Origin: Bradyrhizobium japonicum USDA 6
Lineage (GTDB): Bacteria; Pseudomonadota; Alphaproteobacteria; Rhizobiales; Xanthobacteraceae
Reading direction: 5' to 3'
Length of the DNA: 64,000 nucleotides
NCBI RefSeq assembly: GCF_000284375.1
Contig: NC_017249.1
Span: forward strand, 7,433,001-7,497,000
A program made the position numbers and the translations under genes. The first letter of the stretch is position 1, and each line of letters starts with the position of its first letter. Positions 1-64,000 of the stretch are shown in pieces. The notes under the pieces are model-generated. The model was not told the DNA's origin and searched no databases. It worked only from the letters and a program-made list of their open reading frames with translations.

Positions 1-20
1 CGACCGGCGCCATCAAGCTG

Positions 21-224
21 ATGACGCATGCGATGATGGGCGCAGCCCTCGGCCTTGTCTTCGGTCTCGCCCTCGTCCTGTTCAATCCGACAGTCGCAAA
101 TCTGCTGAACCACGGCGGACATTCGGCCGCTATAGTCTTCATCATCACACTGGTAACGACGTTCGCGATCGGCGCGACGCTCACGGGCCTCGTGTTCATC
201 CTCGCCGAGGACAAGGAATTTTGA
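21..224 (+). CDS. Small two-TM membrane protein (5' end may lie outside window)
   Basis: A 67-residue hydrophobic protein with two predicted membrane segments (about residues 5-28 and 37-62) joined by a short loop containing NLLNHGGHS, and ending in acidic/basic EDKEF. The frame stays open upstream to the window edge, so the real start may be before position 1; the ATG at 21 is the first in-window start. I do not recognise a named family. It is probably an inner-membrane protein of unknown function. Confidence 0.6.
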   Translation: MTHAMMGAALGLVFGLALVLFNPTVANLLNHGGHSAAIVFIITLVTTFAIGATLTGLVFILAEDKEF

Positions 225-320
225 AGCGCGCGTGATGCGCACCGGACGCTTTCGTTCGGAACTCCTGCGGCAAATGACGGTTGGCTGCCTGCGTCAATTT
301 AACTCAGGGAGTTCCCGCGC

Positions 321-566
321 ATGAAAACCACCACGCTCGCTCTCACCGTGATGTTGGCAACCGGCCTCGCCGCCGCTCCGTTCGCCGCGCAGGCCAAGTC
401 GCATAAGGCCAAGCACGGATCCGCGATGTCCTCGTCGCAGACCACGGGCGCCAACACCAAGTCCTCCAAGGGCGCTGATCCCTCCGGTCAAGGTGGTTCT
501 GGCCCCGGCTCCGACCAAGGCGGCACCATGACGAACAACAAGGGCGGCATGAGCAACACCAAGTGA
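321..566 (+). CDS. Small secreted Ser/Gly-rich protein
   Basis: An 81-residue protein. An N-terminal signal peptide (MKTTTLALTVMLATGLAAAP, cleavage near AQA-KS, residues 23-25) leads into a low-complexity mature part rich in Gly, Ser, Lys and Asn, including GQGGSGPGSDQGG. It is likely exported to the periplasm. A GGGAG element lies just upstream of the ATG (CTCAGGGAGTTCCCGCGC-ATG). No family with known function is recognised. A rho-independent terminator follows the stop codon. Confidence 0.65.
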   Translation: MKTTTLALTVMLATGLAAAPFAAQAKSHKAKHGSAMSSSQTTGANTKSSKGADPSGQGGSGPGSDQGGTMTNNKGGMSNTK

Positions 567-584
567 GCTCCGGCGCCGACAATC

Positions 585-617
585 AAGGCCTCGCGGCGAC
601 GCGGGGCCTTTCGCTTT
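585..617 (+). terminator. Rho-independent terminator of the 321-566 gene
   Basis: A 10-bp stem, AAGGCCTCGC (585-594) with GCGGGGCCTT (601-610), contains one T-G pair and a 6-nt loop. It is followed by the pyrimidine-rich tail TCGCTTT. It lies 19 bp after the stop codon. Confidence 0.7.
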
Positions 618-652
618 GGAGCTGGATTGGGAATCCTTCCAGCGTCACATCG

Positions 653-838
653 CTAGAGCGGCCGTCCTGCAGCATTCGCCTTCACGAGATGCTCGAGCTG
701 TGCACGTTTGCGTGCAATCAGGAGCTGGGCTGCGGCATCGTCGAGACCCTCGCGCTGCAATTGCCGGATGGCGGAGCCGAGTTCGAGAATTTCGGCGCGC
801 AGTTTTAGAATCCGGTACGTGTCCGGGTCTTCCTCCAC
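653..838 (-). CDS. Small helical hypothetical protein, second of a pair
   Basis: A 61-residue, charged, mostly alpha-helical protein (leucines and basic residues in heptad-like spacing, e.g. RAQLEHLVKANAAG). GTG start preceded by GGGAG at 6-nt spacing. It lies 18 bp downstream of another small helical gene on the same strand, suggesting a two-gene unit. Family unknown. Confidence 0.5.
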   Translation of the reverse strand: MEEDPDTYRILKLRAEILELGSAIRQLQREGLDDAAAQLLIARKRAQLEHLVKANAAGRPL

Positions 839-856
839 TGCACGCTCCCAAAATTC

Positions 857-1132
857 TCAGCGGCGCGCGATCACGCGCAGCGGATTGCCGGATGTCGTTG
901 CAGGACGAAGGCGTACCCGCTCGCGGACGTCAGGCAAGACATCGCCGCCACCGGCCGCCTTCCATTCGCCGATCAGCAGGTTGATCTTCCGGCGCAGATC
1001 CATCTGCGCCAGGGCCTTTTCAGTGCAGTCGCGGTCGCGATCGACGAGGTCGCGCACAGACACCTCGATGTCGGCCATCTCGAGCCTCAAGGCGCTGATT
1101 TTGCGTCGAATTTCATTAATTCTGTTGTCCAT
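857..1132 (-). CDS. Small coiled-coil hypothetical protein
   Basis: A 91-residue protein. Residues 1-55 form a likely coiled coil (INEIRRKISALRLEMADIEV, repeated Leu/Ile spacing); the tail is Arg-rich (VRERVRLRP). Start ATG at 1132. The upstream AT-rich region 1133-1193 is shared with a divergent gene. No function can be assigned. Confidence 0.5.
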   Translation of the reverse strand: MDNRINEIRRKISALRLEMADIEVSVRDLVDRDRDCTEKALAQMDLRRKINLLIGEWKAAGGGDVLPDVRERVRLRPATTSGNPLRVIARR

Positions 1133-1193
1133 GACTTGTTAGAACAAAATAAGAACATATAGTCAAGTGACGATTTGGGAACGGAGAGGCCAG

Positions 1194-1388
1194 ATGCAGG
1201 TTCAAGGTAAATACGACGCCAGGGTTTTCCTCACGGAGCAGATGACGCGTGCGCAGGGGTTGAGGCTGAAGCGTCTGAGCGAGGAGGCCTATCAGCCCAC
1301 TCAATACGATCGGGCTCTGTCCTCCGCTGAGGCTGCGCGCCGCATTCGAGCGCTGGAAGACGAGATCGAGTTGGCGAACTCCTTCTGA
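1194..1388 (+). CDS. DUF3072-family small protein
   Basis: A 64-residue protein whose second half matches the DUF3072 pattern: a helix ending LKRLSEEA, then a YD..LSSAEAARRIRALE segment. This looks like a small helix-hairpin fold used in many actinobacterial and rhizobial small proteins of unknown function. I chose the ATG at 1194 because GGAGAGG lies 4-5 nt upstream; an in-frame GTG at 1167 is possible but has no good ribosome site. Confidence 0.65.
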   Translation: MQVQGKYDARVFLTEQMTRAQGLRLKRLSEEAYQPTQYDRALSSAEAARRIRALEDEIELANSF

Positions 1389-1460
1389 GGAGCGCGGCCA
1401 GCGCATTCGGAACGTTGGGTCAGTGATGCGGTTCTTTCCCCGGGCCAAGGGAGAGAGTTG

Positions 1461-1748
1461 ATGGCACGCAAGGCAAAGAAACGCCGCTACTCACGCAGCG
1501 CCAGCAGTGATGTCGAGCGCGAGATGCGCCGTTACAAGAAGGGCACCGCGAAAAGCGGCCCCGGCGGTCGTGGCGGACGCGTGAAGAGTCGCAAGCAGGC
1601 GATCGCAATCGGCCTGTCGGAAGCGCGCGCGAAAGGTAAGAAGGTCCCGAAGAAGGCGTCGAAGCGAAAGACCTCCAAGAAGAAGACGGCCAAGAAGACA
1701 GCCAAGAAAACGAAGAAGACCTCGAAGCGCAAATCCAGCAAGCGGTAA
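1461..1748 (+). CDS. Lys-rich DNA-binding-like protein with histone H1-like tail
   Basis: A 95-residue, very basic protein. Residues 1-55 hold a conserved part (SSDVEREMRRYKKGTAKSG, then KSRKQAIAIGLSEARAKGKK) seen in DUF6496-type small proteins. Residues 56-95 are almost pure Lys/Thr/Ser with KKTAKKTAKKTKKT repeats, like the C-terminal tails of bacterial histone H1-like proteins. It is expected to bind nucleic acid non-specifically in the nucleoid; this is inference from composition. ATG at 1461 follows GAGAG. Confidence 0.7.
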   Translation: MARKAKKRRYSRSASSDVEREMRRYKKGTAKSGPGGRGGRVKSRKQAIAIGLSEARAKGKKVPKKASKRKTSKKKTAKKTAKKTKKTSKRKSSKR

Positions 1749-1761
1749 CGCCCGACCCGCG

Positions 1762-2124
1762 TCAGATCATGCTGCCCGGCATGAAGCAACGGATCGAAAT
1801 CCCGAATGCAGTCTTCACCGGCCACACCATGGTGTGGCCGGCCCTGTTTGGCTCGGTGATGACGGCCTCATCAGGCACGTCCACCCACTGCCCGTCGAGC
1901 CGCACGCGATAGTGCCCATCGTGCGATTCCCAATCGGGGTCGGATACAGCAAAGCCATCTGCATCCGAGCAGCAGGGCCCGAGATGGCTGCGCAAGCTAT
2001 CGAACCAGGGTTTCAGGGGCGAGTTTGCGTAGCGGCCATCGTCGCGCCCCAGGGCGCTTCCGGTCGTCATGACAAGCGGCGCCAAGAGCAGCGCACACCT
2101 CAGCGAGAGCTTCAATCGATCCAT
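1762..2124 (-). CDS. Secreted hypothetical protein with CC motif
   Basis: A 120-residue protein with a signal peptide (MDRLKLSLRCALLLAPLVMT, cleavage near ALG-RD). The mature part has LGPCCSDADGF, then DGHYRVRLDGQWVDVPDEAV. The adjacent cysteines and short beta-rich body suggest a small periplasmic domain. I placed the start at 2124 so that the protein begins with the signal peptide. Upstream in-frame codons look non-coding. Function unknown. Confidence 0.6.
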   Translation of the reverse strand: MDRLKLSLRCALLLAPLVMTTGSALGRDDGRYANSPLKPWFDSLRSHLGPCCSDADGFAVSDPDWESHDGHYRVRLDGQWVDVPDEAVITEPNRAGHTMVWPVKTAFGISIRCFMPGSMI

Positions 2125-2343
2125 GTCGGCACCGATCAAATGCGAACCACCGGTTCCACAAGAAGGCCGGGCGTTCGAAGTTCCACTCCTGCAATTCGCT
2201 TGGGCGTCTTCATTGACGCCCAAGCCCAACACGTGATTCTGAACTGTGACGAGCGAACGCGGCTTTTTCGGACGAACCCGTCATCAACGCTGCCGTTAAC
2301 GAGAATGTTATCGACACCTGTGGGAATCTTCCAGACGCGCACG

Positions 2344-2368
2344 AAAAAGGCGGCCCGCAGGCCGCCCT
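2344..2368 (-). terminator. Rho-independent terminator downstream of degP
   Basis: Read on the minus strand, GGCGGCC-TGCG-GGCCGCC forms a perfect 7-bp stem followed directly by TTTTTCG. It lies 30 bp after the stop codon of the protease gene. Confidence 0.85.
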
Positions 2369-2395
2369 TTGAGTTTGCCGCCGGAAGCGCGAGGC

Positions 2396-3931
2396 TTACG
2401 CCAGCGGCACCGCGACGAACCGCGTCGCTTCCGCGCTCTTCACCTGCAACAGCACGCTGTTCTTGCCGGACGATTTGGCCTGCGCCAGCTCGGAACGGAC
2501 GTCGCCGACATTGGCGACGGCCTTGCCGCCGACATTGAGGATGACGTCGCCGGTCTGGATGCCGCGCTGCGCGGCGGGTCCCTGCGGATCGACATCGGTC
2601 ACGACGACGCCCTTCTGGCCCGCGCCCTGGACGTCGCCGGCCGGCGCCAGGCTGAGACCGAGGCGCGGCGTGCCGGTGTTCGGCTGCGCCTTGCCCTCGC
2701 CGGCCTTGGCCTGCCGCTCGTTCGGCAACTCGCCGAGGGCGAGTGTCACCGTCTTGCTCTCGCCTTTGTGGAAGACGTCGAGCTTCACGGAGGTGCCCGG
2801 CGCCAGGGTGGCAATGGTGCGGGCGAGATCGCGGGAGTCCTTGATCGCGGTACCGTTGACGGCGGTGATGACATCGCCAGCCTCGATGCCGGCCTTCGCC
2901 GCAGGGCTGCCGTCCTGCGGGTTGTCGACGATCGCGCCGCGCGCCTCCTTGAGGCCGAGGCTGTCGGCGATCTCGGCGCTCACCGGCTGCACCTGCACAC
3001 CGAGCCAGCCGCGGGTGACCGAGCCCTTGTCCTTCAGCTGCGCGACGACGAGCTTCGCGGTCGAAGCCGGAATGTCGAAGCCGATACCGACCGAACCGCC
3101 GGAGGGTGAGAAGATCGCGGTGTTCACGCCGATCACGTTGCCGTTCATGTCGAAGGCCGGACCGCCGGAATTGCCCTTGTTGATCGGCGCGTCGATCTGG
3201 ATGAAGTCGTCATAGGGACCGTTGCCGATGTCGCGACCGTTGGCCGAGACGATGCCGGCGGTAACGGTGCCGCCGAGGCCGAAGGGATTGCCGACCGCGA
3301 CCACCCAGTCGCCGATCCGCGGCTTCTGGTCGGAGAATTTGACGAACGGAAAGTCCTTCTTGCCATCGACCTTGATCAGCGCGAGATCGGTCTTCGGATC
3401 GGTGCCGACCACCTTCGCGGTGTAGCTCGTGCCGTCGTCCATGGTCACCTGCACCGACTCGGCGTGATCGACGACGTGGTTGTTGGTCACGGCATAGCCG
3501 TCGGCGGAGATGAAGAAGCCGGAACCCTCGCCCGTGATCACCTGGTGGCGCTGGCGCGGCATGCCGTTCATGCCACCAGGGCCGCGGAAGCCGAACTGCC
3601 GCGAAAACTGGTCGAACGGCGAATCCTCGTCCGAATCCATCCGGTTCTGTTGCAGCATCGCGCTCTTGTCATTGTCCCGGTCGATCTTGACCCGCACCGA
3701 GATGACGGCGGGTTTGACCTTGCTGACGAGATCGCCGAAGCCCGGCGGGGTCGCGGCGGCTTCCGCGGCCTGGGCCGGCGCGACGAACGAGTTCAGACCG
3801 AACTGCGACGAAGCGGGAGAGGCAGCCAGCACGGCCACGCCAAGCGCGGCCACGGTGCCCAGCAGCGCAAGCCGGCGCGGCTTCAAGATCTTGCGGGACG
3901 TGGTGGTGTCGGAATTGACGCGGTCGTTCAT
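2396..3931 (-). CDS. degP: Periplasmic Do-like serine endoprotease (DegP/HtrA family)
   Basis: A 511-residue HtrA protease that degrades or refolds misfolded envelope proteins. After an N-terminal membrane/signal segment (LALLGTVAALGVAVLAA), the trypsin-like domain carries the triad: His in TNNHVVDHA, Asp in KTDLALIKV, and Ser in NKGNSGGPAF. Two PDZ domains follow (LGVQVQPVSAEIADSLGL... and LGLSLAPAGD...), giving the usual DegP/DegQ length. The annotated start at 3931 gives the family-like MNDRV N-terminus but has no free Shine-Dalgarno. An ATG at 3979 preceded by AAGGTG would add 16 residues. A perfect inverted repeat occupies the leader between them. A strong terminator follows. Confidence 0.93.
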   Translation of the reverse strand: MNDRVNSDTTTSRKILKPRRLALLGTVAALGVAVLAASPASSQFGLNSFVAPAQAAEAAATPPGFGDLVSKVKPAVISVRVKIDRDNDKSAMLQQNRMDSDEDSPFDQFSRQFGFRGPGGMNGMPRQRHQVITGEGSGFFISADGYAVTNNHVVDHAESVQVTMDDGTSYTAKVVGTDPKTDLALIKVDGKKDFPFVKFSDQKPRIGDWVVAVGNPFGLGGTVTAGIVSANGRDIGNGPYDDFIQIDAPINKGNSGGPAFDMNGNVIGVNTAIFSPSGGSVGIGFDIPASTAKLVVAQLKDKGSVTRGWLGVQVQPVSAEIADSLGLKEARGAIVDNPQDGSPAAKAGIEAGDVITAVNGTAIKDSRDLARTIATLAPGTSVKLDVFHKGESKTVTLALGELPNERQAKAGEGKAQPNTGTPRLGLSLAPAGDVQGAGQKGVVVTDVDPQGPAAQRGIQTGDVILNVGGKAVANVGDVRSELAQAKSSGKNSVLLQVKSAEATRFVAVPLA

Positions 3932-3937
3932 GTCGAA

Positions 3938-3979
3938 ATGTCCATGTTGGGTAAGTCGCCTTGCACCCAACATGGACAT
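3938..3979. promoter_or_regulatory. 15-bp perfect inverted repeat in degP leader
   Basis: ATGTCCATGTTGGGT (3938-3952) and ACCCAACATGGACAT (3965-3979) are exact reverse complements separated by 12 nt, and end 6 nt before the degP ATG at 3931. In the transcript the only GGA near a ribosome-binding position would be paired in this stem. It may be a translational hairpin or a protein-binding operator. Confidence 0.6.
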
Positions 3980-4050
3980 CGTCACCTTACGGCGTCCCGT
4001 CCGCCCGATTAAATCTTGGCAAAGGTCCCGCGAAAATCAGGGCTGCATAT

Positions 4051-4064
4051 TTGATGCGGCTCAA
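4051..4064 (+). promoter_or_regulatory. FixK2/FNR-type box upstream of the usp gene
   Basis: TTGATGCGGCTCAA fits TTG(A/C)-N6-(T/G)CAA exactly. Its centre is 68 bp before the ATG at 4126. A class II promoter would start near 4099, with a weak -10 (GATAGGCT, 4084-4091). Confidence 0.6.
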
Positions 4065-4125
4065 CACGGGCCACGTGCGCCGTGATAGGCTGCCGCCACT
4101 GGATGATGTCCATCGGAGGCACACC

Positions 4126-4962
4126 ATGTACAAAGACATTCTCGTCCACATCCCGACCGAGCGCCCGATGCACGCGGTGATCGACGGCGCGATCGCGCTC
4201 GCGGCGAAACTCAACGCACACGTCGACGCCGTCGCTGTCGGGTACATCGCGAGCAGCACTGCCTACGTCCTGGATGGCGGAGCCGCCGTAGCGGCCGTGT
4301 TCGAGATGGAGCGCGAGCGCGCGGTGGAGCGCGCCGAGGCCGCCTTGGCGATATTTCAGAGCGAAGCCAGGAACGCCGGCATCTCCTGCACCTGCCACCC
4401 GCTCGGCGCAATCCCGGCGGATGCAGCCGGCTCGCTCGGCGAGATGGCGCGGCTCCACGATCTCAGCATCGTGCTGCAGCCCGATCCGGCGCAAGGCTCA
4501 TTCGACAATGATATGCCCGGCGAGATCCTGTTCCAGGCGGGCGGACCAGTGCTGTTCCTGCCCTACACCTTTCGCGGTTCATTCAAGGCGAACCGGATCG
4601 GCATCTGCTGGGATGGCAGCCGCCTCGCCGCCCGCGCGATGCGCGACGCCGCTCCCCTCCTGGCCCGCGCCGAGGAGATCGTGATCATCACGATCAACGA
4701 AGCCGACGCCGTTCGCGACGAGGTCTCGGCAAGCCATCTGGCAAGACACCTCGGCCGGCGCGGGTTGTCGACCCGCACGGTCAGCCTGTCGGCAGCGCGC
4801 GCCGACATCCAGCCGACCATCCTGTCGCTGGCCGCCGACGAGGGCCTCGATCTCCTGGTCATGGGCGGCTACGGCCACTCACGGTTGCAGGAACGCTTCC
4901 TCGGCGGCGTCACCCGCGCCATGCTGGAGGCCATGACCGTCCCGACGCTGATGTCACATTGA
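4126..4962 (+). CDS. Two-domain universal stress protein (UspA family)
   Basis: A 278-residue tandem Usp. Domain 1 (about 1-145) begins MYKDILVHIP. Domain 2 (about 150-278) has the nucleotide-binding loop pattern MGGYGHSRLQERFLGG. Such proteins bind ATP and help survival under stress or oxygen limitation. GGAGG lies 6 nt before the ATG. A FixK2-type box upstream suggests microaerobic induction, consistent with Usp genes in the Bradyrhizobium FixK2 regulon (general knowledge). Divergent from degP. Confidence 0.88.
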   Translation: MYKDILVHIPTERPMHAVIDGAIALAAKLNAHVDAVAVGYIASSTAYVLDGGAAVAAVFEMERERAVERAEAALAIFQSEARNAGISCTCHPLGAIPADAAGSLGEMARLHDLSIVLQPDPAQGSFDNDMPGEILFQAGGPVLFLPYTFRGSFKANRIGICWDGSRLAARAMRDAAPLLARAEEIVIITINEADAVRDEVSASHLARHLGRRGLSTRTVSLSAARADIQPTILSLAADEGLDLLVMGGYGHSRLQERFLGGVTRAMLEAMTVPTLMSH

Positions 4963-4993
4963 TCGAGAGATGATCCGCAACGGACCGACGCCC

Positions 4994-5206
4994 TCACGCC
5001 GCGGCGGGGGTCTCAAATGGCGCGGTGGCGATGGCCTCGTCCTTGGGCTGCGCGTTGCACGCATCGAAATGCGCCTTCAGCGCAATCTCGGCGAGATATT
5101 CGAAATGCTCGGCTTGGCCAAGGAGTTGCCAGTTCTGGAGCGGCCGATAGGCCGCCTGCTGACGACAGAGAGACGCCAGCGCCCGGTAGCGACGTACGTT
5201 CTCCAT
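4994..5206 (-). CDS. Small ENVRRYR-type protein, paralogue of 18291-18491
   Basis: A 70-residue protein. The N-terminal half MENVRRYRALASLCRQQAAY aligns with the gene at 18291-18491 (pattern ENVRRYR..ASL.RQ.AA.RP.Q.W.LL.QA). The start at 5206 is chosen because AGGGAGG lies 4 nt upstream. It is mostly helical and soluble. The function is unknown; two divergent copies within 13 kb suggest a small rhizobial family. Confidence 0.65.
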   Translation of the reverse strand: MENVRRYRALASLCRQQAAYRPLQNWQLLGQAEHFEYLAEIALKAHFDACNAQPKDEAIATAPFETPAAA

Positions 5207-5596
5207 GAGACCCTCCCTCGCATTCACTGAGCTTATTGCCCTGATTTACGTCAGGCCGATGGCGGTTATGCAAAACATTTACTGCGTGCGAAGCACCCCG
5301 CGCAACCTGGGTTAACGTCTGGGAAACGCGCAGGCCCCCATTGGTTCCTATCGGAGAACTCCACGGGGAACTCATTGGCCAGGCTTAGCGCCGGCGCGCG
5401 GCGAAGATGCCGATCAGATCAAGATACCGTTCGATCGATTCCGGCCACCCGATGAGATTGCCCTGCATTTCTGCGCAGAACTCGCGCGAGGAAGGCCCGC
5501 TGCGCTGTGCCGCATGCCCTGCAGAACCTCGGACGGAACGGCACGCCATGGCACAGCCAGCGCGACGCCCGCTCTGCCATGCCTGTATGCCGTATT
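5207..5596. other. Intergenic region without a supported gene
   Basis: This 390-bp stretch between the small gene and the end of the cbb operon has no frame with family resemblance or a convincing ribosome site on either strand. Short frames here are GC-rich shadows. Confidence 0.6.
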
Positions 5597-6334
5597 CTAC
5601 CGGGCGAGCGCGGTCTCGCCGGCCCGGATCGTCTGCGCCGAACCATGTTGCAGCTTCGGAACCCTGCCGGCTTCCGCAGCAGCGCGGATGGCGGCGATGT
5701 TGCCCGCATAATCGGCGCTGCTCTTGCCGCGGAACACGGCCGATCCTGCCACGAGGGTGTCGGCGCCCGCGGCAGCCACGGCGGCGGCATTGTCGCGCGT
5801 GATGCCGCCATCGACCTCGAGCCGGATCGGCCGGCCGCCGATCATGCTTCGAATGCGCCTGATCTTCTCGATCTGGGAGTCGAGGAAGGACTGGCCGCCG
5901 AAGCCGGGATTGACCGTCATCACCAGCACGAGGTCGAGACGATCAAGCACGTATTCGATCGCAGCTTCCGGCGTGGCCGGACACAGGCTGACACCAGCCT
6001 TCTTGCCGAGCGCGCGGACGGCCTGGAGCGAGCGGTCCAGATGCGGGCCGGCCTCGGCATGAACCGTGATGACGTCGGCGCCTGCCTTTGCGAACGCCTC
6101 CAGATAGGGATCGGTCGGCGCGATCATCAGATGCACGTCAAAGATCTTCGCCGTCGCCGGCCGGATCGCCTTGATGACGTCGGCGCCAAAGCTGATGTTC
6201 GGCACGAAATGTCCGTCCATGACGTCGCAGTGGATCCAGTCGGCGCCGGCAGCATCAATAGCCCTGATCTCCTCACCGAGGCGCGCGAAATCTGCGGCCA
6301 GGATCGAAGGCGCGATGAGGATTTCTCCCGTCAT
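5597..6334 (-). CDS. cbbE: Ribulose-phosphate 3-epimerase (CbbE)
   Basis: A 245-residue TIM-barrel enzyme that interconverts ribulose-5-phosphate and xylulose-5-phosphate, regenerating the RuBisCO substrate. Family motifs: [15 protein letters not shown] at the start, [34 protein letters not shown] and AGSAVF. Full length is slightly longer than typical (about 220-230) because of a C-terminal tail. It is the last gene of the cbb operon; its ATG overlaps the cbbX stop by 4 bp, implying translational coupling. Confidence 0.95.
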
Positions 6335-7266
6335 GGCTTCGCACTCCTCTGCGCGTCCGCACCGCCGCTGAAGACGCGGCTCGCAAGGACGTCCGTCGGA
6401 TCGATCGTTTCGAGATCGACGACATCGAGCATCCGGTTGAGATCAGACACGAGGCGATCGGCCTGCCGCAGGCGGATGCGGTCGACCGCGTTGCGGATCG
6501 AGCGCGCATTGGAGAAGAACGGCTGGGTCCGGCGCAGTTCGATGTACTTCTCGAAGGCCTCGCGCGCGGCGGCCGAGAAGCCGTAGCCGCGCTCCTTCAG
6601 CATCAGCTCGGCGATGACCAGCAGCTCGGCTTCGGCATAATCCGGAAATTCGATGTGATGAGCGATGCGCGAACGAAAGCCCGGGTTGGAGGCAAAGAAG
6701 CTCGTCATCCGCTCGCCATAACCGGCGAGGATCACGACGAGGTCCTCGCGCTGGTTCTCCATCACCTGGAGCAGGATCTCGATCGCCTCCTGGCCGTAAT
6801 CGCGCTCGTTGTCGGGCCGGTGCAGATAGTAGGCCTCGTCGATGAACAACACGCCGCCCATCGCCTTCTTCAAGATCTCCTTCGTCTTCGGCGCGGTATG
6901 GCCGATATACTGGCCGACGAGATCGTCGCGCGTCACCGAGATCACCTGCCCGCGCCGCACGAAACCGAGACCATGCAGGATCTTCGCCATGCGCAGCGCC
7001 ACCGTGGTCTTGCCCGTGCCGGGATTACCGGTGAACGACATGTGCAGCGTCGGTGGCGACGATGCCAGGCCTGCACGCTGACGGATGCGCTCGATCAGCA
7101 GAAGTGAGGCGATCTGGCGCACGCGGTTCTTGACCGGCCGGAGGCCGATCAGCTCCCGCTCGAGCTGTTGCAGCGTGTCGGTGATCCCGGCCGCCTCGGC
7201 CTCCTTGCGGAGATCGAAACTGGTCTCGCTCGTTTCAGCGGTCGTCGCATGAGGGACATCAAGCAT
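6331..7266 (-). CDS. cbbX: CbbX, red-type RuBisCO activase (AAA+ ATPase)
   Basis: A 311-residue AAA+ protein. In red-type systems CbbX hexamers pull the C-terminus of CbbL to release inhibitory sugar phosphates. Walker A is GNPGTGKTT; Walker B is [11 protein letters not shown]; arginine-rich sensor region [12 protein letters not shown]. The pore-loop segment [15 protein letters not shown] is intact. I chose the ATG at 7266 (MLDVPHATT), giving the normal family length. It lies 98 bp after cbbS across a terminator-like hairpin and overlaps cbbE by 4 bp. Confidence 0.96.
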
Positions 7267-7285
7267 CGGCACCTCGAAGAAAAGA

Positions 7286-7312
7286 GCTTCGCCGCGGGGA
7301 GAGCGGCGAAGC
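7286..7312 (-). terminator. Attenuator-like hairpin between cbbS and cbbX
   Basis: On the minus strand GCTTCGCCGC and GCGGCGAAGC form a perfect 10-bp stem with a 7-nt loop, followed by TCTTTTCTTC. It is the only sizeable gap inside the operon. It may end or stabilise most cbbLS transcripts, lowering cbbX/cbbE expression. Confidence 0.65.
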
Positions 7313-7364
7313 AGTGGTCCGCCAAGGAAACGGAGCAGGGAGTGCCCCGCGCGGAGAGGAGTGA

Positions 7365-7772
7365 CTACGTCGACGCGTGCGCGGCCGGCCGGCGCACGGT
7401 GGTGTAGCGGATCGCACGTCCGCCCACCTCCTGCCGCACCAGCTCGAACTCGGCTTCCTGCGGCGGGCGGTTGACGAGGAACGAGATCCGCACCGATTCC
7501 CAGCCATGGCTGGAGTCGAATCCACTGATGCGGATGTAGCGGTCGCCGTAAACCCTGCGGCATTCGGCGAGCTCCATCATCACGCCGGCGGCGTCCTGGA
7601 GGTCGAACATTGGCAGGCCCCACATCTCCCAATAGGTACTGCGGGGATGCGGATCGTCGGTGAACTCGATATTCACCGCCCAGCCGTTGGTCAGGCAATA
7701 CTGCACCTGCTTATAGATCTGGTCGTCGGTCAGATCAGGCAGGAACGAGAAGCAGCCCTGGGTCAGTTTCAT
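7365..7772 (-). CDS. cbbS: RuBisCO small subunit, form IC
   Basis: A 135-residue small subunit that caps the L8S8 complex. It starts MKLTQGCFSFLPDLTDDQI and has YWEMWGLPMFDL, characteristic of red-type small subunits, with the longer C-terminal hairpin (FELVRQEVGGRAIRYTT) that forms the central beta-barrel in form IC/ID enzymes. Start at 7772 is chosen over an upstream in-frame codon because it gives the family N-terminus. It is 11 bp after cbbL. Confidence 0.97.
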   Translation of the reverse strand: MKLTQGCFSFLPDLTDDQIYKQVQYCLTNGWAVNIEFTDDPHPRSTYWEMWGLPMFDLQDAAGVMMELAECRRVYGDRYIRISGFDSSHGWESVRISFLVNRPPQEAEFELVRQEVGGRAIRYTTVRRPAAHAST

Positions 7773-7783
7773 GTCAATACTCC

Positions 7784-10361
<2,578 letters not shown>

Positions 10362-10375
10362 GAAAGTTCCTCCTG

Positions 10376-12397
10376 TTATGGCTTGCCGGCGCGGGTGATC
10401 GCCCGCCGGGCGGCTTCGGCAACGCTTTGCGGCGTGATGCCGAATTCCCGGTAGAGCACGGGCGCCGGCGCAGAGGCGCCGAAGCCGCGCATGCCGACGA
10501 ACTCGCCGTCCGCGCCGATCCAGCGATGCCAATCGCCGGCGACTGCGGCCTCGATGCCGACGCGCGGGGCGGTGCCGAGCACGCAGGCGCGGTAGTCCTC
10601 CGGCTGCTCCTCGAACAGCGCGAAGCATGGCGCGGAGACCACAGCGGCGCGGATATGTTCCGTCGCGAGCAGGCGCGCGGCTTCCAGCGCGATCGAGACT
10701 TCGGAGCCGGTCGCCATCAACGTGACGTCGCGACCGCCGTCCGGCGAGACGATGAGGTAGGCGCCGCGCGCGACACGGTTCCTGCCGCGCACGTCGCTGC
10801 GGAATGTCGGCAGCGCCTGACGCGACAGACACAGCACGGAGGGGCGATCCTCCGCCTCGAGCGCGCAGTCCCAGGCTTCCAGCGTCTCGACCGCGTCGGC
10901 GGGGCGGAAGACCAGAAGATTCGGGATGACGCGCAGGGCCGCGAGATGCTCGACGGGCTGATGCGTGGGACCGTCCTCGCCAAGACCGATGGAATCGTGG
11001 GTCATCACATGGATGACGCGCAGCCGCATCAGGGCCGCAAGACGGATCGCCGGCCGGCTGTAGTCGGAGAAGGCGAGAAAGGTGCCGCCATAGGGGATGA
11101 ATCCGCCGTGCAACGCGAGGCCATTCATCGCGGCGGCCATGCCGTGCTCGCGAATGCCGTAGTGGATGTAGCCGCCGGCGAACGTCCCACGCGTCACCGG
11201 AGTCTGCGCTTTGGCGTGTGTGAGGTTCGAATGCGTCAGGTCCGCCGAGCCGCCGACCAGTCCGGGAATCGTCCCGGCGATGCCGTCGAGCACCTGTTGC
11301 GAGGCTTGCCGCGTCGCCAGCTTTGGACGTTCGCTGGCAAAGCGCTCGCGCAATTTCGCCGAGGCCTGGGCATAGGCCTCCGGCAGGGCAACGGCCTTGC
11401 CCTCGATGAACAGCTCGCGCTGCGCGGCCGTCGCGCATTCGTAGCGGTCGAGCCAGGCAAGACGCTCGACCTGTCCACGCTGTCCGATCATCCGCCATGC
11501 CTTGAGGATCGGGATCGGCACCACGAAGGGCTGATAGTCCCAGCCGAGCGTCCGCCGCGCCGCCGCCGTTTGCTCGGTCCCCAGCGGCGCACCATGCGCC
11601 TTCTCGGTACCCTGACGGTCCGGCGCGCCATAGCCGATGATGGTGCGGCAGGCGATCAGCGATGGTTTTGCGCTCTCACGCTCTTCGGCAATCGCCTGCG
11701 CAACCGCTTCGGGGTCGTGGCCGTCGACATGGCGGACCGACCAGCCGGAGGCCGCAAAGCGCGCGAGCTGATCATCGGAAGTGGCCAGCGACGTCGGCCC
11801 GTCGATGGAGATGCCGTTGTCGTCGAACAGCACGATCAGCCGGCCGAGCTGGAGATGACCGGCGAGCGAGATCGCCTCCTGGCTGATGCCTTCCATCAGG
11901 CAACCGTCGCCGGCGATCACATAGGTGAAGTGATCGACCAGACCGTCGCCGTGCCGTGCATTGGCCATGCGCTCGGCGAGCGCGATGCCGACCGCGGTCG
12001 CGATCCCCTGCCCCAGCGGGCCGGTCGTGGTCTCGACACCCGGCGTGTGGCCGTATTCCGGATGTCCCGGCGTCTTCGAGCCCCACTGCCGGAACGCCTT
12101 GATGTCGTCCAGGCTGACATCGCCGCCGGTGAGATGCAGCAGCGCATAGAGCAGCATCGAACCGTGCCCGGCCGAGAGCACGAAGCGATCGCGGTCCGGC
12201 CAATTCGGGTGAGCCGAGTCGAATTTCAGGAACCGCGAGAACAGCACGGTTGCGACATCGGCCATGCCCATGGGCAGGCCGGGATGGCCGGACTGCGAGG
12301 TCTCGATGGCGTCGACCGCGAGGAAACGGACTGCGTTGGCGAGATCGCTGTGTGTGACTGCAGTGATGTCGGCTTCGGCGTGGACGGAGATGTTCAT
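10376..12397 (-). CDS. cbbT: Transketolase
   Basis: A 673-residue ThDP enzyme that moves two-carbon units in the regenerative part of the Calvin cycle. Motifs: [15 protein letters not shown] near the N-terminus, [20 protein letters not shown], the ThDP/Mg signature [13 protein letters not shown] with DDNGISIDG, and [14 protein letters not shown] in the pyrimidine-binding domain. Full length. Start [10 protein letters not shown]; 16 bp after cbbP. Confidence 0.96.
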
Positions 12398-12413
12398 CGG
12401 ATTCTCTCCCAGT

Positions 12414-13289
12414 TCACTTCAGATTTCGCTTGCGCTCGATCAGCTGCATGATCAGTGGCGTCAGGATCAGTTGCATCGCCAGATCGAGCTTCGCTCCGGG
12501 ACACACGATGGAGTTCGCGCGGGACATCCAGCTGTGCGGCAGCATCGACAGCAGATAGGGAAAGTCGATGCCGCGCGGGTTCTTGAAGCGGATCACGACC
12601 ATCGATTCGTCGGGCGTCGGGATCCAGCGCGCGATGAACGGATTGGAAGTATCCACCGTCGGCACGCGCTGGAAGTTGATGTCGGTCTCGGTGAATTGCG
12701 GGCAGATGTAATGGATGTAGTCGGGCATCCGCCGCAGGATGGTGTCGGTGACGGCCTCGGTCGAATAGCCGCGGGCGCTGCGGTCGCGGTGCAGCTTCTG
12801 GATCCATTCGAGATTGATGACCGGCACGACGCCGATCTTGAGATCGGCGTAGCGCGCGACATTGACCTTGTCGGTGACGACGGCGCCGTGCAGGCCCTCG
12901 TAGAACAACAGGTCCGAGTTTTCCGGTAGCTGCTCCCATTCGGTGAAGGTCCCGGGCGCCGCACCGTGCAGTGCGGACTCCTCGGCATCGTGGACATAGT
13001 GCCGCGTCGTCGCGGTGCCGGTCTCGCCATAGTCGCGGAAGGCACGCTCCAGTTCCTCGAACAGGTTGGTCTCGGGGCTGAAATGGCTGAAATGCTTGTT
13101 GCCGCGTTCGGCCTCCTTCGCCATCTGGGTGCGCATCTCGGCGCGGTCATAGCGATGGAAGGCGTCGCCCTCGATGTAGACGGCGTTGACCTTCTCGCGG
13201 AAGAAGATCTGCTCGAACGTCTTTTTGACCGAGGTGGTGCCGGCGCCGGAGGAGCCGGTGATGGAAATGATCGGATGCTTCCTGGACAT
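12414..13289 (-). CDS. cbbP: Phosphoribulokinase
   Basis: A 291-residue bacterial (octameric, class I) phosphoribulokinase that makes ribulose-1,5-bisphosphate from ribulose-5-phosphate and ATP. P-loop GSSGAGTTS is at residues 12-20, followed by [10 protein letters not shown] and [11 protein letters not shown]. This enzyme class is usually activated by NADH. It sits 12 bp after cbbF and 16 bp before cbbT. Confidence 0.97.
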
Positions 13290-13301
13290 GGATCGCCTCG
13301 C

Positions 13302-14339
13302 TCACAGCCGGAAGAAGCCGCGCCGCGCGAACAGCGGTGCGGAGATGCTGGCGACCAGCAACGGATCGCAATGCAGTTCCTCGACGCGCCGCACCTCGTT
13401 GCTCGAGCCCATGATCAGCGGCACGCGCTGGTGCAGGCTCTGCGCCGATAGCTCGAGGATGCGCTCGCGCCCGGTCGTGGCGGAGCCGCCGGCCTGCTCG
13501 ATGATCATGGCCATCGGGTGCGCCTCGTAGGTGAGGCGCAGGCGGCCGTCGCCATAGCCGGGGCGCGCGTCCGAGGGATAGAGGAACACGCCGCCGCGGG
13601 TGAGGATTCGGTAGGCCTCCGCAACCAGCGAGCCGATCCAGCGCATGTTGAAATTGTGGTTGGCGGGCCCTTCGACGCCGGCAAGACATTCGTCGACGAA
13701 GGCGCGGACCGGCGAATCCCAGTGGCGGCGGTTCGACGCATTGATCGCGAATTCTTCGCACGTCTCGGAGATCTGCACGGCGCTGCGCGCGAGGCGGAAG
13801 CAGCCCGCCTTGCGGTCGAGAGTGAAGATGTCGACGCCGTCGCCGAGCGTCAGCACCAGTGAGGTCTGCGGCCCATACGTGACGAACCCCGCAGCAAGCT
13901 GCGCCGAGCCGCGCTGATGGAAGGCGAGAGTGGGGTCATCCGGCGCGGGCAGGATCGAGAAGATCGTGCCGACGGTCATGTTGATGTCGATGTTGGAGGA
14001 GCCGTCGAGCGGATCGATCGCGACGCAGATTTTTGCCTCGCGGTCGCCGATTTGCGGCTCGCGCATCTCCTCCGACGCGAGCGCCGCGATCGGCAGCCTG
14101 CTGAGACAGCGGCGCAGGATCGCATCGGCCTGGAGGTCGAGGTCGCGCTGGAGATCGCCGTCGCTGTTGCGGCCGGTGGTCAGGCCCGACGCGTCCGCGA
14201 AATCGCCGGTGGCGATGAGGTCGGCGATCTCGATCGCCGCCGCCGCGATGGCGTCGACTGCGGCTGCCACGGCCAGCGCATGCGGCGCCGTCTCGGAATA
14301 CCGTTGAAGGTGGTCGTCCAACCTGAGTTGCCCGGTCAT
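13302..14339 (-). CDS. cbbF: Class I fructose-1,6-/sedoheptulose-1,7-bisphosphatase
   Basis: A 345-residue metal-dependent phosphatase and the first gene of the cbb operon. Motifs: metal-binding [26 protein letters not shown], and [24 protein letters not shown]. It removes the 1-phosphate of FBP (and probably SBP) to drive regeneration. Start ATG at 14339, divergent from cbbR with 119 bp between the starts. Confidence 0.95.
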
Positions 14340-14458
14340 CTGCGTCCATCCCCTTGCGGGCGCCGCATCCAGTTCCCTCCCCGCTGGAGGTCGGTGCGGT
14401 CGGTCCCAACACGAGGAGATTGACAGGGGCGACTTAATAAGGAAAATTTCTATTCATA
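14340..14458. promoter_or_regulatory. Divergent cbbR/cbbF promoter-operator region
   Basis: The 119-bp gap is GC-rich except for an AT-rich block at 14433-14460 (TTAATAAGGAAAATTTC then TATTCATAA) next to cbbR. It holds several T-N11-A half-sites expected of LysR operators. No exact operator can be fixed from one sequence. Confidence 0.55.
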
Positions 14459-15436
14459 ATGAGCGCCAAAGAATTTTCTTATAATGGCCCCGGCCACGCA
14501 GCGGCCCAGCTCCGGCATCTGACGATCCGGCAGCTGCGCTCGCTTGCGGCGCTCTCGGCGAAGGGCAGCGTCACCGCGGCCTCGGGCCAGCTCGGCCTGA
14601 CCCAGCCAGCCGTCACCCAGCAGCTCCGGCAGCTTCAGGACCTCGCCGGCCTGCCGCTGGTGCAGCGGACCGGCGACGGCATGCTGCTGACGGAGGCAGG
14701 CAAGGAGGTGCTGGCCCTCGCCGAACGCGTCGAGGCCGCGATCATGGACTGCCAAGGCGCGCTCGATCTGCTCGCTGGACGGACCGGCGGCACGGTGCAT
14801 CTCGGCGCGGTCTCGACCGCGAAATATTTCGTGCCGCATGCGATCGCGGCGTTCTCGAAGCGGCATCCGAAGATCGAGATCAAGCTCACGATCGGCAATC
14901 GCGAGGAGATCCGCGAGGCCATGCACGGCTATGATCTCGATTTCGCCGTGATGGGTCGGCCACCGGCCGACGTCAGCGTCGACGTGCGTCAGCTCGGGCG
15001 CAATCCGCACATCATCGTCGCACGCAAGGGACACTGGCTGGGGAAGGATTCCGGCCTCAACCTGACCGACCTCGTGCACGAGACCTTCCTCACCCGCGAG
15101 CCGGGGTCAGGGACGCGCACGCTGATGGAAGGCATGTTCCAGAGATCCGATCTCGAGCCGATCATCGGCATGGAGATGAGCAGCAACGAGACCATCAAGC
15201 AGGCCGTCATCGCTGGGCTCGGCATCGCCTTCATCTCGGCCCACACGGTGGCGCATGAGCTCGCCGAAGGCCGCCTCATCGTGCTCGATGTCGCCGGTTT
15301 GCCGATCGTCCGGCAATGGTACGTGATCCGCCGCAGCGACAAGGTGTTGCTGCCACCGGCGCAGGCGATGTTCGATTTCCTGGGCTCCGAGGGCTCGAAC
15401 TATTTGCCCGACGTGCCCGAGTTCGGCGGGCAATAG
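14459..15436 (+). CDS. cbbR: CbbR, LysR-type regulator of the cbb operon
   Basis: A 325-residue LysR protein. The N-terminal winged helix reads LTIRQLRSLAALSAKGSVTA, then LGLTQPAVTQQLRQLQDLAG. A linker helix and a two-lobed effector domain follow (GAVSTAKYFVPHAIAAFSKR, GLGIAFISAHTV). CbbR proteins activate cbb genes in response to metabolites such as RuBP or PEP. It is divergent from cbbF, the classic arrangement. The protein has about 18 extra residues before the usual LTIRQL start, and its ribosome site is poor, so the start is less certain than the gene. Confidence 0.94.
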   Translation: MSAKEFSYNGPGHAAAQLRHLTIRQLRSLAALSAKGSVTAASGQLGLTQPAVTQQLRQLQDLAGLPLVQRTGDGMLLTEAGKEVLALAERVEAAIMDCQGALDLLAGRTGGTVHLGAVSTAKYFVPHAIAAFSKRHPKIEIKLTIGNREEIREAMHGYDLDFAVMGRPPADVSVDVRQLGRNPHIIVARKGHWLGKDSGLNLTDLVHETFLTREPGSGTRTLMEGMFQRSDLEPIIGMEMSSNETIKQAVIAGLGIAFISAHTVAHELAEGRLIVLDVAGLPIVRQWYVIRRSDKVLLPPAQAMFDFLGSEGSNYLPDVPEFGGQ

Positions 15437-15448
15437 CCCGCTAGAGGC

Positions 15449-15541
15449 TCACGCCATCAGCTTCATCGCGATCGTCGCGGCCAGAATGACGATGATCTGG
15501 AGCAGACGCTCCGTCGTGAAGATGCGGTTGAAGGTGGTCAT
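15449..15541 (-). CDS. Possible 30-residue single-TM protein
   Basis: A tiny frame with a short polar start and one hydrophobic helix (LLQIIVILAATIAMKLMA). It ends 12 bp from the cbbR stop, convergent. The ribosome site is weak. It is reported because the composition is membrane-like, but it could be chance. Confidence 0.3.
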   Translation of the reverse strand: MTTFNRIFTTERLLQIIVILAATIAMKLMA

Positions 15542-15816
15542 CGCTTGCCCGGCGTAGGAGATCTCGATCGGTCCGGTGCTAGCACACGCGGGCGCCGAGA
15601 TAACTCCGTAGTCGCCACGGATGCTGCCGGCGCGCCGAAACATGTGATCGCCTGGAACCCGACAAGTTTCGAACGATTCAAATCATCCTGCGCGGAATGG
15701 CCGCGGGGTCGCCGTGTTCATGCACACAGTGACTTCGCGTGCACGGATGCGCCTTGCCCCGCATCCGGCCGCGCAATGGGGAATCCGGGCGAGTTTTGCA
15801 GAGTGAAGGGGGCGCG

Positions 15817-18207
15817 ATGAGCCACATCGCCGCCGCGGGAGAGCTGTTGCCTGCCGCAAGCTACATGTCCAAGCGCAATTTTTCGGGTATCGGAGGCGCG
15901 TTGACCGCGCTGATGACGTCAGCTGCGTTCTTCGCCAGTCCGCAGGCCCTTGCGCAATCCACGCCCGCACAGGGCGTGACGATTCCATCCGTCACCGTGA
16001 CCGCGCCGGAAACACAGCGCCGCACCAATCCCGCTTCGGCCGCACGCCGGTCGAGCGGCACGCGGACGCGCCGGACGCAAACGGCACGGCGGCCGGAGAC
16101 GACCGCCGCGCCACAGCCCTTCGCACCATCGCAGGACTCGCGCACCGGGACGGTCGGCTATTTCGCCAACAGCACCTCCGTCGCCACCAAGTCCAACACG
16201 CCCATCGTCGACATCCCACAATCCCTGTCCGTCATCACCCAACAGCAGATCCGCGACCAGAACTACCAGGGCCTGACCGATGTCACCCGCTACGTTCCGA
16301 GCGTGGCCGTCCACCAGGGCGAAGGCAATCGCGACGAGCTCGTCATCCGCGGCGTCGATTCCAGCGCGAACTTCTTCGTCAACGGCTTCCGCGATGACGT
16401 GCAATATTTCCGCGACATGTACAACGCGCAGAGCATCGAGGTGCTGAAGGGCCCGAGCGCCCTGACCTTTGGCCGCGGCGCCGGCGGTGGCGTGCTCAAT
16501 CGCACCCTCAAGGAGGCCGACGGCAATCGCATCTACCAGGCCACCGCGCAAACGGGCTCGTGGGGCGACCGCCGCGTCTCGCTCGACGCGGGACAGGCCA
16601 TCAACGACAACGTCGCCGCGCGGCTCAACGTATTCTACGAGGGCAGCGATGCCTTCCGCGACTTCAATCATCTCGAGCGCTACGGCATCAACCCGACCGT
16701 CACGTTGAAGCCGGATGATTTCACCAAGATCAAGCTGTCTTACGAGTATTACCACGACGGCCGCACCGCAGATCGCGGCAATCCCTCGCAGAGCCTTCCC
16801 GGCGGCGTCACGCGCTTCAATCCGACGACGCCGTTTGCGCCGAACGGCAATCTCCAGACGTTCTTCGGCAGCCCCAGCCTCAATACCGCGCAAGCGACGG
16901 TGCAGACCGGCATGGCGATCATCGAGCACGATTTCCAGAACGGACTATCGGTGCGCAACGGCACGTTCGCGGCCGACTACCAGAAGTTCTATCAGAACGT
17001 CTATCCGACCGGCGGGCCGCTCGCCGGCGCCGTCAATGCGGCCGACACCGCGGTCAATCTCGGCGCCTATCAGCACACGACCAACCGCGACAATTTCTTC
17101 AACCAGACCGACTTCACCTACAAGGGCTGGACCGGCCCGATCGCGCACACGGTGGGCTTCGGCACCGAATTTGGCCGCCAAACCGGCGTCGACATCCGCA
17201 ACACCGGCGTCTTCCCGAACGGCACCAACACCATCGTGCAGAATCCGTTCGCGCCGACCTATTTCGGGCCGGTCAACTTCGTTCACCACTTCACCGGCAC
17301 CAACACCGACGGCGTCACGACACCGGATTCGAACAGTAAATATGCACTGAACGTCGAGTCCGGTTACCTGCGCGACACGATCGAGTTCTCGCGTGCGCTC
17401 CAGCTCATCGTGGGAACGCGATTCGACCGCTTCGAGATGTCGGCGCTGGACATGAACACCAACCTCAACCGCAACCGCACCGACAATTTGGTATCGCCGC
17501 AGGCGGCCGTGCTCCTCAAGTCGATGGAGACGATGTCGGTCTACACGGCCTACAGCATCTCGTATTTGCCCGCCTCCGGCGACCAGTTCTCCTCGCTCAA
17601 CGACGGCACGCTGATCCTTCAGCCGCAGAAGTTCGAGAACACCGAGGTCGGGATGAAGTGGAACATCAACCCGAAGCTGTTGTTCTCGACGGCGATCTAC
17701 AATCTCAACCGCACCAACCAGCCGATCGCCGACGGCAACAATCCCGGCTTCTTCCTGCCCTCCGGCAGCACGCTGACGCGCGGTTTCGAGGCGAGCCTCG
17801 TCGGCTACGTCACCGAGCAATGGCAGTCCTTGCTCGGCTACGCCTATACCGATGCGAAGATCACCAGCGCGACGTCCGCGACCGTGGTGCCGGGCAATCG
17901 CGTGCAGCTCGTGCCGTACAATCAGTTCGCCTGGTGGAACAAGTACCAGTTTACGCCGATGTGGGCGGCCGCGCTCGGCATCATCTATTTCGGCGACTCC
18001 TTTGCGTCGTCGGATGACACGGTGAGACTGCCGGGCTTCGTGCGCTTCGATGCCGGCGTCTACGCCACGATCGACGCCAACTGGCGGGCGCAGCTCACGG
18101 TCGAGAACATCTTCAACCGCGGCTATTGGGCGTCCGCCGACGGCAACAACAACATCTCGCCCGGCCAGGGCCGCACCGTGAAGGTCCAGGCGAGCTACCG
18201 GTTCTGA
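15817..18207 (+). CDS. TonB-dependent siderophore receptor
   Basis: A 796-residue outer-membrane receptor for ferric siderophore uptake. Signal region up to about residue 50 (FFASPQALAQ-S), TonB-box-like VTIPSVTVTAPE, then a plug domain (IPQSLSVITQQQIRDQNYQG, ELVIRGVDSS, IEVLKGPSALTFGRGAGGG) and a 22-strand barrel ending in GRTVKVQASYRF with terminal Phe. The plug resembles the Fiu/FhuE-type siderophore family. Start at 15817 follows GAAGGGGG. No iron box or regulator is obvious nearby; ligand unknown. Confidence 0.93.
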   Translation: MSHIAAAGELLPAASYMSKRNFSGIGGALTALMTSAAFFASPQALAQSTPAQGVTIPSVTVTAPETQRRTNPASAARRSSGTRTRRTQTARRPETTAAPQPFAPSQDSRTGTVGYFANSTSVATKSNTPIVDIPQSLSVITQQQIRDQNYQGLTDVTRYVPSVAVHQGEGNRDELVIRGVDSSANFFVNGFRDDVQYFRDMYNAQSIEVLKGPSALTFGRGAGGGVLNRTLKEADGNRIYQATAQTGSWGDRRVSLDAGQAINDNVAARLNVFYEGSDAFRDFNHLERYGINPTVTLKPDDFTKIKLSYEYYHDGRTADRGNPSQSLPGGVTRFNPTTPFAPNGNLQTFFGSPSLNTAQATVQTGMAIIEHDFQNGLSVRNGTFAADYQKFYQNVYPTGGPLAGAVNAADTAVNLGAYQHTTNRDNFFNQTDFTYKGWTGPIAHTVGFGTEFGRQTGVDIRNTGVFPNGTNTIVQNPFAPTYFGPVNFVHHFTGTNTDGVTTPDSNSKYALNVESGYLRDTIEFSRALQLIVGTRFDRFEMSALDMNTNLNRNRTDNLVSPQAAVLLKSMETMSVYTAYSISYLPASGDQFSSLNDGTLILQPQKFENTEVGMKWNINPKLLFSTAIYNLNRTNQPIADGNNPGFFLPSGSTLTRGFEASLVGYVTEQWQSLLGYAYTDAKITSATSATVVPGNRVQLVPYNQFAWWNKYQFTPMWAAALGIIYFGDSFASSDDTVRLPGFVRFDAGVYATIDANWRAQLTVENIFNRGYWASADGNNNISPGQGRTVKVQASYRF

Positions 18208-18214
18208 CGGCTAT

Positions 18215-18253
18215 GGCGCGAACGTCTGCGTCCCATCGCGTGTCGTTCGCGCC
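18215..18253. terminator. Inverted repeat after the TonB receptor gene
   Basis: GGCGCGAACG (18215-18224) and CGTTCGCGCC (18244-18253) form a 10-bp stem 8 bp after the stop. No T-run follows, so it may be a stabilising hairpin rather than a true terminator. Confidence 0.4.
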
Positions 18254-18290
18254 GTTCGTCATCGATACGAATACCTGTGATGGTTAACGA

Positions 18291-18491
18291 TCAGGCAGCG
18301 CGCTGGACGGCGGCGTAATCCGCGCGCGCGGCGAAATAGGCTTCCAGCTCCGACAGCGCCCGCGCTTCCCACTCGCTCGCCTGCTCCAGAAGCGACCAGC
18401 TCTGGCCCGGGCGGAATGCAGCGGTCTGGCGATAGAGCGATGCGATGCCGCGATAGCGGCGCACGTTCTCAAAGATGGCGTGACCGTTCAT
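18291..18491 (-). CDS. Small ENVRRYR-type protein, paralogue of 4994-5206
   Basis: A 66-residue helical protein: HAIFENVRRYRGIASLYRQT, then FRPGQSWSLLEQASEWEARA. It shares a clear pattern with the 4994-5206 protein. GAGGGAG precedes the ATG at 18491 by 8 nt. Function unknown. Confidence 0.65.
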   Translation of the reverse strand: MNGHAIFENVRRYRGIASLYRQTAAFRPGQSWSLLEQASEWEARALSELEAYFAARADYAAVQRAA

Positions 18492-18629
18492 GTTCAAAAC
18501 TCCCTCGTCATTCCCGGGGGAGAAATTGCGGCCAAATCTTTTTCGAAAAGTTAGCGGCGCGCACGAAGCTCGCGGATGGTTGCCGGACTGTTGCGCCGGC
18601 GCAACGCGCCGCTTCCGCGCGAAGCGGAT

Positions 18630-19049
18630 TTACTGCGAATTCGTTGCCGTGCTCTCGCCCGAGGGCTTCAACCCGCCGCGGCTGATCATGGCCATCGTCT
18701 CGCGGCAGAGATCGGCAAGGCCGATCAAGAGCACCGCGAGCAGGCAGAACAGGTTGATGGAATCCGCGCCCGCGCTGGAGAGCGGCATGAACTGGAAGAA
18801 TGGCGGGATGAACGCCCACCACACCAGCGGGACGGTGAGCAGCGCGGCGAACGCCGCTGCCGGCGCGCCCGCGATGATTCCGAGCACGAACAGGCTGGGC
18901 AGGAACGCCGCGAAATAGAGCTTTGCGCCGAACGCGACGCAGACGCCTTGAAGCGCGGCCGACATGGCGACGACGACAAATCCGAGCAGAAACGCCTGCC
19001 ACGACCATGGCCGTACTCGCGGTACGCCAACCAGTCCCGCACGCCTCAT
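18630..19049 (-). CDS. Four-TM membrane protein (DUF4118-like)
   Basis: A 139-residue membrane protein with four close hydrophobic helices (AFLLGFVVVAMSAALQGVCV, FAAFLPSLFVLGIIAGAPAA, AALLTVPLVWWAFIPPFFQF and SINLFCLLAVLLIGLADL). The layout resembles the DUF4118 transmembrane module of KdpD-type sensors, but no kinase follows. Start ATG at 19049 is preceded by GGGGGAGG at 3-nt spacing. It may be a stand-alone sensor module or a remnant. Confidence 0.6.
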   Translation of the reverse strand: MRRAGLVGVPRVRPWSWQAFLLGFVVVAMSAALQGVCVAFGAKLYFAAFLPSLFVLGIIAGAPAAAFAALLTVPLVWWAFIPPFFQFMPLSSAGADSINLFCLLAVLLIGLADLCRETMAMISRGGLKPSGESTATNSQ

Positions 19050-19189
19050 CAGCCTCCCCCTGCCGCCCATTAACCGGGCTCGCTTGCGACCAAAGTACTA
19101 CAGCCGCAGGGAAACCGCGAGACGGAAATCGCACGGTGCTGCGCTGCGTATCCCGGGCTTGGTAAACGGCCGCGGGCACGATCGTACCG

Positions 19190-20383
19190 CTACTCTGTCG
19201 CCGCATAGAGCAAGCCCGCGACGGGCAGAGCAAGGCCAATGGCCGACGCCAGCGCCCAGCCGCCTTGCGCGAAGGCCCAGGCGCCGACCGCAGAGCCGGC
19301 TGCGCCGGCGGCGAAGAACGTCGCCATATAGAGGCCGTTGAGACGGCTGCGGTGCTCATGCCCGAGCACGAAAATGGCGCGGAAGCCGAGCACGACGTTC
19401 CCCTGGACACCGATATCGATGGCGATCGCGGCCACGACCAGGCAGGCGAGATTCAGCGTCGAGCCGGCCGCGCCGATATAGGTCACCAGGAAGCCGGCGG
19501 CCGCGAGCAGCATGGCGACCAGCGTCGCGATGCGGCTATGGCCGCGATCGGCGAGCCGTCCCGCGATCGGGGCGGCGAACACGCCGGCGACGCCGGCGAG
19601 CGCGAACAGCGCGATGCCGCGCTGGGAGAAGCCGAATTCGCTGGCGAGCTGGAGTGGCGCCACCGTCCAGAACAGGGTGAAGGCGCCGAACAGGCTCGCC
19701 TGATAGAGCGCGCGGCGCCGGAGCAGCGGCGTGGTCCGGGCCAGATGCGGCATCGACAGCAGCAGCGTGCCGTAATGCATGCGCGCGACCGGCTTGCGCT
19801 TGGGCAGCGTCGTCCACAGCACCGCCGCGAGCACGATCATCAGCGCGGCGGAGATGAAGAACACCGCGTGCCATGACAGCGCTGCCGTGACGAAGCTCGA
19901 CACCGGCCGCGCCAGCATGATGCCCAGCATCAATCCGGTCGAGACGTTGCCGACGACGCGGCCGCGAATGGCTTCCGGCGCAAGGTGCGCCGCGTAGGGA
20001 ATGATGATCTGCACGGCGACCGAGCCGAGGCCGATGAACAGCGCGGCGATCAGGAACGGCAACGCGTGCGTGGCGAACGCGGCGGCGAGCAGCGAAGCCG
20101 CGCCGAGCGTGATGACGGAGCAGATCAGCGCGCGGTTCTCGACGAGGTCGCCGAGCGGCACGATGAAGAGGAGCCCCACGCCGTAGCCGATCTGCGTCAT
20201 GGTGACGATCAGTCCGGCCGCCGCATGCGAGAGGCCGAGCGCGGCGCTGATCGGGGCGATCAGCGGCTGGGCGTAGTAGATGTTGGCGGCGACCATGCCA
20301 CAGGCCGCGGCAAGCACGAAGGTCAGTCGCTGCGACACCGCATCCGGCCCGGGTGCGGTCTCGATCGTGGCATTCATCGTCAT
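19190..20383 (-). CDS. MFS transporter, likely drug/metabolite exporter
   Basis: A 397-residue, 12-TM major facilitator protein. It has the loop-2 signature GYGVGLLFIVPLGDLVENR and GRLADRGHSR in the second half. The closest style is the NepI/YdhP-type efflux group. It lies 51 bp downstream of a tetR gene on the same strand, and its promoter contains a perfect 16-bp palindrome also present before tetR. Together this predicts an efflux pump induced when the regulator binds a ligand. The substrate cannot be read from the sequence. Confidence 0.9.
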   Translation of the reverse strand: MTMNATIETAPGPDAVSQRLTFVLAAACGMVAANIYYAQPLIAPISAALGLSHAAAGLIVTMTQIGYGVGLLFIVPLGDLVENRALICSVITLGAASLLAAAFATHALPFLIAALFIGLGSVAVQIIIPYAAHLAPEAIRGRVVGNVSTGLMLGIMLARPVSSFVTAALSWHAVFFISAALMIVLAAVLWTTLPKRKPVARMHYGTLLLSMPHLARTTPLLRRRALYQASLFGAFTLFWTVAPLQLASEFGFSQRGIALFALAGVAGVFAAPIAGRLADRGHSRIATLVAMLLAAAGFLVTYIGAAGSTLNLACLVVAAIAIDIGVQGNVVLGFRAIFVLGHEHRSRLNGLYMATFFAAGAAGSAVGAWAFAQGGWALASAIGLALPVAGLLYAATE

Positions 20384-20403
20384 TCCAACAGACTCCAGAT
20401 ATC

Positions 20404-20419
20404 GGGAATGATCATTCCC
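20404..20419. promoter_or_regulatory. TetR operator O1 (perfect palindrome)
   Basis: GGGAATGATCATTCCC is a perfect 16-bp palindrome between the tetR stop and the MFS start, 20 bp before the MFS ATG. A near-identical site precedes tetR at 21068-21083. Confidence 0.8.
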
Positions 20420-20434
20420 TAATATGACATAAAT

Positions 20435-21055
20435 TCAGGCGAGCAGTTTCATCGCGACGCCGACCAGGCGCTCGCCGTCGAGCGGCAGGCGCGCCTTGCC
20501 GACGACGCGCATTCCCTGCGTGATGCAGATCATCAGCCGCGCGGTGTCGTCGGTCGCAACATGGGCGGGAATCGAGCCATCGGCCTGGCCCTCGCGAATG
20601 AGGCCGGCGATGAAGGCCTCGTTGGTCTCGAGCTGGGCGTTGACGCGGGCGCGGACGTCCGGATCGAGCGCGGCGAGCTCGACCGCGCCGCCGACCACGA
20701 TGCAGCCGCGACGGCCCTCGATCCCCTGGGAGTGCTCGACATAGGACAGCAACATATGGCGCAGTCGCTCGCGACCGTTGGCGCCGCGCGCGGCCGCGCT
20801 GCGGGTCTGCTCCCGGCGCACCGTGGCATAGCGCTCGAAAGCGGCCAGGAACACGGCCTGCTTGTCGCGAAACGCCTTGTAGACGCTGCCGGTGGCAAGC
20901 CGCATCGCGGCGGTCAGGTCGCCGATCGAGGTGGCATGATAACCTCGCTCGCAAAATACGCGTACGGCGCGGTCAAGCGCGGTGTCCATGTCGAATTCCC
21001 GGGGACGGCCGGGTGGACGGGCGGCAGGCTCGGGACGGCGCGCGGCTTTTTGCAT
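20435..21055 (-). CDS. TetR/AcrR-family transcriptional repressor
   Basis: A 206-residue regulator. The N-terminal HTH reads DMDTALDRAVRVFCERGYHA, then TSIGDLTAAMRLATGSVYKAF, followed by DKQAVFLAAFERY. The C-terminal domain matches the TetR_C_16/YcdC-like ligand domain (RRGCIVVGGAVELA). Start MQKAARRPEP at 21055. The same operator stands before this gene and before the downstream MFS gene, so it probably represses itself and the pump. Confidence 0.92.
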   Translation of the reverse strand: MQKAARRPEPAARPPGRPREFDMDTALDRAVRVFCERGYHATSIGDLTAAMRLATGSVYKAFRDKQAVFLAAFERYATVRREQTRSAAARGANGRERLRHMLLSYVEHSQGIEGRRGCIVVGGAVELAALDPDVRARVNAQLETNEAFIAGLIREGQADGSIPAHVATDDTARLMICITQGMRVVGKARLPLDGERLVGVAMKLLA

Positions 21056-21067
21056 TGTGGGATAATA

Positions 21068-21083
21068 GGGAATGATTGTTCCC
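21068..21083. promoter_or_regulatory. TetR operator O2 (autoregulatory site)
   Basis: GGGAATGATTGTTCCC matches operator O1 at 14 of 16 positions, with both GGGAA/TTCCC ends kept. It is 12 bp upstream of the tetR ATG, overlapping its expected promoter or leader. Confidence 0.75.
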
Positions 21084-21235
21084 GAATCAAGGCACGGAGT
21101 TGTGATGGGGATAGGCGGGATGAGGGATGTATCGCGGAACGTCCAGCTCTCGTCGCGGCTCTGCAGCGCACCGCCAACGTGGCGCTGCGCTCGCAATGAC
21201 GGAGCAAGGGTCATCGGCGTCGTCCTCCAAGTACC

Positions 21236-22090
21236 ACTGTCATTCCCCGCGAAGCGGGGAATCCAGTACGCCGCGGCGTCTCGGCTCAATCACAGCCGTC
21301 TCTGGAATACTGGATCGCCCGGTCCCGGCTTCGCCAAGGGCTTCGCCGGGCACCTCGGTATTGGGCCGGCGAAGCGTCGGCGAAGACGGCAAGCCGGGCG
21401 ACGACAGTGAGTGCCTGGTCGCAGACACACCTTCGCATCCTCGCAGCGCATTTCGCCCGAGCTTTGCCTGGTCACTCCACCCTCGAAGCCAAGAGGGCGC
21501 AGGGAAGGCCGGGTGCTGACCTCGCACCCGCGGTCCGCTGCGCGAAAGGTAGCGCAAGGAAACCGCACAGCAGCATACAGGTGGTGCCAATCACTCGGCC
21601 TTCCCTGCGCAGTGGTTGGACGGCTTATGCCGTGCTCTCCCGGGAGCCGAATTCCCTCTGGCCTCCCTCGTCCTTGCGAAAGTCACCAGCACCGCGCCGG
21701 TTGACGCGACTGCCGCATTCGCAAAGCACTTGACCGTAGCAACGACGGCCAGGACCACACGGTTTTGCCGTACGCACGGCCCGCCATTTCGCCGCAGTTT
21801 TCCCAGCCCTGTCGACGGAGCCGGAAACTTACAGACGAGACGAAGCCTAGCAGCGCCGCTCATCCGGCACGAAGTCTTGGGCTCACGGAGAGCAATCCGC
21901 CCTGCCCCTGACCTCTCGCGCCCGACGCTGCCGCGTCCACCGCAAGCCCGGCTCGCGACGGTGACGACACAAGATCGCCCCTCTTGGTGAGCCGGGATGG
22001 GCGACACATACGTCATTTCCGAATTTCGGTAAAGTGGAATATTCTTGCAGGCGCGGCTTGACACCGGCGCAGCTCGGAATGACCCGGTGT
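21236..22090. repeat. Long structured intergenic element (Bradyrhizobium-type dispersed repeat)
   Basis: About 850 bp with no plausible gene but many stems. A hairpin lies at 21241-21261 (ATTCCCCGCGAAGCGGGGAAT, unusual only in being exact). Positions 21497-21515 pair with 21592-21610 over 19 bp with one G-T (outer part GCGCAGGGAAGGCC). Inside it GGGTGC/GCACCC (21511-21529) is an alternative stem. Downstream are ACGGC-TTAT-GCCGT (21620-21633) and CTCCCGGGAG (21637-21646). From memory, very similar sequence recurs in many Bradyrhizobium genomes; this needs a search. Role unknown. Confidence 0.5.
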
Positions 22091-22392
22091 TTTGCCCGAC
22101 GGCCGGGGCCGGCGGCGTGACTGGCGGCACGCCTGTGCGGAGTGGCGGCGGCATGCCCCACCGCATCAACACCATCCTGCGTCTGTGTTGCGGACGACCG
22201 GCGCAGGATAGTCGGGAAACACGCCGGCCATCGATGCGAGGTTGCCGACGTATCGGTTGGCGACGCGCAACAGTGCGGCGATCGCTACCTCGCGCACCGG
22301 GCAGGATAGATGCCATCAAAACGGTGTCAGCAATGCCGCTTTAGCCACACTTACCGGTGAGGACCTGATCTTGAAACATAGGAGAGTACGTC

Positions 22393-22560
22393 ATGCCGCC
22401 GAGCGTTCAGCCGCGAAATCATGTTGGCGAACTGAACGAGAGAAAAAATTGCGAGGAATTCCAAAATCATTTCGAAAAGCCTCCGGGTTCGAAAATTAGC
22501 TGTCGTAAAACACGCCCCAGCCCGGAGACCGCAAATCTAAAACTGTTTGTTGCGGCGTAA
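22393..22560 (+). CDS. Possible 55-residue hypothetical protein
   Basis: A short frame starting MPPSVQPRNHVGELNERK and ending LKLFVAA. AGGAGA lies 7 nt before the ATG, an unusually good site for this gene-poor region. Charged and hydrophilic, with two cysteines. Base composition is lower in GC than neighbouring genes. No family recognised. Confidence 0.35.
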   Translation: MPPSVQPRNHVGELNERKNCEEFQNHFEKPPGSKISCRKTRPSPETANLKLFVAA

Positions 22561-22685
22561 ACGCAAAATGGAACAGTTCAACGATGAAACAATAAATCAG
22601 TTGCTTTTCGGCAACAGCATGAGGAGATTGCAGTGTTCTCGAAAACACGCTGTCATTGCCGCCGATCGCCACCGTCGCGCCAGCA

Positions 22686-23213
22686 TCATCCGTACCGTTC
22701 ATCGAGTGGCGGCTCGCCGCACTTGTCGGTCATCTCCTGACCGACGCGAGCGATTTCGGTGCGCACCTCGAACACGACGCGATCGATGCTGCGACGGATA
22801 GCAAGATCGCCGCGCGGCGCACACCGCGAAGGCATGCTCGACAACGCAGTCAGGGTGACGCCAGCGATGGCGTCGACCAGGGCGTCGACATCGATCCGAC
22901 GCACAAGTTCGCGCTTCTTCTCCATCAGCCGGAGTTGCAGCATCTCGGTCTTGACCCTGACGTGATCGGCATCAGCCTCACTGCGCGGCGATTGCCGCCG
23001 CTCGCGCCGCAAGTAGCGGGGGTAGGCAACGCGGCTCTGGTCGAGCGGGAAGCCGTCACCTTGCCGCTGTATCACGCCTTCGGCTTCGAGCTTGTCGATG
23101 TAGGCCCGGCTGCAATCGAGGTGCAGCGCCAGTGCCGACGCGCTGACGATCTCGGTCTTTCTGGGTCGCGGTCGAGGGACAGCCTTGGTGGCGGGCGCGA
23201 CGGTCTCGGTCAT
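22686..23213 (-). CDS. Phage terminase small subunit-like DNA-binding protein
   Basis: A 175-residue protein with an N-terminal helix-turn-helix (VSASALALHLDCSRAYIDKL, then EAEGVIQRQGDGFPLDQSRV) typical of Nu1-like terminase small subunits. A helical region follows with VKTEMLQLRLMEKKRELVRR. Such proteins recognise phage DNA for packaging. No large terminase, portal or capsid gene is nearby, so it is probably a prophage remnant or a co-opted DNA-binding protein. Start at 23213 (MTETVAP) has AGGA 9 nt upstream; further upstream sequence is part of a short repeat. Confidence 0.6.
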   Translation of the reverse strand: MTETVAPATKAVPRPRPRKTEIVSASALALHLDCSRAYIDKLEAEGVIQRQGDGFPLDQSRVAYPRYLRRERRQSPRSEADADHVRVKTEMLQLRLMEKKRELVRRIDVDALVDAIAGVTLTALSSMPSRCAPRGDLAIRRSIDRVVFEVRTEIARVGQEMTDKCGEPPLDERYG

Positions 23214-23270
23214 CAGCGTCATTCCTATTGCGTCGCGGTAGGATAGCTCACTTCCGCTTTCGGCGGCAGA

Positions 23271-23319
23271 GCAGACCATGCACGGACTTGCCGCTGGCCA
23301 ACCCGGTCGCGAATGACCA
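23271..23319. repeat. Short dispersed repeat, copy A
   Basis: About 48 bp containing GACCATGCACGGACTTGCCG and GGCCAACCCGGTCGCGAATG. It matches 25431-25479 with roughly seven or eight differences. The two copies flank the TolB/TPR regulator gene. Confidence 0.6.
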
Positions 23320-23470
23320 AAACCGGAGGCTGGGCTCCGCTGCATCACATGAGATGCCACGGCTCAAACCCGCTCAACCATCGGTTTACATGTTTCATGC
23401 CAGCGGCTTATCCTTTGGGTGCGCGAAGATGCCTTCCTGCGAAGGGAGGACACCGTAAGGGGTTCGCAAC

Positions 23471-25024
23471 TTGCGCTATCGCTTCGAGGAATTCGCATTT
23501 GACATCGACCGACGCGAACTGCATCGCGGGGCAGAGGTCGTTTCCATTACACCGCAGGTGTTCGATCTGCTCGAATACCTGCTCCGAAACAGGGAGCGCG
23601 TCGTCAGCAAGGACGACCTTATCAACGCCGTCTGGAGCGGCCGCATCGTATCCGATGCCGCACTTACGACACGCTTGAATGCCGCGCGAAGTGCAATTGG
23701 CGACAGTGGAGAGGAGCAGCGCCTCATCAAGACGCTTCCGCGCAAGGGCTTCCGTTTCGTCGGACAGGTGCAGGAGACGCGAGAAGTTGCGGCCTCAAAT
23801 CCGGGTGAAGTCGCGCCCGAGAGCGCTCCTGCGCTTCCCGACAGGCCCTCCATCGCCGTGTTGCCGTTCGAGAACATGAGCGACGATCCCGAACAGGAGT
23901 ATTTTGCGGACGGAATGGTTGAGGAGATCATCACCGCGCTTTCGCGGTTCAAATGGCTGTTCGTGATCGCCCGCAATTCCAGCTTTACCTACAAGAGCAA
24001 GGCGGTGAACGTGAAGCAGGTCGGGCATGAGCTGGGCGTGCGCTATATCCTTGAGGGGTCTGTGCGCAAGGCCGCGGGGAAAGTTCGCATCGCAGGGCAG
24101 TTGATTGACGCGGTGACCGGCGCGCACATCTGGGCGGATCGGTTCGAGCGCGACCTGACAGACGTTTTCGCGCTTCAGGACGAAGTGACGGTCGCCGTTG
24201 TCTCAGCTATCGAGCCAAAATTGGTTCAAACGGAAATCGCAATGGCGGCGCGGCGCCGACCGGAGAACCTCACCGCCTATGATTTTTATCTCCGCGCTCT
24301 GCCGCTGTCTTACCTGGCGACCCGCGAAGGGTTGGCCGACGCGATCAGGTTGGCTCACCGCGCCTTGGAACTGCACCCTCGGTTCGGCGGTGCCGCGGCT
24401 CTCGCAGGTCTCTGTCACATGCGAAACGTCCTTTTCGGCTATGCTGACGATCCCCAATTCGACCGCAGGGAAGCCGTTCGGCTTTCTCGCTTGGCATTGA
24501 GCGTCGACGATAGTGATCCAGATACGTTAGCAGCGGCTGCTGTAATCTCGTCGTTCATGATTGGCGATTGTGAAAGTGAGATCGAAATGGCTGACCGGGC
24601 AGTCGCGCTCAATCCCAATTCATTTGGCGCATGGTCCGCCAGAGGCTGGGTCTGTAGAGCTGCGGGGTTACCGCAGGAAGCGGTCCAGAGCTTCGAACGT
24701 GCCATTCGCGTGAACCCAATAGACCCGCTGCTACATTCGTCGTTTGTCGGGATGGGCATAGCCTTGATCGAGCTTCGCCGCTTTGACGAGGCCATCGTCG
24801 CAGGCAAGAAAGCCCAACGCCAGAAATCCTCCTATTGGCCAGCTTACTGCTGTCTCGCGTCCGCTTTCGCCCATCTCGGGCGCGAGGCTGAGGCCCGTGA
24901 GTTGGTGGCGCGTCTGCTTGAGTTCGATCCCGCCTTTACAATATCAGCGTTCATCGTGCGGGGCGGGCAATCAAACGCGAAGCTGTTGATCGAGGGCCTT
25001 CGGAAAGCGGGCTTGCCCGAATGA
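23471..25024 (+). CDS. Winged-helix/TolB-like/TPR transcriptional regulator
   Basis: A 517-residue soluble protein. Residues 1-100 are an OmpR/CadC-type winged helix (VSITPQVFDLLEYLLRNRER, then VVSKDDLINAVWSGR and LIKTLPRKGFRFVG). Residues about 125-245 match the TolB-like/FlgO domain often fused to adenylate-cyclase-type regulators (PSIAVLPFENMSDDPEQEYF, ADGMVEEIITALSRF). Residues about 260-510 are TPR-like repeats. There is no membrane segment and no cyclase domain. Start is TTG at 23471 with AAGGGG upstream; no better ATG gives the conserved MRYRFEEFAFD start. Target genes unknown. Confidence 0.85.
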   Translation: MRYRFEEFAFDIDRRELHRGAEVVSITPQVFDLLEYLLRNRERVVSKDDLINAVWSGRIVSDAALTTRLNAARSAIGDSGEEQRLIKTLPRKGFRFVGQVQETREVAASNPGEVAPESAPALPDRPSIAVLPFENMSDDPEQEYFADGMVEEIITALSRFKWLFVIARNSSFTYKSKAVNVKQVGHELGVRYILEGSVRKAAGKVRIAGQLIDAVTGAHIWADRFERDLTDVFALQDEVTVAVVSAIEPKLVQTEIAMAARRRPENLTAYDFYLRALPLSYLATREGLADAIRLAHRALELHPRFGGAAALAGLCHMRNVLFGYADDPQFDRREAVRLSRLALSVDDSDPDTLAAAAVISSFMIGDCESEIEMADRAVALNPNSFGAWSARGWVCRAAGLPQEAVQSFERAIRVNPIDPLLHSSFVGMGIALIELRRFDEAIVAGKKAQRQKSSYWPAYCCLASAFAHLGREAEARELVARLLEFDPAFTISAFIVRGGQSNAKLLIEGLRKAGLPE

Positions 25025-25500
25025 ACCTTGCTCGCGGCATCACGAATTAGAATGCAACTGCAACCACGGGTTTTCTCGAGCGAGATTGCCTCGAGGGGAG
25101 CGGTCGCGCGGTCCCCGCGCTTTGGGGCGCTCTCCAAAGGACCCTGCCGACCGATTGCGGAGGGACCGCTACAACTTCACACGCCCGGATAGCGTCACGC
25201 GCCGCACGTCATCACGATCACGAAAACTGCCAAGTTTACCTGTTCCGTTAATTTTTCATTAACCGGGTCCGCGCACCATCGATCCCGTTCTGAGGGGACA
25301 CTGCGTCGCTTCTTGTCTTGTCGCCACGCATCGTCACCACGACGCGACCGTGCGTCAGCATCAAGCGCACGACCCTCACCAATCCCTCCCGCTGGTTTCC
25401 GGCGCGGACTTTGGCCGCCATGGACGCATAGCGGACCATGCCCGGACGAGCCGCTGGCCAACCCGCTCGCGAGTGACCCATCTTCGAGCGGCCTGCACAT
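25025..25500. other. Gene-poor region after the TolB/TPR regulator
   Basis: No convincing gene. It contains a short repeat copy at 25431-25479. A 77-residue minus-strand frame (25248-25481) overlaps the repeat and lacks family resemblance; I did not call it. Confidence 0.5.
25431..25479. repeat. Short dispersed repeat, copy B
   Basis: Matches 23271-23319 in the same orientation; core CCGCTGGCCAACCCG is identical. Confidence 0.6.
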
Positions 25501-25884
25501 TCACCGACAAACCAGTACGGGGGTTTTCGCGTAGGTCAGCACCTTGTTTGTCACACTGCCGATCAGAAGCATGGGAAGTCCGCTGAGCCCATGCGATGAC
25601 ATTACAATGAGATCGCAGCCTTTTTCCTCGGCTGTTGCGATGATGGCTTCATGAGGTGGCACGTTCTCCAGCTGAATTGTCTCGCAGGAAACGCCAGCCT
25701 CCTTGGCCGCATTTGCCGCGCAATCCAACACGCTCGCAAAGTCGCCCGTCACTGCAAGAAGCGAGTCCACAGCGTAGATTACGGAGACCTTGGCTCCAAC
25801 GGATTTCGCCAACGCCAACCCATGCGCAACCCCACGCCCCGCTAGCTTCGACCCATCTGTCGGAATGAGAATATGCCGGTACAT
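25501..25884 (-). CDS. Single-domain universal stress protein, shortened
   Basis: A 127-residue UspA protein. Start MYRHILIPTDGSKLAGRGVA and end SVTNKVLTYAKTPVLVCR are typical. The ATP-loop region reads MSSHGLSGLPMLLIGSVTNK. Most relatives are about 145 residues; here the stretch after IYAVDSLLAVTGDF is shortened before LDCAANAAKEAG, removing part of the segment between strand 2 and helix 2. It may be an internal deletion or a divergent form. It lies in the accessory stretch rich in FixK2-type boxes but has no clear box itself. Confidence 0.85.
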   Translation of the reverse strand: MYRHILIPTDGSKLAGRGVAHGLALAKSVGAKVSVIYAVDSLLAVTGDFASVLDCAANAAKEAGVSCETIQLENVPPHEAIIATAEEKGCDLIVMSSHGLSGLPMLLIGSVTNKVLTYAKTPVLVCR

Positions 25885-26006
25885 GCTTCACCTCCCGATT
25901 GTCTGGACGTATCGCTGAGCCCGTCACATCGGCGTTGTGCGAGCCACCGCGCGGGCGTGTCACCATTACACCGGGCAGAGCGGCGAACCCCGTGCGCTCC
26001 TCGATC

Positions 26007-26093
26007 TCAGAACGAGAACACCACGATTGCCGCGAGCACCGTCGAGCCGATGCCAGACAGCACGATCAGAGTCACAAACAACCGGTCAGCCAC
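26007..26093 (-). CDS. Possible 28-residue single-TM small protein
   Basis: GTG start at 26093 preceded by AGGGTGG at 4-nt spacing. The product is a short polar start (MADR) followed by one hydrophobic helix, LFVTLIVLSGIGSTVLAAIV, then VFSF. Composition and ribosome site favour a true membrane micro-protein. No name can be given. Confidence 0.45.
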   Translation of the reverse strand: MADRLFVTLIVLSGIGSTVLAAIVVFSF

Positions 26094-26203
26094 AACACCA
26101 CCCTACCACTTGCGCGTTTTGCGAGCATACATCCCCTGCGTGAGGCCTGCACTGTCATGAACTGGAACACGGTCGTCAGATCGTGGGGCGGATGTTCCTA
26201 AGT

Positions 26204-26296
26204 AGTGGGCCGCCGATAACTCCCTGCAATTCCCGGCGGCCCCTGTTGGTCACTCCCAATGCCTCTGCCCAATGACAGTAGGCGTGACCGCCCATT
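26204..26296 (-). ncRNA. Predicted FixK2-driven structured RNA or leaderless micro-ORF, copy 1
   Basis: The minus strand has a FixK2 box centred 41.5 bp before a predicted start near 26296 and TATGCT at the -10 position (26309-26304). The RNA would fold into GGTCAC...GTGACC enclosing GCCT-A-CTG/CAG-AGGC, then a strong GGGCCGCCGG / TCGGCGGCCC hairpin. Differences from copy 2 keep the pairing (C-G to U-G and U-G to C-G). An alternative reading is a leaderless 39-residue frame (26295 to 26176) starting MGGHAYCHWAEALGVT. Transcription is inferred, not shown. Confidence 0.5.
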
Positions 26297-26331
26297 GAGG
26301 GCGAGCATACTCACCGAGGGGGACGGGGGGA

Positions 26332-26345
26332 TTGATCTCAATCAA
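26332..26345 (-). promoter_or_regulatory. FixK2/FNR box of repeat copy 1
   Basis: TTGATCTCAATCAA is a near-perfect anaerobox (TTGAT-N4-ATCAA). Its distance to the TATGCT -10 on the minus strand is that of a class II FNR/FixK promoter. The plus side has no comparable -10. Confidence 0.75.
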
Positions 26346-26359
26346 TCGTCGCCGGAGGC

Positions 26360-26587
26360 CCTAGGAAGGCCGTCCGGCGCCCCGGGGCGGCAGGGCTGCA
26401 GAGCTTAGGTTCGCAATTGCTTTAGTTGAGCTTCGATGATGCACCGCTGGCCGCCATGGTGAACCTCCCGATGGTGGGAGGGGCAGAGGCACGCGACGTC
26501 ACGGCAAGCCGCCGAGAATTACGCCAAACCGCCGCGCTGAACTTCGGCCATCGAATGACCAATTGCGCGGGCCCCGCCACCGATCTA
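26360..26587. other. Intergenic stretch, no supported gene
   Basis: Contains a hairpin CCTCCC-GATGGT-GGGAGG near 26466-26483. A plus-strand frame here (26426-26653) has no family resemblance and was not called. Confidence 0.5.
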
Positions 26588-26776
26588 TCAGGTCTGCCTC
26601 TTCACGATTTCAAATCCCTTTGCCTGCAATTCCAGAAGTATGCCCTGTGCTAAGTGCGAGCACTCTTCGGGCTTGATCCAGTGCGGACTTCTCCAATCCG
26701 GGTCGTCTTCCTTTGGGTAACTGGTGAAGGCGGAGCGAATGGCGGCTTCGATCACGTCGATGGGATTGTCCGACAT
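26588..26776 (-). CDS. Small hypothetical protein (MSDNPIDVIE)
   Basis: A 62-residue acidic protein: MSDNPIDVIEAAIRSAF, then YPKEDDPDWRSPHWIKPEE, ending AKGFEIVKRQT. GAGGG lies 6 nt before the ATG at 26776. It looks like a small conserved rhizobial protein of unknown function. A half-site TTGATCTA at 26803-26810 (minus strand) is too close to the start to act as a standard FixK2 promoter for this gene. Confidence 0.6.
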   Translation of the reverse strand: MSDNPIDVIEAAIRSAFTSYPKEDDPDWRSPHWIKPEECSHLAQGILLELQAKGFEIVKRQT

Positions 26777-26895
26777 CTGCATCCCTCACGCATTTGGCGA
26801 AATAGATCAAAATCCCGGGAATTAAAGAACAAGCCCAGCCGGACACTCACCCGGCGGCCCTCTCCGTTCAGAAGAACGTCACCGCCATCATTGGT

Positions 26896-26909
26896 TTGAT
26901 CTAGGTCAA
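26896..26909 (+). promoter_or_regulatory. FixK2/FNR-type box upstream of the Cys-rich protein
   Basis: TTGATCTAGGTCAA fits TTG(A/C)-N6-(T/G)CAA. The centre is 60 bp before the ATG at 26963, so a class II start near 26944 would leave a ~19-nt leader. Confidence 0.65.
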
Positions 26910-26962
26910 CGTTGTGCCCTTGGGCTCAGGCACGTGAACAGCTTTGTAGAAGAGAGTTAGAG

Positions 26963-27193
26963 ATGAACTGGCTCAGCCCCTTGTTCGGCATTGCAATCGC
27001 GTTGTCTGGTCAAGATGCATTCGCCAAGAACCGGTTGACCGACCCCGTTAAGATTGCACGAGAATGCAAAAGCGATGTGGAGCGCTTGTGCAAAGGACTT
27101 CGGCCCGGTGGCCATCGCATCATACGCTGCCTCAAGGCGCGAGTTGCCGAATTGTCGCCCGCGTGCTCGGCCGCACTTAGGTCGACGGAATAA
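26963..27193 (+). CDS. Secreted cysteine-rich-repeat protein
   Basis: A 76-residue exported protein. A signal peptide (MNWLSPLFGIAIALSGQDAFA) precedes one module: C.SDVERLCKGLRPGGHRIIRC, then LKARVAELSPAC. This matches the cysteine-rich GLG1-type repeat (PF00839), common in small rhizobial periplasmic proteins. The four cysteines likely form disulfides. Start at 26963 follows AGAGAGTTAGAG. The upstream FixK2-type box suggests oxygen-limited expression. Confidence 0.75.
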   Translation: MNWLSPLFGIAIALSGQDAFAKNRLTDPVKIARECKSDVERLCKGLRPGGHRIIRCLKARVAELSPACSAALRSTE

Positions 27194-27270
27194 CGGAGGC
27201 CAAGGCGATCCGCGTCTAAACAAGGGAGGGGGGCCCCTCACTGCCATCGCGTCACAAGTGGAGCATGCCG

Positions 27271-27534
27271 ATGTGGGTCCTGATGTACGTCTTCTCCTAC
27301 TCAGTCAGCCCGGCCGCCACCAACGACAGAGCGGAATGGCGTCTCCTTCCGACTGTGGTGTTTCAAGAGTTCTCGAACGAAGAACGATGCAGGGCGGCGA
27401 AGTCGGCGCTTGAAAGAAGTTTAGGGGACGCCGGAGCCAAGCTGAGAAGTGGTCTAGAAGACTTGAAGACCATCGGGAAGGCTGACCCAGCACAGATTAT
27501 CATTGCCTACAATGTGGAATGTCTTCCCAAATGA
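27271..27534 (+). CDS. Small hypothetical protein, possibly exported
   Basis: An 87-residue protein beginning with a short hydrophobic stretch (MWVLMYVFSYSVS), followed by a soluble part with two cysteines (EERCRAAK and NVECLPK). I prefer the ATG at 27271 (GGAG at 7-nt spacing) over the ATG at 27265, where that element would touch the start. The layout matches small proteins with an N-terminal anchor and a disulfide pair. Function unknown. Confidence 0.55.
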   Translation: MWVLMYVFSYSVSPAATNDRAEWRLLPTVVFQEFSNEERCRAAKSALERSLGDAGAKLRSGLEDLKTIGKADPAQIIIAYNVECLPK

Positions 27535-27565
27535 CGGCGGTAGCCACCGCTATGCCAAGATCCAT

Positions 27566-27635
27566 GGCACCGATCATCGGCCCTGGCTCACTCGATTGTT
27601 GGCGCGGCGCCCCACCAAGGTCGCCGCCACCATCG
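27566..27635 (+). pseudogene. IS110-family transposase C-terminal remnant
   Basis: A short stretch reads HRPWLTRLLARRPTKVAAT, very like the conserved C-terminal segment of IS110/IS116 transposases (..RPWL..LLARRPTKVAAVALANK). The normal continuation is lost and no N-terminal DEDD domain is present, so it is a small decayed fragment. Confidence 0.5.
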
Positions 27636-27639
27636 GCGT

Positions 27640-28209
27640 ACCGACCTTTGTATACCGGATCGCACTAAATCATCGCATTGGCAGAACGCCGTCAACGAGT
27701 TTGATCCGAACCGTGGCAGGGGCAAAGGGCGGCGACGGCGGAGCCGCGATCAGGCACACGATGCAGGGCAAGTGAACGAGACATTATCGGCCGTCGAGCG
27801 GCTTAGGCTGAGTGCCGAAGAGAACTTCCATAATGCTTGAAGAAGTTATCAAGCTTCACTGGTTCGCCGGTATGTCGCCAGAACAGTTTTTACCAAGGCT
27901 GGCCGCCACCGCGAGGCGGTGGTGGCCGCCGATTAGAGTATGGTCATCGGATGCTGTGGCGATGATCTCGCCGTCTTCGTCCACGATGATCATTTGCTGC
28001 CTCCAATCCAGCGCGCGGTCAGCGCCGCCGCGATGGTGCGCAATCCATCTAACCTCGCGCCGATCCCGGCGTTCCAATCCGCGAAGATCACTGCTTCCGT
28101 ATTCGACGTCTCGATCATATCTTGCTTCATGCACGCGAGCTACTACGGGCGCTGCACCGGGACGATGAGCGGAGATGAAGACCTATCGACCCACTACGCT
28201 CTAGCCAAG
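27640..28209. other. Gene-poor stretch after IS110 remnant
   Basis: No gene with support. Minus-strand frames at 27856-28134 and 27990-28130 overlap in different phases; one contains MIIVDEDGEIIATASDDHTL, which looks protein-like and could be the end of a decayed small gene. I leave it uncalled. Confidence 0.4.
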
Positions 28210-28470
28210 CTACTTAGCTGCCCCCGTCGTAACTCCTGGCGCCGGCGTAACTCCGCGCCGCACTTCGCGCGCCTCACGGCGACCCTCGCGGCGCACTTGG
28301 CGCGCGTCACGGCGACCCTCGCGGCGTTCGTGGCGCCCCTCACGTCGATCTTGACGCCTTTCCATGCCAACGGTCTGCGCCTCCGCGTCAGGGACCATCA
28401 GCACGGTCGGGAACGCGGCAATTGCAGTCGCCAAGCCCAAAGAAGAAAGAAGCTTCCGTCGAGAGATCAT
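28210..28470 (-). CDS. Arg/Glu-repeat exported small protein with Tat-like signal
   Basis: An 86-residue protein. The start MISRRKLLSSLGLATAIAAF resembles a twin-arginine signal, with likely cleavage near AEAQ. The mature part is dominated by short repeats (RREGRH, RREGRR, RREGRREAREVRRG), giving a highly charged helix. GAGGGAGG precedes the ATG at 28470 by 5 nt. An upstream FixK2-like box (28533-28546, one mismatch) with TAAACT as -10 is suitably spaced. Function unknown. Confidence 0.65.
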   Translation of the reverse strand: MISRRKLLSSLGLATAIAAFPTVLMVPDAEAQTVGMERRQDRREGRHERREGRRDARQVRREGRREAREVRRGVTPAPGVTTGAAK

Positions 28471-28532
28471 GACTGCCTCCCTCACTGGACTGCCCCAAGA
28501 TTAGAAGTTTACTCGCTCTGCCCGTCCTCGTC

Positions 28533-28546
28533 TTGATCTATGTCAT
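28533..28546 (-). promoter_or_regulatory. Degenerate FixK2-like box before the Arg-rich protein
   Basis: Read on the minus strand ATGACATAGATCAA; one base differs from TTG(A/C)-N6-(T/G)CAA. A TAAACT element (28511-28506) sits at about -10 distance. Confidence 0.45.
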
Positions 28547-28559
28547 TGGACGGATGCGC

Positions 28560-28756
28560 TCACATCGGCCATCCCCGATTGCACGGCATCAGTTCGACCT
28601 CGCCCCTGTCATCACACAGGGACATCCATCGACAGCGCCGGGAATGCGAAAGCATCTTGTCGCCGGCGGGGGGACCACTGGCGCGGCCTTCCCGTTGAGG
28701 CGATCTATGAGTTGGCACCTCAGCCGCTGACTAAGTCCCAACGCAAAGCTCTAGTT
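28560..28756. other. Intergenic, nothing recognised
   Basis: About 200 bp between the leader of the Arg-rich gene and the end of the Gly/Tyr-rich gene; no gene or strong hairpin seen. Confidence 0.5.
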
Positions 28757-29305
28757 TCACCAGCCCCAGCCGCCGCCGTAGTAGCGCGGAAACAGCGTTG
28801 GCCGCCCAGTGACGTAGCTGCGGTTGGCGTAGCCGCCGCCGTAATAGCTGGCAGGGTAGCCAGCGGCGTAAGCGTCGTAGTAGCCGCCAGTGCCATAGCC
28901 GCCGTAGTAGCGCGGGAACAGCGTTGGCCGTCCGGTGACGTAGCTGCGGTTGGCGTAGCCGCCGTAATAGCCTGGGTATCCGCCATAACTGCCATAGTAG
29001 CTGCCAGGGTAGCCCCAACTAGTGCCTGCGTAAGGGCCGCCGCCGTAGTACGCAGCGGTTCCAATCGCACCGGCGGCCAAGCCAGCACCGACTACACCGG
29101 CACCGTATCCATATGCAGCGCGCCGGTATTGTCGTCGCGCAACTCCTGCAACGCTCAGGGGCGTAAACGGGCGACCGACCCGCGCCTGAGCGCTCTCGAC
29201 AGACAGCGAGACGCCATGCTGTTCAGACCAACCGAACGAGAGCAGTGCTGCGGCCGCGACGGTCGAGGTTGCAATTGCAAGCTTCCCCATATTCATCGGC
29301 TTCAT
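28757..29305 (-). CDS. Gly/Tyr-rich secreted protein with internal duplication
   Basis: A 182-residue protein. A signal-like N-terminus (LAIATSTVAAAALLSF) is followed by a Gly/Tyr-rich body. The block YANRSYVTGRPTLFPRYYGG occurs twice, 42 residues apart, and the DNA is duplicated too (starts near 28773 and 28899, 126 bp apart). Between the blocks are YGG and GYPGYYGG runs. It is likely an extracellular or cell-surface structural protein; this is inferred from composition. GGAG lies 7 nt before the ATG at 29305. A FixK2-type box is upstream. Confidence 0.7.
   Translation of the reverse strand: MKPMNMGKLAIATSTVAAAALLSFGWSEQHGVSLSVESAQARVGRPFTPLSVAGVARRQYRRAAYGYGAGVVGAGLAAGAIGTAAYYGGGPYAGTSWGYPGSYYGSYGGYPGYYGGYANRSYVTGRPTLFPRYYGGYGTGGYYDAYAAGYPASYYGGGYANRSYVTGRPTLFPRYYGGGWGW
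28773..28970. repeat. Internal ~75-bp direct repeats in the Gly/Tyr-rich gene
   Basis: Two direct copies (beginning 28773 and 28899) start CCGCCGTAGTAGCGCGG and contain GTGACGTAGCTGCGGTTGGC. A period of 126 bp keeps the reading frame. Confidence 0.75.
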
Positions 29306-29366
29306 GGATTTTCTCCATTACTGCCTGCCCTGATCCTATCCGTGCGCCTTTTGGCTAACGTGACCC

Positions 29367-29380
29367 TTGCGCCAGATCAA
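29367..29380 (-). promoter_or_regulatory. FixK2-type box before the Gly/Tyr-rich gene
   Basis: Minus strand TTGATCTGGCGCAA fits TTG(A/C)-N6-(T/G)CAA exactly. Centre 68 bp before the ATG; a GATAGGAT element lies downstream near the -10 position. Confidence 0.65.
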
Positions 29381-29711
29381 AATTCTCGGGAAAGCTCGCC
29401 GGGAGCGGCAGAGCTACAGGACACCGGGCGGGCCGCGCCAGCGCACGGGCGATCCCCCCTTACGTCACACCTTTGTAGGTTGATAGGTAGGCCAACCGCT
29501 TGGCCGCCTCAGTGATTTCGGCCGGTGAGTTGATCCCTAGCTTTAGAAGCAACCGGGTTCGCTGCTCTGCAACGCGCTCGCGCGGTCTCCGAACCGCCCA
29601 GCTATCTCATGGCAGGACCGGCTGAACCAGGATCACCAATTCGTCGTCTTTTACAATCGTGCGAGCGGACGAGTGTCCTATGGCCTGCGGGCGCGCGCGA
29701 TCATCTGTCCG
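29381..29711. other. Intergenic stretch, no supported gene
   Basis: Nothing recognised apart from the end of the possible micro-ORF of repeat copy 2 (29678-29803, minus). A larger minus-strand frame across 29607-30131 crosses the repeat out of phase and has no family resemblance. Confidence 0.5.
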
Positions 29712-29804
29712 AGTGGACCGCCGGTAACTCTCTGCAATTCCCGGCGGCCCCTGTCGGTCACTCCCAATGCCTCTGCCCAATGACAGTAGGCGTGACCGCC
29801 CATT
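29712..29804 (-). ncRNA. Predicted FixK2-driven structured RNA or leaderless micro-ORF, copy 2
   Basis: Same design as copy 1: FixK2 box at 29841-29854, TATGCT at 29817-29812, predicted start near 29804. The terminal hairpin is GGGCCGCCGG with CCGGCGGTCC, ten pairs with one G-U. The alternative leaderless frame (29803 to 29678) gives 41 residues sharing the first 31 with copy 1 except three changes, then diverging. The loss of C-terminal similarity and pairing-preserving changes favour RNA over protein, but neither is proven. Confidence 0.5.
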
Positions 29805-29840
29805 GAGGCTCAGCATACCGAGCGAGTATGACGGGTGAAA

Positions 29841-29854
29841 TTGATCTCGATCAA
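29841..29854 (-). promoter_or_regulatory. FixK2/FNR box of repeat copy 2
   Basis: TTGATCTCGATCAA, TTGAT-N4-ATCAA perfect. Position relative to the TATGCT element is the same as in copy 1 plus 1 bp. Confidence 0.75.
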
Positions 29855-29995
29855 TTGTCCCCCAGAGGCGGCAGACGTCAGCACCAAACAGCCCGGCAGG
29901 CCTTCGCCCTCGGCCGACGCGCTGGCACTCTCCTTGCTGCTCGTCCGCCAATCCCTCAGACCCGCAGTGGGTCTGTTTCATAGTGAGGCGATCCC

Positions 29996-30256
29996 ATGCA
30001 ATCGACGTCCCGTTTCGAAGCGACCATCCCGACACAGCTCCACGTCCTGATCTCCGATCTGCGTTGGCGCACGCAAATGCTCGACGCCGACATTCTGGAG
30101 GAAGAGCGGAGGGCCGGAATCTCCGATCCAAACAATCTCGCCTACCCGATGCTCGCGCAGAATCTCAGAGCCCGGCGCGACAATATCCAGGTAAGCATCG
30201 CGATCCTGGAAAGCCGCATCGAAAAGCGATCAACCGGGTGGCCGAGCGCCGCCTGA
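29996..30256 (+). CDS. Small helical hypothetical protein
   Basis: An 86-residue, soluble, helical protein (PTQLHVLISDLRWRTQMLDA, then LRARRDNIQVSIAILESRIE). A weak GAGG element lies before the ATG at 29996. A hairpin follows about 50 bp after the stop. Unknown family. It resembles the coiled-coil small proteins at 857-1132 and 30468-30692 in style only. Confidence 0.55.
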   Translation: MQSTSRFEATIPTQLHVLISDLRWRTQMLDADILEEERRAGISDPNNLAYPMLAQNLRARRDNIQVSIAILESRIEKRSTGWPSAA

Positions 30257-30305
30257 CGCGGATCGTGCCGGGCCCGGCCAGGCCACGCGACGGCATATGC
30301 AGAAG

Positions 30306-30339
30306 GGCGCGGACAATGGGCGATAGCTCTGTCCGCGCC
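30306..30339. terminator. Hairpin after 29996-30256
   Basis: GGCGCGGACA (30306-30315) pairs perfectly with TGTCCGCGCC (30330-30339); loop 14 nt; no T-run. Confidence 0.45.
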
Positions 30340-30467
30340 GGCCAGCGCGCAGGAACCCGCGTTGCCCTTTTGCAACGGTTCCCCACTGTCTGAAGCCGGA
30401 CAAAACAAACTCCCATTCCAGCCACGAACCCCGCTCACAACGCCGTGAGACTAGCAGGGGAACTACG

Positions 30468-30692
30468 ATGCGTGCACAGCGCGTTTGGAAAGTGAATGGG
30501 GCCGCCAGCATCGGGCAGCTCCAATCGAGACTGGACGACCTCAACAAGCGTCTCGGTCAGCTCGAAAGCCAGCGTCCGGAGAGCTGGAAGCTCGAAGAAC
30601 TGAGATCCAGCGCGCTCAGGCTGTCGCGCGAGATCGACGACATCCGCTGCGCCGAGGCGACGGCGGCATTGAGCGAGCTCTTGCGGAAGTAG
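30468..30692 (+). CDS. Small coiled-coil hypothetical protein
   Basis: A 74-residue protein with a long helix: ASIGQLQSRLDDLNKRLGQL, then SSALRLSREIDDIR. GGGGAA is upstream of the ATG. It begins a run of three small plus-strand genes (to 31222). Unknown function. Confidence 0.6.
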   Translation: MRAQRVWKVNGAASIGQLQSRLDDLNKRLGQLESQRPESWKLEELRSSALRLSREIDDIRCAEATAALSELLRK

Positions 30693-30771
30693 AGATTCCG
30701 GGCGATTCGAGCGACGCGCTAGGAACCAACCTTCCTCGCCGCCATTGCCATGCAGAGCATGGAGCAAAATC

Positions 30772-30885
30772 ATGACCAGGCACCTGACGCGAGCCCATCT
30801 CGCGCGCGGGGTGGCCGGCGCGGTGTCCACGCTGGTCCTGTGCGCGACGGCGGCATTCACCATCGCGCACCACTTCGCGCTGTGA
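30772..30885 (+). CDS. 37-residue single-TM small protein
   Basis: GGAG at 7-nt spacing before the ATG. The product has a basic N-terminus (MTRHLTRAHLARG) and one hydrophobic helix (VSTLVLCATAAFTIAHHFAL). It ends 10 bp before the next gene, suggesting an operon. Probably an inner-membrane micro-protein. Confidence 0.55.
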   Translation: MTRHLTRAHLARGVAGAVSTLVLCATAAFTIAHHFAL

Positions 30886-30895
30886 GGGATTTCGC

Positions 30896-31222
30896 ATGAC
30901 GTCCGATCCCGAGGAATCGGTGAGGCTGCAAGGTTTTGGCGAGATGACGTTGCGCACCGCCGTCGCGACGCTGATGGCGCTCGCGCCGCGCGAGCGATCC
31001 GACGCCGCCATCTTCCGCGTCCGCGACGGCGTGCGTTTGGCCTCGAGCGAGATCGCCGAACTTGCCTCCGACTGGGGCATGACAGCAATGGCTGAAGTCA
31101 GGTCTCCAAGCCTCGTCCCGGACCAGCACTGGCCGGACATCGTTCGCGGCATGGTGCGCGAGGCGCCACTGCCGGCACTGATGGTGGCGTTCCTGGTGGG
31201 CGTGCTGGTGGCGCGGCGGTAG
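30896..31222 (+). CDS. Hypothetical protein with C-terminal membrane anchor
   Basis: A 108-residue protein. The soluble N-terminal part (EESVRLQGFGEMTLRTAVAT) is followed by a C-terminal hydrophobic helix (LPALMVAFLVGVLVARR). Ribosome site GAGGGA 7 nt before the ATG at 30896, next to the small TM gene upstream. The C-terminal anchor with terminal arginines recalls DUF883/ElaB-type small proteins, but similarity is too weak to claim. Confidence 0.6.
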   Translation: MTSDPEESVRLQGFGEMTLRTAVATLMALAPRERSDAAIFRVRDGVRLASSEIAELASDWGMTAMAEVRSPSLVPDQHWPDIVRGMVREAPLPALMVAFLVGVLVARR

Positions 31223-31283
31223 TCCGCCGACCTACCGACCATCGGCCCGCGAATGCAGGGCCATGCCGCACCGGGCGCCGGAT

Positions 31284-31508
31284 TTACATCTGCCAGACGG
31301 TCGCCTCTTCGTGAGTCCACGCGGCGTAGAGTGCGCGGATCTCCTTCAGGCGCTCGTGGTAGCCGGGCGGATGACCGGCCTTGACGTACCGGGCCTGAAC
31401 ACGAAGAGACCAGCGGGACATGGAGGCGCCGAGCCGCTGCGCCACCACCCACGCAACCCCGGCGACGACAGCAATGACAATGCCGTAGGCGATTATCTCG
31501 GGCAACAT
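31284..31508 (-). CDS. Small membrane-anchored hypothetical protein
   Basis: A 74-residue protein with one N-terminal TM (MLPEIIAYGIVIAVVAGVAW) and a basic soluble tail (YVKAGHPPGYHERLKEIRAL). ATG at 31508 with AAGGG upstream; a TTG six codons earlier is possible. Unknown function. Confidence 0.55.
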   Translation of the reverse strand: MLPEIIAYGIVIAVVAGVAWVVAQRLGASMSRWSLRVQARYVKAGHPPGYHERLKEIRALYAAWTHEEATVWQM

Positions 31509-32243
31509 TCCAAACCCTTCAATCAAAGGGATGCAACTAATGCGAGTGGAGCGTTGCTGTCTATCGGTACTTGTACGGACCGCTGACCGGCGTCGATAGA
31601 CTTGCGACAGTGCCGCCCCGCAGCGCGGCCCTTTGTTCTGCGCCTATGGGTACCGCGTTCGAATTCTGCCTGCCGAGCGCCGCCAATGCGGTGAACAGGC
31701 TGACCGCCGCAGCGTAGCTGCTGAGCATCTTTGAGAAGCCATTGAAGAGGCGAGCGGACAGACGCTGCGCTTGCGCCCAAACCTCACCTGCGCAACCGGT
31801 ATAAGTCATTGCGCATTGACGATTCTGTGCTGAGAATCCGCGTTTTTCCTCGCGTCGCATTCGAGGTACCGAGTCCGAGGCCCCCGTCGATGACTTCATC
31901 GGCTCAGCACCTGATTTGGCCTTGCTGAATGAGGTCTTCGAAGACCTGAAAGTGCATGCGAGCGAGCAGCGTTGCCCATTAACGGAACGAAGCTGGGTCG
32001 GAGTGCGGGACGTCGAAAACGCTCGTTGACGGAAGGCCACAAGTCGATTCGGGCCTACGGACAACTAACTCGAACGCTCTGGGGGGGGATTCGTGCGTCA
32101 AAACGTTTGGCGTTTGCGCACCGCGAAGTTCGATGCCAAATAGCGCCGCGAACAATCCACGAACTTTGACACCCGCGCACCCTGCGTAGTACGGAACATC
32201 GCGGGACGTAAAAACTAGGGGAAGCGCAAATCCCTGAAATTCT
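31509..32243. other. Gene-poor stretch next to tRNA-Pro
   Basis: About 735 bp. The only sizeable frame is minus 31561-31899 or longer (MKSSTGASDSVPRMRREEK...), which has no family match, no good ribosome site and unusual composition. Position beside a tRNA 3' end suggests former integration events. Not called as a gene. Confidence 0.45.
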
Positions 32244-32320
32244 TGGTCGGAGTGGCAGGATTCGAACCTGCGACCCCTGCGTCCCGAACGCAGTGCTCTA
32301 CCGGGCTGAGCCACACTCCG
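32244..32320 (-). tRNA. tRNA-Pro (anticodon CGG)
   Basis: A 77-nt cloverleaf on the minus strand. Acceptor CGGAGTG pairs with CACTCCG; anticodon stem CTGCG/CGCAG with loop TTCGGGA gives anticodon CGG; T-arm GGTTCGAATCC; encoded 3' CCA (32246-32244). It reads CCG proline codons, frequent in this GC-rich DNA. Confidence 0.97.
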
Positions 32321-32370
32321 ACAAGAAGGCGGCTTATAGCGTCGGGTTTGACGCACCGCAAGCGGCCGGT

Positions 32371-33378
32371 ATGAGGAATTTTGTCCCTGTGAAAACGGGT
32401 CTTGAAACGTCGATTTTACCGGCCGGCGCGGCCGGCGCGGAAGCTGCCGCCCGGATTTTGGCCGCCGGCGGGCTGGTCGCGTTTCCGACCGAGACGGTCT
32501 ATGGGCTCGGCGCGGACGCCGCCAATGCCACCGCGATCGCCCATCTCTACGCCGCCAAGGGGCGGCCGGCCTTCAACCCGCTGATCGCCCATGTCGCCGA
32601 CCTCGCCGCCGCGCGGCGGATCGGGCGGTTCGATGCGCGTGCGTTGAGGCTTGCGGAAGCGTTCTGGCCGGGGCCGCTGACGCTGGTGGTGCCGAAGACG
32701 GACGACTGCCCGGTGGCCGAGTTGGCCACCGCCGGGCTCGACACGGTCGCGATCCGCATTCCCGCCCATCCGGTGGCGGAGGCGATCCTGCGCGCCTTCG
32801 GCGGGGCCGTGGTGGCGCCGTCCGCCAACATCTCCGGCCATGTCTCGCCGACGCTGGCAGCCCATGTCGAAAGCGACCTTGCCGGGCGGATCGACCTGAT
32901 CGTGGACGGCGGGCCGGTTACGGTCGGCGTCGAATCGACCATTGTCGGCTGCTTCGATGCCCCGATGCTGCTCCGCCCCGGCGGGCTGTCGCGCGAGCGG
33001 ATCGAGGCCGTGCTCGGCGTAGCCTTGGCGCGGCCACCTGTAGAGGCCGAGAGCGACGACAGCCAGCCGCTGGCGCCGGGCATGCTGGCCTCGCATTACG
33101 CGCCGCGCGCCAGCGTGCGGCTCAATGCGCGTGATGTGGCCACGGGCGAAGCACTGCTGGCGTTCGGACCCGATCGCCTGCCGGGCCTGGAGGCCGCCGC
33201 CGCCGTCATGAATTTGTCGCCCGCGGCCGATCTCGATGAAGCCGCCACCAATCTGTTCGGCTATCTTCGCGCCCTCGATGCGAAGAGCCCGCGAGCGATC
33301 GCAGTGATGGCGGTGCCGGAAGAAGGACTTGGCGAGGCCATCAACGACCGGCTGCGCCGGGCCGCGGTCGCCCGATAG
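32371..33378 (+). CDS. tsaC: L-threonylcarbamoyladenylate synthase (Sua5/YwlC type)
   Basis: A 335-residue enzyme making threonylcarbamoyl-AMP for t6A37 modification of ANN-decoding tRNAs. The YrdC core reads LVAFPTETVYGLGADA, KGRPAFNPLIAHV, and the PSANISGHVSPT motif. A C-terminal Sua5 domain follows (LAPGMLASHYAPRASVRL), so it is the long Sua5 form. Start ATG at 32371; a GTG at 32389 with GAGGA upstream is an alternative. It faces away from tRNA-Pro. Confidence 0.93.
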   Translation: MRNFVPVKTGLETSILPAGAAGAEAAARILAAGGLVAFPTETVYGLGADAANATAIAHLYAAKGRPAFNPLIAHVADLAAARRIGRFDARALRLAEAFWPGPLTLVVPKTDDCPVAELATAGLDTVAIRIPAHPVAEAILRAFGGAVVAPSANISGHVSPTLAAHVESDLAGRIDLIVDGGPVTVGVESTIVGCFDAPMLLRPGGLSRERIEAVLGVALARPPVEAESDDSQPLAPGMLASHYAPRASVRLNARDVATGEALLAFGPDRLPGLEAAAAVMNLSPAADLDEAATNLFGYLRALDAKSPRAIAVMAVPEEGLGEAINDRLRRAAVAR

Positions 33379-33456
33379 CGCATGATCCGGAAAAGTGTGC
33401 AGCGGTTTTCCGATAAGATCATGCGCAAGAGATAAAAGCGAAGAAGAGACAAGAGC

Positions 33457-34884
33457 ATGAACGTCAATAAATCTGCCACCCCGCCGCTTGCGCCCGAGCT
33501 GATCGAACAATTCCGCAAGATCGTCGGCGACCGCCACGCGATCACCGACGCGGCCGACATCGAGGCTTACGTCACCGAGGAGCGCAACCTGTTTCATGGC
33601 CGCTCGCCGCTGGTGCTGCGCCCGGGCTCGACGGCGGAAGTCTCGGCGATCTGCAAGCTCGCCTCCGCGCACGGAATCGCGCTGGTGCCGCAGGGCGGCA
33701 ACACCGGGCTCGTCGGCGGCCAGACGCCGCACAACGGCGAGGTGGTGGTGTCGCTGCGCCGGCTCGACAAGATCCGCGAGGTCGACACCGCCTCCAACAC
33801 CATGACCTGCGAGGCCGGCGTCGTGCTCCAGGTCGCGCAGCAGAAGGCGGCCGACGTGGACCGGCTGTTTCCGCTCTCGCTCGGTGCCGAAGGCAGCTGC
33901 ACCATCGGCGGCAATCTCTCGACCAATGCCGGCGGCACCGCCGCGCTCGCCTATGGCGTCGCGCGGGAGATGGCGCTGGGGCTGGAGGTCGTGCTCGCCG
34001 ACGGGCGCGTGCTCAACGTGCTGTCGAAGCTGAAAAAGGACAACACCGGCTACAATCTGCACAACCTCTTCATCGGCGCCGAAGGCACGCTCGGCATCAT
34101 CACGGCGGCCACGCTCAAACTGTTTCCGAAACCGCGGGCGGTCGAGACCGCCTTCGTCGGGCTGAAATCGCCGGCGGCGGCGCTGAAGCTGCTGACCATC
34201 GCGCAAGGCGAAGCCGCGAGCGCGCTGACGAGCTTTGAGCTGCTGTCGGAGATGGCGGTCGACTTTTCGGTCCGCCACGGCATCGACGTGCGCGATCCGC
34301 TCGAAGCAAAACATCCCTGGTACGTGCTGATGGAATTGTCCTCGCCCGGCGACGATGCCCGCACGCCGCTGGAGACGATCCTGACGCGCGCCATGGAAGA
34401 CGAGATCGTCGACGACGCCGTGATCGCGGCCAACCTCACCCAGCGCAACGGCTTCTGGAAGCTGCGCGAGGAGATGTCGTCGGCGCAGAAGCCCGAGGGC
34501 GGCTCGATCAAGCATGACATCTCCGTTCCGGTCGCCGCCGTGCCCGCCTTCATCGACGAGGCCAATGCCGCCGTCGTGAAACTGATCCCCGGCGCGCGGC
34601 CGGTGCCGTTCGGCCATCTCGGCGACGGCAATCTGCATTACAATGTCAGCGAGCCCATCGGCGCCAACACCGCGGATTACCTGGCGCGCTGGCACGAGAT
34701 GAACGCGGTCGTGTTCGAGATCGTGCTGCGCATGGGCGGCTCGATCTCGGCCGAGCACGGCATCGGCGTGCTCAAGCGCGACGAACTGCCCGAGGTGAAG
34801 GACAAGACCGCGATCGAGCTGATGCGCGCGATCAAGGCGATGCTGGATCCGCACGGCATCATGAATCCGGGGAAGGTGCTGTGA
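33457..34884 (+). CDS. FAD-linked 2-hydroxyacid dehydrogenase (D-2-hydroxyglutarate/D-lactate type)
   Basis: A 475-residue PCMH/vanillyl-alcohol-oxidase-fold enzyme. FAD-binding: VPQGGNTGLVGGQTP and GAEGSCTIGGNLSTNAGG. The C-terminal domain holds PFGHLGDGNLHYNVS and SAEHGIGVLKRDEL, the metal-ligand motifs of D-2-hydroxyglutarate and D-lactate dehydrogenases. It oxidises a D-2-hydroxyacid and passes electrons to a membrane acceptor. The exact substrate is open. The stop overlaps the next gene by 4 bp. Confidence 0.9.
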   Translation: MNVNKSATPPLAPELIEQFRKIVGDRHAITDAADIEAYVTEERNLFHGRSPLVLRPGSTAEVSAICKLASAHGIALVPQGGNTGLVGGQTPHNGEVVVSLRRLDKIREVDTASNTMTCEAGVVLQVAQQKAADVDRLFPLSLGAEGSCTIGGNLSTNAGGTAALAYGVAREMALGLEVVLADGRVLNVLSKLKKDNTGYNLHNLFIGAEGTLGIITAATLKLFPKPRAVETAFVGLKSPAAALKLLTIAQGEAASALTSFELLSEMAVDFSVRHGIDVRDPLEAKHPWYVLMELSSPGDDARTPLETILTRAMEDEIVDDAVIAANLTQRNGFWKLREEMSSAQKPEGGSIKHDISVPVAAVPAFIDEANAAVVKLIPGARPVPFGHLGDGNLHYNVSEPIGANTADYLARWHEMNAVVFEIVLRMGGSISAEHGIGVLKRDELPEVKDKTAIELMRAIKAMLDPHGIMNPGKVL

Positions 34885-35321
34885 GCGTCTCACTTACGAT
34901 CGACGCCATCAACGATGCCGATGTCGAGAACGTCGTCGCGCTGTGGCAGCGCTGCGGCCTGACGCGGCCCTGGAACGATCCGCATGCCGACATCGCGCTG
35001 GCGCGGCGGCGCGACAATTCGACCGTGCTGATCGGCCGCGACGGCGGCGCGATCATCGCCACCGCCATGGTCGGCCATGACGGCCATCGCGGCTGGGTCT
35101 ATTACGTCGCGGTCGATCCCGATGGGCGCAAGCGCGGCTATGGCCGCGTCATCATGGCCGCGGCCGAGGACTGGCTGCGCCAGGCCGGCATTTTGAAGCT
35201 GCAGCTGCTGGTCCGCCGCGAGAACGCGCAAGCCAATGCGTTCTACCAGTCGCTGGGTTTCGAAGAATCCACCTCGGTGATGTTCCAGAAGTGGCTCGAC
35301 GGCCGCGCTTCCACAACGTAG
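34881..35321 (+). CDS. GNAT acetyltransferase (YpeA-like)
   Basis: A 146-residue GNAT protein. Start WQRCGLTRPWNDPHADI is typical of YpeA; the acetyl-CoA loop reads VAVDPDGRKRGYGRVIM and the C-terminal part has ENAQANAFYQSLGFEE. GTG start inside the stop of the dehydrogenase gene. Target unknown. Confidence 0.88.
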   Translation: MSVSLTIDAINDADVENVVALWQRCGLTRPWNDPHADIALARRRDNSTVLIGRDGGAIIATAMVGHDGHRGWVYYVAVDPDGRKRGYGRVIMAAAEDWLRQAGILKLQLLVRRENAQANAFYQSLGFEESTSVMFQKWLDGRASTT

Positions 35322-35334
35322 CTGGAAAACAGCA

Positions 35335-35916
35335 ATGACCATTTCCGACCGCGTCCGCATCAAGGACGTCCGCGTGCTCTCGGACGGCTGGACCACGCTG
35401 AAGACCACGACGTTCGAGTACCGGCGCGCCAATGGCGAGTGGCAGACGCAGCACCGCGAAACCTATGAGCGCGACAACGCCGCCGCCGTGCTGCCGTATA
35501 ATCGCGCACGGCGTACGGTGATCCTGGTGCGCCAGTTCCGTTTGCCGGCCTTTATCCGCGGCTACGACGATCTCCTGATCGAAGCGGCCGCCGGCGTGCT
35601 CGACGATGCCTCCCCCGAGGTGCGCATCCGCGCCGAGGCCGAGGAGGAGACCGGCTATCGCCTGCACCACGTCCACAAGGTGTTCGAGGCCTTCATGAGC
35701 CCCGGCGCCATCACCGAGAAGCTGCATTTCTTCGTCGCCGAATACGAGCCGGAGATGCGGGTCAGCGACGGCGGCGGCCTGGAGCATGAGGGCGAGGACA
35801 TCGAGGTGCTGGAGCTCTCGATCGACGAGGCCTTGGCGATGATCGCGGACGGCCGCATCATCGACGCCAAGGCGATCATGCTGCTGCAATACGCGGCGCT
35901 GCACGTGTTCAGGTGA
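35335..35916 (+). CDS. Nudix hydrolase, NudK-like (GDP-mannose pyrophosphatase)
   Basis: A 193-residue Nudix enzyme. N-terminal strands (LSDGWTTLKTTTFEYRRANG) are typical of NudK/ADP-sugar pyrophosphatases. The Nudix box runs from AAAGVLDDASPEVRIRAEAE into EETGY, with RAEAEEE replacing the usual REL.EE. It likely hydrolyses GDP-mannose or ADP-sugars. It follows the GNAT gene by 13 bp. Confidence 0.88.
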   Translation: MTISDRVRIKDVRVLSDGWTTLKTTTFEYRRANGEWQTQHRETYERDNAAAVLPYNRARRTVILVRQFRLPAFIRGYDDLLIEAAAGVLDDASPEVRIRAEAEEETGYRLHHVHKVFEAFMSPGAITEKLHFFVAEYEPEMRVSDGGGLEHEGEDIEVLELSIDEALAMIADGRIIDAKAIMLLQYAALHVFR

Positions 35917-35928
35917 GCGCTCTCTTCA

Positions 35929-36053
35929 CCTCGCCCCGCTTGCGGAGGGGTCGGATTGCATCGAAGATGCAATCTGGGTGAGGGGGACTCTCCACGAGTC
36001 TCACCGTCACCTCCCTTGCGGAGACTCCCCCTCTCCCCGCAAGCGGGGCGAGG
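35929..36053. repeat. REP-like palindromic element
   Basis: Outer arms CCTCGCCCCGCTTGCGG (35929-35945) and CCGCAAGCGGGGCGAGG (36037-36053) are exact inverted repeats. Inside, GATTGCATC-GAA-GATGCAATC (35954-35974) is a perfect hairpin. Typical of Bradyrhizobium intergenic repeats; may act as a transcript end. Confidence 0.75.
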
Positions 36054-36178
36054 GAGCGCACCTGCCGCGCGGCGAGCTATTGCGCAATGCAATTCTGCCC
36101 TGCGCCGCCCCGCCCCGGTTGAGCAATTCCAAAACTATCTCTAGTCTGGCGCCAACCAAGAACCAGGAGACGCGCCCC

Positions 36179-37108
36179 ATGTCCGCTCCGCGCGACGACG
36201 AATTCGGCTTTGCGCCCGACTATGACTCTCCCATCCCCTATATGCAGCGCACGCGCGAATATTACACCGCGATCGGCTACACCACGCCGTATCGTTGGGC
36301 GCACTACACTCAGGCGCCGTTCCAGCCGCTGAAGAAACCGCTGGCGCAATCGCGCGTGACGATCATCACCACGGCCGCGCCTTACGATCCCACCAAGGGC
36401 GACCAGGGGCCGGGCGCGGCGTATAATGGCGGCGCCAAATTCTACCAGGTCTATGACGGCGACACCTCGAAACAGCACGACCTGCGCATCTCGCATATCG
36501 GCTACGACCGCAAGCACACCACGGCGACCGACAACGGCACCTGGTTTCCGCTGCCGCAGCTTTTGACGGCATCCGCCGCAGGTCGCATCGGCGAGGTGAG
36601 CCAGCGTTTCTTCGGCGCGCCGACCAATCGCAGCCATCGCGTCACGCTCGACACCGACGCGCCGGAAATCCTGGCGCGCTGCCTCGCCGACAAGGTCGAT
36701 GTCGCCGTGCTGGTGCCGAACTGCCCGGTCTGCCACCAGACCACCGCGCTGGTGGCGCGGCATCTCGAGGCCAACGGCATTCCGACAGTGGTGATGGGCT
36801 GTGCCAAGGACATCATCGAGCATGCCGCCGTGCCGCGCTTCTTGTTCTCGGACTTCCCGCTCGGCAATTCCGCCGGCAAGCCGCACGACGTCGCCTCGCA
36901 GGCGCAGACGCTGGAGCTCGCGCTGAAGCTGCTGGAAAGCGCGAGCGGTCCGCAGACCACGATGCAGTCGCCGCTGCGCTGGAGCGAGGACGCCTCCTGG
37001 AAGCTCGACTACAACAACGTCGCACAGCTCTCACCCGAGGAGCTCGCGCGCCGCCGCGCCGAATTCGACAAGCAGAAGGAGATCGCGCGCGGCAACCGCG
37101 CCGCCTGA
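36179..37108 (+). CDS. GrdB-like reductase-family protein with CPVC motif
   Basis: A 309-residue protein resembling the glycine/sarcosine/betaine reductase selenoprotein B family. It keeps the fold segments YRWAHYTQAPF and LRISHIGYDRKHT. In place of the selenocysteine motif it has LVPNCPVCHQTTALVARHLE, then GIPTVVMG. The CxxC could be redox-active. Bradyrhizobia lack glycine reductase, so the real reaction is unknown. AGGAGA is 8 nt before the ATG. It lies 36 bp before a CoA transferase gene, suggesting one pathway. Confidence 0.75.
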   Translation: MSAPRDDEFGFAPDYDSPIPYMQRTREYYTAIGYTTPYRWAHYTQAPFQPLKKPLAQSRVTIITTAAPYDPTKGDQGPGAAYNGGAKFYQVYDGDTSKQHDLRISHIGYDRKHTTATDNGTWFPLPQLLTASAAGRIGEVSQRFFGAPTNRSHRVTLDTDAPEILARCLADKVDVAVLVPNCPVCHQTTALVARHLEANGIPTVVMGCAKDIIEHAAVPRFLFSDFPLGNSAGKPHDVASQAQTLELALKLLESASGPQTTMQSPLRWSEDASWKLDYNNVAQLSPEELARRRAEFDKQKEIARGNRAA

Positions 37109-37144
37109 CGTCCTCCGACAACGACAAACAAAGGGGAGAGCGAC

Positions 37145-38338
37145 GTGACGCGACCGTTCGAGGGCGTGAAGATCCTGGACTTCACGCAGGTGCTGGCCGG
37201 CCCCTATGCGAGCTACCAGCTCGCGCTGCTCGGGGCAGATGTCATCAAGGTCGAGCGGCGCGAGGGTGAAGACATGCGCCGCACGCCGCTCAGCCGCGAA
37301 TGGGCCGAGCGTGGGCTCGCGCCGGCGTTCCAGGCCATCAACGGCAACAAGCGCAGCCTGACGCTCGATTTGCAGAAGCCCGACGCCATCGCGATCGTGA
37401 AGAAGCTCGCCGCGCAAGTCGACGTCGTCATGGAGAATTTTCGCCCGGGCGTGATGGACAGGCTCGGGATCGGCTACGAGGCGCTGTCGGCGATCAATCC
37501 AAAGCTGATCTATTGCGCCGTGTCCGGCTTCGGCCAGACCGGCCCGGACCGCCTGCGGCCCGGCTATGACGGCAAGATGCAGGCGCTGTCCGGCATCATG
37601 GCGATCACCGGCCACCCGGAGACGGGGCCGACGCGCGCGGGCTTTGCGGTGTGCGACGTGCTCTCGGGCGCCACCGCTGCCTTCGGCGTATCGAGCGCGC
37701 TGTATCAGCGCGACCGCACCGGCCAGGGACAGCTGATTGACGTCTCGATGCTGGAGGCGACGATGGCGTTTCTCTCGGGACAGATCGCGGACTGGTCGGT
37801 CGCCGGGCATCGCCAACAGCTTTCGGGCAACCAGGCCGTGAGCCGCCGGACCACGGCAAATCTGTTCAGATGCGGCGACGGCCACATCCTGCTCGCCGTC
37901 AATAACGAGAAGCAGTACCGCGCGCTGATGTCCACGCTCGGCCGCGAGGACACACTGTCGGACCCGCGCTTCGCCGACTGGTTCGCGCGCAACGAGAACG
38001 AGAGCGCATTGCGCGCCATCATCGAGGAGGCGCTGGCGGCCAGGCCTGCGCGCGAGTGGGAGACAATCCTGGAAGATGCCGGCGCGCCCTGCGCCAGCAT
38101 CTGGAAGGTCGAGGAGGTCATCGATCATTCGCAAATCAAGGCCCGCGGCGCGATCCAGGAGCTGGATACACCCTACGGCCGCCTGCGCTTCGCCGGCAGT
38201 GGCTTCAAACTCGCCCATGGCGGCGGCAAGCTCGATCGGATGGCGCCGGAATTGGGCGCGGATACGGATGCGGTGCTGGGCGAGCTGGGATTCGATGCAG
38301 CGGAGATCGCGGCGCTGAGGGCAAAAGAGATCGTGTGA
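37145..38338 (+). CDS. CaiB/BaiF-type CoA transferase (class III)
   Basis: A 397-residue class III CoA transferase. Motifs: KILDFTQVLAGPYASYQLAL with GADVIKVE, the catalytic region MENFRPGVMDRLGIGYEAL (Asp of this family lies in the ENFRPGVMDR segment), and SGFGQTGP. It moves CoA between acyl-CoA and a carboxylate, e.g. formyl-, succinyl- or carnitine-type substrates. GTG start with GGGGAGA upstream. Likely co-transcribed with the GrdB-like gene; substrate unknown. Confidence 0.9.
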   Translation: MTRPFEGVKILDFTQVLAGPYASYQLALLGADVIKVERREGEDMRRTPLSREWAERGLAPAFQAINGNKRSLTLDLQKPDAIAIVKKLAAQVDVVMENFRPGVMDRLGIGYEALSAINPKLIYCAVSGFGQTGPDRLRPGYDGKMQALSGIMAITGHPETGPTRAGFAVCDVLSGATAAFGVSSALYQRDRTGQGQLIDVSMLEATMAFLSGQIADWSVAGHRQQLSGNQAVSRRTTANLFRCGDGHILLAVNNEKQYRALMSTLGREDTLSDPRFADWFARNENESALRAIIEEALAARPAREWETILEDAGAPCASIWKVEEVIDHSQIKARGAIQELDTPYGRLRFAGSGFKLAHGGGKLDRMAPELGADTDAVLGELGFDAAEIAALRAKEIV

Positions 38339-38362
38339 GAGCGGTGCTACAAACTCCGCTGT

Positions 38363-38456
38363 CGTAGGGTGGGCAAAGCGAAGCGTGCCCACCATCGTGC
38401 ATCGCGTGACCGGAGAGAAGGTGGGCACGGCGCTTTGCGCCTTTGCCCACCCTACG
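38363..38456. repeat. GTAGGGTGGGCAAAG palindromic repeat, copy 1
   Basis: Ends CGTAGGGTGGGCAAAG and CTTTGCCCACCCTACG are inverted; inner GTGCCCACC/GGTGGGCAC also pairs. Same family as 47671-47768. Confidence 0.8.
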
Positions 38457-38465
38457 GCACTGCGG

Positions 38466-39230
38466 CTAGAACAACGATCCCTGCCCGTCATCCGGCGAGC
38501 TAGCAGCAACCTTCCGGGCCGCCTTCTTCGGTTTCGCAGCCTCTGCCTCGGCCGCCATCTCCTCCACGCTGATCGGCAACACGAGCTGATTGTCGTCATT
38601 GGCGACGCGGTTGACGCGGGTGGAGACCGGGTGCCAGGCGAATTCGCCGATGCGCGGGGCCGACATCAGCGGCAACACGGCATCGACATCGTCGCCGCGG
38701 CTGTCGAGCCAGCGTTCGAAATCGCGCGGGCTGATGGTGACCGGCACGCGGTCGTGCAGGGCGGCGAGATCCTCGCCCGCCGCCGCCGTGACGATCGCGA
38801 CGGTGTCGAGCTCCTCACCGTTCGGCCCGACCCAGGTCTCGAATACCGCAGCGAAGCCGAGCGGCTCGCCGTCGGCGCGATGGATGAAGAAGGGCTGCTT
38901 GCGGCCGCCCTCCGCCTTCCATTCATAATAGCCGTCGGCGGGAATCAGGCCGCGGCGCCTCCGAATCGCGTTCTTGAAGGCTGGCTTTTCCAGCACCGTC
39001 TCGGAGCGCGCGTTGATCAGGAGTGTAAATCCCTTGGGATCCTTGACCCAGCTCGGCAACAATCCCCAGCGCATCAAGCGGAAATGGCGCGCGCCGTTCT
39101 CGAGCAGCACGACCGGAATCGGTTGTGTCGGCGCGACATTGTACCGTGACGGGAAATTCGGCTGCTCGACATAGCCGAACAGTTGCCGCAAAGCCGCGGG
39201 GGCCGAAGTTATGACGAAGCGTCCACACAT
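38466..39230 (-). CDS. SRAP-family protein (YedK/HMCES), abasic-site DNA crosslinker
   Basis: A 254-residue SRAP protein. Start MCGRFVITS supplies the catalytic Cys2 after Met removal. Other motifs: YNVAPTQPIPVV, MRWGLLPSW, NARSETV, RRGLIPADGYYEWK and LHDRVPVTI, all intact. These proteins form a thiazolidine link with abasic sites in single-stranded DNA. A basic/alanine tail (EAAKPKKAARKVAAS) is extra. The name 'SOS response-associated peptidase' is historical. Confidence 0.94.
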   Translation of the reverse strand: MCGRFVITSAPAALRQLFGYVEQPNFPSRYNVAPTQPIPVVLLENGARHFRLMRWGLLPSWVKDPKGFTLLINARSETVLEKPAFKNAIRRRRGLIPADGYYEWKAEGGRKQPFFIHRADGEPLGFAAVFETWVGPNGEELDTVAIVTAAAGEDLAALHDRVPVTISPRDFERWLDSRGDDVDAVLPLMSAPRIGEFAWHPVSTRVNRVANDDNQLVLPISVEEMAAEAEAAKPKKAARKVAASSPDDGQGSLF

Positions 39231-39293
39231 CCTTGGATATCTATATAGGGGCCGTTCAGGTCCTTTTAACCCCGAACGTTAACACTGCGGCAG

Positions 39294-39794
39294 ATGAGCT
39301 CAACGGCCTCCCAACCCGCGCGGACGCATGTACAGACGGGCCCCGAGGCCGCCGCCTGGGCCGAGCGGCTGCGCGTGGCCAACATCAACCCGCGAACCGG
39401 GCTTGCCACCGACTATCTCAACCATTTCAATGAAGCCGTGATGCTGCTGGAAATGGTCCCGGACATGCCGGAATGCGCCGAAGATTTTTTGACCTGGTCG
39501 CCGCTGTCCTATGCCGAGCATTTCACCGCGTCGAATTTCAAGGCACGGGATCTGGCCATCGAAGCCTATGAGAAGGCCGATCCGAACGTGCGCGCCCAGT
39601 TCGACCACATCACGGATACAATGACCTCGATCCTGACAGCGGTCGGCTCGGCCATGCGCGAGGTCGAGAAGGACACGACCCGCGTCCGCCTCGCCGAGCA
39701 GGCCACGCTCTGGGTCAAGCCGCTGATCGCGGCCTGCGGCGGCATCATCAATGGCGGCGCGGAGGCCGACGTCGACACCATCATGGCGAATTGA
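39294..39794 (+). CDS. Conserved hypothetical protein
   Basis: A 166-residue, soluble, alpha-helical protein (TDYLNHFNEAVMLLEMVPDM, CAEDFLTWSPLSYAEHF). No signal or TM. It lies divergent to the SRAP gene and 19 bp before a Nudix gene. It looks like a conserved rhizobial protein, function unknown. Confidence 0.7.
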   Translation: MSSTASQPARTHVQTGPEAAAWAERLRVANINPRTGLATDYLNHFNEAVMLLEMVPDMPECAEDFLTWSPLSYAEHFTASNFKARDLAIEAYEKADPNVRAQFDHITDTMTSILTAVGSAMREVEKDTTRVRLAEQATLWVKPLIAACGGIINGGAEADVDTIMAN

Positions 39795-39813
39795 GCCAAA
39801 GGTTGTTGAAGAT

Positions 39814-40248
39814 ATGTCCGCGGTCATCCAGCCCACCCACCCCCAGATCGCGGTCAGTGCCGCCATCTTCCGTGACGGCAAGGTGCTTCTGACCCGCCGC
39901 GCCCGCTCGCCCGCCAAGGGGTTCTATTCGCTGCCGGGCGGCCGGGTCGAGTTCGGCGAATCGCTGCATCAGGCGCTGGCGCGCGAGGTCGACGAGGAGA
40001 CCGGGCTCGCCATCGAGATCATTGGCCTCGCCGGCTGGCGCGAGGTGCTGCCGGCCGCCCCCGGCGCCGGCCATTATCTGATCATGTCCTTTGCCGCCCG
40101 CTGGGTGGCCAGGGAGCCCGCTCTCAACGACGAGCTCGACGATTACCGCTGGATCGCCCCCGACGCCTTGGCGAGCCTCGGCGACCTCAAGCTGACTGGG
40201 GGGCTGGAGGAGGTCATCCAGTCGGCCGCCCGGCTGATCGGGCCCTGA
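39814..40248 (+). CDS. Nudix hydrolase (MutT-like)
   Basis: A 144-residue enzyme with an exact Nudix box GGRVEFGESLHQALAREVDE-ETGL (G-x5-E-x7-REUxEExGU). AVSAAIFRDGKVLLTRR before it is typical of NADH/ADP-ribose or 8-oxo-dGTP types. Substrate unknown. Start ATG at 39814. Confidence 0.9.
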   Translation: MSAVIQPTHPQIAVSAAIFRDGKVLLTRRARSPAKGFYSLPGGRVEFGESLHQALAREVDEETGLAIEIIGLAGWREVLPAAPGAGHYLIMSFAARWVAREPALNDELDDYRWIAPDALASLGDLKLTGGLEEVIQSAARLIGP

Positions 40249-40294
40249 CCACCCGTCTTGCGTCAGCCGCCCCGAGGGGGCATACACCCCGCCG

Positions 40295-40672
40295 ATGTCC
40301 ACGCGATTTCTGGCCATTTTTGCCCTGATTCTCGCCTGCGCCTCCGTGCCCACGAGGGCCCAGGACGTGGCGGCGCCGTTTGACGCCGATTTGCAGCGGC
40401 TGGCGGAGATCCTCGGCGGGCTGCATTACCTGCGCGGCATCTGCGGGTCCAACGAGGGCAACAAATGGCGCAACGAGATGCAGGCGCTGATCGATGCCGA
40501 AACCCCCTCGGGCGAGCGCCGCACCCGCATGATCGCCGGCTTCAACCGCGGCTATAACGGCTTCCAGCAGACCTACCGGAGTTGCACGCCGGCCGCGACG
40601 GTGGCGATCCGCCGCTATATCGAGGAGGGCTCGAAGATCTCGCGCGATCTCACGGCGCGTTACGCGAACTAG
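40295..40672 (+). CDS. TIGR02301-family periplasmic protein
   Basis: A 125-residue exported protein: signal peptide MSTRFLAIFALILACASVPT-RAQ, then LQRLAEILGGLHYLRGICG..EGNKWRNEM and FNRGYNGFQQTYRSC. The two conserved cysteines and this pattern define TIGR02301, found in Rhizobiales. Function unknown. Confidence 0.88.
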   Translation: MSTRFLAIFALILACASVPTRAQDVAAPFDADLQRLAEILGGLHYLRGICGSNEGNKWRNEMQALIDAETPSGERRTRMIAGFNRGYNGFQQTYRSCTPAATVAIRRYIEEGSKISRDLTARYAN

Positions 40673-40678
40673 CTCTCC

Positions 40679-40760
40679 GTCATTCCGGGGCTCGACGAAG
40701 TCGAGAGCTATGATGCGCAATTGCGCATCATGGCTCTCGCTACGCGCGACCCGGAATGAC
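40679..40760. repeat. Long palindromic repeat
   Basis: GTCATTCCGGG and CCCGGAATGAC form the ends. GAGAGC/GCTCTC and the centre TGATGCGCAATTGCGCATCA (perfect palindrome) continue the stem. Bradyrhizobium-type intergenic hairpin. Confidence 0.8.
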
Positions 40761-40901
40761 CGAGTAGCGGAACCCTGTCATCGACTTTGTTCACAGCCGT
40801 TAACCGTTCCTAAAGATGTGGCCTAGCGGGCGTTAATACGCGTGCTACACCTTTCGTACAGCGCATCGCCGTGGATCGCGCCCCAGCCCTGATCGAGTTT
40901 C

Positions 40902-41168
40902 ATGAGCCATTCAGTGTCCTACGCCCCCGCCCGCGCGCCGCTGCCCGATCACGAGCAGAAACAGGCCGCGCTGAGCTATCTCAACGAGGCCTGGGCCGAG
41001 GCGCGGCATGATGGCGTCGACGGCGACTGCCTGGCGCAGGCGAGCCTGTTTGCGGCATTCGCCGAGCTCGTCGGCACCTACGGCGAGGATGCGGTGGCGA
41101 AATTCGTAGAGGGCTTTCCGGGCCGCATCCGCAACGGCGAATTTTCGGTCACTCTCGCAAGGCAGTAA
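40902..41168 (+). CDS. Small conserved hypothetical protein
   Basis: An 88-residue soluble protein (YLNEAWAEARHDGVDGDCLA, then FAELVGTYGEDAVAKFVEGF and FSVTLARQ at the end). Mostly helical with acidic character. No domain recognised. Confidence 0.65.
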   Translation: MSHSVSYAPARAPLPDHEQKQAALSYLNEAWAEARHDGVDGDCLAQASLFAAFAELVGTYGEDAVAKFVEGFPGRIRNGEFSVTLARQ

Positions 41169-41364
41169 GCTTCTTGCGAAAAATGACCCCGCCACACGGG
41201 CGGGGCCAGTCTACGGATGAATGACCTGGCGAACGGGCTCTGGCGAACTGGTTCGCGAAGTCTGCCGCGTTTATCGCACGGAAGCCGCCTCCCCCGGACA
41301 AGCATTAGTCTCGCGATGACCGGGAGATATTCCCGCTACGATTGGGAATGCACTCCCCCTATCT

Positions 41365-41685
41365 TCACGGCGCGACCTTGAGCGTCGCTTTCATGTTGGG
41401 ATGATAGCGGCAGTAGTAGTCGACTGTTCCCGCCTTTTTCAGAACTGACGTCGCCGACTTCTTCGGTGGCAGCATCACGTCGAAATCGCCGTTCTTCGCC
41501 GTGGCGGTGTGCGCGAACACGTCGTTGTTGATCCATTCGATGGTATCACCGACCTTCGCGGACGTTTCGGCCGGTGAAACCACGAGATTTTCCATTGTGA
41601 TCTGAATGGTCGCGGCGCGCGCCGGGACGACGATCGACAGCAAGACGACCGCAAGCGCGATCGAAGCGAGGTGTCCCGGCTTCAT
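41365..41685 (-). CDS. Periplasmic cupredoxin (plastocyanin/amicyanin-like)
   Basis: A 106-residue type I copper protein. Signal peptide (ASIALAVVLLSIVVPARA) then a beta-barrel with ligands His in FAHTATA, and Cys, His, Met in YYCRYHPNMKATL. It probably carries single electrons in the periplasm. It lies 8 bp after a DUF4142 gene and in the same direction as an ECF sigma gene, suggesting a stress-responsive unit. Confidence 0.9.
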   Translation of the reverse strand: MKPGHLASIALAVVLLSIVVPARAATIQITMENLVVSPAETSAKVGDTIEWINNDVFAHTATAKNGDFDVMLPPKKSATSVLKKAGTVDYYCRYHPNMKATLKVAP

Positions 41686-41693
41686 CCCACCCC

Positions 41694-42227
41694 CTATTTC
41701 AGCTCGGCCGCGACATGCTCGGCGTGCTGCTGATGGCCCTGAAAGATCTTCAGGCCGGTCTGCAACAGGCTCTTGAGCTCGGCATTTCCAGCGGACGGGA
41801 TGAGCTGGGTTTCCAGCGCGCCGTTGACCGCCTTGTGGTAGGCGACCTCGTTCGCGACATAGGCCTTGTCGAAGGCCGCGCCGCTCAGCTTGCCGAGCTC
41901 AGCCAGCTTGTCGCTCGCCTGCTTCGACAGCGCCTTGCTGGTATCGTTGTCTTCAGGCGTAACGTTCAGCTTCTTGACCAGCGCCAGCGCCTGCTTGTTG
42001 ACCGCCTCGTGGTCGCGCAGCATGTCCTCGGCAAACGCCTTGACGTCCTTGTTCTTGGCCTTTTTCTGCGCCTGCTTGGCCGCGTTGATGTCGATCACGC
42101 CCGCGGTATAGGCGATGTGAGCGATCTGCGGATCGGTGGGCTTGTCGGCTGCGCTCGCGCCTTGCGGCAGCGCCGGGCTCGACAACAGAATTGCCGCGGC
42201 CATCGCCGTGCTCCATCGGGTGAACAT
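41694..42227 (-). CDS. DUF4142 exported protein
   Basis: A 177-residue exported, ferritin-like helical bundle. Signal peptide ends near GASA-AD. Pattern: IDINAAKQAQKKAKNKDVKA, then FAEDMLRDHEAVNKQALAL and GLKIFQGHQQHAEHV. DUF4142 proteins often sit beside ECF sigma factors and cupredoxins. Function unknown. Confidence 0.9.
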   Translation of the reverse strand: MFTRWSTAMAAAILLSSPALPQGASAADKPTDPQIAHIAYTAGVIDINAAKQAQKKAKNKDVKAFAEDMLRDHEAVNKQALALVKKLNVTPEDNDTSKALSKQASDKLAELGKLSGAAFDKAYVANEVAYHKAVNGALETQLIPSAGNAELKSLLQTGLKIFQGHQQHAEHVAAELK

Positions 42228-42315
42228 GTCTGAAACTCCTGTGTTGCCGGACGGTTTGCCGGCGTTGCTTCACAGGCATTGGATGGGATTTTCGCGCAAA
42301 CGTTCCCGAAAAACT

Positions 42316-43005
42316 TCAACCGCCACTGCCGAGTCGCCTCAGCACCGATACGGTCAGCCGCTCGCAGCGCCACCCGGCGAACGGGAACGCATCCATCACC
42401 ACCGGACCGATCTCCTTCTCGACGTTCTCCCGCAGCATGGTGCGCGCACGGTGCAGCCGGGTCTTCACGGTCTCGGGCTTGACGCCGAGCAGATCGGCGG
42501 TCTCCTCGATGTTCATCCCCTCCATGACGCGCGCGACGAAGACCATGCGGAAGACATCCGGCAGTTCGTCGATTGCGCGTTCGACGACGCGCTGGATTTC
42601 GCGTTGGGCCATGGTCCTTTCCGGATCGCCTGCGGGAGAAACGGGAAATTTTATGATCTGCGCGTCGAGCGCCTCCTCCGGCAGCGCGCCGAGCTCGACA
42701 TGCGGCTTGCGGCTTCGCGCCCGGCCAAGCGCCTCGTTGATCGCAATGCGCGACAGCCAGGTCGACAGCCCGGACTCGCCGCGAAAGTCGTCCAGATGGG
42801 TAAAGGCCCGGACATAGGTTTCCTGCACCACGTCCTCGGCTTCGCTGTCGCTGCGCAGGATACCGCGCGCCAGACGGTAGAGCCTGCGGTTGTTGGCCTG
42901 CATGATCTCGCGCAACGCGGCCTCGTCACGGCCCCGCGCGCGGTCGACCAGTTCGGCTTCCGATGCTCTGGCGCCGGCGGACAGGCCGGCTGCGGTCCGC
43001 TGCAT
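42316..43005 (-). CDS. ECF-type RNA polymerase sigma factor
   Basis: A 229-residue sigma-70 factor with region 2 (MQANNRRLYRLARGILRSDS, EAEDVVQETYVRAFTHLDDF) and region 4 (GMNIEETADLLGVKPETVKT, then RLHRARTMLRE). No region 3. A C-terminal ~30-residue tail with one Cys (GWRCERLTV) is extra. No anti-sigma gene is adjacent. It is upstream of the DUF4142-cupredoxin pair and may direct their expression. Confidence 0.93.
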   Translation of the reverse strand: MQRTAAGLSAGARASEAELVDRARGRDEAALREIMQANNRRLYRLARGILRSDSEAEDVVQETYVRAFTHLDDFRGESGLSTWLSRIAINEALGRARSRKPHVELGALPEEALDAQIIKFPVSPAGDPERTMAQREIQRVVERAIDELPDVFRMVFVARVMEGMNIEETADLLGVKPETVKTRLHRARTMLRENVEKEIGPVVMDAFPFAGWRCERLTVSVLRRLGSGG

Positions 43006-43106
43006 GGTGGTCGCCTGTTTCCATTCGATCCGGACATTGGATGCGGGGGCAGCGAAAAGGTTCCCGATTTTCTTCCTTACCCTCCCCCTCCAGGGGAGGG
43101 TAAGAG

Positions 43107-43970
43107 CTAGTCCGTCTCGATCGGCAGTGCCGGATCCCTCGCCCATTCGCCCATGGAGGCATCGTACAGCGTCAGCTTGTCGTAGCCGAGCTGTGTCAGC
43201 ATGAGCAGGTCGATCGTCGCCGAGATGCCGCCGCCGCAATAGCAGATCACATTCTTGTCGCGCGTAACGCCCTGGGCCGCGAATTTCGCTTCGGCATCGG
43301 CAAGCGTCGTCAGCGTCTTGTCGGCCTTGGCGAGCGTGGCCGCGGGCACGTTGACGCTGCCGGGCACGCGGCCGGGCCGGCCGTAGCGGCTCGGCTCGAG
43401 GCCTTGATGAAATTGCGGCCCGAGCGCGTTGACGATCACGGTCGAGGAATCGCCGATCCGCGCCTTCACAGTGGTCTTGTCGACGAACAAGCCCGCGCGC
43501 GGCGCGGCCTTGAAGGTGGTGGCGGGATAGCCCTTCGGCGCGCCCGTCTCGACCGGGCGCCCCTCGTCCTTCCATTTGTCAAAACCGCCGTCGAGCACCT
43601 GTGCATCGACACCGAGCGAGCGCAGCATCCACCAGAACCGCGTCGACCACATCATGGTGCCGATGCCGTAGAGCACGATGGTCTTGGATGCGTCAGCGCC
43701 GTGGCGGCCGAAGGCGGCTTCTAGCTGGGGCACGCCAGCCATCATGAAGAGCTGTTGCGCGGAGGTGTCGGAGAACTCGCCTTGCAGGTCGAGGAAATCG
43801 GCGCCGGGGATGTGGCCGGCCGCGAACGTCTTGTCGCCGGGCACCGCGCGATAGGGCACATCGCTGCCCGGCGGCACCGGCTCGTTGTAGGTCGTGCAGT
43901 CGTAGAGGCGGAGGTTGGGATCGCCGAGGTGGGCTGCGAGTTGCGCGGTGGTGATGAGGGGTTGGGTCAT
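43107..43970 (-). CDS. sseA: 3-mercaptopyruvate/thiosulfate sulfurtransferase
   Basis: A 287-residue two-rhodanese-domain enzyme. The inactive N-terminal domain has LRLYDCTTY and GHIPGADFLDL; the C-terminal domain has the active loop ICYCGGGISATI with catalytic Cys. The loop CGGGISA (instead of CGSGVTA of typical MSTs or CRIGERS of rhodaneses) leaves the donor open. It transfers sulfane sulfur to cyanide or thiols. Confidence 0.9.
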   Translation of the reverse strand: MTQPLITTAQLAAHLGDPNLRLYDCTTYNEPVPPGSDVPYRAVPGDKTFAAGHIPGADFLDLQGEFSDTSAQQLFMMAGVPQLEAAFGRHGADASKTIVLYGIGTMMWSTRFWWMLRSLGVDAQVLDGGFDKWKDEGRPVETGAPKGYPATTFKAAPRAGLFVDKTTVKARIGDSSTVIVNALGPQFHQGLEPSRYGRPGRVPGSVNVPAATLAKADKTLTTLADAEAKFAAQGVTRDKNVICYCGGGISATIDLLMLTQLGYDKLTLYDASMGEWARDPALPIETD

Positions 43971-44007
43971 GGACTGCTCTCCCTGTCGAGGGATTGTAGC
44001 TCTCTCC

Positions 44008-44099
44008 CCTCGTCATTGCGAGCGAAGCGAAGCAATCCAGACTGCCTCCGCGGAGAGATTCTGGATTGCTTCGTCGCTGCGCTCCTCGCAATGACGAGG
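44008..44099. repeat. Long palindromic repeat
   Basis: CCTCGTCATTGCGAG (44008-44022) with CTCGCAATGACGAGG (44085-44099), plus inner CGAAGCAATCCAG (44028-44040) with CTGGATTGCTTCG (44061-44073). One long hairpin between two minus-strand genes. Confidence 0.85.
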
Positions 44100-44113
44100 C
44101 TAAAGAATGCCCC

Positions 44114-45448
44114 CTACTGCTTCAACGTCTCCAGAAACCGCACCGGCTCGCCCTGCGAGGCCGTCACCAGCTCGCCCTGCCACATCACGCGGCGGCCGCG
44201 GATGAAGGTGCCGACGGGCCAGCCGGTAACGCGGACGCCGTCATAGGGGGTCCAGCCGGCTTTGGACGCCACCCATTTGTTGGTGATGGTTTCGCTGCGC
44301 TTGAGATCGACGACCGTGAAGTCGGCGTCGTAGCCTGCGGCAATGCGGCCCTTGCAGGCCATGTTGTAGAGACGCGCGGGGCCCGCGCTGGTGAGGTCGA
44401 CGAAGCGCGCCAGCGACAGGCGGCCGGCGTTGACGTGGTCGAGCATGAGCGGCACCAGCGTTTGCACGCCGGTCATGCCGGAGGGCGAGGCCGGATAGGT
44501 CTTCGACTTCTCTTCCAGCGTATGCGGGGCATGGTCGGAGCCGAGCACATCGATGATGCCCTGCTCGATGCCGCGCCAGATGCCGGCGCGGTGATCGGCC
44601 CCGCGCACCGGCGGGTTCATCTGCGCCAGCGTGCCGAGCCGCTCGTAGCATTCGGGTGCGACCAGCGTCAGATGATGCGGCGTCGCCTCGCAGGAGGCGA
44701 CATCCTTGTGGTCGCGCAGGAACTCGATCTCTTCCTTGGTCGAGATGTGCAGCACGTGGATGCGCTTGCCGGTCTCGTGCGCGAGCTTGACCAATCGCTG
44801 CGTCGCCATCAGCGCGGCGGTCTCGTCGCGCCAGACCGGATGCGAACGCGGATCGCCCTCGATGCGCAGCGACTTGCGGTCGTTGAGGCGGTATTCATCC
44901 TCGGCGTGGAAGGCGGCGCGGCGGCGGATCACCTGGAAGATGCGGCGCAGGCTCTCGTCGTCCTCCACCAGCAGCGCGCCGGTCGACGAGCCGATGAACA
45001 CCTTGACGCCCGCGCAGCCGGGCGCGCGCTCCAGCACCGGCAGATCCTGCACGTTCTCGCGGGTGCCGCCGATGAAGAACGCGAAATCGCAATGCATGCG
45101 ATGATGGGCACGCTTCACCTTGTCGGTGAAGGTAGCCTCCGTCACGGTCAATGGCGACGTGTTCGGCATCTCGAACACGGCGGTGACGCCGCCCATCACG
45201 GCGCTGCGCGACCCTGTCTCGAGGTCTTCCTTCTGCTCCAGCCCGGGCTCGCGGAAATGCACCTGGGTATCCATCACGCCGGGCAGGATGTGGAGGCCCT
45301 TGCAGTCGATCACCTCGGCGGCGGAGGCCTGCGACAGCGGGCCCAGCTCCGCGATGCGGCCGTTGGTGATGCCGATATCGCGAACACCCTCGCCGTCCTG
45401 GTTGACGACGGTGCCGCCCTTGAGGATCACATCGAAGCGCTGGGTCAT
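44114..45448 (-). CDS. pyrC: Dihydroorotase-like amidohydrolase (Gln in place of first metal-binding His)
   Basis: A 444-residue cyclic amidohydrolase of the dihydroorotase/allantoinase type. Motifs: LHILPGVMDTQVHFREPGLE, EMPNTSPLT, GVKVFIGSSTGALL (metal-bridging Lys), HISTKEE, ATPHHLTL and LGSDHAPHTLEEK. The first metal-site pattern HxH reads QVH, so one metal ligand is changed. From memory, several Rhizobiales relatives share this. It may still be active with one or an altered metal site, or act on another ring amide. No pyrB nearby. Confidence 0.85.
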   Translation of the reverse strand: MTQRFDVILKGGTVVNQDGEGVRDIGITNGRIAELGPLSQASAAEVIDCKGLHILPGVMDTQVHFREPGLEQKEDLETGSRSAVMGGVTAVFEMPNTSPLTVTEATFTDKVKRAHHRMHCDFAFFIGGTRENVQDLPVLERAPGCAGVKVFIGSSTGALLVEDDESLRRIFQVIRRRAAFHAEDEYRLNDRKSLRIEGDPRSHPVWRDETAALMATQRLVKLAHETGKRIHVLHISTKEEIEFLRDHKDVASCEATPHHLTLVAPECYERLGTLAQMNPPVRGADHRAGIWRGIEQGIIDVLGSDHAPHTLEEKSKTYPASPSGMTGVQTLVPLMLDHVNAGRLSLARFVDLTSAGPARLYNMACKGRIAAGYDADFTVVDLKRSETITNKWVASKAGWTPYDGVRVTGWPVGTFIRGRRVMWQGELVTASQGEPVRFLETLKQ

Positions 45449-45549
45449 GGCTGAAGGCCTCTCTCATCCCCAAGCGCGGGGCTTGAGGTCTTGTCGTTTA
45501 TGCCCTGCGGGCTTACGTTCCGGAGCAACATGTCGCAAGAGATTTTCAC

Positions 45550-46425
45550 ATGAAATCAGCGTTTCTTCCCGACCGGAGCGTGGTCAAGGTCGCGGGCGAG
45601 GACGCGCGCAACTTCCTCAACGGCCTGATCACGACCGATCTCGACAGGCTGAAGCCGGGCCTGGGGCGATTCGGTGCGCTGCTGACGCCGCAGGGCAAGA
45701 TCATCGTGGATTTCCTGATCACCGAGGTGCCCGCAGGCCATGGCGGCGGGTTCCTGATCGACTGTCCGAAGGCGCTGGCCGAGGGCCTCGCCACCAAGCT
45801 GAAATTCTACAAGCTGCGCGCCAAGGTCACGGTGGAAAACCTCGATCTCGGCGTGCTCGCGGCCTGGGACGGCCAGCTCGCGGCGCAGCCGGACCTTGCG
45901 TTCGCCGATCCGCGCAATGAAGCGCTCGGCACTCGCATCCTGATCCCCGAAGATCTCAAGCAGAAGCTGTCCGATCTCATCGGCGCCGAGCTGGTCGACG
46001 CCGCCGAATACGAGACGCATCGTATCGCGCTCGGCGTGCCGCGCGGCGGGCTCGATTTCATGTACAGCGATGCGTTCCCGCACGAGACCAACATGGACCG
46101 CCTTGCCGGCGTCGATTTCGACAAGGGCTGCTATGTCGGCCAGGAGGTCGTCTCGCGCATGCAGCATCGCGGCACCGCGCGCACCCGCAGCGTCAAGGTG
46201 CTGCTCGATGACCTCTCGCCGGAGGCCGGCGTCAGTGTTATGGCCGGCGACAAGCCGGTCGGCACGATGGGCTCATCCGCGCAGGGCAAAGGCATCGCGC
46301 TGGTGCGTATCGACCGCGTTGCGGACGCGCTCGATGCCGGCCAGCCGCTCACCGCCGGCGGCCTCGCCGTGAGGCTCGCCGAACCCGACGTCGTCCGCAT
46401 TCCCCTGAAGCAGCCCATCGCATGA
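45550..46425 (+). CDS. ygfZ: YgfZ/GcvT-like folate-binding protein for Fe-S maintenance
   Basis: A 291-residue member of the YgfZ/CAF17 family. It has the key motif FDKGCYVGQEVVSRMQHRG and start DARNFLNGLITTDLDRL, plus ALLTPQGKIIVDFLI. Proteins of this family use tetrahydrofolate to maintain certain Fe-S enzymes such as MiaB. The stop overlaps the next start (ATGA), so it is coupled with tag. Confidence 0.93.
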   Translation: MKSAFLPDRSVVKVAGEDARNFLNGLITTDLDRLKPGLGRFGALLTPQGKIIVDFLITEVPAGHGGGFLIDCPKALAEGLATKLKFYKLRAKVTVENLDLGVLAAWDGQLAAQPDLAFADPRNEALGTRILIPEDLKQKLSDLIGAELVDAAEYETHRIALGVPRGGLDFMYSDAFPHETNMDRLAGVDFDKGCYVGQEVVSRMQHRGTARTRSVKVLLDDLSPEAGVSVMAGDKPVGTMGSSAQGKGIALVRIDRVADALDAGQPLTAGGLAVRLAEPDVVRIPLKQPIA

Positions 46426-47048
46426 GCCGAGCCCCCCGCCTGCATCCCGACGGAAAGACCCGCTGCCCCTGGCCCGGCGAAGACCCGCTCTATGTCGCCT
46501 ATCACGACACCGAATGGGGCGTGCCGGAATATGACGACCGTGCGCTCTATGAAAAGCTGATCCTCGACGGCTTCCAGGCCGGCCTTTCCTGGATCACGAT
46601 CCTGCGCAAGCGAGACAATTTCCGCAAAGCCTTCGATGATTTTCAGCCGGAGAAGATCGCGCGCTACAGCGACAAGAAGGTGCACGCGCTGATGAACGAT
46701 GCCGGCATCGTGCGCAATCGCGCCAAGATCGACGGCGCGATCCTGAGCGCGAAATCGTATCTCGACATCATGGAGAAGGGCCCGGGCTTCTCGAAGCTGT
46801 TGTGGGACTTCATGGACGGACGGCCCAAGGTCAACAATTTCAAGACCACTGCGAGCGTGCCGGCCTCGACGCCGCTGTCGATGCAGATCTCCAAGGAACT
46901 GTCTTCGCGCGGCTTCAAATTCGTCGGTCCGACCATCGTCTACGCCTTCATGGAGGCGACCGGCATGGTCAACGACCATCTCGTCGACTGCCATTGTCAC
47001 GCGAGCTGCGGCAAGACGCAGCGCAAGCCGCGCCTCAAGGCCAAATGA
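46422..47048 (+). CDS. tag: DNA-3-methyladenine glycosylase I (Tag)
   Basis: A 208-residue HhH-superfamily glycosylase that removes 3-methyladenine. Motifs: RCPWPGEDPLYVAYHDTEWG, AGLSWITILRKRDNFR, FKFVGPTIVYAFMEATGMVN and the zinc ligands C(17), H and DCHCH near the end. Coupled by ATGA overlap with both neighbours. Confidence 0.95.
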   Translation: MSRAPRLHPDGKTRCPWPGEDPLYVAYHDTEWGVPEYDDRALYEKLILDGFQAGLSWITILRKRDNFRKAFDDFQPEKIARYSDKKVHALMNDAGIVRNRAKIDGAILSAKSYLDIMEKGPGFSKLLWDFMDGRPKVNNFKTTASVPASTPLSMQISKELSSRGFKFVGPTIVYAFMEATGMVNDHLVDCHCHASCGKTQRKPRLKAK

Positions 47049-47659
47049 CCGCGAAGAAAACGGCACGCGATGCGGCATCCCGCGCCTGGCAGCGCATGCT
47101 GTCGGGGCGGCGGCTCGATCTGCTCGATCCCTCTCCGCTCGATGTCGAGATCGCCGACATCGCGCATGGGCTCGCGCGCGTGGCGCGCTGGAACGGGCAG
47201 ACCACCGGCGCGCACATCTTCTCGGTCGCGCAGCACACGCTTCTGGTGGAGACCGTGATGCGGCACGAGATGCCGCGCGTCGATGCGCGCATGCGGCTCG
47301 CCGCCCTGCTGCACGATGCGCCCGAATACGTGATCGGCGACATGATCTCGCCGTTCAAGGCCGTGCTCGACGGCCACTACAAGGCGGTGGAGAAGCGCCT
47401 GCTCGGCGCCATCCACATCCGCTTCGGCCTGCCGCCGGCGCTCCCCGAGGAGATCACGCAAGCCATCAAGGCGGCCGATCGCGGGGCGGCCTATCTGGAG
47501 GCAACCGAGCTTGCCGGCTTCAGCGAAAGCGAGGCGAAGCGCCTGTTCGGCAGGGACCCCGGCCTCTCCGACAGCGTCCGCCGCGACTACCTCACGCCCT
47601 GGACCGCGGCGCGGGCCGAGAAGCAGTTTCTGGAGCGGTTCAACGCGGTGTTCGCATAG
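47045..47659 (+). CDS. HD-domain phosphohydrolase (YfbR-like)
   Basis: A 204-residue HD-domain protein. The metal motif is ARWNGQTTGAHIFSVAQHTL, then RLAALLHDAPEYVIGDMISPF. This subfamily includes 5'-nucleotidases and other nucleotide phosphohydrolases. Overlaps tag by 4 bp. Confidence 0.88.
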   Translation: MTAKKTARDAASRAWQRMLSGRRLDLLDPSPLDVEIADIAHGLARVARWNGQTTGAHIFSVAQHTLLVETVMRHEMPRVDARMRLAALLHDAPEYVIGDMISPFKAVLDGHYKAVEKRLLGAIHIRFGLPPALPEEITQAIKAADRGAAYLEATELAGFSESEAKRLFGRDPGLSDSVRRDYLTPWTAARAEKQFLERFNAVFA

Positions 47660-47670
47660 CATCATCCCTT

Positions 47671-47768
47671 CGTAGGGTGGGCAAAGCGAAGCGTGCCCAC
47701 CAAACTAGCCGCGGTGTGCGCGGTGCGAAACGGTGGGCGCGGAGCGATGCGCCTTTGCCCACCCTACG
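47671..47768. repeat. GTAGGGTGGGCAAAG palindromic repeat, copy 2
   Basis: Begins CGTAGGGTGGGCAAAGCGAA and ends CTTTGCCCACCCTACG; same family as 38363-38456. It follows the HD gene and may serve as a transcript boundary. Confidence 0.8.
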
Positions 47769-47803
47769 AGCGCTCGCTATAATCAGCGGCAAAAAGGTCC
47801 GCC

Positions 47804-48310
47804 ATGATCCACGTCTGTTCCCTCGCCGCCCTTCCCGAAACCGTCCGCCTCACCAGGGCCAGCCATGTGCTGACCGTCATGGCCAATGTCGAGCAGGTGG
47901 CACGTCCGGTGTCGGTGCTGCCGGCCAACCATCTCAAGGTGTCGATGGACGACATCACCGAGGAGATGGACGGCTTCACCGCACCGTCCGAAGCTCATAT
48001 CGACCAGGTGTTGAATTTCGTGCGCGGCTGGGATCGCAGCGCCCCGCTGGTGGTGCATTGCTATGCCGGCATCAGCCGTTCCACCGCGAGCGCCTTTGCG
48101 GCCGTCTGCGCCCTCAATCCGGATCGCGACGAGATCGAGATCGCCAAGAAGATCCGCGCGGCTTCCCCGATCGCTTCGCCGAACCGCCGCATCGTCGGCC
48201 TTGCCGACCGCGCGCTTGGACGCAACGGCCGCATGCTGCGCGCGCTCGACGAGATGGGCCCGGGCGCCATGATGGTGGAAGGCCGCCCCTTCGTGATCGA
48301 GCTCAAATGA
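47804..48310 (+). CDS. Tyrosine phosphatase-like protein
   Basis: A 168-residue protein with the P-loop HCYAGISRSTAS (C-x5-R), followed by helices. It lies in the dual-specificity/atypical phosphatase group of rhizobial proteins. Cys and Arg are both present, so it is probably active. Coupled by ATGA to a 25-residue frame. Confidence 0.85.
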   Translation: MIHVCSLAALPETVRLTRASHVLTVMANVEQVARPVSVLPANHLKVSMDDITEEMDGFTAPSEAHIDQVLNFVRGWDRSAPLVVHCYAGISRSTASAFAAVCALNPDRDEIEIAKKIRAASPIASPNRRIVGLADRALGRNGRMLRALDEMGPGAMMVEGRPFVIELK

Positions 48311-48384
48311 CCGCTACGCGCCACAATGCAGGTGTTGCCGTCATGGCCGGGCTTGTGGCAGCACCTGCGATCATCATCGCATGA
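48307..48384 (+). CDS. Possible 25-residue coupling micro-ORF
   Basis: ATG at 48307 overlaps the phosphatase stop (ATGA), and its TGA overlaps the nadQ ATG (ATGA). The peptide ends AGLVAAPAIIIA, hydrophobic. It may couple translation of nadQ to the phosphatase gene, or be chance. Confidence 0.3.
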   Translation: MTATRHNAGVAVMAGLVAAPAIIIA

Positions 48385-49349
48385 GCGACAAGTTCCTGAC
48401 GCCGATCGAGATCGGCCTGACCGCGGCGATCGTCGCGATCGAGGACCATGAGCCGCTGATCCTCACCGCACACAGCAGTGATGGGCTGGCGGGCCTGCCG
48501 TTCGGCCCCTTCGATGCGCTCAGCCATCGCACGTTCGAAATCGGCCTGCGCGCCTGGGTCGAGGCGCAGGCGGGCTTGCGGCTCGGCTATGTCGAGCAGC
48601 TCTACACGTTCGGCGATCGCGGCCGTCACGCGGAGGCCGGCGACACCGGCGCGCATATGGTGTCGATCGGCTATCTCGCGCTGACGCGCGCGGTGGGCGG
48701 CGAGCTCGCAGCGACCGGTGCGAGCTTCGAACCGTGGTATCGCTTCCTGCCCTGGGAAGACTGGCGCGAGAAGCCGCCCGCGATCATCGCCCGTGACATC
48801 ATTCCGGCGCTGACGCTATGGGCCGAGGAGGAGACGCCGGAGACCACACGCGCGCTGCCGCGCCGGGATCGCGTGCGGTTCTATTTCGGTCTCGACGGCG
48901 CGCCCTGGGACGAGGAGCGCGTGCTCGACCGCTACGAGCTCTTGTACGAGGCCGGGCTGATCGAGGAGGCGCGGCGCGACGGCCGTCCTGCGGCATTGGC
49001 GCGCAAGGAGCTTCCCGCGCTCGGCACCTCCATGCGGTTCGATCACCGCCGGATTCTCGCGACAGCGATCGCGCGGCTGCGTGCAAAACTGAAGTATCGT
49101 CCTGTGGTGTTTGAACTTTTGCCCGCGGACTTCACACTCACTGAATTGCAGTACACGGTGGAGGCGATCTCCGGCCGGCACCTGCACAAGCAAAATTTCC
49201 GCCGCCTGGTCGAAACCGAAGCCCTGGTCGAACCGACCGGCGTGATGTCGACACAGACCGGCGGACGGCCGGCGGCGCTCTACCGCTTCCGCCGCGACGT
49301 GCTCCAGGAACGACCCGCGCCGGGCTTGCGCGTACGGTCCCGGCGCTAG
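48381..49349 (+). CDS. nadQ: NadQ-like NAD biosynthesis regulator (Nudix-HTH)
   Basis: A 322-residue protein of the COG4111-type group: a degenerate Nudix domain (IVAIEDHEPLILTAHSSD..., YVEQLYTFGDRGRH) and a C-terminal winged helix (FELLPADFTLTELQYTVEAI, NFRRLVETEALVE, RPAALYRFRRD). In alphaproteobacteria NadQ represses nadABC when NAD-related signals are high (established for the family). A TACTCA-N3-TGAGTA palindrome before nadA at 61829 is a likely target. Confidence 0.88.
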   Translation: MSDKFLTPIEIGLTAAIVAIEDHEPLILTAHSSDGLAGLPFGPFDALSHRTFEIGLRAWVEAQAGLRLGYVEQLYTFGDRGRHAEAGDTGAHMVSIGYLALTRAVGGELAATGASFEPWYRFLPWEDWREKPPAIIARDIIPALTLWAEEETPETTRALPRRDRVRFYFGLDGAPWDEERVLDRYELLYEAGLIEEARRDGRPAALARKELPALGTSMRFDHRRILATAIARLRAKLKYRPVVFELLPADFTLTELQYTVEAISGRHLHKQNFRRLVETEALVEPTGVMSTQTGGRPAALYRFRRDVLQERPAPGLRVRSRR

Positions 49350-49400
49350 ATCCTAGGATTTGCGTGACCGGCCCCTGCCCGCCGGTTGCCTGGAGGCTTC

Positions 49401-52106
49401 ATGTTCGACGGCCCGTTTGACGTCTTTGCGCTGATCATTGCGATCATCGCTGTCCTGATCGCGATCAAGGCCTCCAGCCAGGCGGCCGAGCTGCGCCGCC
49501 GGCTGGCCTCGCTCGAAGAGGTGTTTTACGCGCAGCGGCAGGTGCAGCCGCCGCCGCTGATGCCCGCGCAGGTGCAGGCCGAAGCGCCCGCGACGACGGC
49601 CGCCGAGCCGCCGCCGCTCGCGCCCGAAGCCGAAGCGGCTCCGCCTCCGCTCGTCACCGAAGAGGTTTCACCGCCGCCGCTCGCAGCGAGCACCGAGGCC
49701 GATACGCCGCCGCCCCTGCCCGCGCCGGCGCCCGGCTTCGAGGAGCGGCTCGGCACGCGCTGGGTGGTCTGGATCGGCGGCCTTGCGCTCGCGCTCGGCG
49801 GCTTCTTCATGGTGCGCTATTCGATCGAGGCGGGCCTCGTCGGCCCCGGCGTGCGCGTGTTCCTCGGCGGGCTGTTCGCAGCCGCGCTGCTGGGCGCCGG
49901 CGAATGGTCGCGGCGCAAGGAGACCATCTCCAACATCGCGGCGCTGCCGATCGCCAACATCCCCGCGATCCTCACCGCGGCCGGAACGGCCGTGGCGTTC
50001 GCGACCATCTACGCGGCCTATGCGCTCTATGGCTTCCTCGTGCCCGCCACCGCGTTCGTGCTGCTCGGCCTCGTCGCGCTCGGCACTCTCGCCGCGGCAC
50101 TGTTGCATGGGCCCGCGCTCGCGGGCCTCGGCGTGGTCGGCGCGTTCGTGACGCCGATCCTCGTCTCCAGCGGCAAGCCGGACTATTGGGCGCTCTATAT
50201 TTATCTTGCGATCGTCACCGCCGCGAGCTTCGGTCTCGCCCGCATCCGGCTGTGGCGCTGGCTCGCGGTCACGACCATCGCCTTCGCCGTGCTCTGGATC
50301 TTCCCGGGGCTCGATACCAGCGAGCTGCAGGTTGCGCCGCACGCCTTCCATGCGATCGCGGGCTTCGTGCTCGCAGCCCTTCTCGTGGTCTGCGGCTTCA
50401 TGTTCGGTCCGACCATCGAGGACGGCGAGATCGAGCCGGTGTCGTCGAGCTCGCTCGGCGCCTATCTGTTCGGCGCGATGCTGATCGTGCTGTCGAGCGC
50501 GCATGCGGACCTTGCGCTGATCGCCTTCACGCTTCTCGTTGGCGGGACGCTGTTCGTCGCCTGGCGCGCGCCGGCGGCGACCGGCGCGCTGGGCGCGGCC
50601 GCAGCGACCGTCTTCATCGTGTTCGCCGAATGGGCGGTGCGCGCTAACCCCGACATGCTGGTGCTGCCGGGCGGCCCGATGCCCGGCGTCGGACCAACTG
50701 CGATCGACAGCTCGGTGACGTTGCATCTGGTGATGGCCGCGATCTTCGCTGCCGGCTTCGGCATCGCGGGCTTTCTCGCGCAAGGCCGCTCGAACTCGGC
50801 GGTCATCCCGGTGGTGTGGTCGGCGGCAGCGGTTGCGACGCCGATCGCTATCCTCGTTGCGCTCTACGCGCGCATCGCCCATCTCGACCGCTCGATCCCG
50901 TTCGCGATTCTCGCGGTGCTGCTCGCCGCCGCCTTTGGCGCTGCGACCGAAGCGCTGGCGCGCCGCGAAGATCGGCCGGGCGCTGCGACCTCCGTCGCGC
51001 TGTTCGCGACCGGCACGCTCGGCGCGCTGGCGCTGGCGCTGACCTTCGCCCTCGAAAAGGGCTGGCTCACCATCGCGCTGGCGCTGATGTCGCTCGGCAC
51101 GGCCTGGATCTCGCTGCAGCGGCCGATCCCGGTCCTGCGCCGGCTCGCCGCCATCTTTGCCGCGATCGTGACCGCGCGCATCGGCTATGATCCGCGCATC
51201 GTCGGCGATGCCGTCGGCACCACGCCGATCTTCAACTGGCTGTTGTGGGGCTACGGCCTGCCGGCGGCCTCGTTCTGGGGCGCGAGCATCTTCCTGCGCC
51301 GCCGCAGTGACGATCCGCCGCTGCGCATCGTGGAGGCTGCCGCGATCCTGTTCACCGCGCTGCTCGCCTTCATGGAGATCCGGCATCTCGCCACCGGCGG
51401 CCGCATGACCTCGCCGCCCTCGCTGCTCGAATTTGGCCTGCAAGTCTGCGTCGCGCTCGCCATGGCGATCGGGCTGGAGCGGCTGCGGCTGAGGAGCCAC
51501 AGCATGGTTCACAATGTCGGCGCGGTCGTGCTCACCGCGATCGCCGGGCTCATCAGCGTGTTCGGCCTGCTGATCCTGGAGAATCCGTGGCTGCTCTCCA
51601 GCGTCGATGTCGGCGGTCTCGTCTTCAACCTGCTGCTGCTCGGCTACGCTCTCCCGGCGGTGCTGATGCTGCTGCTGTCCTATGCGGTGGCAGGACATCG
51701 CCCCGTCGCCTATGCGAACACGATTGCCGGCGGTGCGCTGGTGTTCGCGCTGACCTATTTGACGCTGGAGATCCGCCGCTTCTATCACGGCCCGGTCCTG
51801 CTTTACGGCGCCACAACGGGCGCCGAGCAATACACCTATTCGATCGGCTGGCTCGCCTTCGGCGTGGTGCTGCTCGGCGTCGGCATTCTCGTCAACTCCG
51901 AGCGGGCACGGCTGGCGTCGGCCGCGGTGATCGCGCTGACGATCCTGAAGGCCTTCGTGATCGACATGTCGACGCTGACAGGCGTCTATCGCGCGCTGTC
52001 GTTCATGTGCCTCGGCATCGTGCTGGTCGCGATCGGCTGGCTCTACCAGCGCATCCTGTTCCGGCGGCAGGTCGCACCGCCGCCGGCTCCGCAGGCGAGC
52101 ACTTGA
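49401..52106 (+). CDS. DUF2339 multi-TM membrane protein
   Basis: A 901-residue membrane protein. Residues 1-35: TM then coiled coil (KASSQAAELRRRLASLEEV). Residues 45-110: Pro/Ala/Glu-rich linker (APATTAAEPPPLAPEAEAAP). From about 115 (FEERLGTRWVVWIGGLALAL) there are more than 20 hydrophobic helices. This fits DUF2339, function unknown. GGAGG precedes ATG 49401 by 4 nt. It ends 3 bp from the convergent MCP gene. Confidence 0.9.
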   Translation: MFDGPFDVFALIIAIIAVLIAIKASSQAAELRRRLASLEEVFYAQRQVQPPPLMPAQVQAEAPATTAAEPPPLAPEAEAAPPPLVTEEVSPPPLAASTEADTPPPLPAPAPGFEERLGTRWVVWIGGLALALGGFFMVRYSIEAGLVGPGVRVFLGGLFAAALLGAGEWSRRKETISNIAALPIANIPAILTAAGTAVAFATIYAAYALYGFLVPATAFVLLGLVALGTLAAALLHGPALAGLGVVGAFVTPILVSSGKPDYWALYIYLAIVTAASFGLARIRLWRWLAVTTIAFAVLWIFPGLDTSELQVAPHAFHAIAGFVLAALLVVCGFMFGPTIEDGEIEPVSSSSLGAYLFGAMLIVLSSAHADLALIAFTLLVGGTLFVAWRAPAATGALGAAAATVFIVFAEWAVRANPDMLVLPGGPMPGVGPTAIDSSVTLHLVMAAIFAAGFGIAGFLAQGRSNSAVIPVVWSAAAVATPIAILVALYARIAHLDRSIPFAILAVLLAAAFGAATEALARREDRPGAATSVALFATGTLGALALALTFALEKGWLTIALALMSLGTAWISLQRPIPVLRRLAAIFAAIVTARIGYDPRIVGDAVGTTPIFNWLLWGYGLPAASFWGASIFLRRRSDDPPLRIVEAAAILFTALLAFMEIRHLATGGRMTSPPSLLEFGLQVCVALAMAIGLERLRLRSHSMVHNVGAVVLTAIAGLISVFGLLILENPWLLSSVDVGGLVFNLLLLGYALPAVLMLLLSYAVAGHRPVAYANTIAGGALVFALTYLTLEIRRFYHGPVLLYGATTGAEQYTYSIGWLAFGVVLLGVGILVNSERARLASAAVIALTILKAFVIDMSTLTGVYRALSFMCLGIVLVAIGWLYQRILFRRQVAPPPAPQAST

Positions 52107-52109
52107 GGA

Positions 52110-53798
52110 TCAGGCCGCGCGGACCGACTCCAGGAACTGCGCGACCTCGACCTTGAGCCGCGTGCTGTCGGTTGCCAGCGATTTCGCCGCCGACAGCACC
52201 TCCGTCGACGCCGAGCCGGTCTCGATCGCACCACGCTGCACGTCCGTGATGTTCATCGAGACCTCCTGCGTGCCGACCGAGGCCTGCTGCACGTTGCGCG
52301 AGATCTCCTGCGTGGCCGCGCCCTGTTCCTCGACGGCGGCTGCGATGGCCGCCGACACCTCGGACAGCCGCTCGATGGTACCGCCGATCTCCTGGATGGC
52401 GCTGACGGATTCCTGCGTCGCGGCCTGGATCCCGGAGACCTGCGCCCCGATCTCGCCGGTCGCTTTCGCAGTCTGCTCGGCCAGCGCCTTGACCTCGGAG
52501 GCGACGACCGCGAAGCCGCGGCCGGCTTCACCGGCACGCGCCGCCTCGATGGTGGCGTTGAGCGCCAGCAGATTGGTCTGACCGGCGATGGTGTTGATCA
52601 GCTCGACCACGTCGCCGATGCGCGATGCCGCCTGCGACAGCGCGTTGACGCGGTCGTTGGTCCGCGTCGCCTGCTCGACGGCCTCCGCGGCCATCCGCGC
52701 CGAATCCTGCACGCGGCGGCTGATCTCGGTGATGGAGGATGACAGCTCCTCCGACGCGGACGCAACCGCCTGGACGTTGGTGGAAGCTTCTTCGGACGCC
52801 GCGGCGACCACGGTTGCAAGCTCCTGTCCGCGCTGCGCCGTGTTGGTCAGCGTGGTCGCGGACGCCTCGAGCTCGGTCGAGGCCGACGACACGGTGCCGA
52901 CGACCTCGCCGATCATGGCCTCGAACTTGCGGGTGATGGCGTCGACGCGGCGGCCGCGTTCGATCTTGGCTTCGGCGTCGGCCGCAGCGAGTTCGTCGGC
53001 GGCCTTCTTGGCGATCAACGCCTCCTTGAAGATCTGGAGCGCATCCGCCATCGAGCCGATCTCGGTCTTCTCGCCGCGATGCGGCACCTCGGCGGAAAGG
53101 TCGCCTTCGCCAAGCGACTGCATCGGACGGATGATCGAGGCAATCCCGCGAGAAACGTCACGCACGAGATAATAGGCGGCACCGATCGCGATGACGACCG
53201 AGAACACGATGATGCCGACCAGCACGCGGAAGATCGTGGCGTAGCTGTCGGCCGCCTGCTTCGTCTCCAGCTCGGCGCCCCGATTGTTCATCTCGATGCC
53301 CTTCTGGAGCAGCGGGTCGGCGGCCTGGGCCATCTTCGCGACCTTGGTCTGCAACAGCTCGTTGGCATCGGTCGGGAAGCGACCGACGCCCTTGCGCGAC
53401 AGCGCCATGACGTCCTGCACCCCATTCAGGTACTCGGCCCACGCCTTGCTCCACTGCTCATAGAGCGAACGCTCCTCGGCTGAGGCGATCAGTGGCTCGT
53501 AGACCTTGCGGGTCTGGTCGATGCGCCCCTGCAGCGAGGCGAGGCGCTTCTCGGCGGCTTCCTTGCCCTCGGCGGTGTCCTGCATCAGGTGCAGGCGCAG
53601 CGCGACGCGCAGCTCGTTGATGTCGGCGCGAAGCGAGCCGAGCGCACGCACGCTCGGCAGCCAACTCTCGGCGATCTCGACGGTGTGGGAATTGATACTC
53701 TGCATGGTGCCGATCGCCATCACGCCGACGCCGGCGAGCGACAACACGAGGACCGACAACACGGTCAGAAGCTTGAACACGATCGACAACTTCGACAT
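52110..53798 (-). CDS. Methyl-accepting chemotaxis protein 1
   Basis: A 562-residue chemoreceptor. TM1 (FKLLTVLSVLVLSLAGVGVM), a periplasmic four-helix bundle, TM2 (FRVLVGIIVFSVVIAIGAAY), HAMP, and a signalling domain with hairpin tip [20 protein letters not shown] then [20 protein letters not shown]. The C-terminus is [11 protein letters not shown] with no CheR pentapeptide (NWE.F). ATG 53798 is chosen over a GTG one codon earlier. First of three tandem receptors. Confidence 0.95.
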   Translation of the reverse strand: MSKLSIVFKLLTVLSVLVLSLAGVGVMAIGTMQSINSHTVEIAESWLPSVRALGSLRADINELRVALRLHLMQDTAEGKEAAEKRLASLQGRIDQTRKVYEPLIASAEERSLYEQWSKAWAEYLNGVQDVMALSRKGVGRFPTDANELLQTKVAKMAQAADPLLQKGIEMNNRGAELETKQAADSYATIFRVLVGIIVFSVVIAIGAAYYLVRDVSRGIASIIRPMQSLGEGDLSAEVPHRGEKTEIGSMADALQIFKEALIAKKAADELAAADAEAKIERGRRVDAITRKFEAMIGEVVGTVSSASTELEASATTLTNTAQRGQELATVVAAASEEASTNVQAVASASEELSSSITEISRRVQDSARMAAEAVEQATRTNDRVNALSQAASRIGDVVELINTIAGQTNLLALNATIEAARAGEAGRGFAVVASEVKALAEQTAKATGEIGAQVSGIQAATQESVSAIQEIGGTIERLSEVSAAIAAAVEEQGAATQEISRNVQQASVGTQEVSMNITDVQRGAIETGSASTEVLSAAKSLATDSTRLKVEVAQFLESVRAA

Positions 53799-54082
53799 CA
53801 CGACAAATCCCGATGATACCTAGCAACGCACAAGTCACCCGCGCCGCTATCGTCGCGACGGACGAGAGGGCGGAGTCATTCCAACAATGCTGGCTGGTTC
53901 TTATCCGGTAAGATTGCGCCCATAGTTGCAAACAGGCGTTAACAGGAACCTAGTGAAACTACGGAATTCGCTGTCGCTGCCGTTATATGTTCGGCAATCA
54001 AGCGTTGCAGCGCGACAAACATCGCGCAGCGCCACACCGGCACAAAGCGCGATGCGCGGTTCGAACAAGACCGCTGACGACC

Positions 54083-56053
54083 TCACGCCGCCCGCACCGA
54101 CTCCAGAAAGCGCGCGACTTCACTCTTCAGCCGGTTGCTCTCCTGAGACAGCGATTGCGCCGCTGAATGGACCTGGGCCGACGCAGCCCCGGTCTCGCCT
54201 GCGCCGCGCCGGACGTTACCGATATTGGCGGAGACTTCCGAGGTGCCGTGCGCTGCATGCTGGATGTTGCGGGAGATCTCCTGCGTCGCGGCGCCCTGCT
54301 CCTCCACAGCCGCGGCGATGGCCGAGGATATTTCCGACATCCGCGCGATGGTGTCGCCGATCTCCTTGATCGCGCCGACCGAATCCTGCGTCGCGGTCTG
54401 GATCGCGCCGATGTGCTGGCCGATCTCGCCGGTGGCCTTCGCGGTCTGCTCGGCGAGCGCCTTCACTTCGGTCGCGACCACCGCAAAGCCCTTGCCCGCC
54501 TCGCCCGCACGTGCCGCCTCGATCGTGGCATTCAGCGCCAGCAGATTGGTCTGGCTCGCGATGGTGTTGATCAGCTCGACCACGTCGCCGATGCGCCCTG
54601 CCGCCTTGGTCAGCTCGGCGACGCGCGCGTTGGTGCGCTGGGCCTGCTCGACCGCGACGTCAGCGACGCGGGCCGATTCCTGCACCTGGCGGCTGATCTC
54701 CGAGATCGATGTGGTCATCTCCTCGCTCGCGGACGACACCGACTGCACGTTCGCGGACGCCTCTTCGGAGGCCGCCGCCACCGCCGTGGCGAGCCCGTTA
54801 CCGCGCTCGGCGGCCTGGGTCAGCGTGTTGGAGGACGCCTCGAGCTCGGTTGCCGCCGACGACACCGTGTCGATGATCTCGCCGACCGCGCCTTCAAACC
54901 CGTCGGCGAGGCGGTGCATATCCGCCTTGCGCCGTTCGCGTCCGCGCGCATCAGCCTCCGCCTGCTCCGCGCGCAGCCGCTCCGCCTCCGCCATGTTGGT
55001 CCTGAACACCTCGACCGCGCCGGCCATCTCGCCGATCTCGTCATTGCGCCCCACGCCCGGAACGGTAATCGAGAGCTCGCCGCGCGCGAGCCGCGTCATC
55101 GCACCGACCATGCCGGACAGCGCCTTCGAGATCGACCGCCCGAGGAAGAAGCCGACCACGGCGAGCACGACGACAGTGACGGCGAAAGCAATCATCATCC
55201 ACAGGCGTACGGCATCGCGCGTTGCGACTTCCGCGGCGTCGGCCTGCTTGTACATGGCGTCGACGGCGGTCCGCACCTCGACCATGGAGGGTTCGAGCTC
55301 GCGGAATGTTTTCATCATGCTCGCGTCCAGCGCAGCGCTCTGCTGCGCGGTCTCGGCCCAGGCCGCGAACTCGGACTGGTACTTCTGGAGCTTGGCCGTG
55401 ATGTCGTTCATCACCGCCGTCGGGACTGCGACCACCTCGATCGCCTTGGAGAATTCAACCGCGGCCTTCTTCACTTCGGCAATGTATTTGGGCTCGCGCC
55501 GCAGCATGAAGTCCTTCTCGTGCCGGCGCATCATCAGCATCCAGCTCGTCGTCCTGGGATCGTCGATCTCCTTGAGCCTCACCTCGATGTCGTGCACGGC
55601 GGCGCGGAGCGAACCGGACAGGCCAAGCGTCTCGTTCAGCCCTATTCTGGTCTCGGCCACGACGAGCGCCTTGAAACGCTCAGCGTAGCGTTTGAAGCCG
55701 TCATGCGCCTGCCTGGTCTTGTCGGACAGCGCGCTCATGCCGCCGGCCGCCATCAACCGCCCGACCTCGTCGAAATCGCGGTTGATCGGTCCCATCAGCT
55801 CGGCATGGGCCTTGGCGTAGCTTTCGTTGCGGCGCTGCTGAAAATTCTTCTCGTTGCGGCGCGCCTCCAGCATCTCGATCGTGAGCTGATTGTTGAGGTC
55901 AGCGATCGCGCGGGCGCGGTTGGCAACGGTGCGGGAGGCGTCCTGAGAGAGGCTGCCGATCTCGTAGATAGCGCCGAAGGCGACGAGACCGACAAGGCCG
56001 AAGAGTCCGATCGCCATGACCTTGTGGGTGAGGCGAATGGAAAAGCCGCTCAT
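54083..56053 (-). CDS. Methyl-accepting chemotaxis protein 2 (helical bimodular sensor)
   Basis: A 656-residue chemoreceptor. TM1 ([20 protein letters not shown]), a ~250-residue helical periplasmic domain ([38 protein letters not shown], both RR.EK.F motifs typical of the HBM domain), TM2 ([20 protein letters not shown]), HAMP and signalling domain. HBM sensors bind organic acids or polyamines in known cases; ligand here unknown. Ends FLESVRAA like its neighbours. Confidence 0.94.
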
Positions 56054-56258
56054 TGAATGTGCTCCGATACGTTCGATACGCAATACAGGGAGGGCGACTC
56101 GGCACCCGAATATTGCGAGATCATGACCGTATCGGTTTTCCGGAAGGTTAACCGTGCAGGCCTTCTCACCGCGGTATCGGCCGCGGACGCATGCGAGCCG
56201 CCACGCGTCGTCGCGCGGCGGTTGCAATCGGCGGTTGATCGGGTGCGGACGGCCGCCC

Positions 56259-58001
56259 TCAGGCGGCGCGCACCGTGGTGAGGAACTTCCCGACCTCGAG
56301 CTTGAGGCGGCTGCTGTCGCCGGACAGCGACTGCGCCGCCGAAAGCACCTGCGACGACGCCGAGCCGGTCTCGCTTGCGCCGCGCTGCACGTCGGTGATG
56401 TTGGACGACACTTGATGGGTGCCTTCCGCCGCCTGCTGGACGTTGCGGGAGATTTCCTGCGTCGCGGCGCCCTGCTCTTCCACTGCAGCCGCGATCGCCG
56501 AAGAGATCTCCGACAGCTTCTCGATGGTGTCGCTGATGTCCCTGATGGCGCCGACCGAATGCTCGGTCGCGGCCTGAATGCTGGCGATCGGCTGGCCGAT
56601 CTCACCGGTTGCCTTCGCGGTCTGCTCGGCGAGCGCCTTGACCTCGGAGGCGACCACGGCAAAACCGCGGCCCGCTTCGCCGGCACGCGCGGCCTCGATC
56701 GTGGCGTTGAGCGCCAGCAGGTTGGTCTGGCCGGCGATGGTGTTGATCAGCTCGACGACGTCGCCGATCCGCGTTGCCGCCCTCGACAGCTCGCTGACAC
56801 GGTCGGTGGTGGTGCGGGCCTGGCCGACCGCCTCGCTGGCGACGCGCGCAGATTCCTGCACCTGGCGGCTGATCTCGGTGATCGACGACGACAGCTCCTC
56901 CGTTGCCGAGGCCACCGACTGCACGTTGGTGGAGGCCTCTTCGGAGGCGGCTGCGACCACGGTGGTGAGCTGCTGCGTGCGCTCCGCGGTCGAGGTGAGC
57001 GTGGTGGCGGATGCTTCAAGCTCCGTGGAAGCCGATGACACCGTACCTACGATCTCGCCGACTGCGCCTTCGAAGCTGTCGGCGAGCCTGCGCATCTCGG
57101 AGCTGCGCTGCTCGGCCGCGAGCTGATCCTGCCGCGACTTGGCTTCCGCATGCTCCCGCGCCTTCTGTTCGGACACGATCTTGAATTTTTCGACGGCACC
57201 GGCGACTTCGCCGACCTCGTCCTTGCGGCCGAGGCCCGGCAGCACCACGGAGAAATCGCCGCCGGCGAGCTTCTCCATCGCCGCCGTCAATGCGCGCATG
57301 GGCCGCGCAATGCTGAAGACGGAGAAGATGCATGCCCCGATCAGAACCAGCGCGACCAGCATACCGGTGATGAACGAGGTCCGCGCCACCGACGCCGCCT
57401 CTGCTTCGGCCTCGGTGCGGGCTTCGACGCTCTTCTGCTTGGCAAAATTGGTGATCTCGTTGGTCAGCTCCGAGATCTCTTCGTTGATCGGCGCCAGCGT
57501 TTCCTTGCGGATGCGGTCGATATCGGACACGAGCTTTGCGTACTGCGCCGCCGCTTCGCCGTCCTTCTTGCCTTCGAGCGCTAGCTCCTGCTTGCGGATA
57601 GTTTCGATTTGCTGCTCGCCCTTCTGGTAATTGCCGATCAGCACAGTCAAACGGTCGATTCGTTTGTGGTTCTCCGGCGAGTGCGACAGCTTCGCCATCT
57701 CGCCCGAGAACTTCAGCGCCGCCGTCAGGCGATCATTGAAATAGGTGGCGGCCTTCTGCATTTCGGCCGACGAGGATGATGTCAGAATGTCGCGAATGCC
57801 GATCTGCATCCCGCGCACCGAGGCTTTCGCTTCTGCAGCGTTCTGCGCGATCGCCTGCTGCGCCGATGCGGCATTGCTGAGCTTCTGAACCTCGGCGCCG
57901 CCGCTCATCTGGAGGATGATCATCAGCGTGACGAGCCCGATGGTCAGCGCGGACGTGATGGCGAGCTTGGTGCCAATTCGCAGGTTCTGAATGAACATCA
58001 T
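56259..58001 (-). CDS. Methyl-accepting chemotaxis protein 3
   Basis: A 580-residue chemoreceptor: TM1 ([20 protein letters not shown]), helical periplasmic domain ([20 protein letters not shown]), TM2 ([20 protein letters not shown]), HAMP and signalling domain with the same tip sequence. A small difference, [11 protein letters not shown], introduces proline into a helix otherwise GEIG.Q/HI..IQ. Ends FLTTVRAA. Two ATGs start the gene (58001, 57998). Confidence 0.94.
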
Positions 58002-58226
58002 CGACGTAATCCCCGGATATGCATTGCCGCGCCAACGCGCGTGAACAATCCGGGAAGGCTAACCCGCGAGGTTGCTCATTAACGTTAAGGGCGGCAGCGG
58101 CAGCCTGGGTAGAAATACTGAAATGGCGCTTTAAACTACTGCAGCAGCGCACTTTTCACGTGCAACGAGATGGATCTCGCGGATTTGCACGCGGTGGCGT
58201 CCGTTAACGGTTACCGTTCGCGGGCA

Positions 58227-58460
58227 TCAGCACACTGTCTCACCGACCAGGCTGACGCGGAAGACCGGCTTCTTGTTCTCGTCGAGCAGCTCCATGCTCC
58301 ATTTCGCATTCGGCTTCAGGTTGCGCGCGATGCTGCCGAGCAGGTTGGCGCAGACCTCGCTCATCTCGGCCCAGACGGCGGCGCGATCCTCGAACTCGTA
58401 CGGCTGGTCGGCGGCGCCGGAATAACGACCGGTGCTGATGCGGAAGAAATACAGCGACAT
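58227..58460 (-). CDS. DUF6894-family small protein
   Basis: A 77-residue protein: MSLYFFRISTGRYSGAADQP, then YEFEDRAAVWAEMSEVCANL and WSMELLDENKKPVFRVSL. This is the typical rhizobial DUF6894 layout. AAGGG 7 nt before the ATG at 58460. Function unknown. Confidence 0.75.
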   Translation of the reverse strand: MSLYFFRISTGRYSGAADQPYEFEDRAAVWAEMSEVCANLLGSIARNLKPNAKWSMELLDENKKPVFRVSLVGETVC

Positions 58461-58611
58461 CGTAGAACCCTTGCCCCCGGCCCTGGGCAAACTGGGACGC
58501 GAGTCGCTACCAAGGCATGAAAGCCGCCGTCCGTATGACTACGGCGCGGCGGCCTGGTGACCGATGAATATTTTCAACGACAAAATGCGCGGGCGGCCCC
58601 GCGCAGCCAGC

Positions 58612-59211
58612 TCACTGGGTCGAGCGCCGCAATTCCAGCGGAGCGTCGTTCCTGGCGGGCTCCGATTTGGCTTCGGATTTCACCGGCTCGAGCCGGCTGC
58701 TCTCGACACGCGGCGTCTCGACGCGCGCGGCGACTTCAGTGTTGGACGCAGCGACCGAACCGGTGCGCTCCGAAGCGCGCAGCGAACGCGGACGCGCCAC
58801 GGCGCGGGCCATCAGCATCTGATTGCCGCCCTGGTGGCGGAAGTCGCAATAGGCGAAGCCCATGCCCGACACCGAGCCGCGGAAGCTGCGATCGTCGGTC
58901 TTTTCCAGGTTGAAGCACGGCTCGAATGGAATGCCCTTGATCGAGGCGCAGACGTTCTGCCCGCGGATCTGGAGCGTGTTGCCGGGCAGGCGGAGATGCT
59001 TCACCGGGCCTGCGCCCGAGAACTGCACCGCGCCGGCGGCGCCGAGATCGTCCAGGATGCGGCCTGCGCCGCGGGTACCGTCGAAGCAGGTGAAGGCGAA
59101 CACTTTACCGGCAACGAAGCGGCGCGCCTCGTCGGCGTTCATGCTTCCTGCAATAGCCGGAGCAAACGTCGCTGCCGCCGTGACAGCCCCCAACACAATA
59201 CGCGCAAGCAT
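58612..59211 (-). CDS. Secreted hypothetical protein
   Basis: A 199-residue exported protein. Signal peptide MLARIVLGAVTAAATFAPAIAG, then ADEARRFVAGKVFAFTCFDG and GQNVCASIKGIPFEPCFNLE, with four or more cysteines, and a Ser/Glu/Arg-rich disordered C-terminus (VETPRVESSRLEPVKSEAKS). ATG at 59211 fits the signal peptide. Family unknown. Confidence 0.7.
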   Translation of the reverse strand: MLARIVLGAVTAAATFAPAIAGSMNADEARRFVAGKVFAFTCFDGTRGAGRILDDLGAAGAVQFSGAGPVKHLRLPGNTLQIRGQNVCASIKGIPFEPCFNLEKTDDRSFRGSVSGMGFAYCDFRHQGGNQMLMARAVARPRSLRASERTGSVAASNTEVAARVETPRVESSRLEPVKSEAKSEPARNDAPLELRRSTQ

Positions 59212-59323
59212 GCTCAACTCCGAACCAACCCCAGCGCGGGCGATGCCTTATCTCTTTACCCGCTGCTTACCATACTAACCAAGGCAACATTGAAGCAGCT
59301 TGGTTGGTAAAGTCTGAACGCCG

Positions 59324-60310
59324 TTAGAGAATTTTTACCACGATGCGGCCGCGGACCTGGCCGGCCAGGATTTTCGCGCCCCATTCCGAAACTTCCTCGA
59401 TCGGAATTTCATGAGTAATTTCAGATAGTTTCGTCCGATCTAGATCCGAGGCCAGACGCTGCCAGGCGGCTTTCCGCGGCTCGATCGGGCACATCACGGA
59501 ATCGATGCCGAGAAGGCACACCCCGCGCAAAATGAAGGGTGCGACAGAAGACGGCAGGTCCATGCCGGCCGCCAGGCCGCACGCCGCGATCGCGCCGCCA
59601 TACTTCGTCATCGAGAGGAGATTCGCGAGCGTGGTCGAGCCGACGCTGTCGACGCCGCCGGCCCAGCGCTCCTTGGCGAGGGGCTTGGCCGCCGCCGACA
59701 ATTCATTGCGGTCGATGATCTCGGCCGCACCGATCTCTTTCAAATAGTCGGCTTCCGAGGCGCGGCCGGTGGAGGCGATGACGTGATAACCAAGCTTCGA
59801 GAGCACGGCGGTGGCGACCGAGCCGACGCCGCCGGCCGCGCCCGTCACCACCACAGGGCCGCTCTTCGGCGACAGGCCGTGCTTCTCCAGCGCCAGCACC
59901 GACAGCATCGCGGTGAAGCCGGCGGTGCCGATCGCCATGGCGTCACGCGCCGACAGGCCCTGCGGCAAGGCGACCAGCCAGTCGCCCTTGACCCGCGCCT
60001 TCTCGGCATAGGCGCCGAGATGGGTCTCGCCCATGCCCCAGCCGGTGCAGACGACCTTGTCGCCCGCCTTCCATTGCGGATGGGCGGAGGTTTCAACCGT
60101 GCCGGCGAAATCGATGCCGGCGATCATCGGGAAGCGACGCACCACCGGCGCCTTGCCGGTGAGCGCGAGGCCGTCCTTGTAGTTCAGCGTCGACCATTCC
60201 ACGCGGACCGTGACATCACCGTCCATCAGCTCGGAATCGTCGAACTGCGTGAGTGCGGCGGTGGTGCCCTTGTCCGCCTTGTCGATCCGGATCGCCTTGA
60301 ATGTGGCCAC
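59324..60310 (-). CDS. acuI: MDR-family oxidoreductase (AcuI/YhdH, acryloyl-CoA reductase type)
   Basis: A 328-residue zinc-free medium-chain reductase. Motifs: [33 protein letters not shown], the NADPH loop [20 protein letters not shown], and [10 protein letters not shown]. AcuI proteins reduce acryloyl-CoA to propionyl-CoA and remove reactive acrylate. GTG start at 60310 supported by AGGGAG 7 nt upstream. Confidence 0.9.
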
Positions 60311-60351
60311 GACTGAACTCCCTGAACTTGTTTCAGGGGATGTTTAGCCGA

Positions 60352-61605
60352 TCAGGCAGGCTGCGCAACCGCTCGCTGAACCGGTTTCTCCACGATCGGA
60401 AGATTGATCAGCGCGGACAGCACGCCGAACAGGATCGACAGCCACCAGATCGGCGTATAGGAACCGAACTTTTCGAACACGATGCCGCCGAGCCAGACGC
60501 CGAGGAAGCCGCCGACCTGATGGCTGACGAAGGCGAAGCCATAGAGCGTGGCGAGCCAGCGCGTGCCGAACATCAGCGCCACCAGCGCCGAAGTCGGCGG
60601 CACCGTCGACAGCCAGGTCAGGCCGGAGACCGCGCCGAATGCGATCGCCGAGAACGGCGTGATCGGAAACGAGATGAAGGCGAGCGTCGCAAGCGCGCGC
60701 GTGAAATAGATCGCGGAGAGGATGTAGCGCTTGGGCAGCGAGTTCTGGAGATAGCCGACGCTCAGCGATCCCATGATGTTGAACAGGCCGATCGCCGCGA
60801 TCACCCAGCCGCCGGTTTGCGTCGAGATGCCGCGATCGACCAGAAACGCCGGCAGATGCACGGTGATGAAGGCGAGCTGGAAGCCGCAGGTGAAGAAGCC
60901 GAGCACCAGCAGCACATAGGAGCGATGGCCGAAGGCTTCGGCGAGCGCTTTCGTGAAGGTTTGCTCATCCTCAGGCGTCGTGTTGGCCGTGGTTGCGACC
61001 GGCGGCGTCGAGAGCGCCAGCGACAGCGGGATGATCAGCAGCATCAGGAAGCCGAACACGGTGAGCGCCTGCTGCCAGCCGAAATTGTCGATCAGCGCGA
61101 CGCCAATGGGCGCGAACAGGAACTGGCCGAACGAGCCCGCCGCGGTGCCGGCGCCGAGCGCGAGCCCGCGCTTCTCCGCCGGCAACAGCTTGGTGAAGGC
61201 CGACAGCACCAGGTTGAACGAGCAGCCGGCGAGACCGAATCCCACCATCACGCCCGCGCCGAGATTCAGCGACAGCGGCGTCGAGGAATAGCGCATCAGC
61301 AGCAGGCCGCCGGCGTAAAGCAGCGCACCGACGCACATCACCCGGAACAGGCCGAAGCGATCGGCGACCGCGCCGGCAAGGGGCTGGCCCAATCCCCACA
61401 GCAGGTTCTGCACGGCGATCGCGAGGCCGAACACGTCGCGGCCCCAGGCGAATTCGTGGCTCATCGGCTGCACGAAGAAGCCGAGCGCCGAGCGCGGGCC
61501 GAAGCCGAGCATGCCGATGGCACAGCCGCAGAGAATGATGATGGCTGGGGTACGCCAGGAGGAGGAACGCGAGACCGGACCGAGCTCGCCCGCTTGAGTG
61601 GACAT
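60352..61605 (-). CDS. MFS transporter (monocarboxylate/oxalate-formate type)
   Basis: A 417-residue, 12-TM transporter. TM1 region IIILCGCAIGMLGFGPRSAL and loop WGLGQPLAGAVADRFGLFRV match the monocarboxylate/OFA-like group. Ends PIVEKPVQRAVAQPA. AGGA lies 4 nt before the ATG 61605. Likely a carboxylate importer; substrate not determinable. Divergent from nadA. Confidence 0.88.
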   Translation of the reverse strand: MSTQAGELGPVSRSSSWRTPAIIILCGCAIGMLGFGPRSALGFFVQPMSHEFAWGRDVFGLAIAVQNLLWGLGQPLAGAVADRFGLFRVMCVGALLYAGGLLLMRYSSTPLSLNLGAGVMVGFGLAGCSFNLVLSAFTKLLPAEKRGLALGAGTAAGSFGQFLFAPIGVALIDNFGWQQALTVFGFLMLLIIPLSLALSTPPVATTANTTPEDEQTFTKALAEAFGHRSYVLLVLGFFTCGFQLAFITVHLPAFLVDRGISTQTGGWVIAAIGLFNIMGSLSVGYLQNSLPKRYILSAIYFTRALATLAFISFPITPFSAIAFGAVSGLTWLSTVPPTSALVALMFGTRWLATLYGFAFVSHQVGGFLGVWLGGIVFEKFGSYTPIWWLSILFGVLSALINLPIVEKPVQRAVAQPA

Positions 61606-61828
61606 GGGTTCCTCATCAGTCGCTGGCGGATCCGGAATAGGCAACCGCGAGCCACGCGTTTAATGCAGATGCATGAAAATCCCAAGCCAAAAATGATTGC
61701 GTTCCACGAAGGGCTGCCGCGGGAGCATTGCGTTTCAACGCGGCCTCGCCTGACGCGCCGGGTGCGACTTGACGGTAATGTGTGCGGCTGGGGCTAGCGG
61801 CCTGCGCGGGCACGTGTTATCTTTGATT

Positions 61829-61843
61829 TACTCAGATTGAGTA
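61829..61843. promoter_or_regulatory. NadQ-type operator 1 before nadA
   Basis: TACTCAGATTGAGTA is a perfect palindrome of 6-bp arms with a GAT spacer, 100 bp before the nadA ATG. Confidence 0.65.
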
Positions 61844-61867
61844 TATGTAAGCTTTGGTGAAGTCCCA

Positions 61868-61883
61868 CCGGCCTCTCGGCCGG
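61868..61883 (+). other. Hairpin in nadA leader
   Basis: CCGGCC-TCTC-GGCCGG is a perfect stem between the two NadQ-type sites, preceded by a smaller GGTG...CACC stem. Confidence 0.5.
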
Positions 61884-61902
61884 AGTTCTCAGGTTCTATA
61901 TA

Positions 61903-61917
61903 TACTCACATGGAGCA
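61903..61917. promoter_or_regulatory. Degenerate NadQ-type operator 2
   Basis: TACTCACATGGAGCA repeats the left arm of operator 1 exactly and part of the right arm, 74 bp (about seven helical turns) further on. Confidence 0.45.
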
Positions 61918-61942
61918 TAATTAGCATTCACGGGAGGCTTCG

Positions 61943-63049
61943 ATGCCCATCACTGGAATTTACGGCCCCGACGACTTTGCCAACCAGCCGCAGGGCCAAG
62001 TCCCCGCCCCTCCTCGCGCCATAGCAGCGCGAACCGGCCCCGCGCTGCCGAAGCCCTCACTGGAATGGACTGCGGACGTCGAGCGGGCGACTGCGCCGCT
62101 CTATGAGCGCGTGAAGCACGTGATCCCCCCGATCGAGTGGCCGCTGATGGCGCCGACGATCAAGGCGATCAACGAGCTGAAGCAGGCCCGGGGCGCGGTC
62201 ATCCTCGCGCACAACTACCAGGCGCCGGAGATCTTTCATTGCGTCGCCGACATCGGCGGCGACTCGCTTCAGCTCGCGGTCGAAGCGACCAAGGTGAAGG
62301 CCGACATCATCGTGCAATGCGGCGTGCACTTCATGGCGGAGACGTCAAAGCTGCTCAACCCGGACAAGATGGTACTGATCCCGGACGCGCGCGCCGGCTG
62401 CTCGCTCGCGGACAGCATCACGGGCGCGGACGTTCGCCTGCTCCGCGAAAAATTTCCCGGCGTGCCCGTCGTCGCCTATGTCAACACGTCGGCGGACGTG
62501 AAGGCGGAGGTCGACATCTGCTGCACCTCGTCGAACGCGGTGCAAGTGGTCGAGAGCCTGAACGCGCCGACCGTGATCTTCCTGCCCGATCGCTATCTCG
62601 CGACGTATGTGGCCTCGAAGACCGACGTGAAGATCATCGCCTGGAAGGGCGCCTGCGAGGTGCACGAGCGCTTTACGGGCGAAGAGCTGCGCGCTTATCG
62701 CGAGGCCGACCCCTCCGTGCAGATCATCGCGCATCCCGAATGCCCGCCTGATGTGCTGGCGGAAGCCGATTTCACCGGCTCGACCGCGCACATGATCAAC
62801 TGGGTGCGCGAGCGGCGGCCGCGGCGGCTCGTCATGATCACGGAATGCTCGATGGCCGACAATGTCCGCGCCGAGCTGCCTGACGTGGAGATGCTTCGCC
62901 CCTGCAATCTCTGCCCGCACATGAAGCGCATCACGCTCGCCAACATTCTGGACAGCCTGCTCACGCTTGGCGAGCAGGTCACGATCGATCCCGCGCTCGT
63001 GGAACGCGCGCGGCGCTCGGTCGAGCGGATGATCAATCTGAAGAATTGA
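61943..63049 (+). CDS. nadA: Quinolinate synthase A
   Basis: A 368-residue 4Fe-4S enzyme that condenses iminoaspartate with DHAP to quinolinate in NAD synthesis. Motifs: [55 protein letters not shown] and [10 protein letters not shown] with the cluster cysteines. GGGAGG precedes the ATG. First gene of a nadA-nadB unit. Confidence 0.96.
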
Positions 63050-63058
63050 GAGCGAAGC

Positions 63059-64000
63059 ATGCCAGACAACATCCACAATCTCACCCGCAGCACCGATGAC
63101 GTCGTCATCGTCGGCGGCGGCCTCGCCGGACTCTTTTGTGCACTGAAGCTCGCACCGCGGCCGGTAACGCTGATCTCCGCCGCACCGCTTGGACAGGGCG
63201 CATCATCCGCCTGGGCGCAAGGCGGCATCGCTGCGGCCGTGGCCGAAGGCGATAGCCCGGAAGCGCACGCCGCCGACACCATCGCCGTCGGCGGCGGTCT
63301 TGTCGATGAAGCGGTCGCACTCGGCATCGCGCGCGAGGCCGCGCCGCGAATCCATGACCTACTCGCCTATGGCGTGCCGTTCGACCGCGACCTCGAAGGC
63401 AAGCTTGCTGTCGGCCGCGAGGCCGCGCATTCGGCGCGGCGCATCGTGCATGTGCGCGGCGACGGGGCCGGAGCCGCGATCATCGCGGCGCTGAGCGAGG
63501 CCGTACGCCGCACGCCGTCGATCCGACTGATCGAAGGTCTCGTCGCCGAATCGCTGTTGACCGAGGACGGCGCGGTCACCGGTCTTCAATTGCGCGAGGC
63601 CGGCAATCCCGCGGCACGTCCGCTCCTGCTGGCCTCTCGCGCGGTGGTGCTGGCGACCGGCGGCCTCGGCCATCTCTATGCCGTCACCACCAACCCGCTC
63701 GAAGCCAGCGGCTCGGGCCTTGCGATCGCAGCACGCGCCGGCGCCGTGATCGCCGATCCTGAATTCGTGCAGTTTCACCCCACCGCCATCATGGCCGGGC
63801 GCGACCCGGCGCCGCTCGCAACGGAGGCGCTGCGCGGCGAAGGTGCGACGCTGATCAACGGCGATGGCGAACGTTTCATGCTCGCGCGCCATCCGCTCGC
63901 AGAGCTCGCGCCGCGCGACATCGTGGCCCGCGGCGTGTTCGCCGAGATCGCGGCCGGGCGCGGCGCCTTCCTCGATGCGCGGCAGGCGCTGGGTGCGCGC
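63059..64000 (+). CDS. nadB: L-aspartate oxidase, 3'-truncated by window end
   Basis: 314 codons are present with no stop. The N-terminal FAD loop reads [18 protein letters not shown], then [20 protein letters not shown] and [15 protein letters not shown]; later [24 protein letters not shown] and [12 protein letters not shown]. It oxidises L-aspartate to iminoaspartate for NadA. Starts 9 bp after nadA. Confidence 0.95.

Follow-up and report, generated by a model that had tools for sequence, protein, structure and literature searches.

Does a FixK-type promoter placed twice in front of a short, strongly folding stretch of DNA mark a gene for a non-coding RNA, or can it be explained otherwise? 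The question is raised by two units of about 142 bp on the minus strand of a 64-kb window (the whole stretch of 64,000 nucleotides from Bradyrhizobium japonicum USDA 6 that was analysed), at 26204-26345 (copy 1) and 29712-29854 (copy 2). An initial annotation had described them as duplicated FixK2-driven units, each specifying either a structured RNA or a leaderless 39-residue protein.

Layout of the two units in the window

Read 5' to 3' on the minus strand, each unit consists of a FixK/FNR palindrome, a diverged spacer, the hexamer TATGCT, 12 nt and an 85-nt core. The FixK2 consensus is the palindrome TTGA-N6-TCAA, and it is present in perfect form in both copies, at 26332-26345 (TTGATCTCAATCAA / TTGATTGAGATCAA) and at 29841-29854 (TTGATCTCGATCAA / TTGATCGAGATCAA). 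Within the window the longer pattern TTGATN4ATCAA occurs only as these two boxes (shuffles give 0.04), and the 9.2-Mb genome holds 33 such sites vs 0 for the backward-read pattern, which indicates that the sites are regulatory rather than due to chance. FixK control of the two copies, as predicted from sequence, is well founded. The putative -10 element TATGCT (26304-26309 in copy 1, 29812-29817 in copy 2) is identical between the copies, beside a box-to--10 spacer that has accumulated eight mismatches and one gap over about 22 columns. As the centre of the copy 1 box lies at 26338.5, 41.5 nt upstream of 26297, transcription is predicted to start at about 26296-26297, and this class II spacing fits a start at 26297 that was itself predicted from TATGCT. 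The palindromes, the hexamer at class II distance, the two-stem core and the divergence of the spacer were all found where the initial annotation had placed them; its end for copy 2, 29869, overshoots the box by 15 nt.

The predicted small RNAs occupy 26207-26297 on the minus strand for copy 1, with the 5' end put at 26296-26297 and the 3' end at or some nucleotides past 26207, and 29715-29805 on the same strand for copy 2, where the fold and the covariance model scores support the assignment. Each would form two hairpins. In P1 (26247-26290 in copy 1, 29755-29798 in copy 2) an outer helix of 7 bp is followed by a bulge of 7 nt on the 3' side (26254-26260, reading AUUGGGA in copy 1; 29762-29768 in copy 2) and an inner arm, and P2 (26207-26242 and 29715-29750), assigned from the fold and the family alignment, is a G+C-rich hairpin that may act as a weak terminator. 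No real U-run follows P2, leaving the 3' end uncertain; T content after P2 across the family is 26-38% at +4 to +12 vs 10-29% at +13 to +25. Compared with shuffled sequences, the 94-nt RNAs fold with z values of -4.3 (copy 1) and -6.0 (copy 2), none of 200 shuffles doing as well in either case. As 118-nt RNAs the values were -3.9 (0 of 200 shuffles as good) and -3.1 (1 of 200), and at this length copy 2 has a minimum-energy fold that departs in part.

The cores differ at four of 85 positions, one of them in the P2 loop. Two further differences are neutral to pairing (U-G/C-G and G-C/G-U) and the fourth yields C-G in copy 2 vs a C-A mismatch in copy 1. With covariance models that were built with these very copies, copy 1 scored 104.4 bits (model R1) and 80.6 bits (model R2), and copy 2 scored 109.7 and 84.2 bits. 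They are the only strong copies in the genome, which also contains a third, divergent family member at 396,894-396,984 (39.3 bits, E 2.6e-4).

Fold, covariation and extent of the RNA family

Searches by blastn of 265 genomes of the genus returned only three believable relatives, which, when aligned, kept the fold with compensatory changes; a further match (L006) was rejected as a chance hit inside a coding region. A covariance model of four sequences (R1) found matches in 72 of the 265 genomes at E<=1, and a second model of 52 matches (R2) found 109 matches in 75 of the 265 at E<=1e-3, with one to five copies per genome. Beyond the genus, and under Infernal's stricter filters, R2 at E<=0.01 detected the family in 43 of 391 genomes and 6 of 47 genera of the taxonomic family, and a third model (R3) in 11 of 397 genomes of the order, all from the window's own genus (1 of 141 genera). 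An exact pattern search of named genomes returned 22 stretches, of which 18, all titled Bradyrhizobium, gave a full-length strong match to R3 and two of the remainder a weak one; stretches from Hylemonella and Paenibacillus gave none and were taken as chance. As far as searched, the family thus appears confined to Bradyrhizobium and a few genera of the same family.

Membership has a lower limit of confidence: antisense matches over true sites reached up to 33.5 bits, and members below about 35 bits therefore rest also on synteny or conserved features. Borderline matches of 26-27.7 bits (L079 and L150, in G000 and G027, position 1090-1178) contain AUUGAAA and a P2-like hairpin, and the L079-type match is identical in G000, G027, G025 and G087. 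We take G000 to be USDA 6 and G027 to be USDA 110. In assembling the alignments, L005 was omitted from A4 because MAFFT had shifted it, two of the 54 rows of A5 were dropped before A6 (the 54-match pair count below still includes both), and 13 of 108 rows, L079 among them, were dropped by the E cut before A9, from whose sources L205, a likely chance match, was also excluded. Both L079 and L205 were kept in the 96-unit sets used for promoters, T content, lengths and open reading frames. A 130-unit set excludes L080, L081 and L150 and includes matches weaker than E 1e-3.

In the 54 matches (52 distinct), double-sided changes were seen at 24 of 26 base pairs and 94.3% of cells were paired. The 95-row alignment A9 gave double-sided changes at 25 of 26 pairs and 92.8% paired cells, vs 30-47% in slid controls, and its ten top column pairs by mutual information multiplied by paired fraction were all pairs of the model. 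As both alignments were fitted to the covariance model, the A9 pair counts and ranking are biased towards it, although the ranking is less model-dependent than the counts. Less dependent too was a structure-blind alignment by MAFFT of 65 units (those of the 96 with 70-90 nt, minus the TTASGTTAA class, L079 and L205, columns with more than 60% gaps being removed), from which RNAalifold recovered the same two hairpins at -58 kcal/mol vs a mean of -8.5 for column shuffles (z -21, covariation bonus included). When the three relatives L003, L004 and L005 were folded one at a time with their flanks, the minimum-energy folds departed in part from the consensus, and the fold of L005 did not outdo shuffles (z -0.7, 45/200). 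The bulge, A-U-U-[GU]-[GC]-A-A or AUUKSAA, is the most conserved unpaired stretch of the family (A 97%, U 98%, U 100%, G/U, G/C, A 88%, A 97%).

Judged from the sequences, these results demonstrate an RNA that forms two hairpins and conserves a 7-nt bulge, that is maintained by compensatory change and that has promoter elements directly upstream. The genome search with covariance analysis, which the initial annotation had proposed as a check, lends strong support to its structured-RNA branch across a large family. The annotation had also named homologues without box and without covariation as grounds for rejecting the proposal; the covariation proved very strong, and the FixK box is absent from most homologues.

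At the gathering score, Rfam release 15 gave no family match to the units, with one tRNA as the only hit in the window, and for 26 further loci two tRNAs and nothing else; when 26000-26420 was scanned permissively, the two matches returned were both below threshold (E 1 and 4.2) and on the opposite strand. No description of the family was found in the accessible text of the literature on Bradyrhizobium sRNAs, FixK-linked sRNAs and RNA motifs, and of a review, mostly non-subscription papers and with the BjrC sRNAs outside the comparison. Within that scope this is a real RNA family that is absent from Rfam 15 and for which no description was found.

A second subfamily is distinguished by its longer inner arm and a bulge of the AUUUCAA type. 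It includes the divergent USDA 6 member (L224) mentioned above and a USDA 110 locus at 452,405-452,494 (L149), with GGTTAGGTTAA upstream of the latter; in both genomes its neighbours are a ROK-family gene on one side and an alpha/beta hydrolase gene on the other. Long alignable flanks are shared by most of the 12 such loci that were compared.

Promoter classes and a proposed role in trans

FixK boxes in the family were seen in the two window copies and one relative (L058); a FixK score of at least 9 was found in 3 of 96 units vs 1.0 expected, which is no clear family-wide excess. From these boxes we infer oxygen control of the window copies and L058. Other units have other promoters. The ECF promoter form is GGAAC-N16-CGTT in the accessible text of PMC7083833, and with a score of at least 7/9 against GGAAC-N16/17-CGTT and the -35 element at -37 to -32, an ECF-type promoter was assigned to 22 of 96 non-redundant units vs 1.7% of 4494 control windows, an excess whose binomial P is too small because the 96 units partly share ancestry. 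The -35 element fell at -35 or -34 in 20 of the 22, and by this fixed distance, without fitting, transcription would begin near the first RNA base. Many of these promoters read GAAAC...CGTA; neither the sigma factor behind such GAAAC-type promoters nor the RNA itself was identified in the accessible parts of PMC4842269, PMC3420878 and PMC6515984. At seven loci (L039, L048, L049, L019, L026, L193 and L194) a GAAAC/GTTTC inverted repeat surrounds the whole unit.

The Pho box consists of CTGTCAT repeats (PMC3131613, accessible text). A Pho-box score of at least 12/18 was reached by 6 of 96 units vs 0.4 expected, four units having a Pho-like box at -40 to -42. A subset of units carries TTASGTTAA upstream, and 39 of the 96 fit no promoter class. 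On a weakly resolved RNA tree (82 columns, with 64 of its 92 inner branches open), the starred branches required the label to change at least twice for FixK, at least twice for Pho and at least three times for ECF, which suggests promoter re-wiring.

The reading we favour, with a probability of roughly 0.7, is that of a family of trans-acting stress sRNAs re-wired to different regulators, FixK being the one at the window copies. Each copy would be a self-contained gene for a non-coding RNA of about 90-100 nt, which FixK2 (or another FixK/FNR-type protein) would turn on at low oxygen, and similar RNAs elsewhere would be coupled to ECF-type promoters, Pho-like boxes and other promoters. Action in trans, reached by exclusion, is the most likely mode. 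The AUUKSAA bulge may be where a common partner, an mRNA or a protein, makes contact, and with such a common site different stresses would call one output. We counted against this reading the synteny of the second subfamily beside fixed genes. A special case of it, in which the RNA binds or titrates a protein rather than base-pairing, is possible if doubtful: a fixed 7-nt bulge amid freely varying helices resembles a protein site more than a seed, but the bulge is variable at its centre (G/U, G/C) and no protein partner is known.

Unit boundaries, neighbouring genes and known small RNAs

In 458 of 484 matching unit pairs the similarity was confined to about -66 to +105, that is to promoter plus RNA; the other 26 pairs gave longer matches and came from orthologous places or larger duplications. 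Tandem copies in G064 and G090 lie 2.8 kb apart and share sequence up to about +490. A speculative and rather unlikely proposal is that a promoter-plus-RNA cassette of about 160 bp spreads in Bradyrhizobium genomes and has repeatedly been captured by FixK, ECF sigma factors and PhoB-like regulators, with one effector acting through the AUUKSAA bulge on a single common protein or ligand.

The scattered places with little synteny, the fairly sharp ends and the paired copies (3.5 kb apart in the window, together with the tandem pairs in G064 and G090) would also suit a short DNA element of the REP or MITE kind, mobile or repetitive, whose palindromes merely resemble RNA structure. So would GTTTC at most 30 nt after P2, a possible remnant of terminal inverted repeats, which occurs in 7 of 11 GAAAC-promoter units vs 1 of the 74 units lacking an ECF-type promoter. 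We nevertheless consider this improbable, given the low copy number, the asymmetric unpaired bulge among the best conserved parts, promoter elements at a fixed distance from the RNA start and the fact that some related species share long orthologous flanks; moreover, blastn against phage and plasmid records gave no match and the exact core was not found in viral contigs. Copy number and the lack of a transposase-type family recurring at a fixed place likewise speak against a REP or transposon end.

That the RNA instead acts in cis, as the riboswitch or attenuator leader of a downstream gene, could be envisaged at two loci. A universal stress protein gene (Pfam Usp, 25501-25884, minus strand) follows copy 1 on the same strand by about 320 nt, and at L045 a Crp-family gene on the strand of the RNA starts 26 nt beyond it. 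However, no protein family held a constant position next to the RNA in at least four of 40 loci plus the window (by crude ORF calls), 104 nearby ORFs were spread over 58 different Pfam families, similarity mostly stops by about +105, and Usp was absent from those ORFs around copy 2 that were run against Pfam. A leader function is hence quite improbable.

The commonest family among the 104 ORFs was the Crp-type domain, at L045:7358-7972, L049:6584-7297, L051:3549-4214, L056:6637-7530 and L057:8553-9446, a raw count of five in which L045, L049 and L051 were confirmed singly, L056 and L057 were assigned by kinship to the L051 protein, and the last two loci are orthologous places. Mobile-element domains comprised two integrases and one resolvase. 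Around copy 1, the stretch 25500-25917 with the Usp gene recurs elsewhere in the same genome and in other genomes; a possible 28-residue membrane peptide ORF (VADRLFVTLIVLSGIGSTVLAAIVVFSF, 26007-26093, minus strand) lies between copy 1 and the Usp gene, with a further TATGCT at 26124-26129 upstream of it. Window positions 26551-26900 (about 350 bp) have a 96% identical repeat at genome 2,523,088-2,523,436.

The leaderless 39-residue protein (MGGHAYCHWAEALGVT...) of the initial annotation has an ATG a few nucleotides from the predicted start in both copies but is very improbable, since the ATG or frame differs in near relatives, unit lengths modulo 3 (30/32/34 of 96) reveal no reading frame, a start codon near +1 with an ORF of at least 25 aa occurs in 30 of 96 units vs 26% of 958 control positions, and the stems covary.

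Returning to the proposed trans-acting sRNA family, we compared it with known sRNAs. BjsR7a and BjsR7b of Bradyrhizobium USDA 110 are visible on Northern blots and have mapped starts (PMC5082802, accessible text). With R2 they scored 20.6 and 20.0 bits in G027, the best among the BjsR loci tested (next 13.3 bits), values near noise as chance or antisense matches reach 22-28 bits in larger sets; the match starts 1 nt after the mapped BjsR7b start and 16 nt before that of BjsR7a. BjsR7 resembles the family in an outer CCGGG/CCCGG stem, an AUUGAAA segment and a GGGGCCGC hairpin, but differs in an extra UUUCA/UGAAA pairing possibility and in its upstream sequence. Its 27 homologue loci reached at most 25.5 bits with R3, again near noise, and as a lead, BjsR7 may be a distant relative. 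On contig C39 of G069 a family member (3848-3925) and a BjsR7 homologue (10021-10066) lie about 6 kb apart.

Three other comparisons are by description alone. FnrS and PhrS are FNR/ANR-activated sRNAs and, like the window copies, are short sRNAs behind an FNR-family box. The CcsR 'cuckoo' RNAs of Rhodobacter and relatives are stress sRNAs that occur as paralogues and keep a conserved unpaired motif, CCUCCUCCC, a pattern that the family shares with a different motif, AUUKSAA. GsrN, a Caulobacter stress sRNA, is ECF-dependent and stands under an ECF general-stress promoter, as some family members may do. The accessible text of PMC5869019 deals with this Caulobacter stress sRNA.

With this analysis an agriculturally central genus gains a structured RNA family that covaries very strongly and is missing from Rfam 15, and two non-coding FixK targets are predicted for the oxygen response. 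Were the cassette proposal true, the units would represent a plug-in stress output of an undescribed kind. The related RNAs under different stress-type promoters form a natural set, through which the role of stress sRNAs in slow-growing rhizobia, and the recruitment of ready-made RNA outputs by regulons, become testable.
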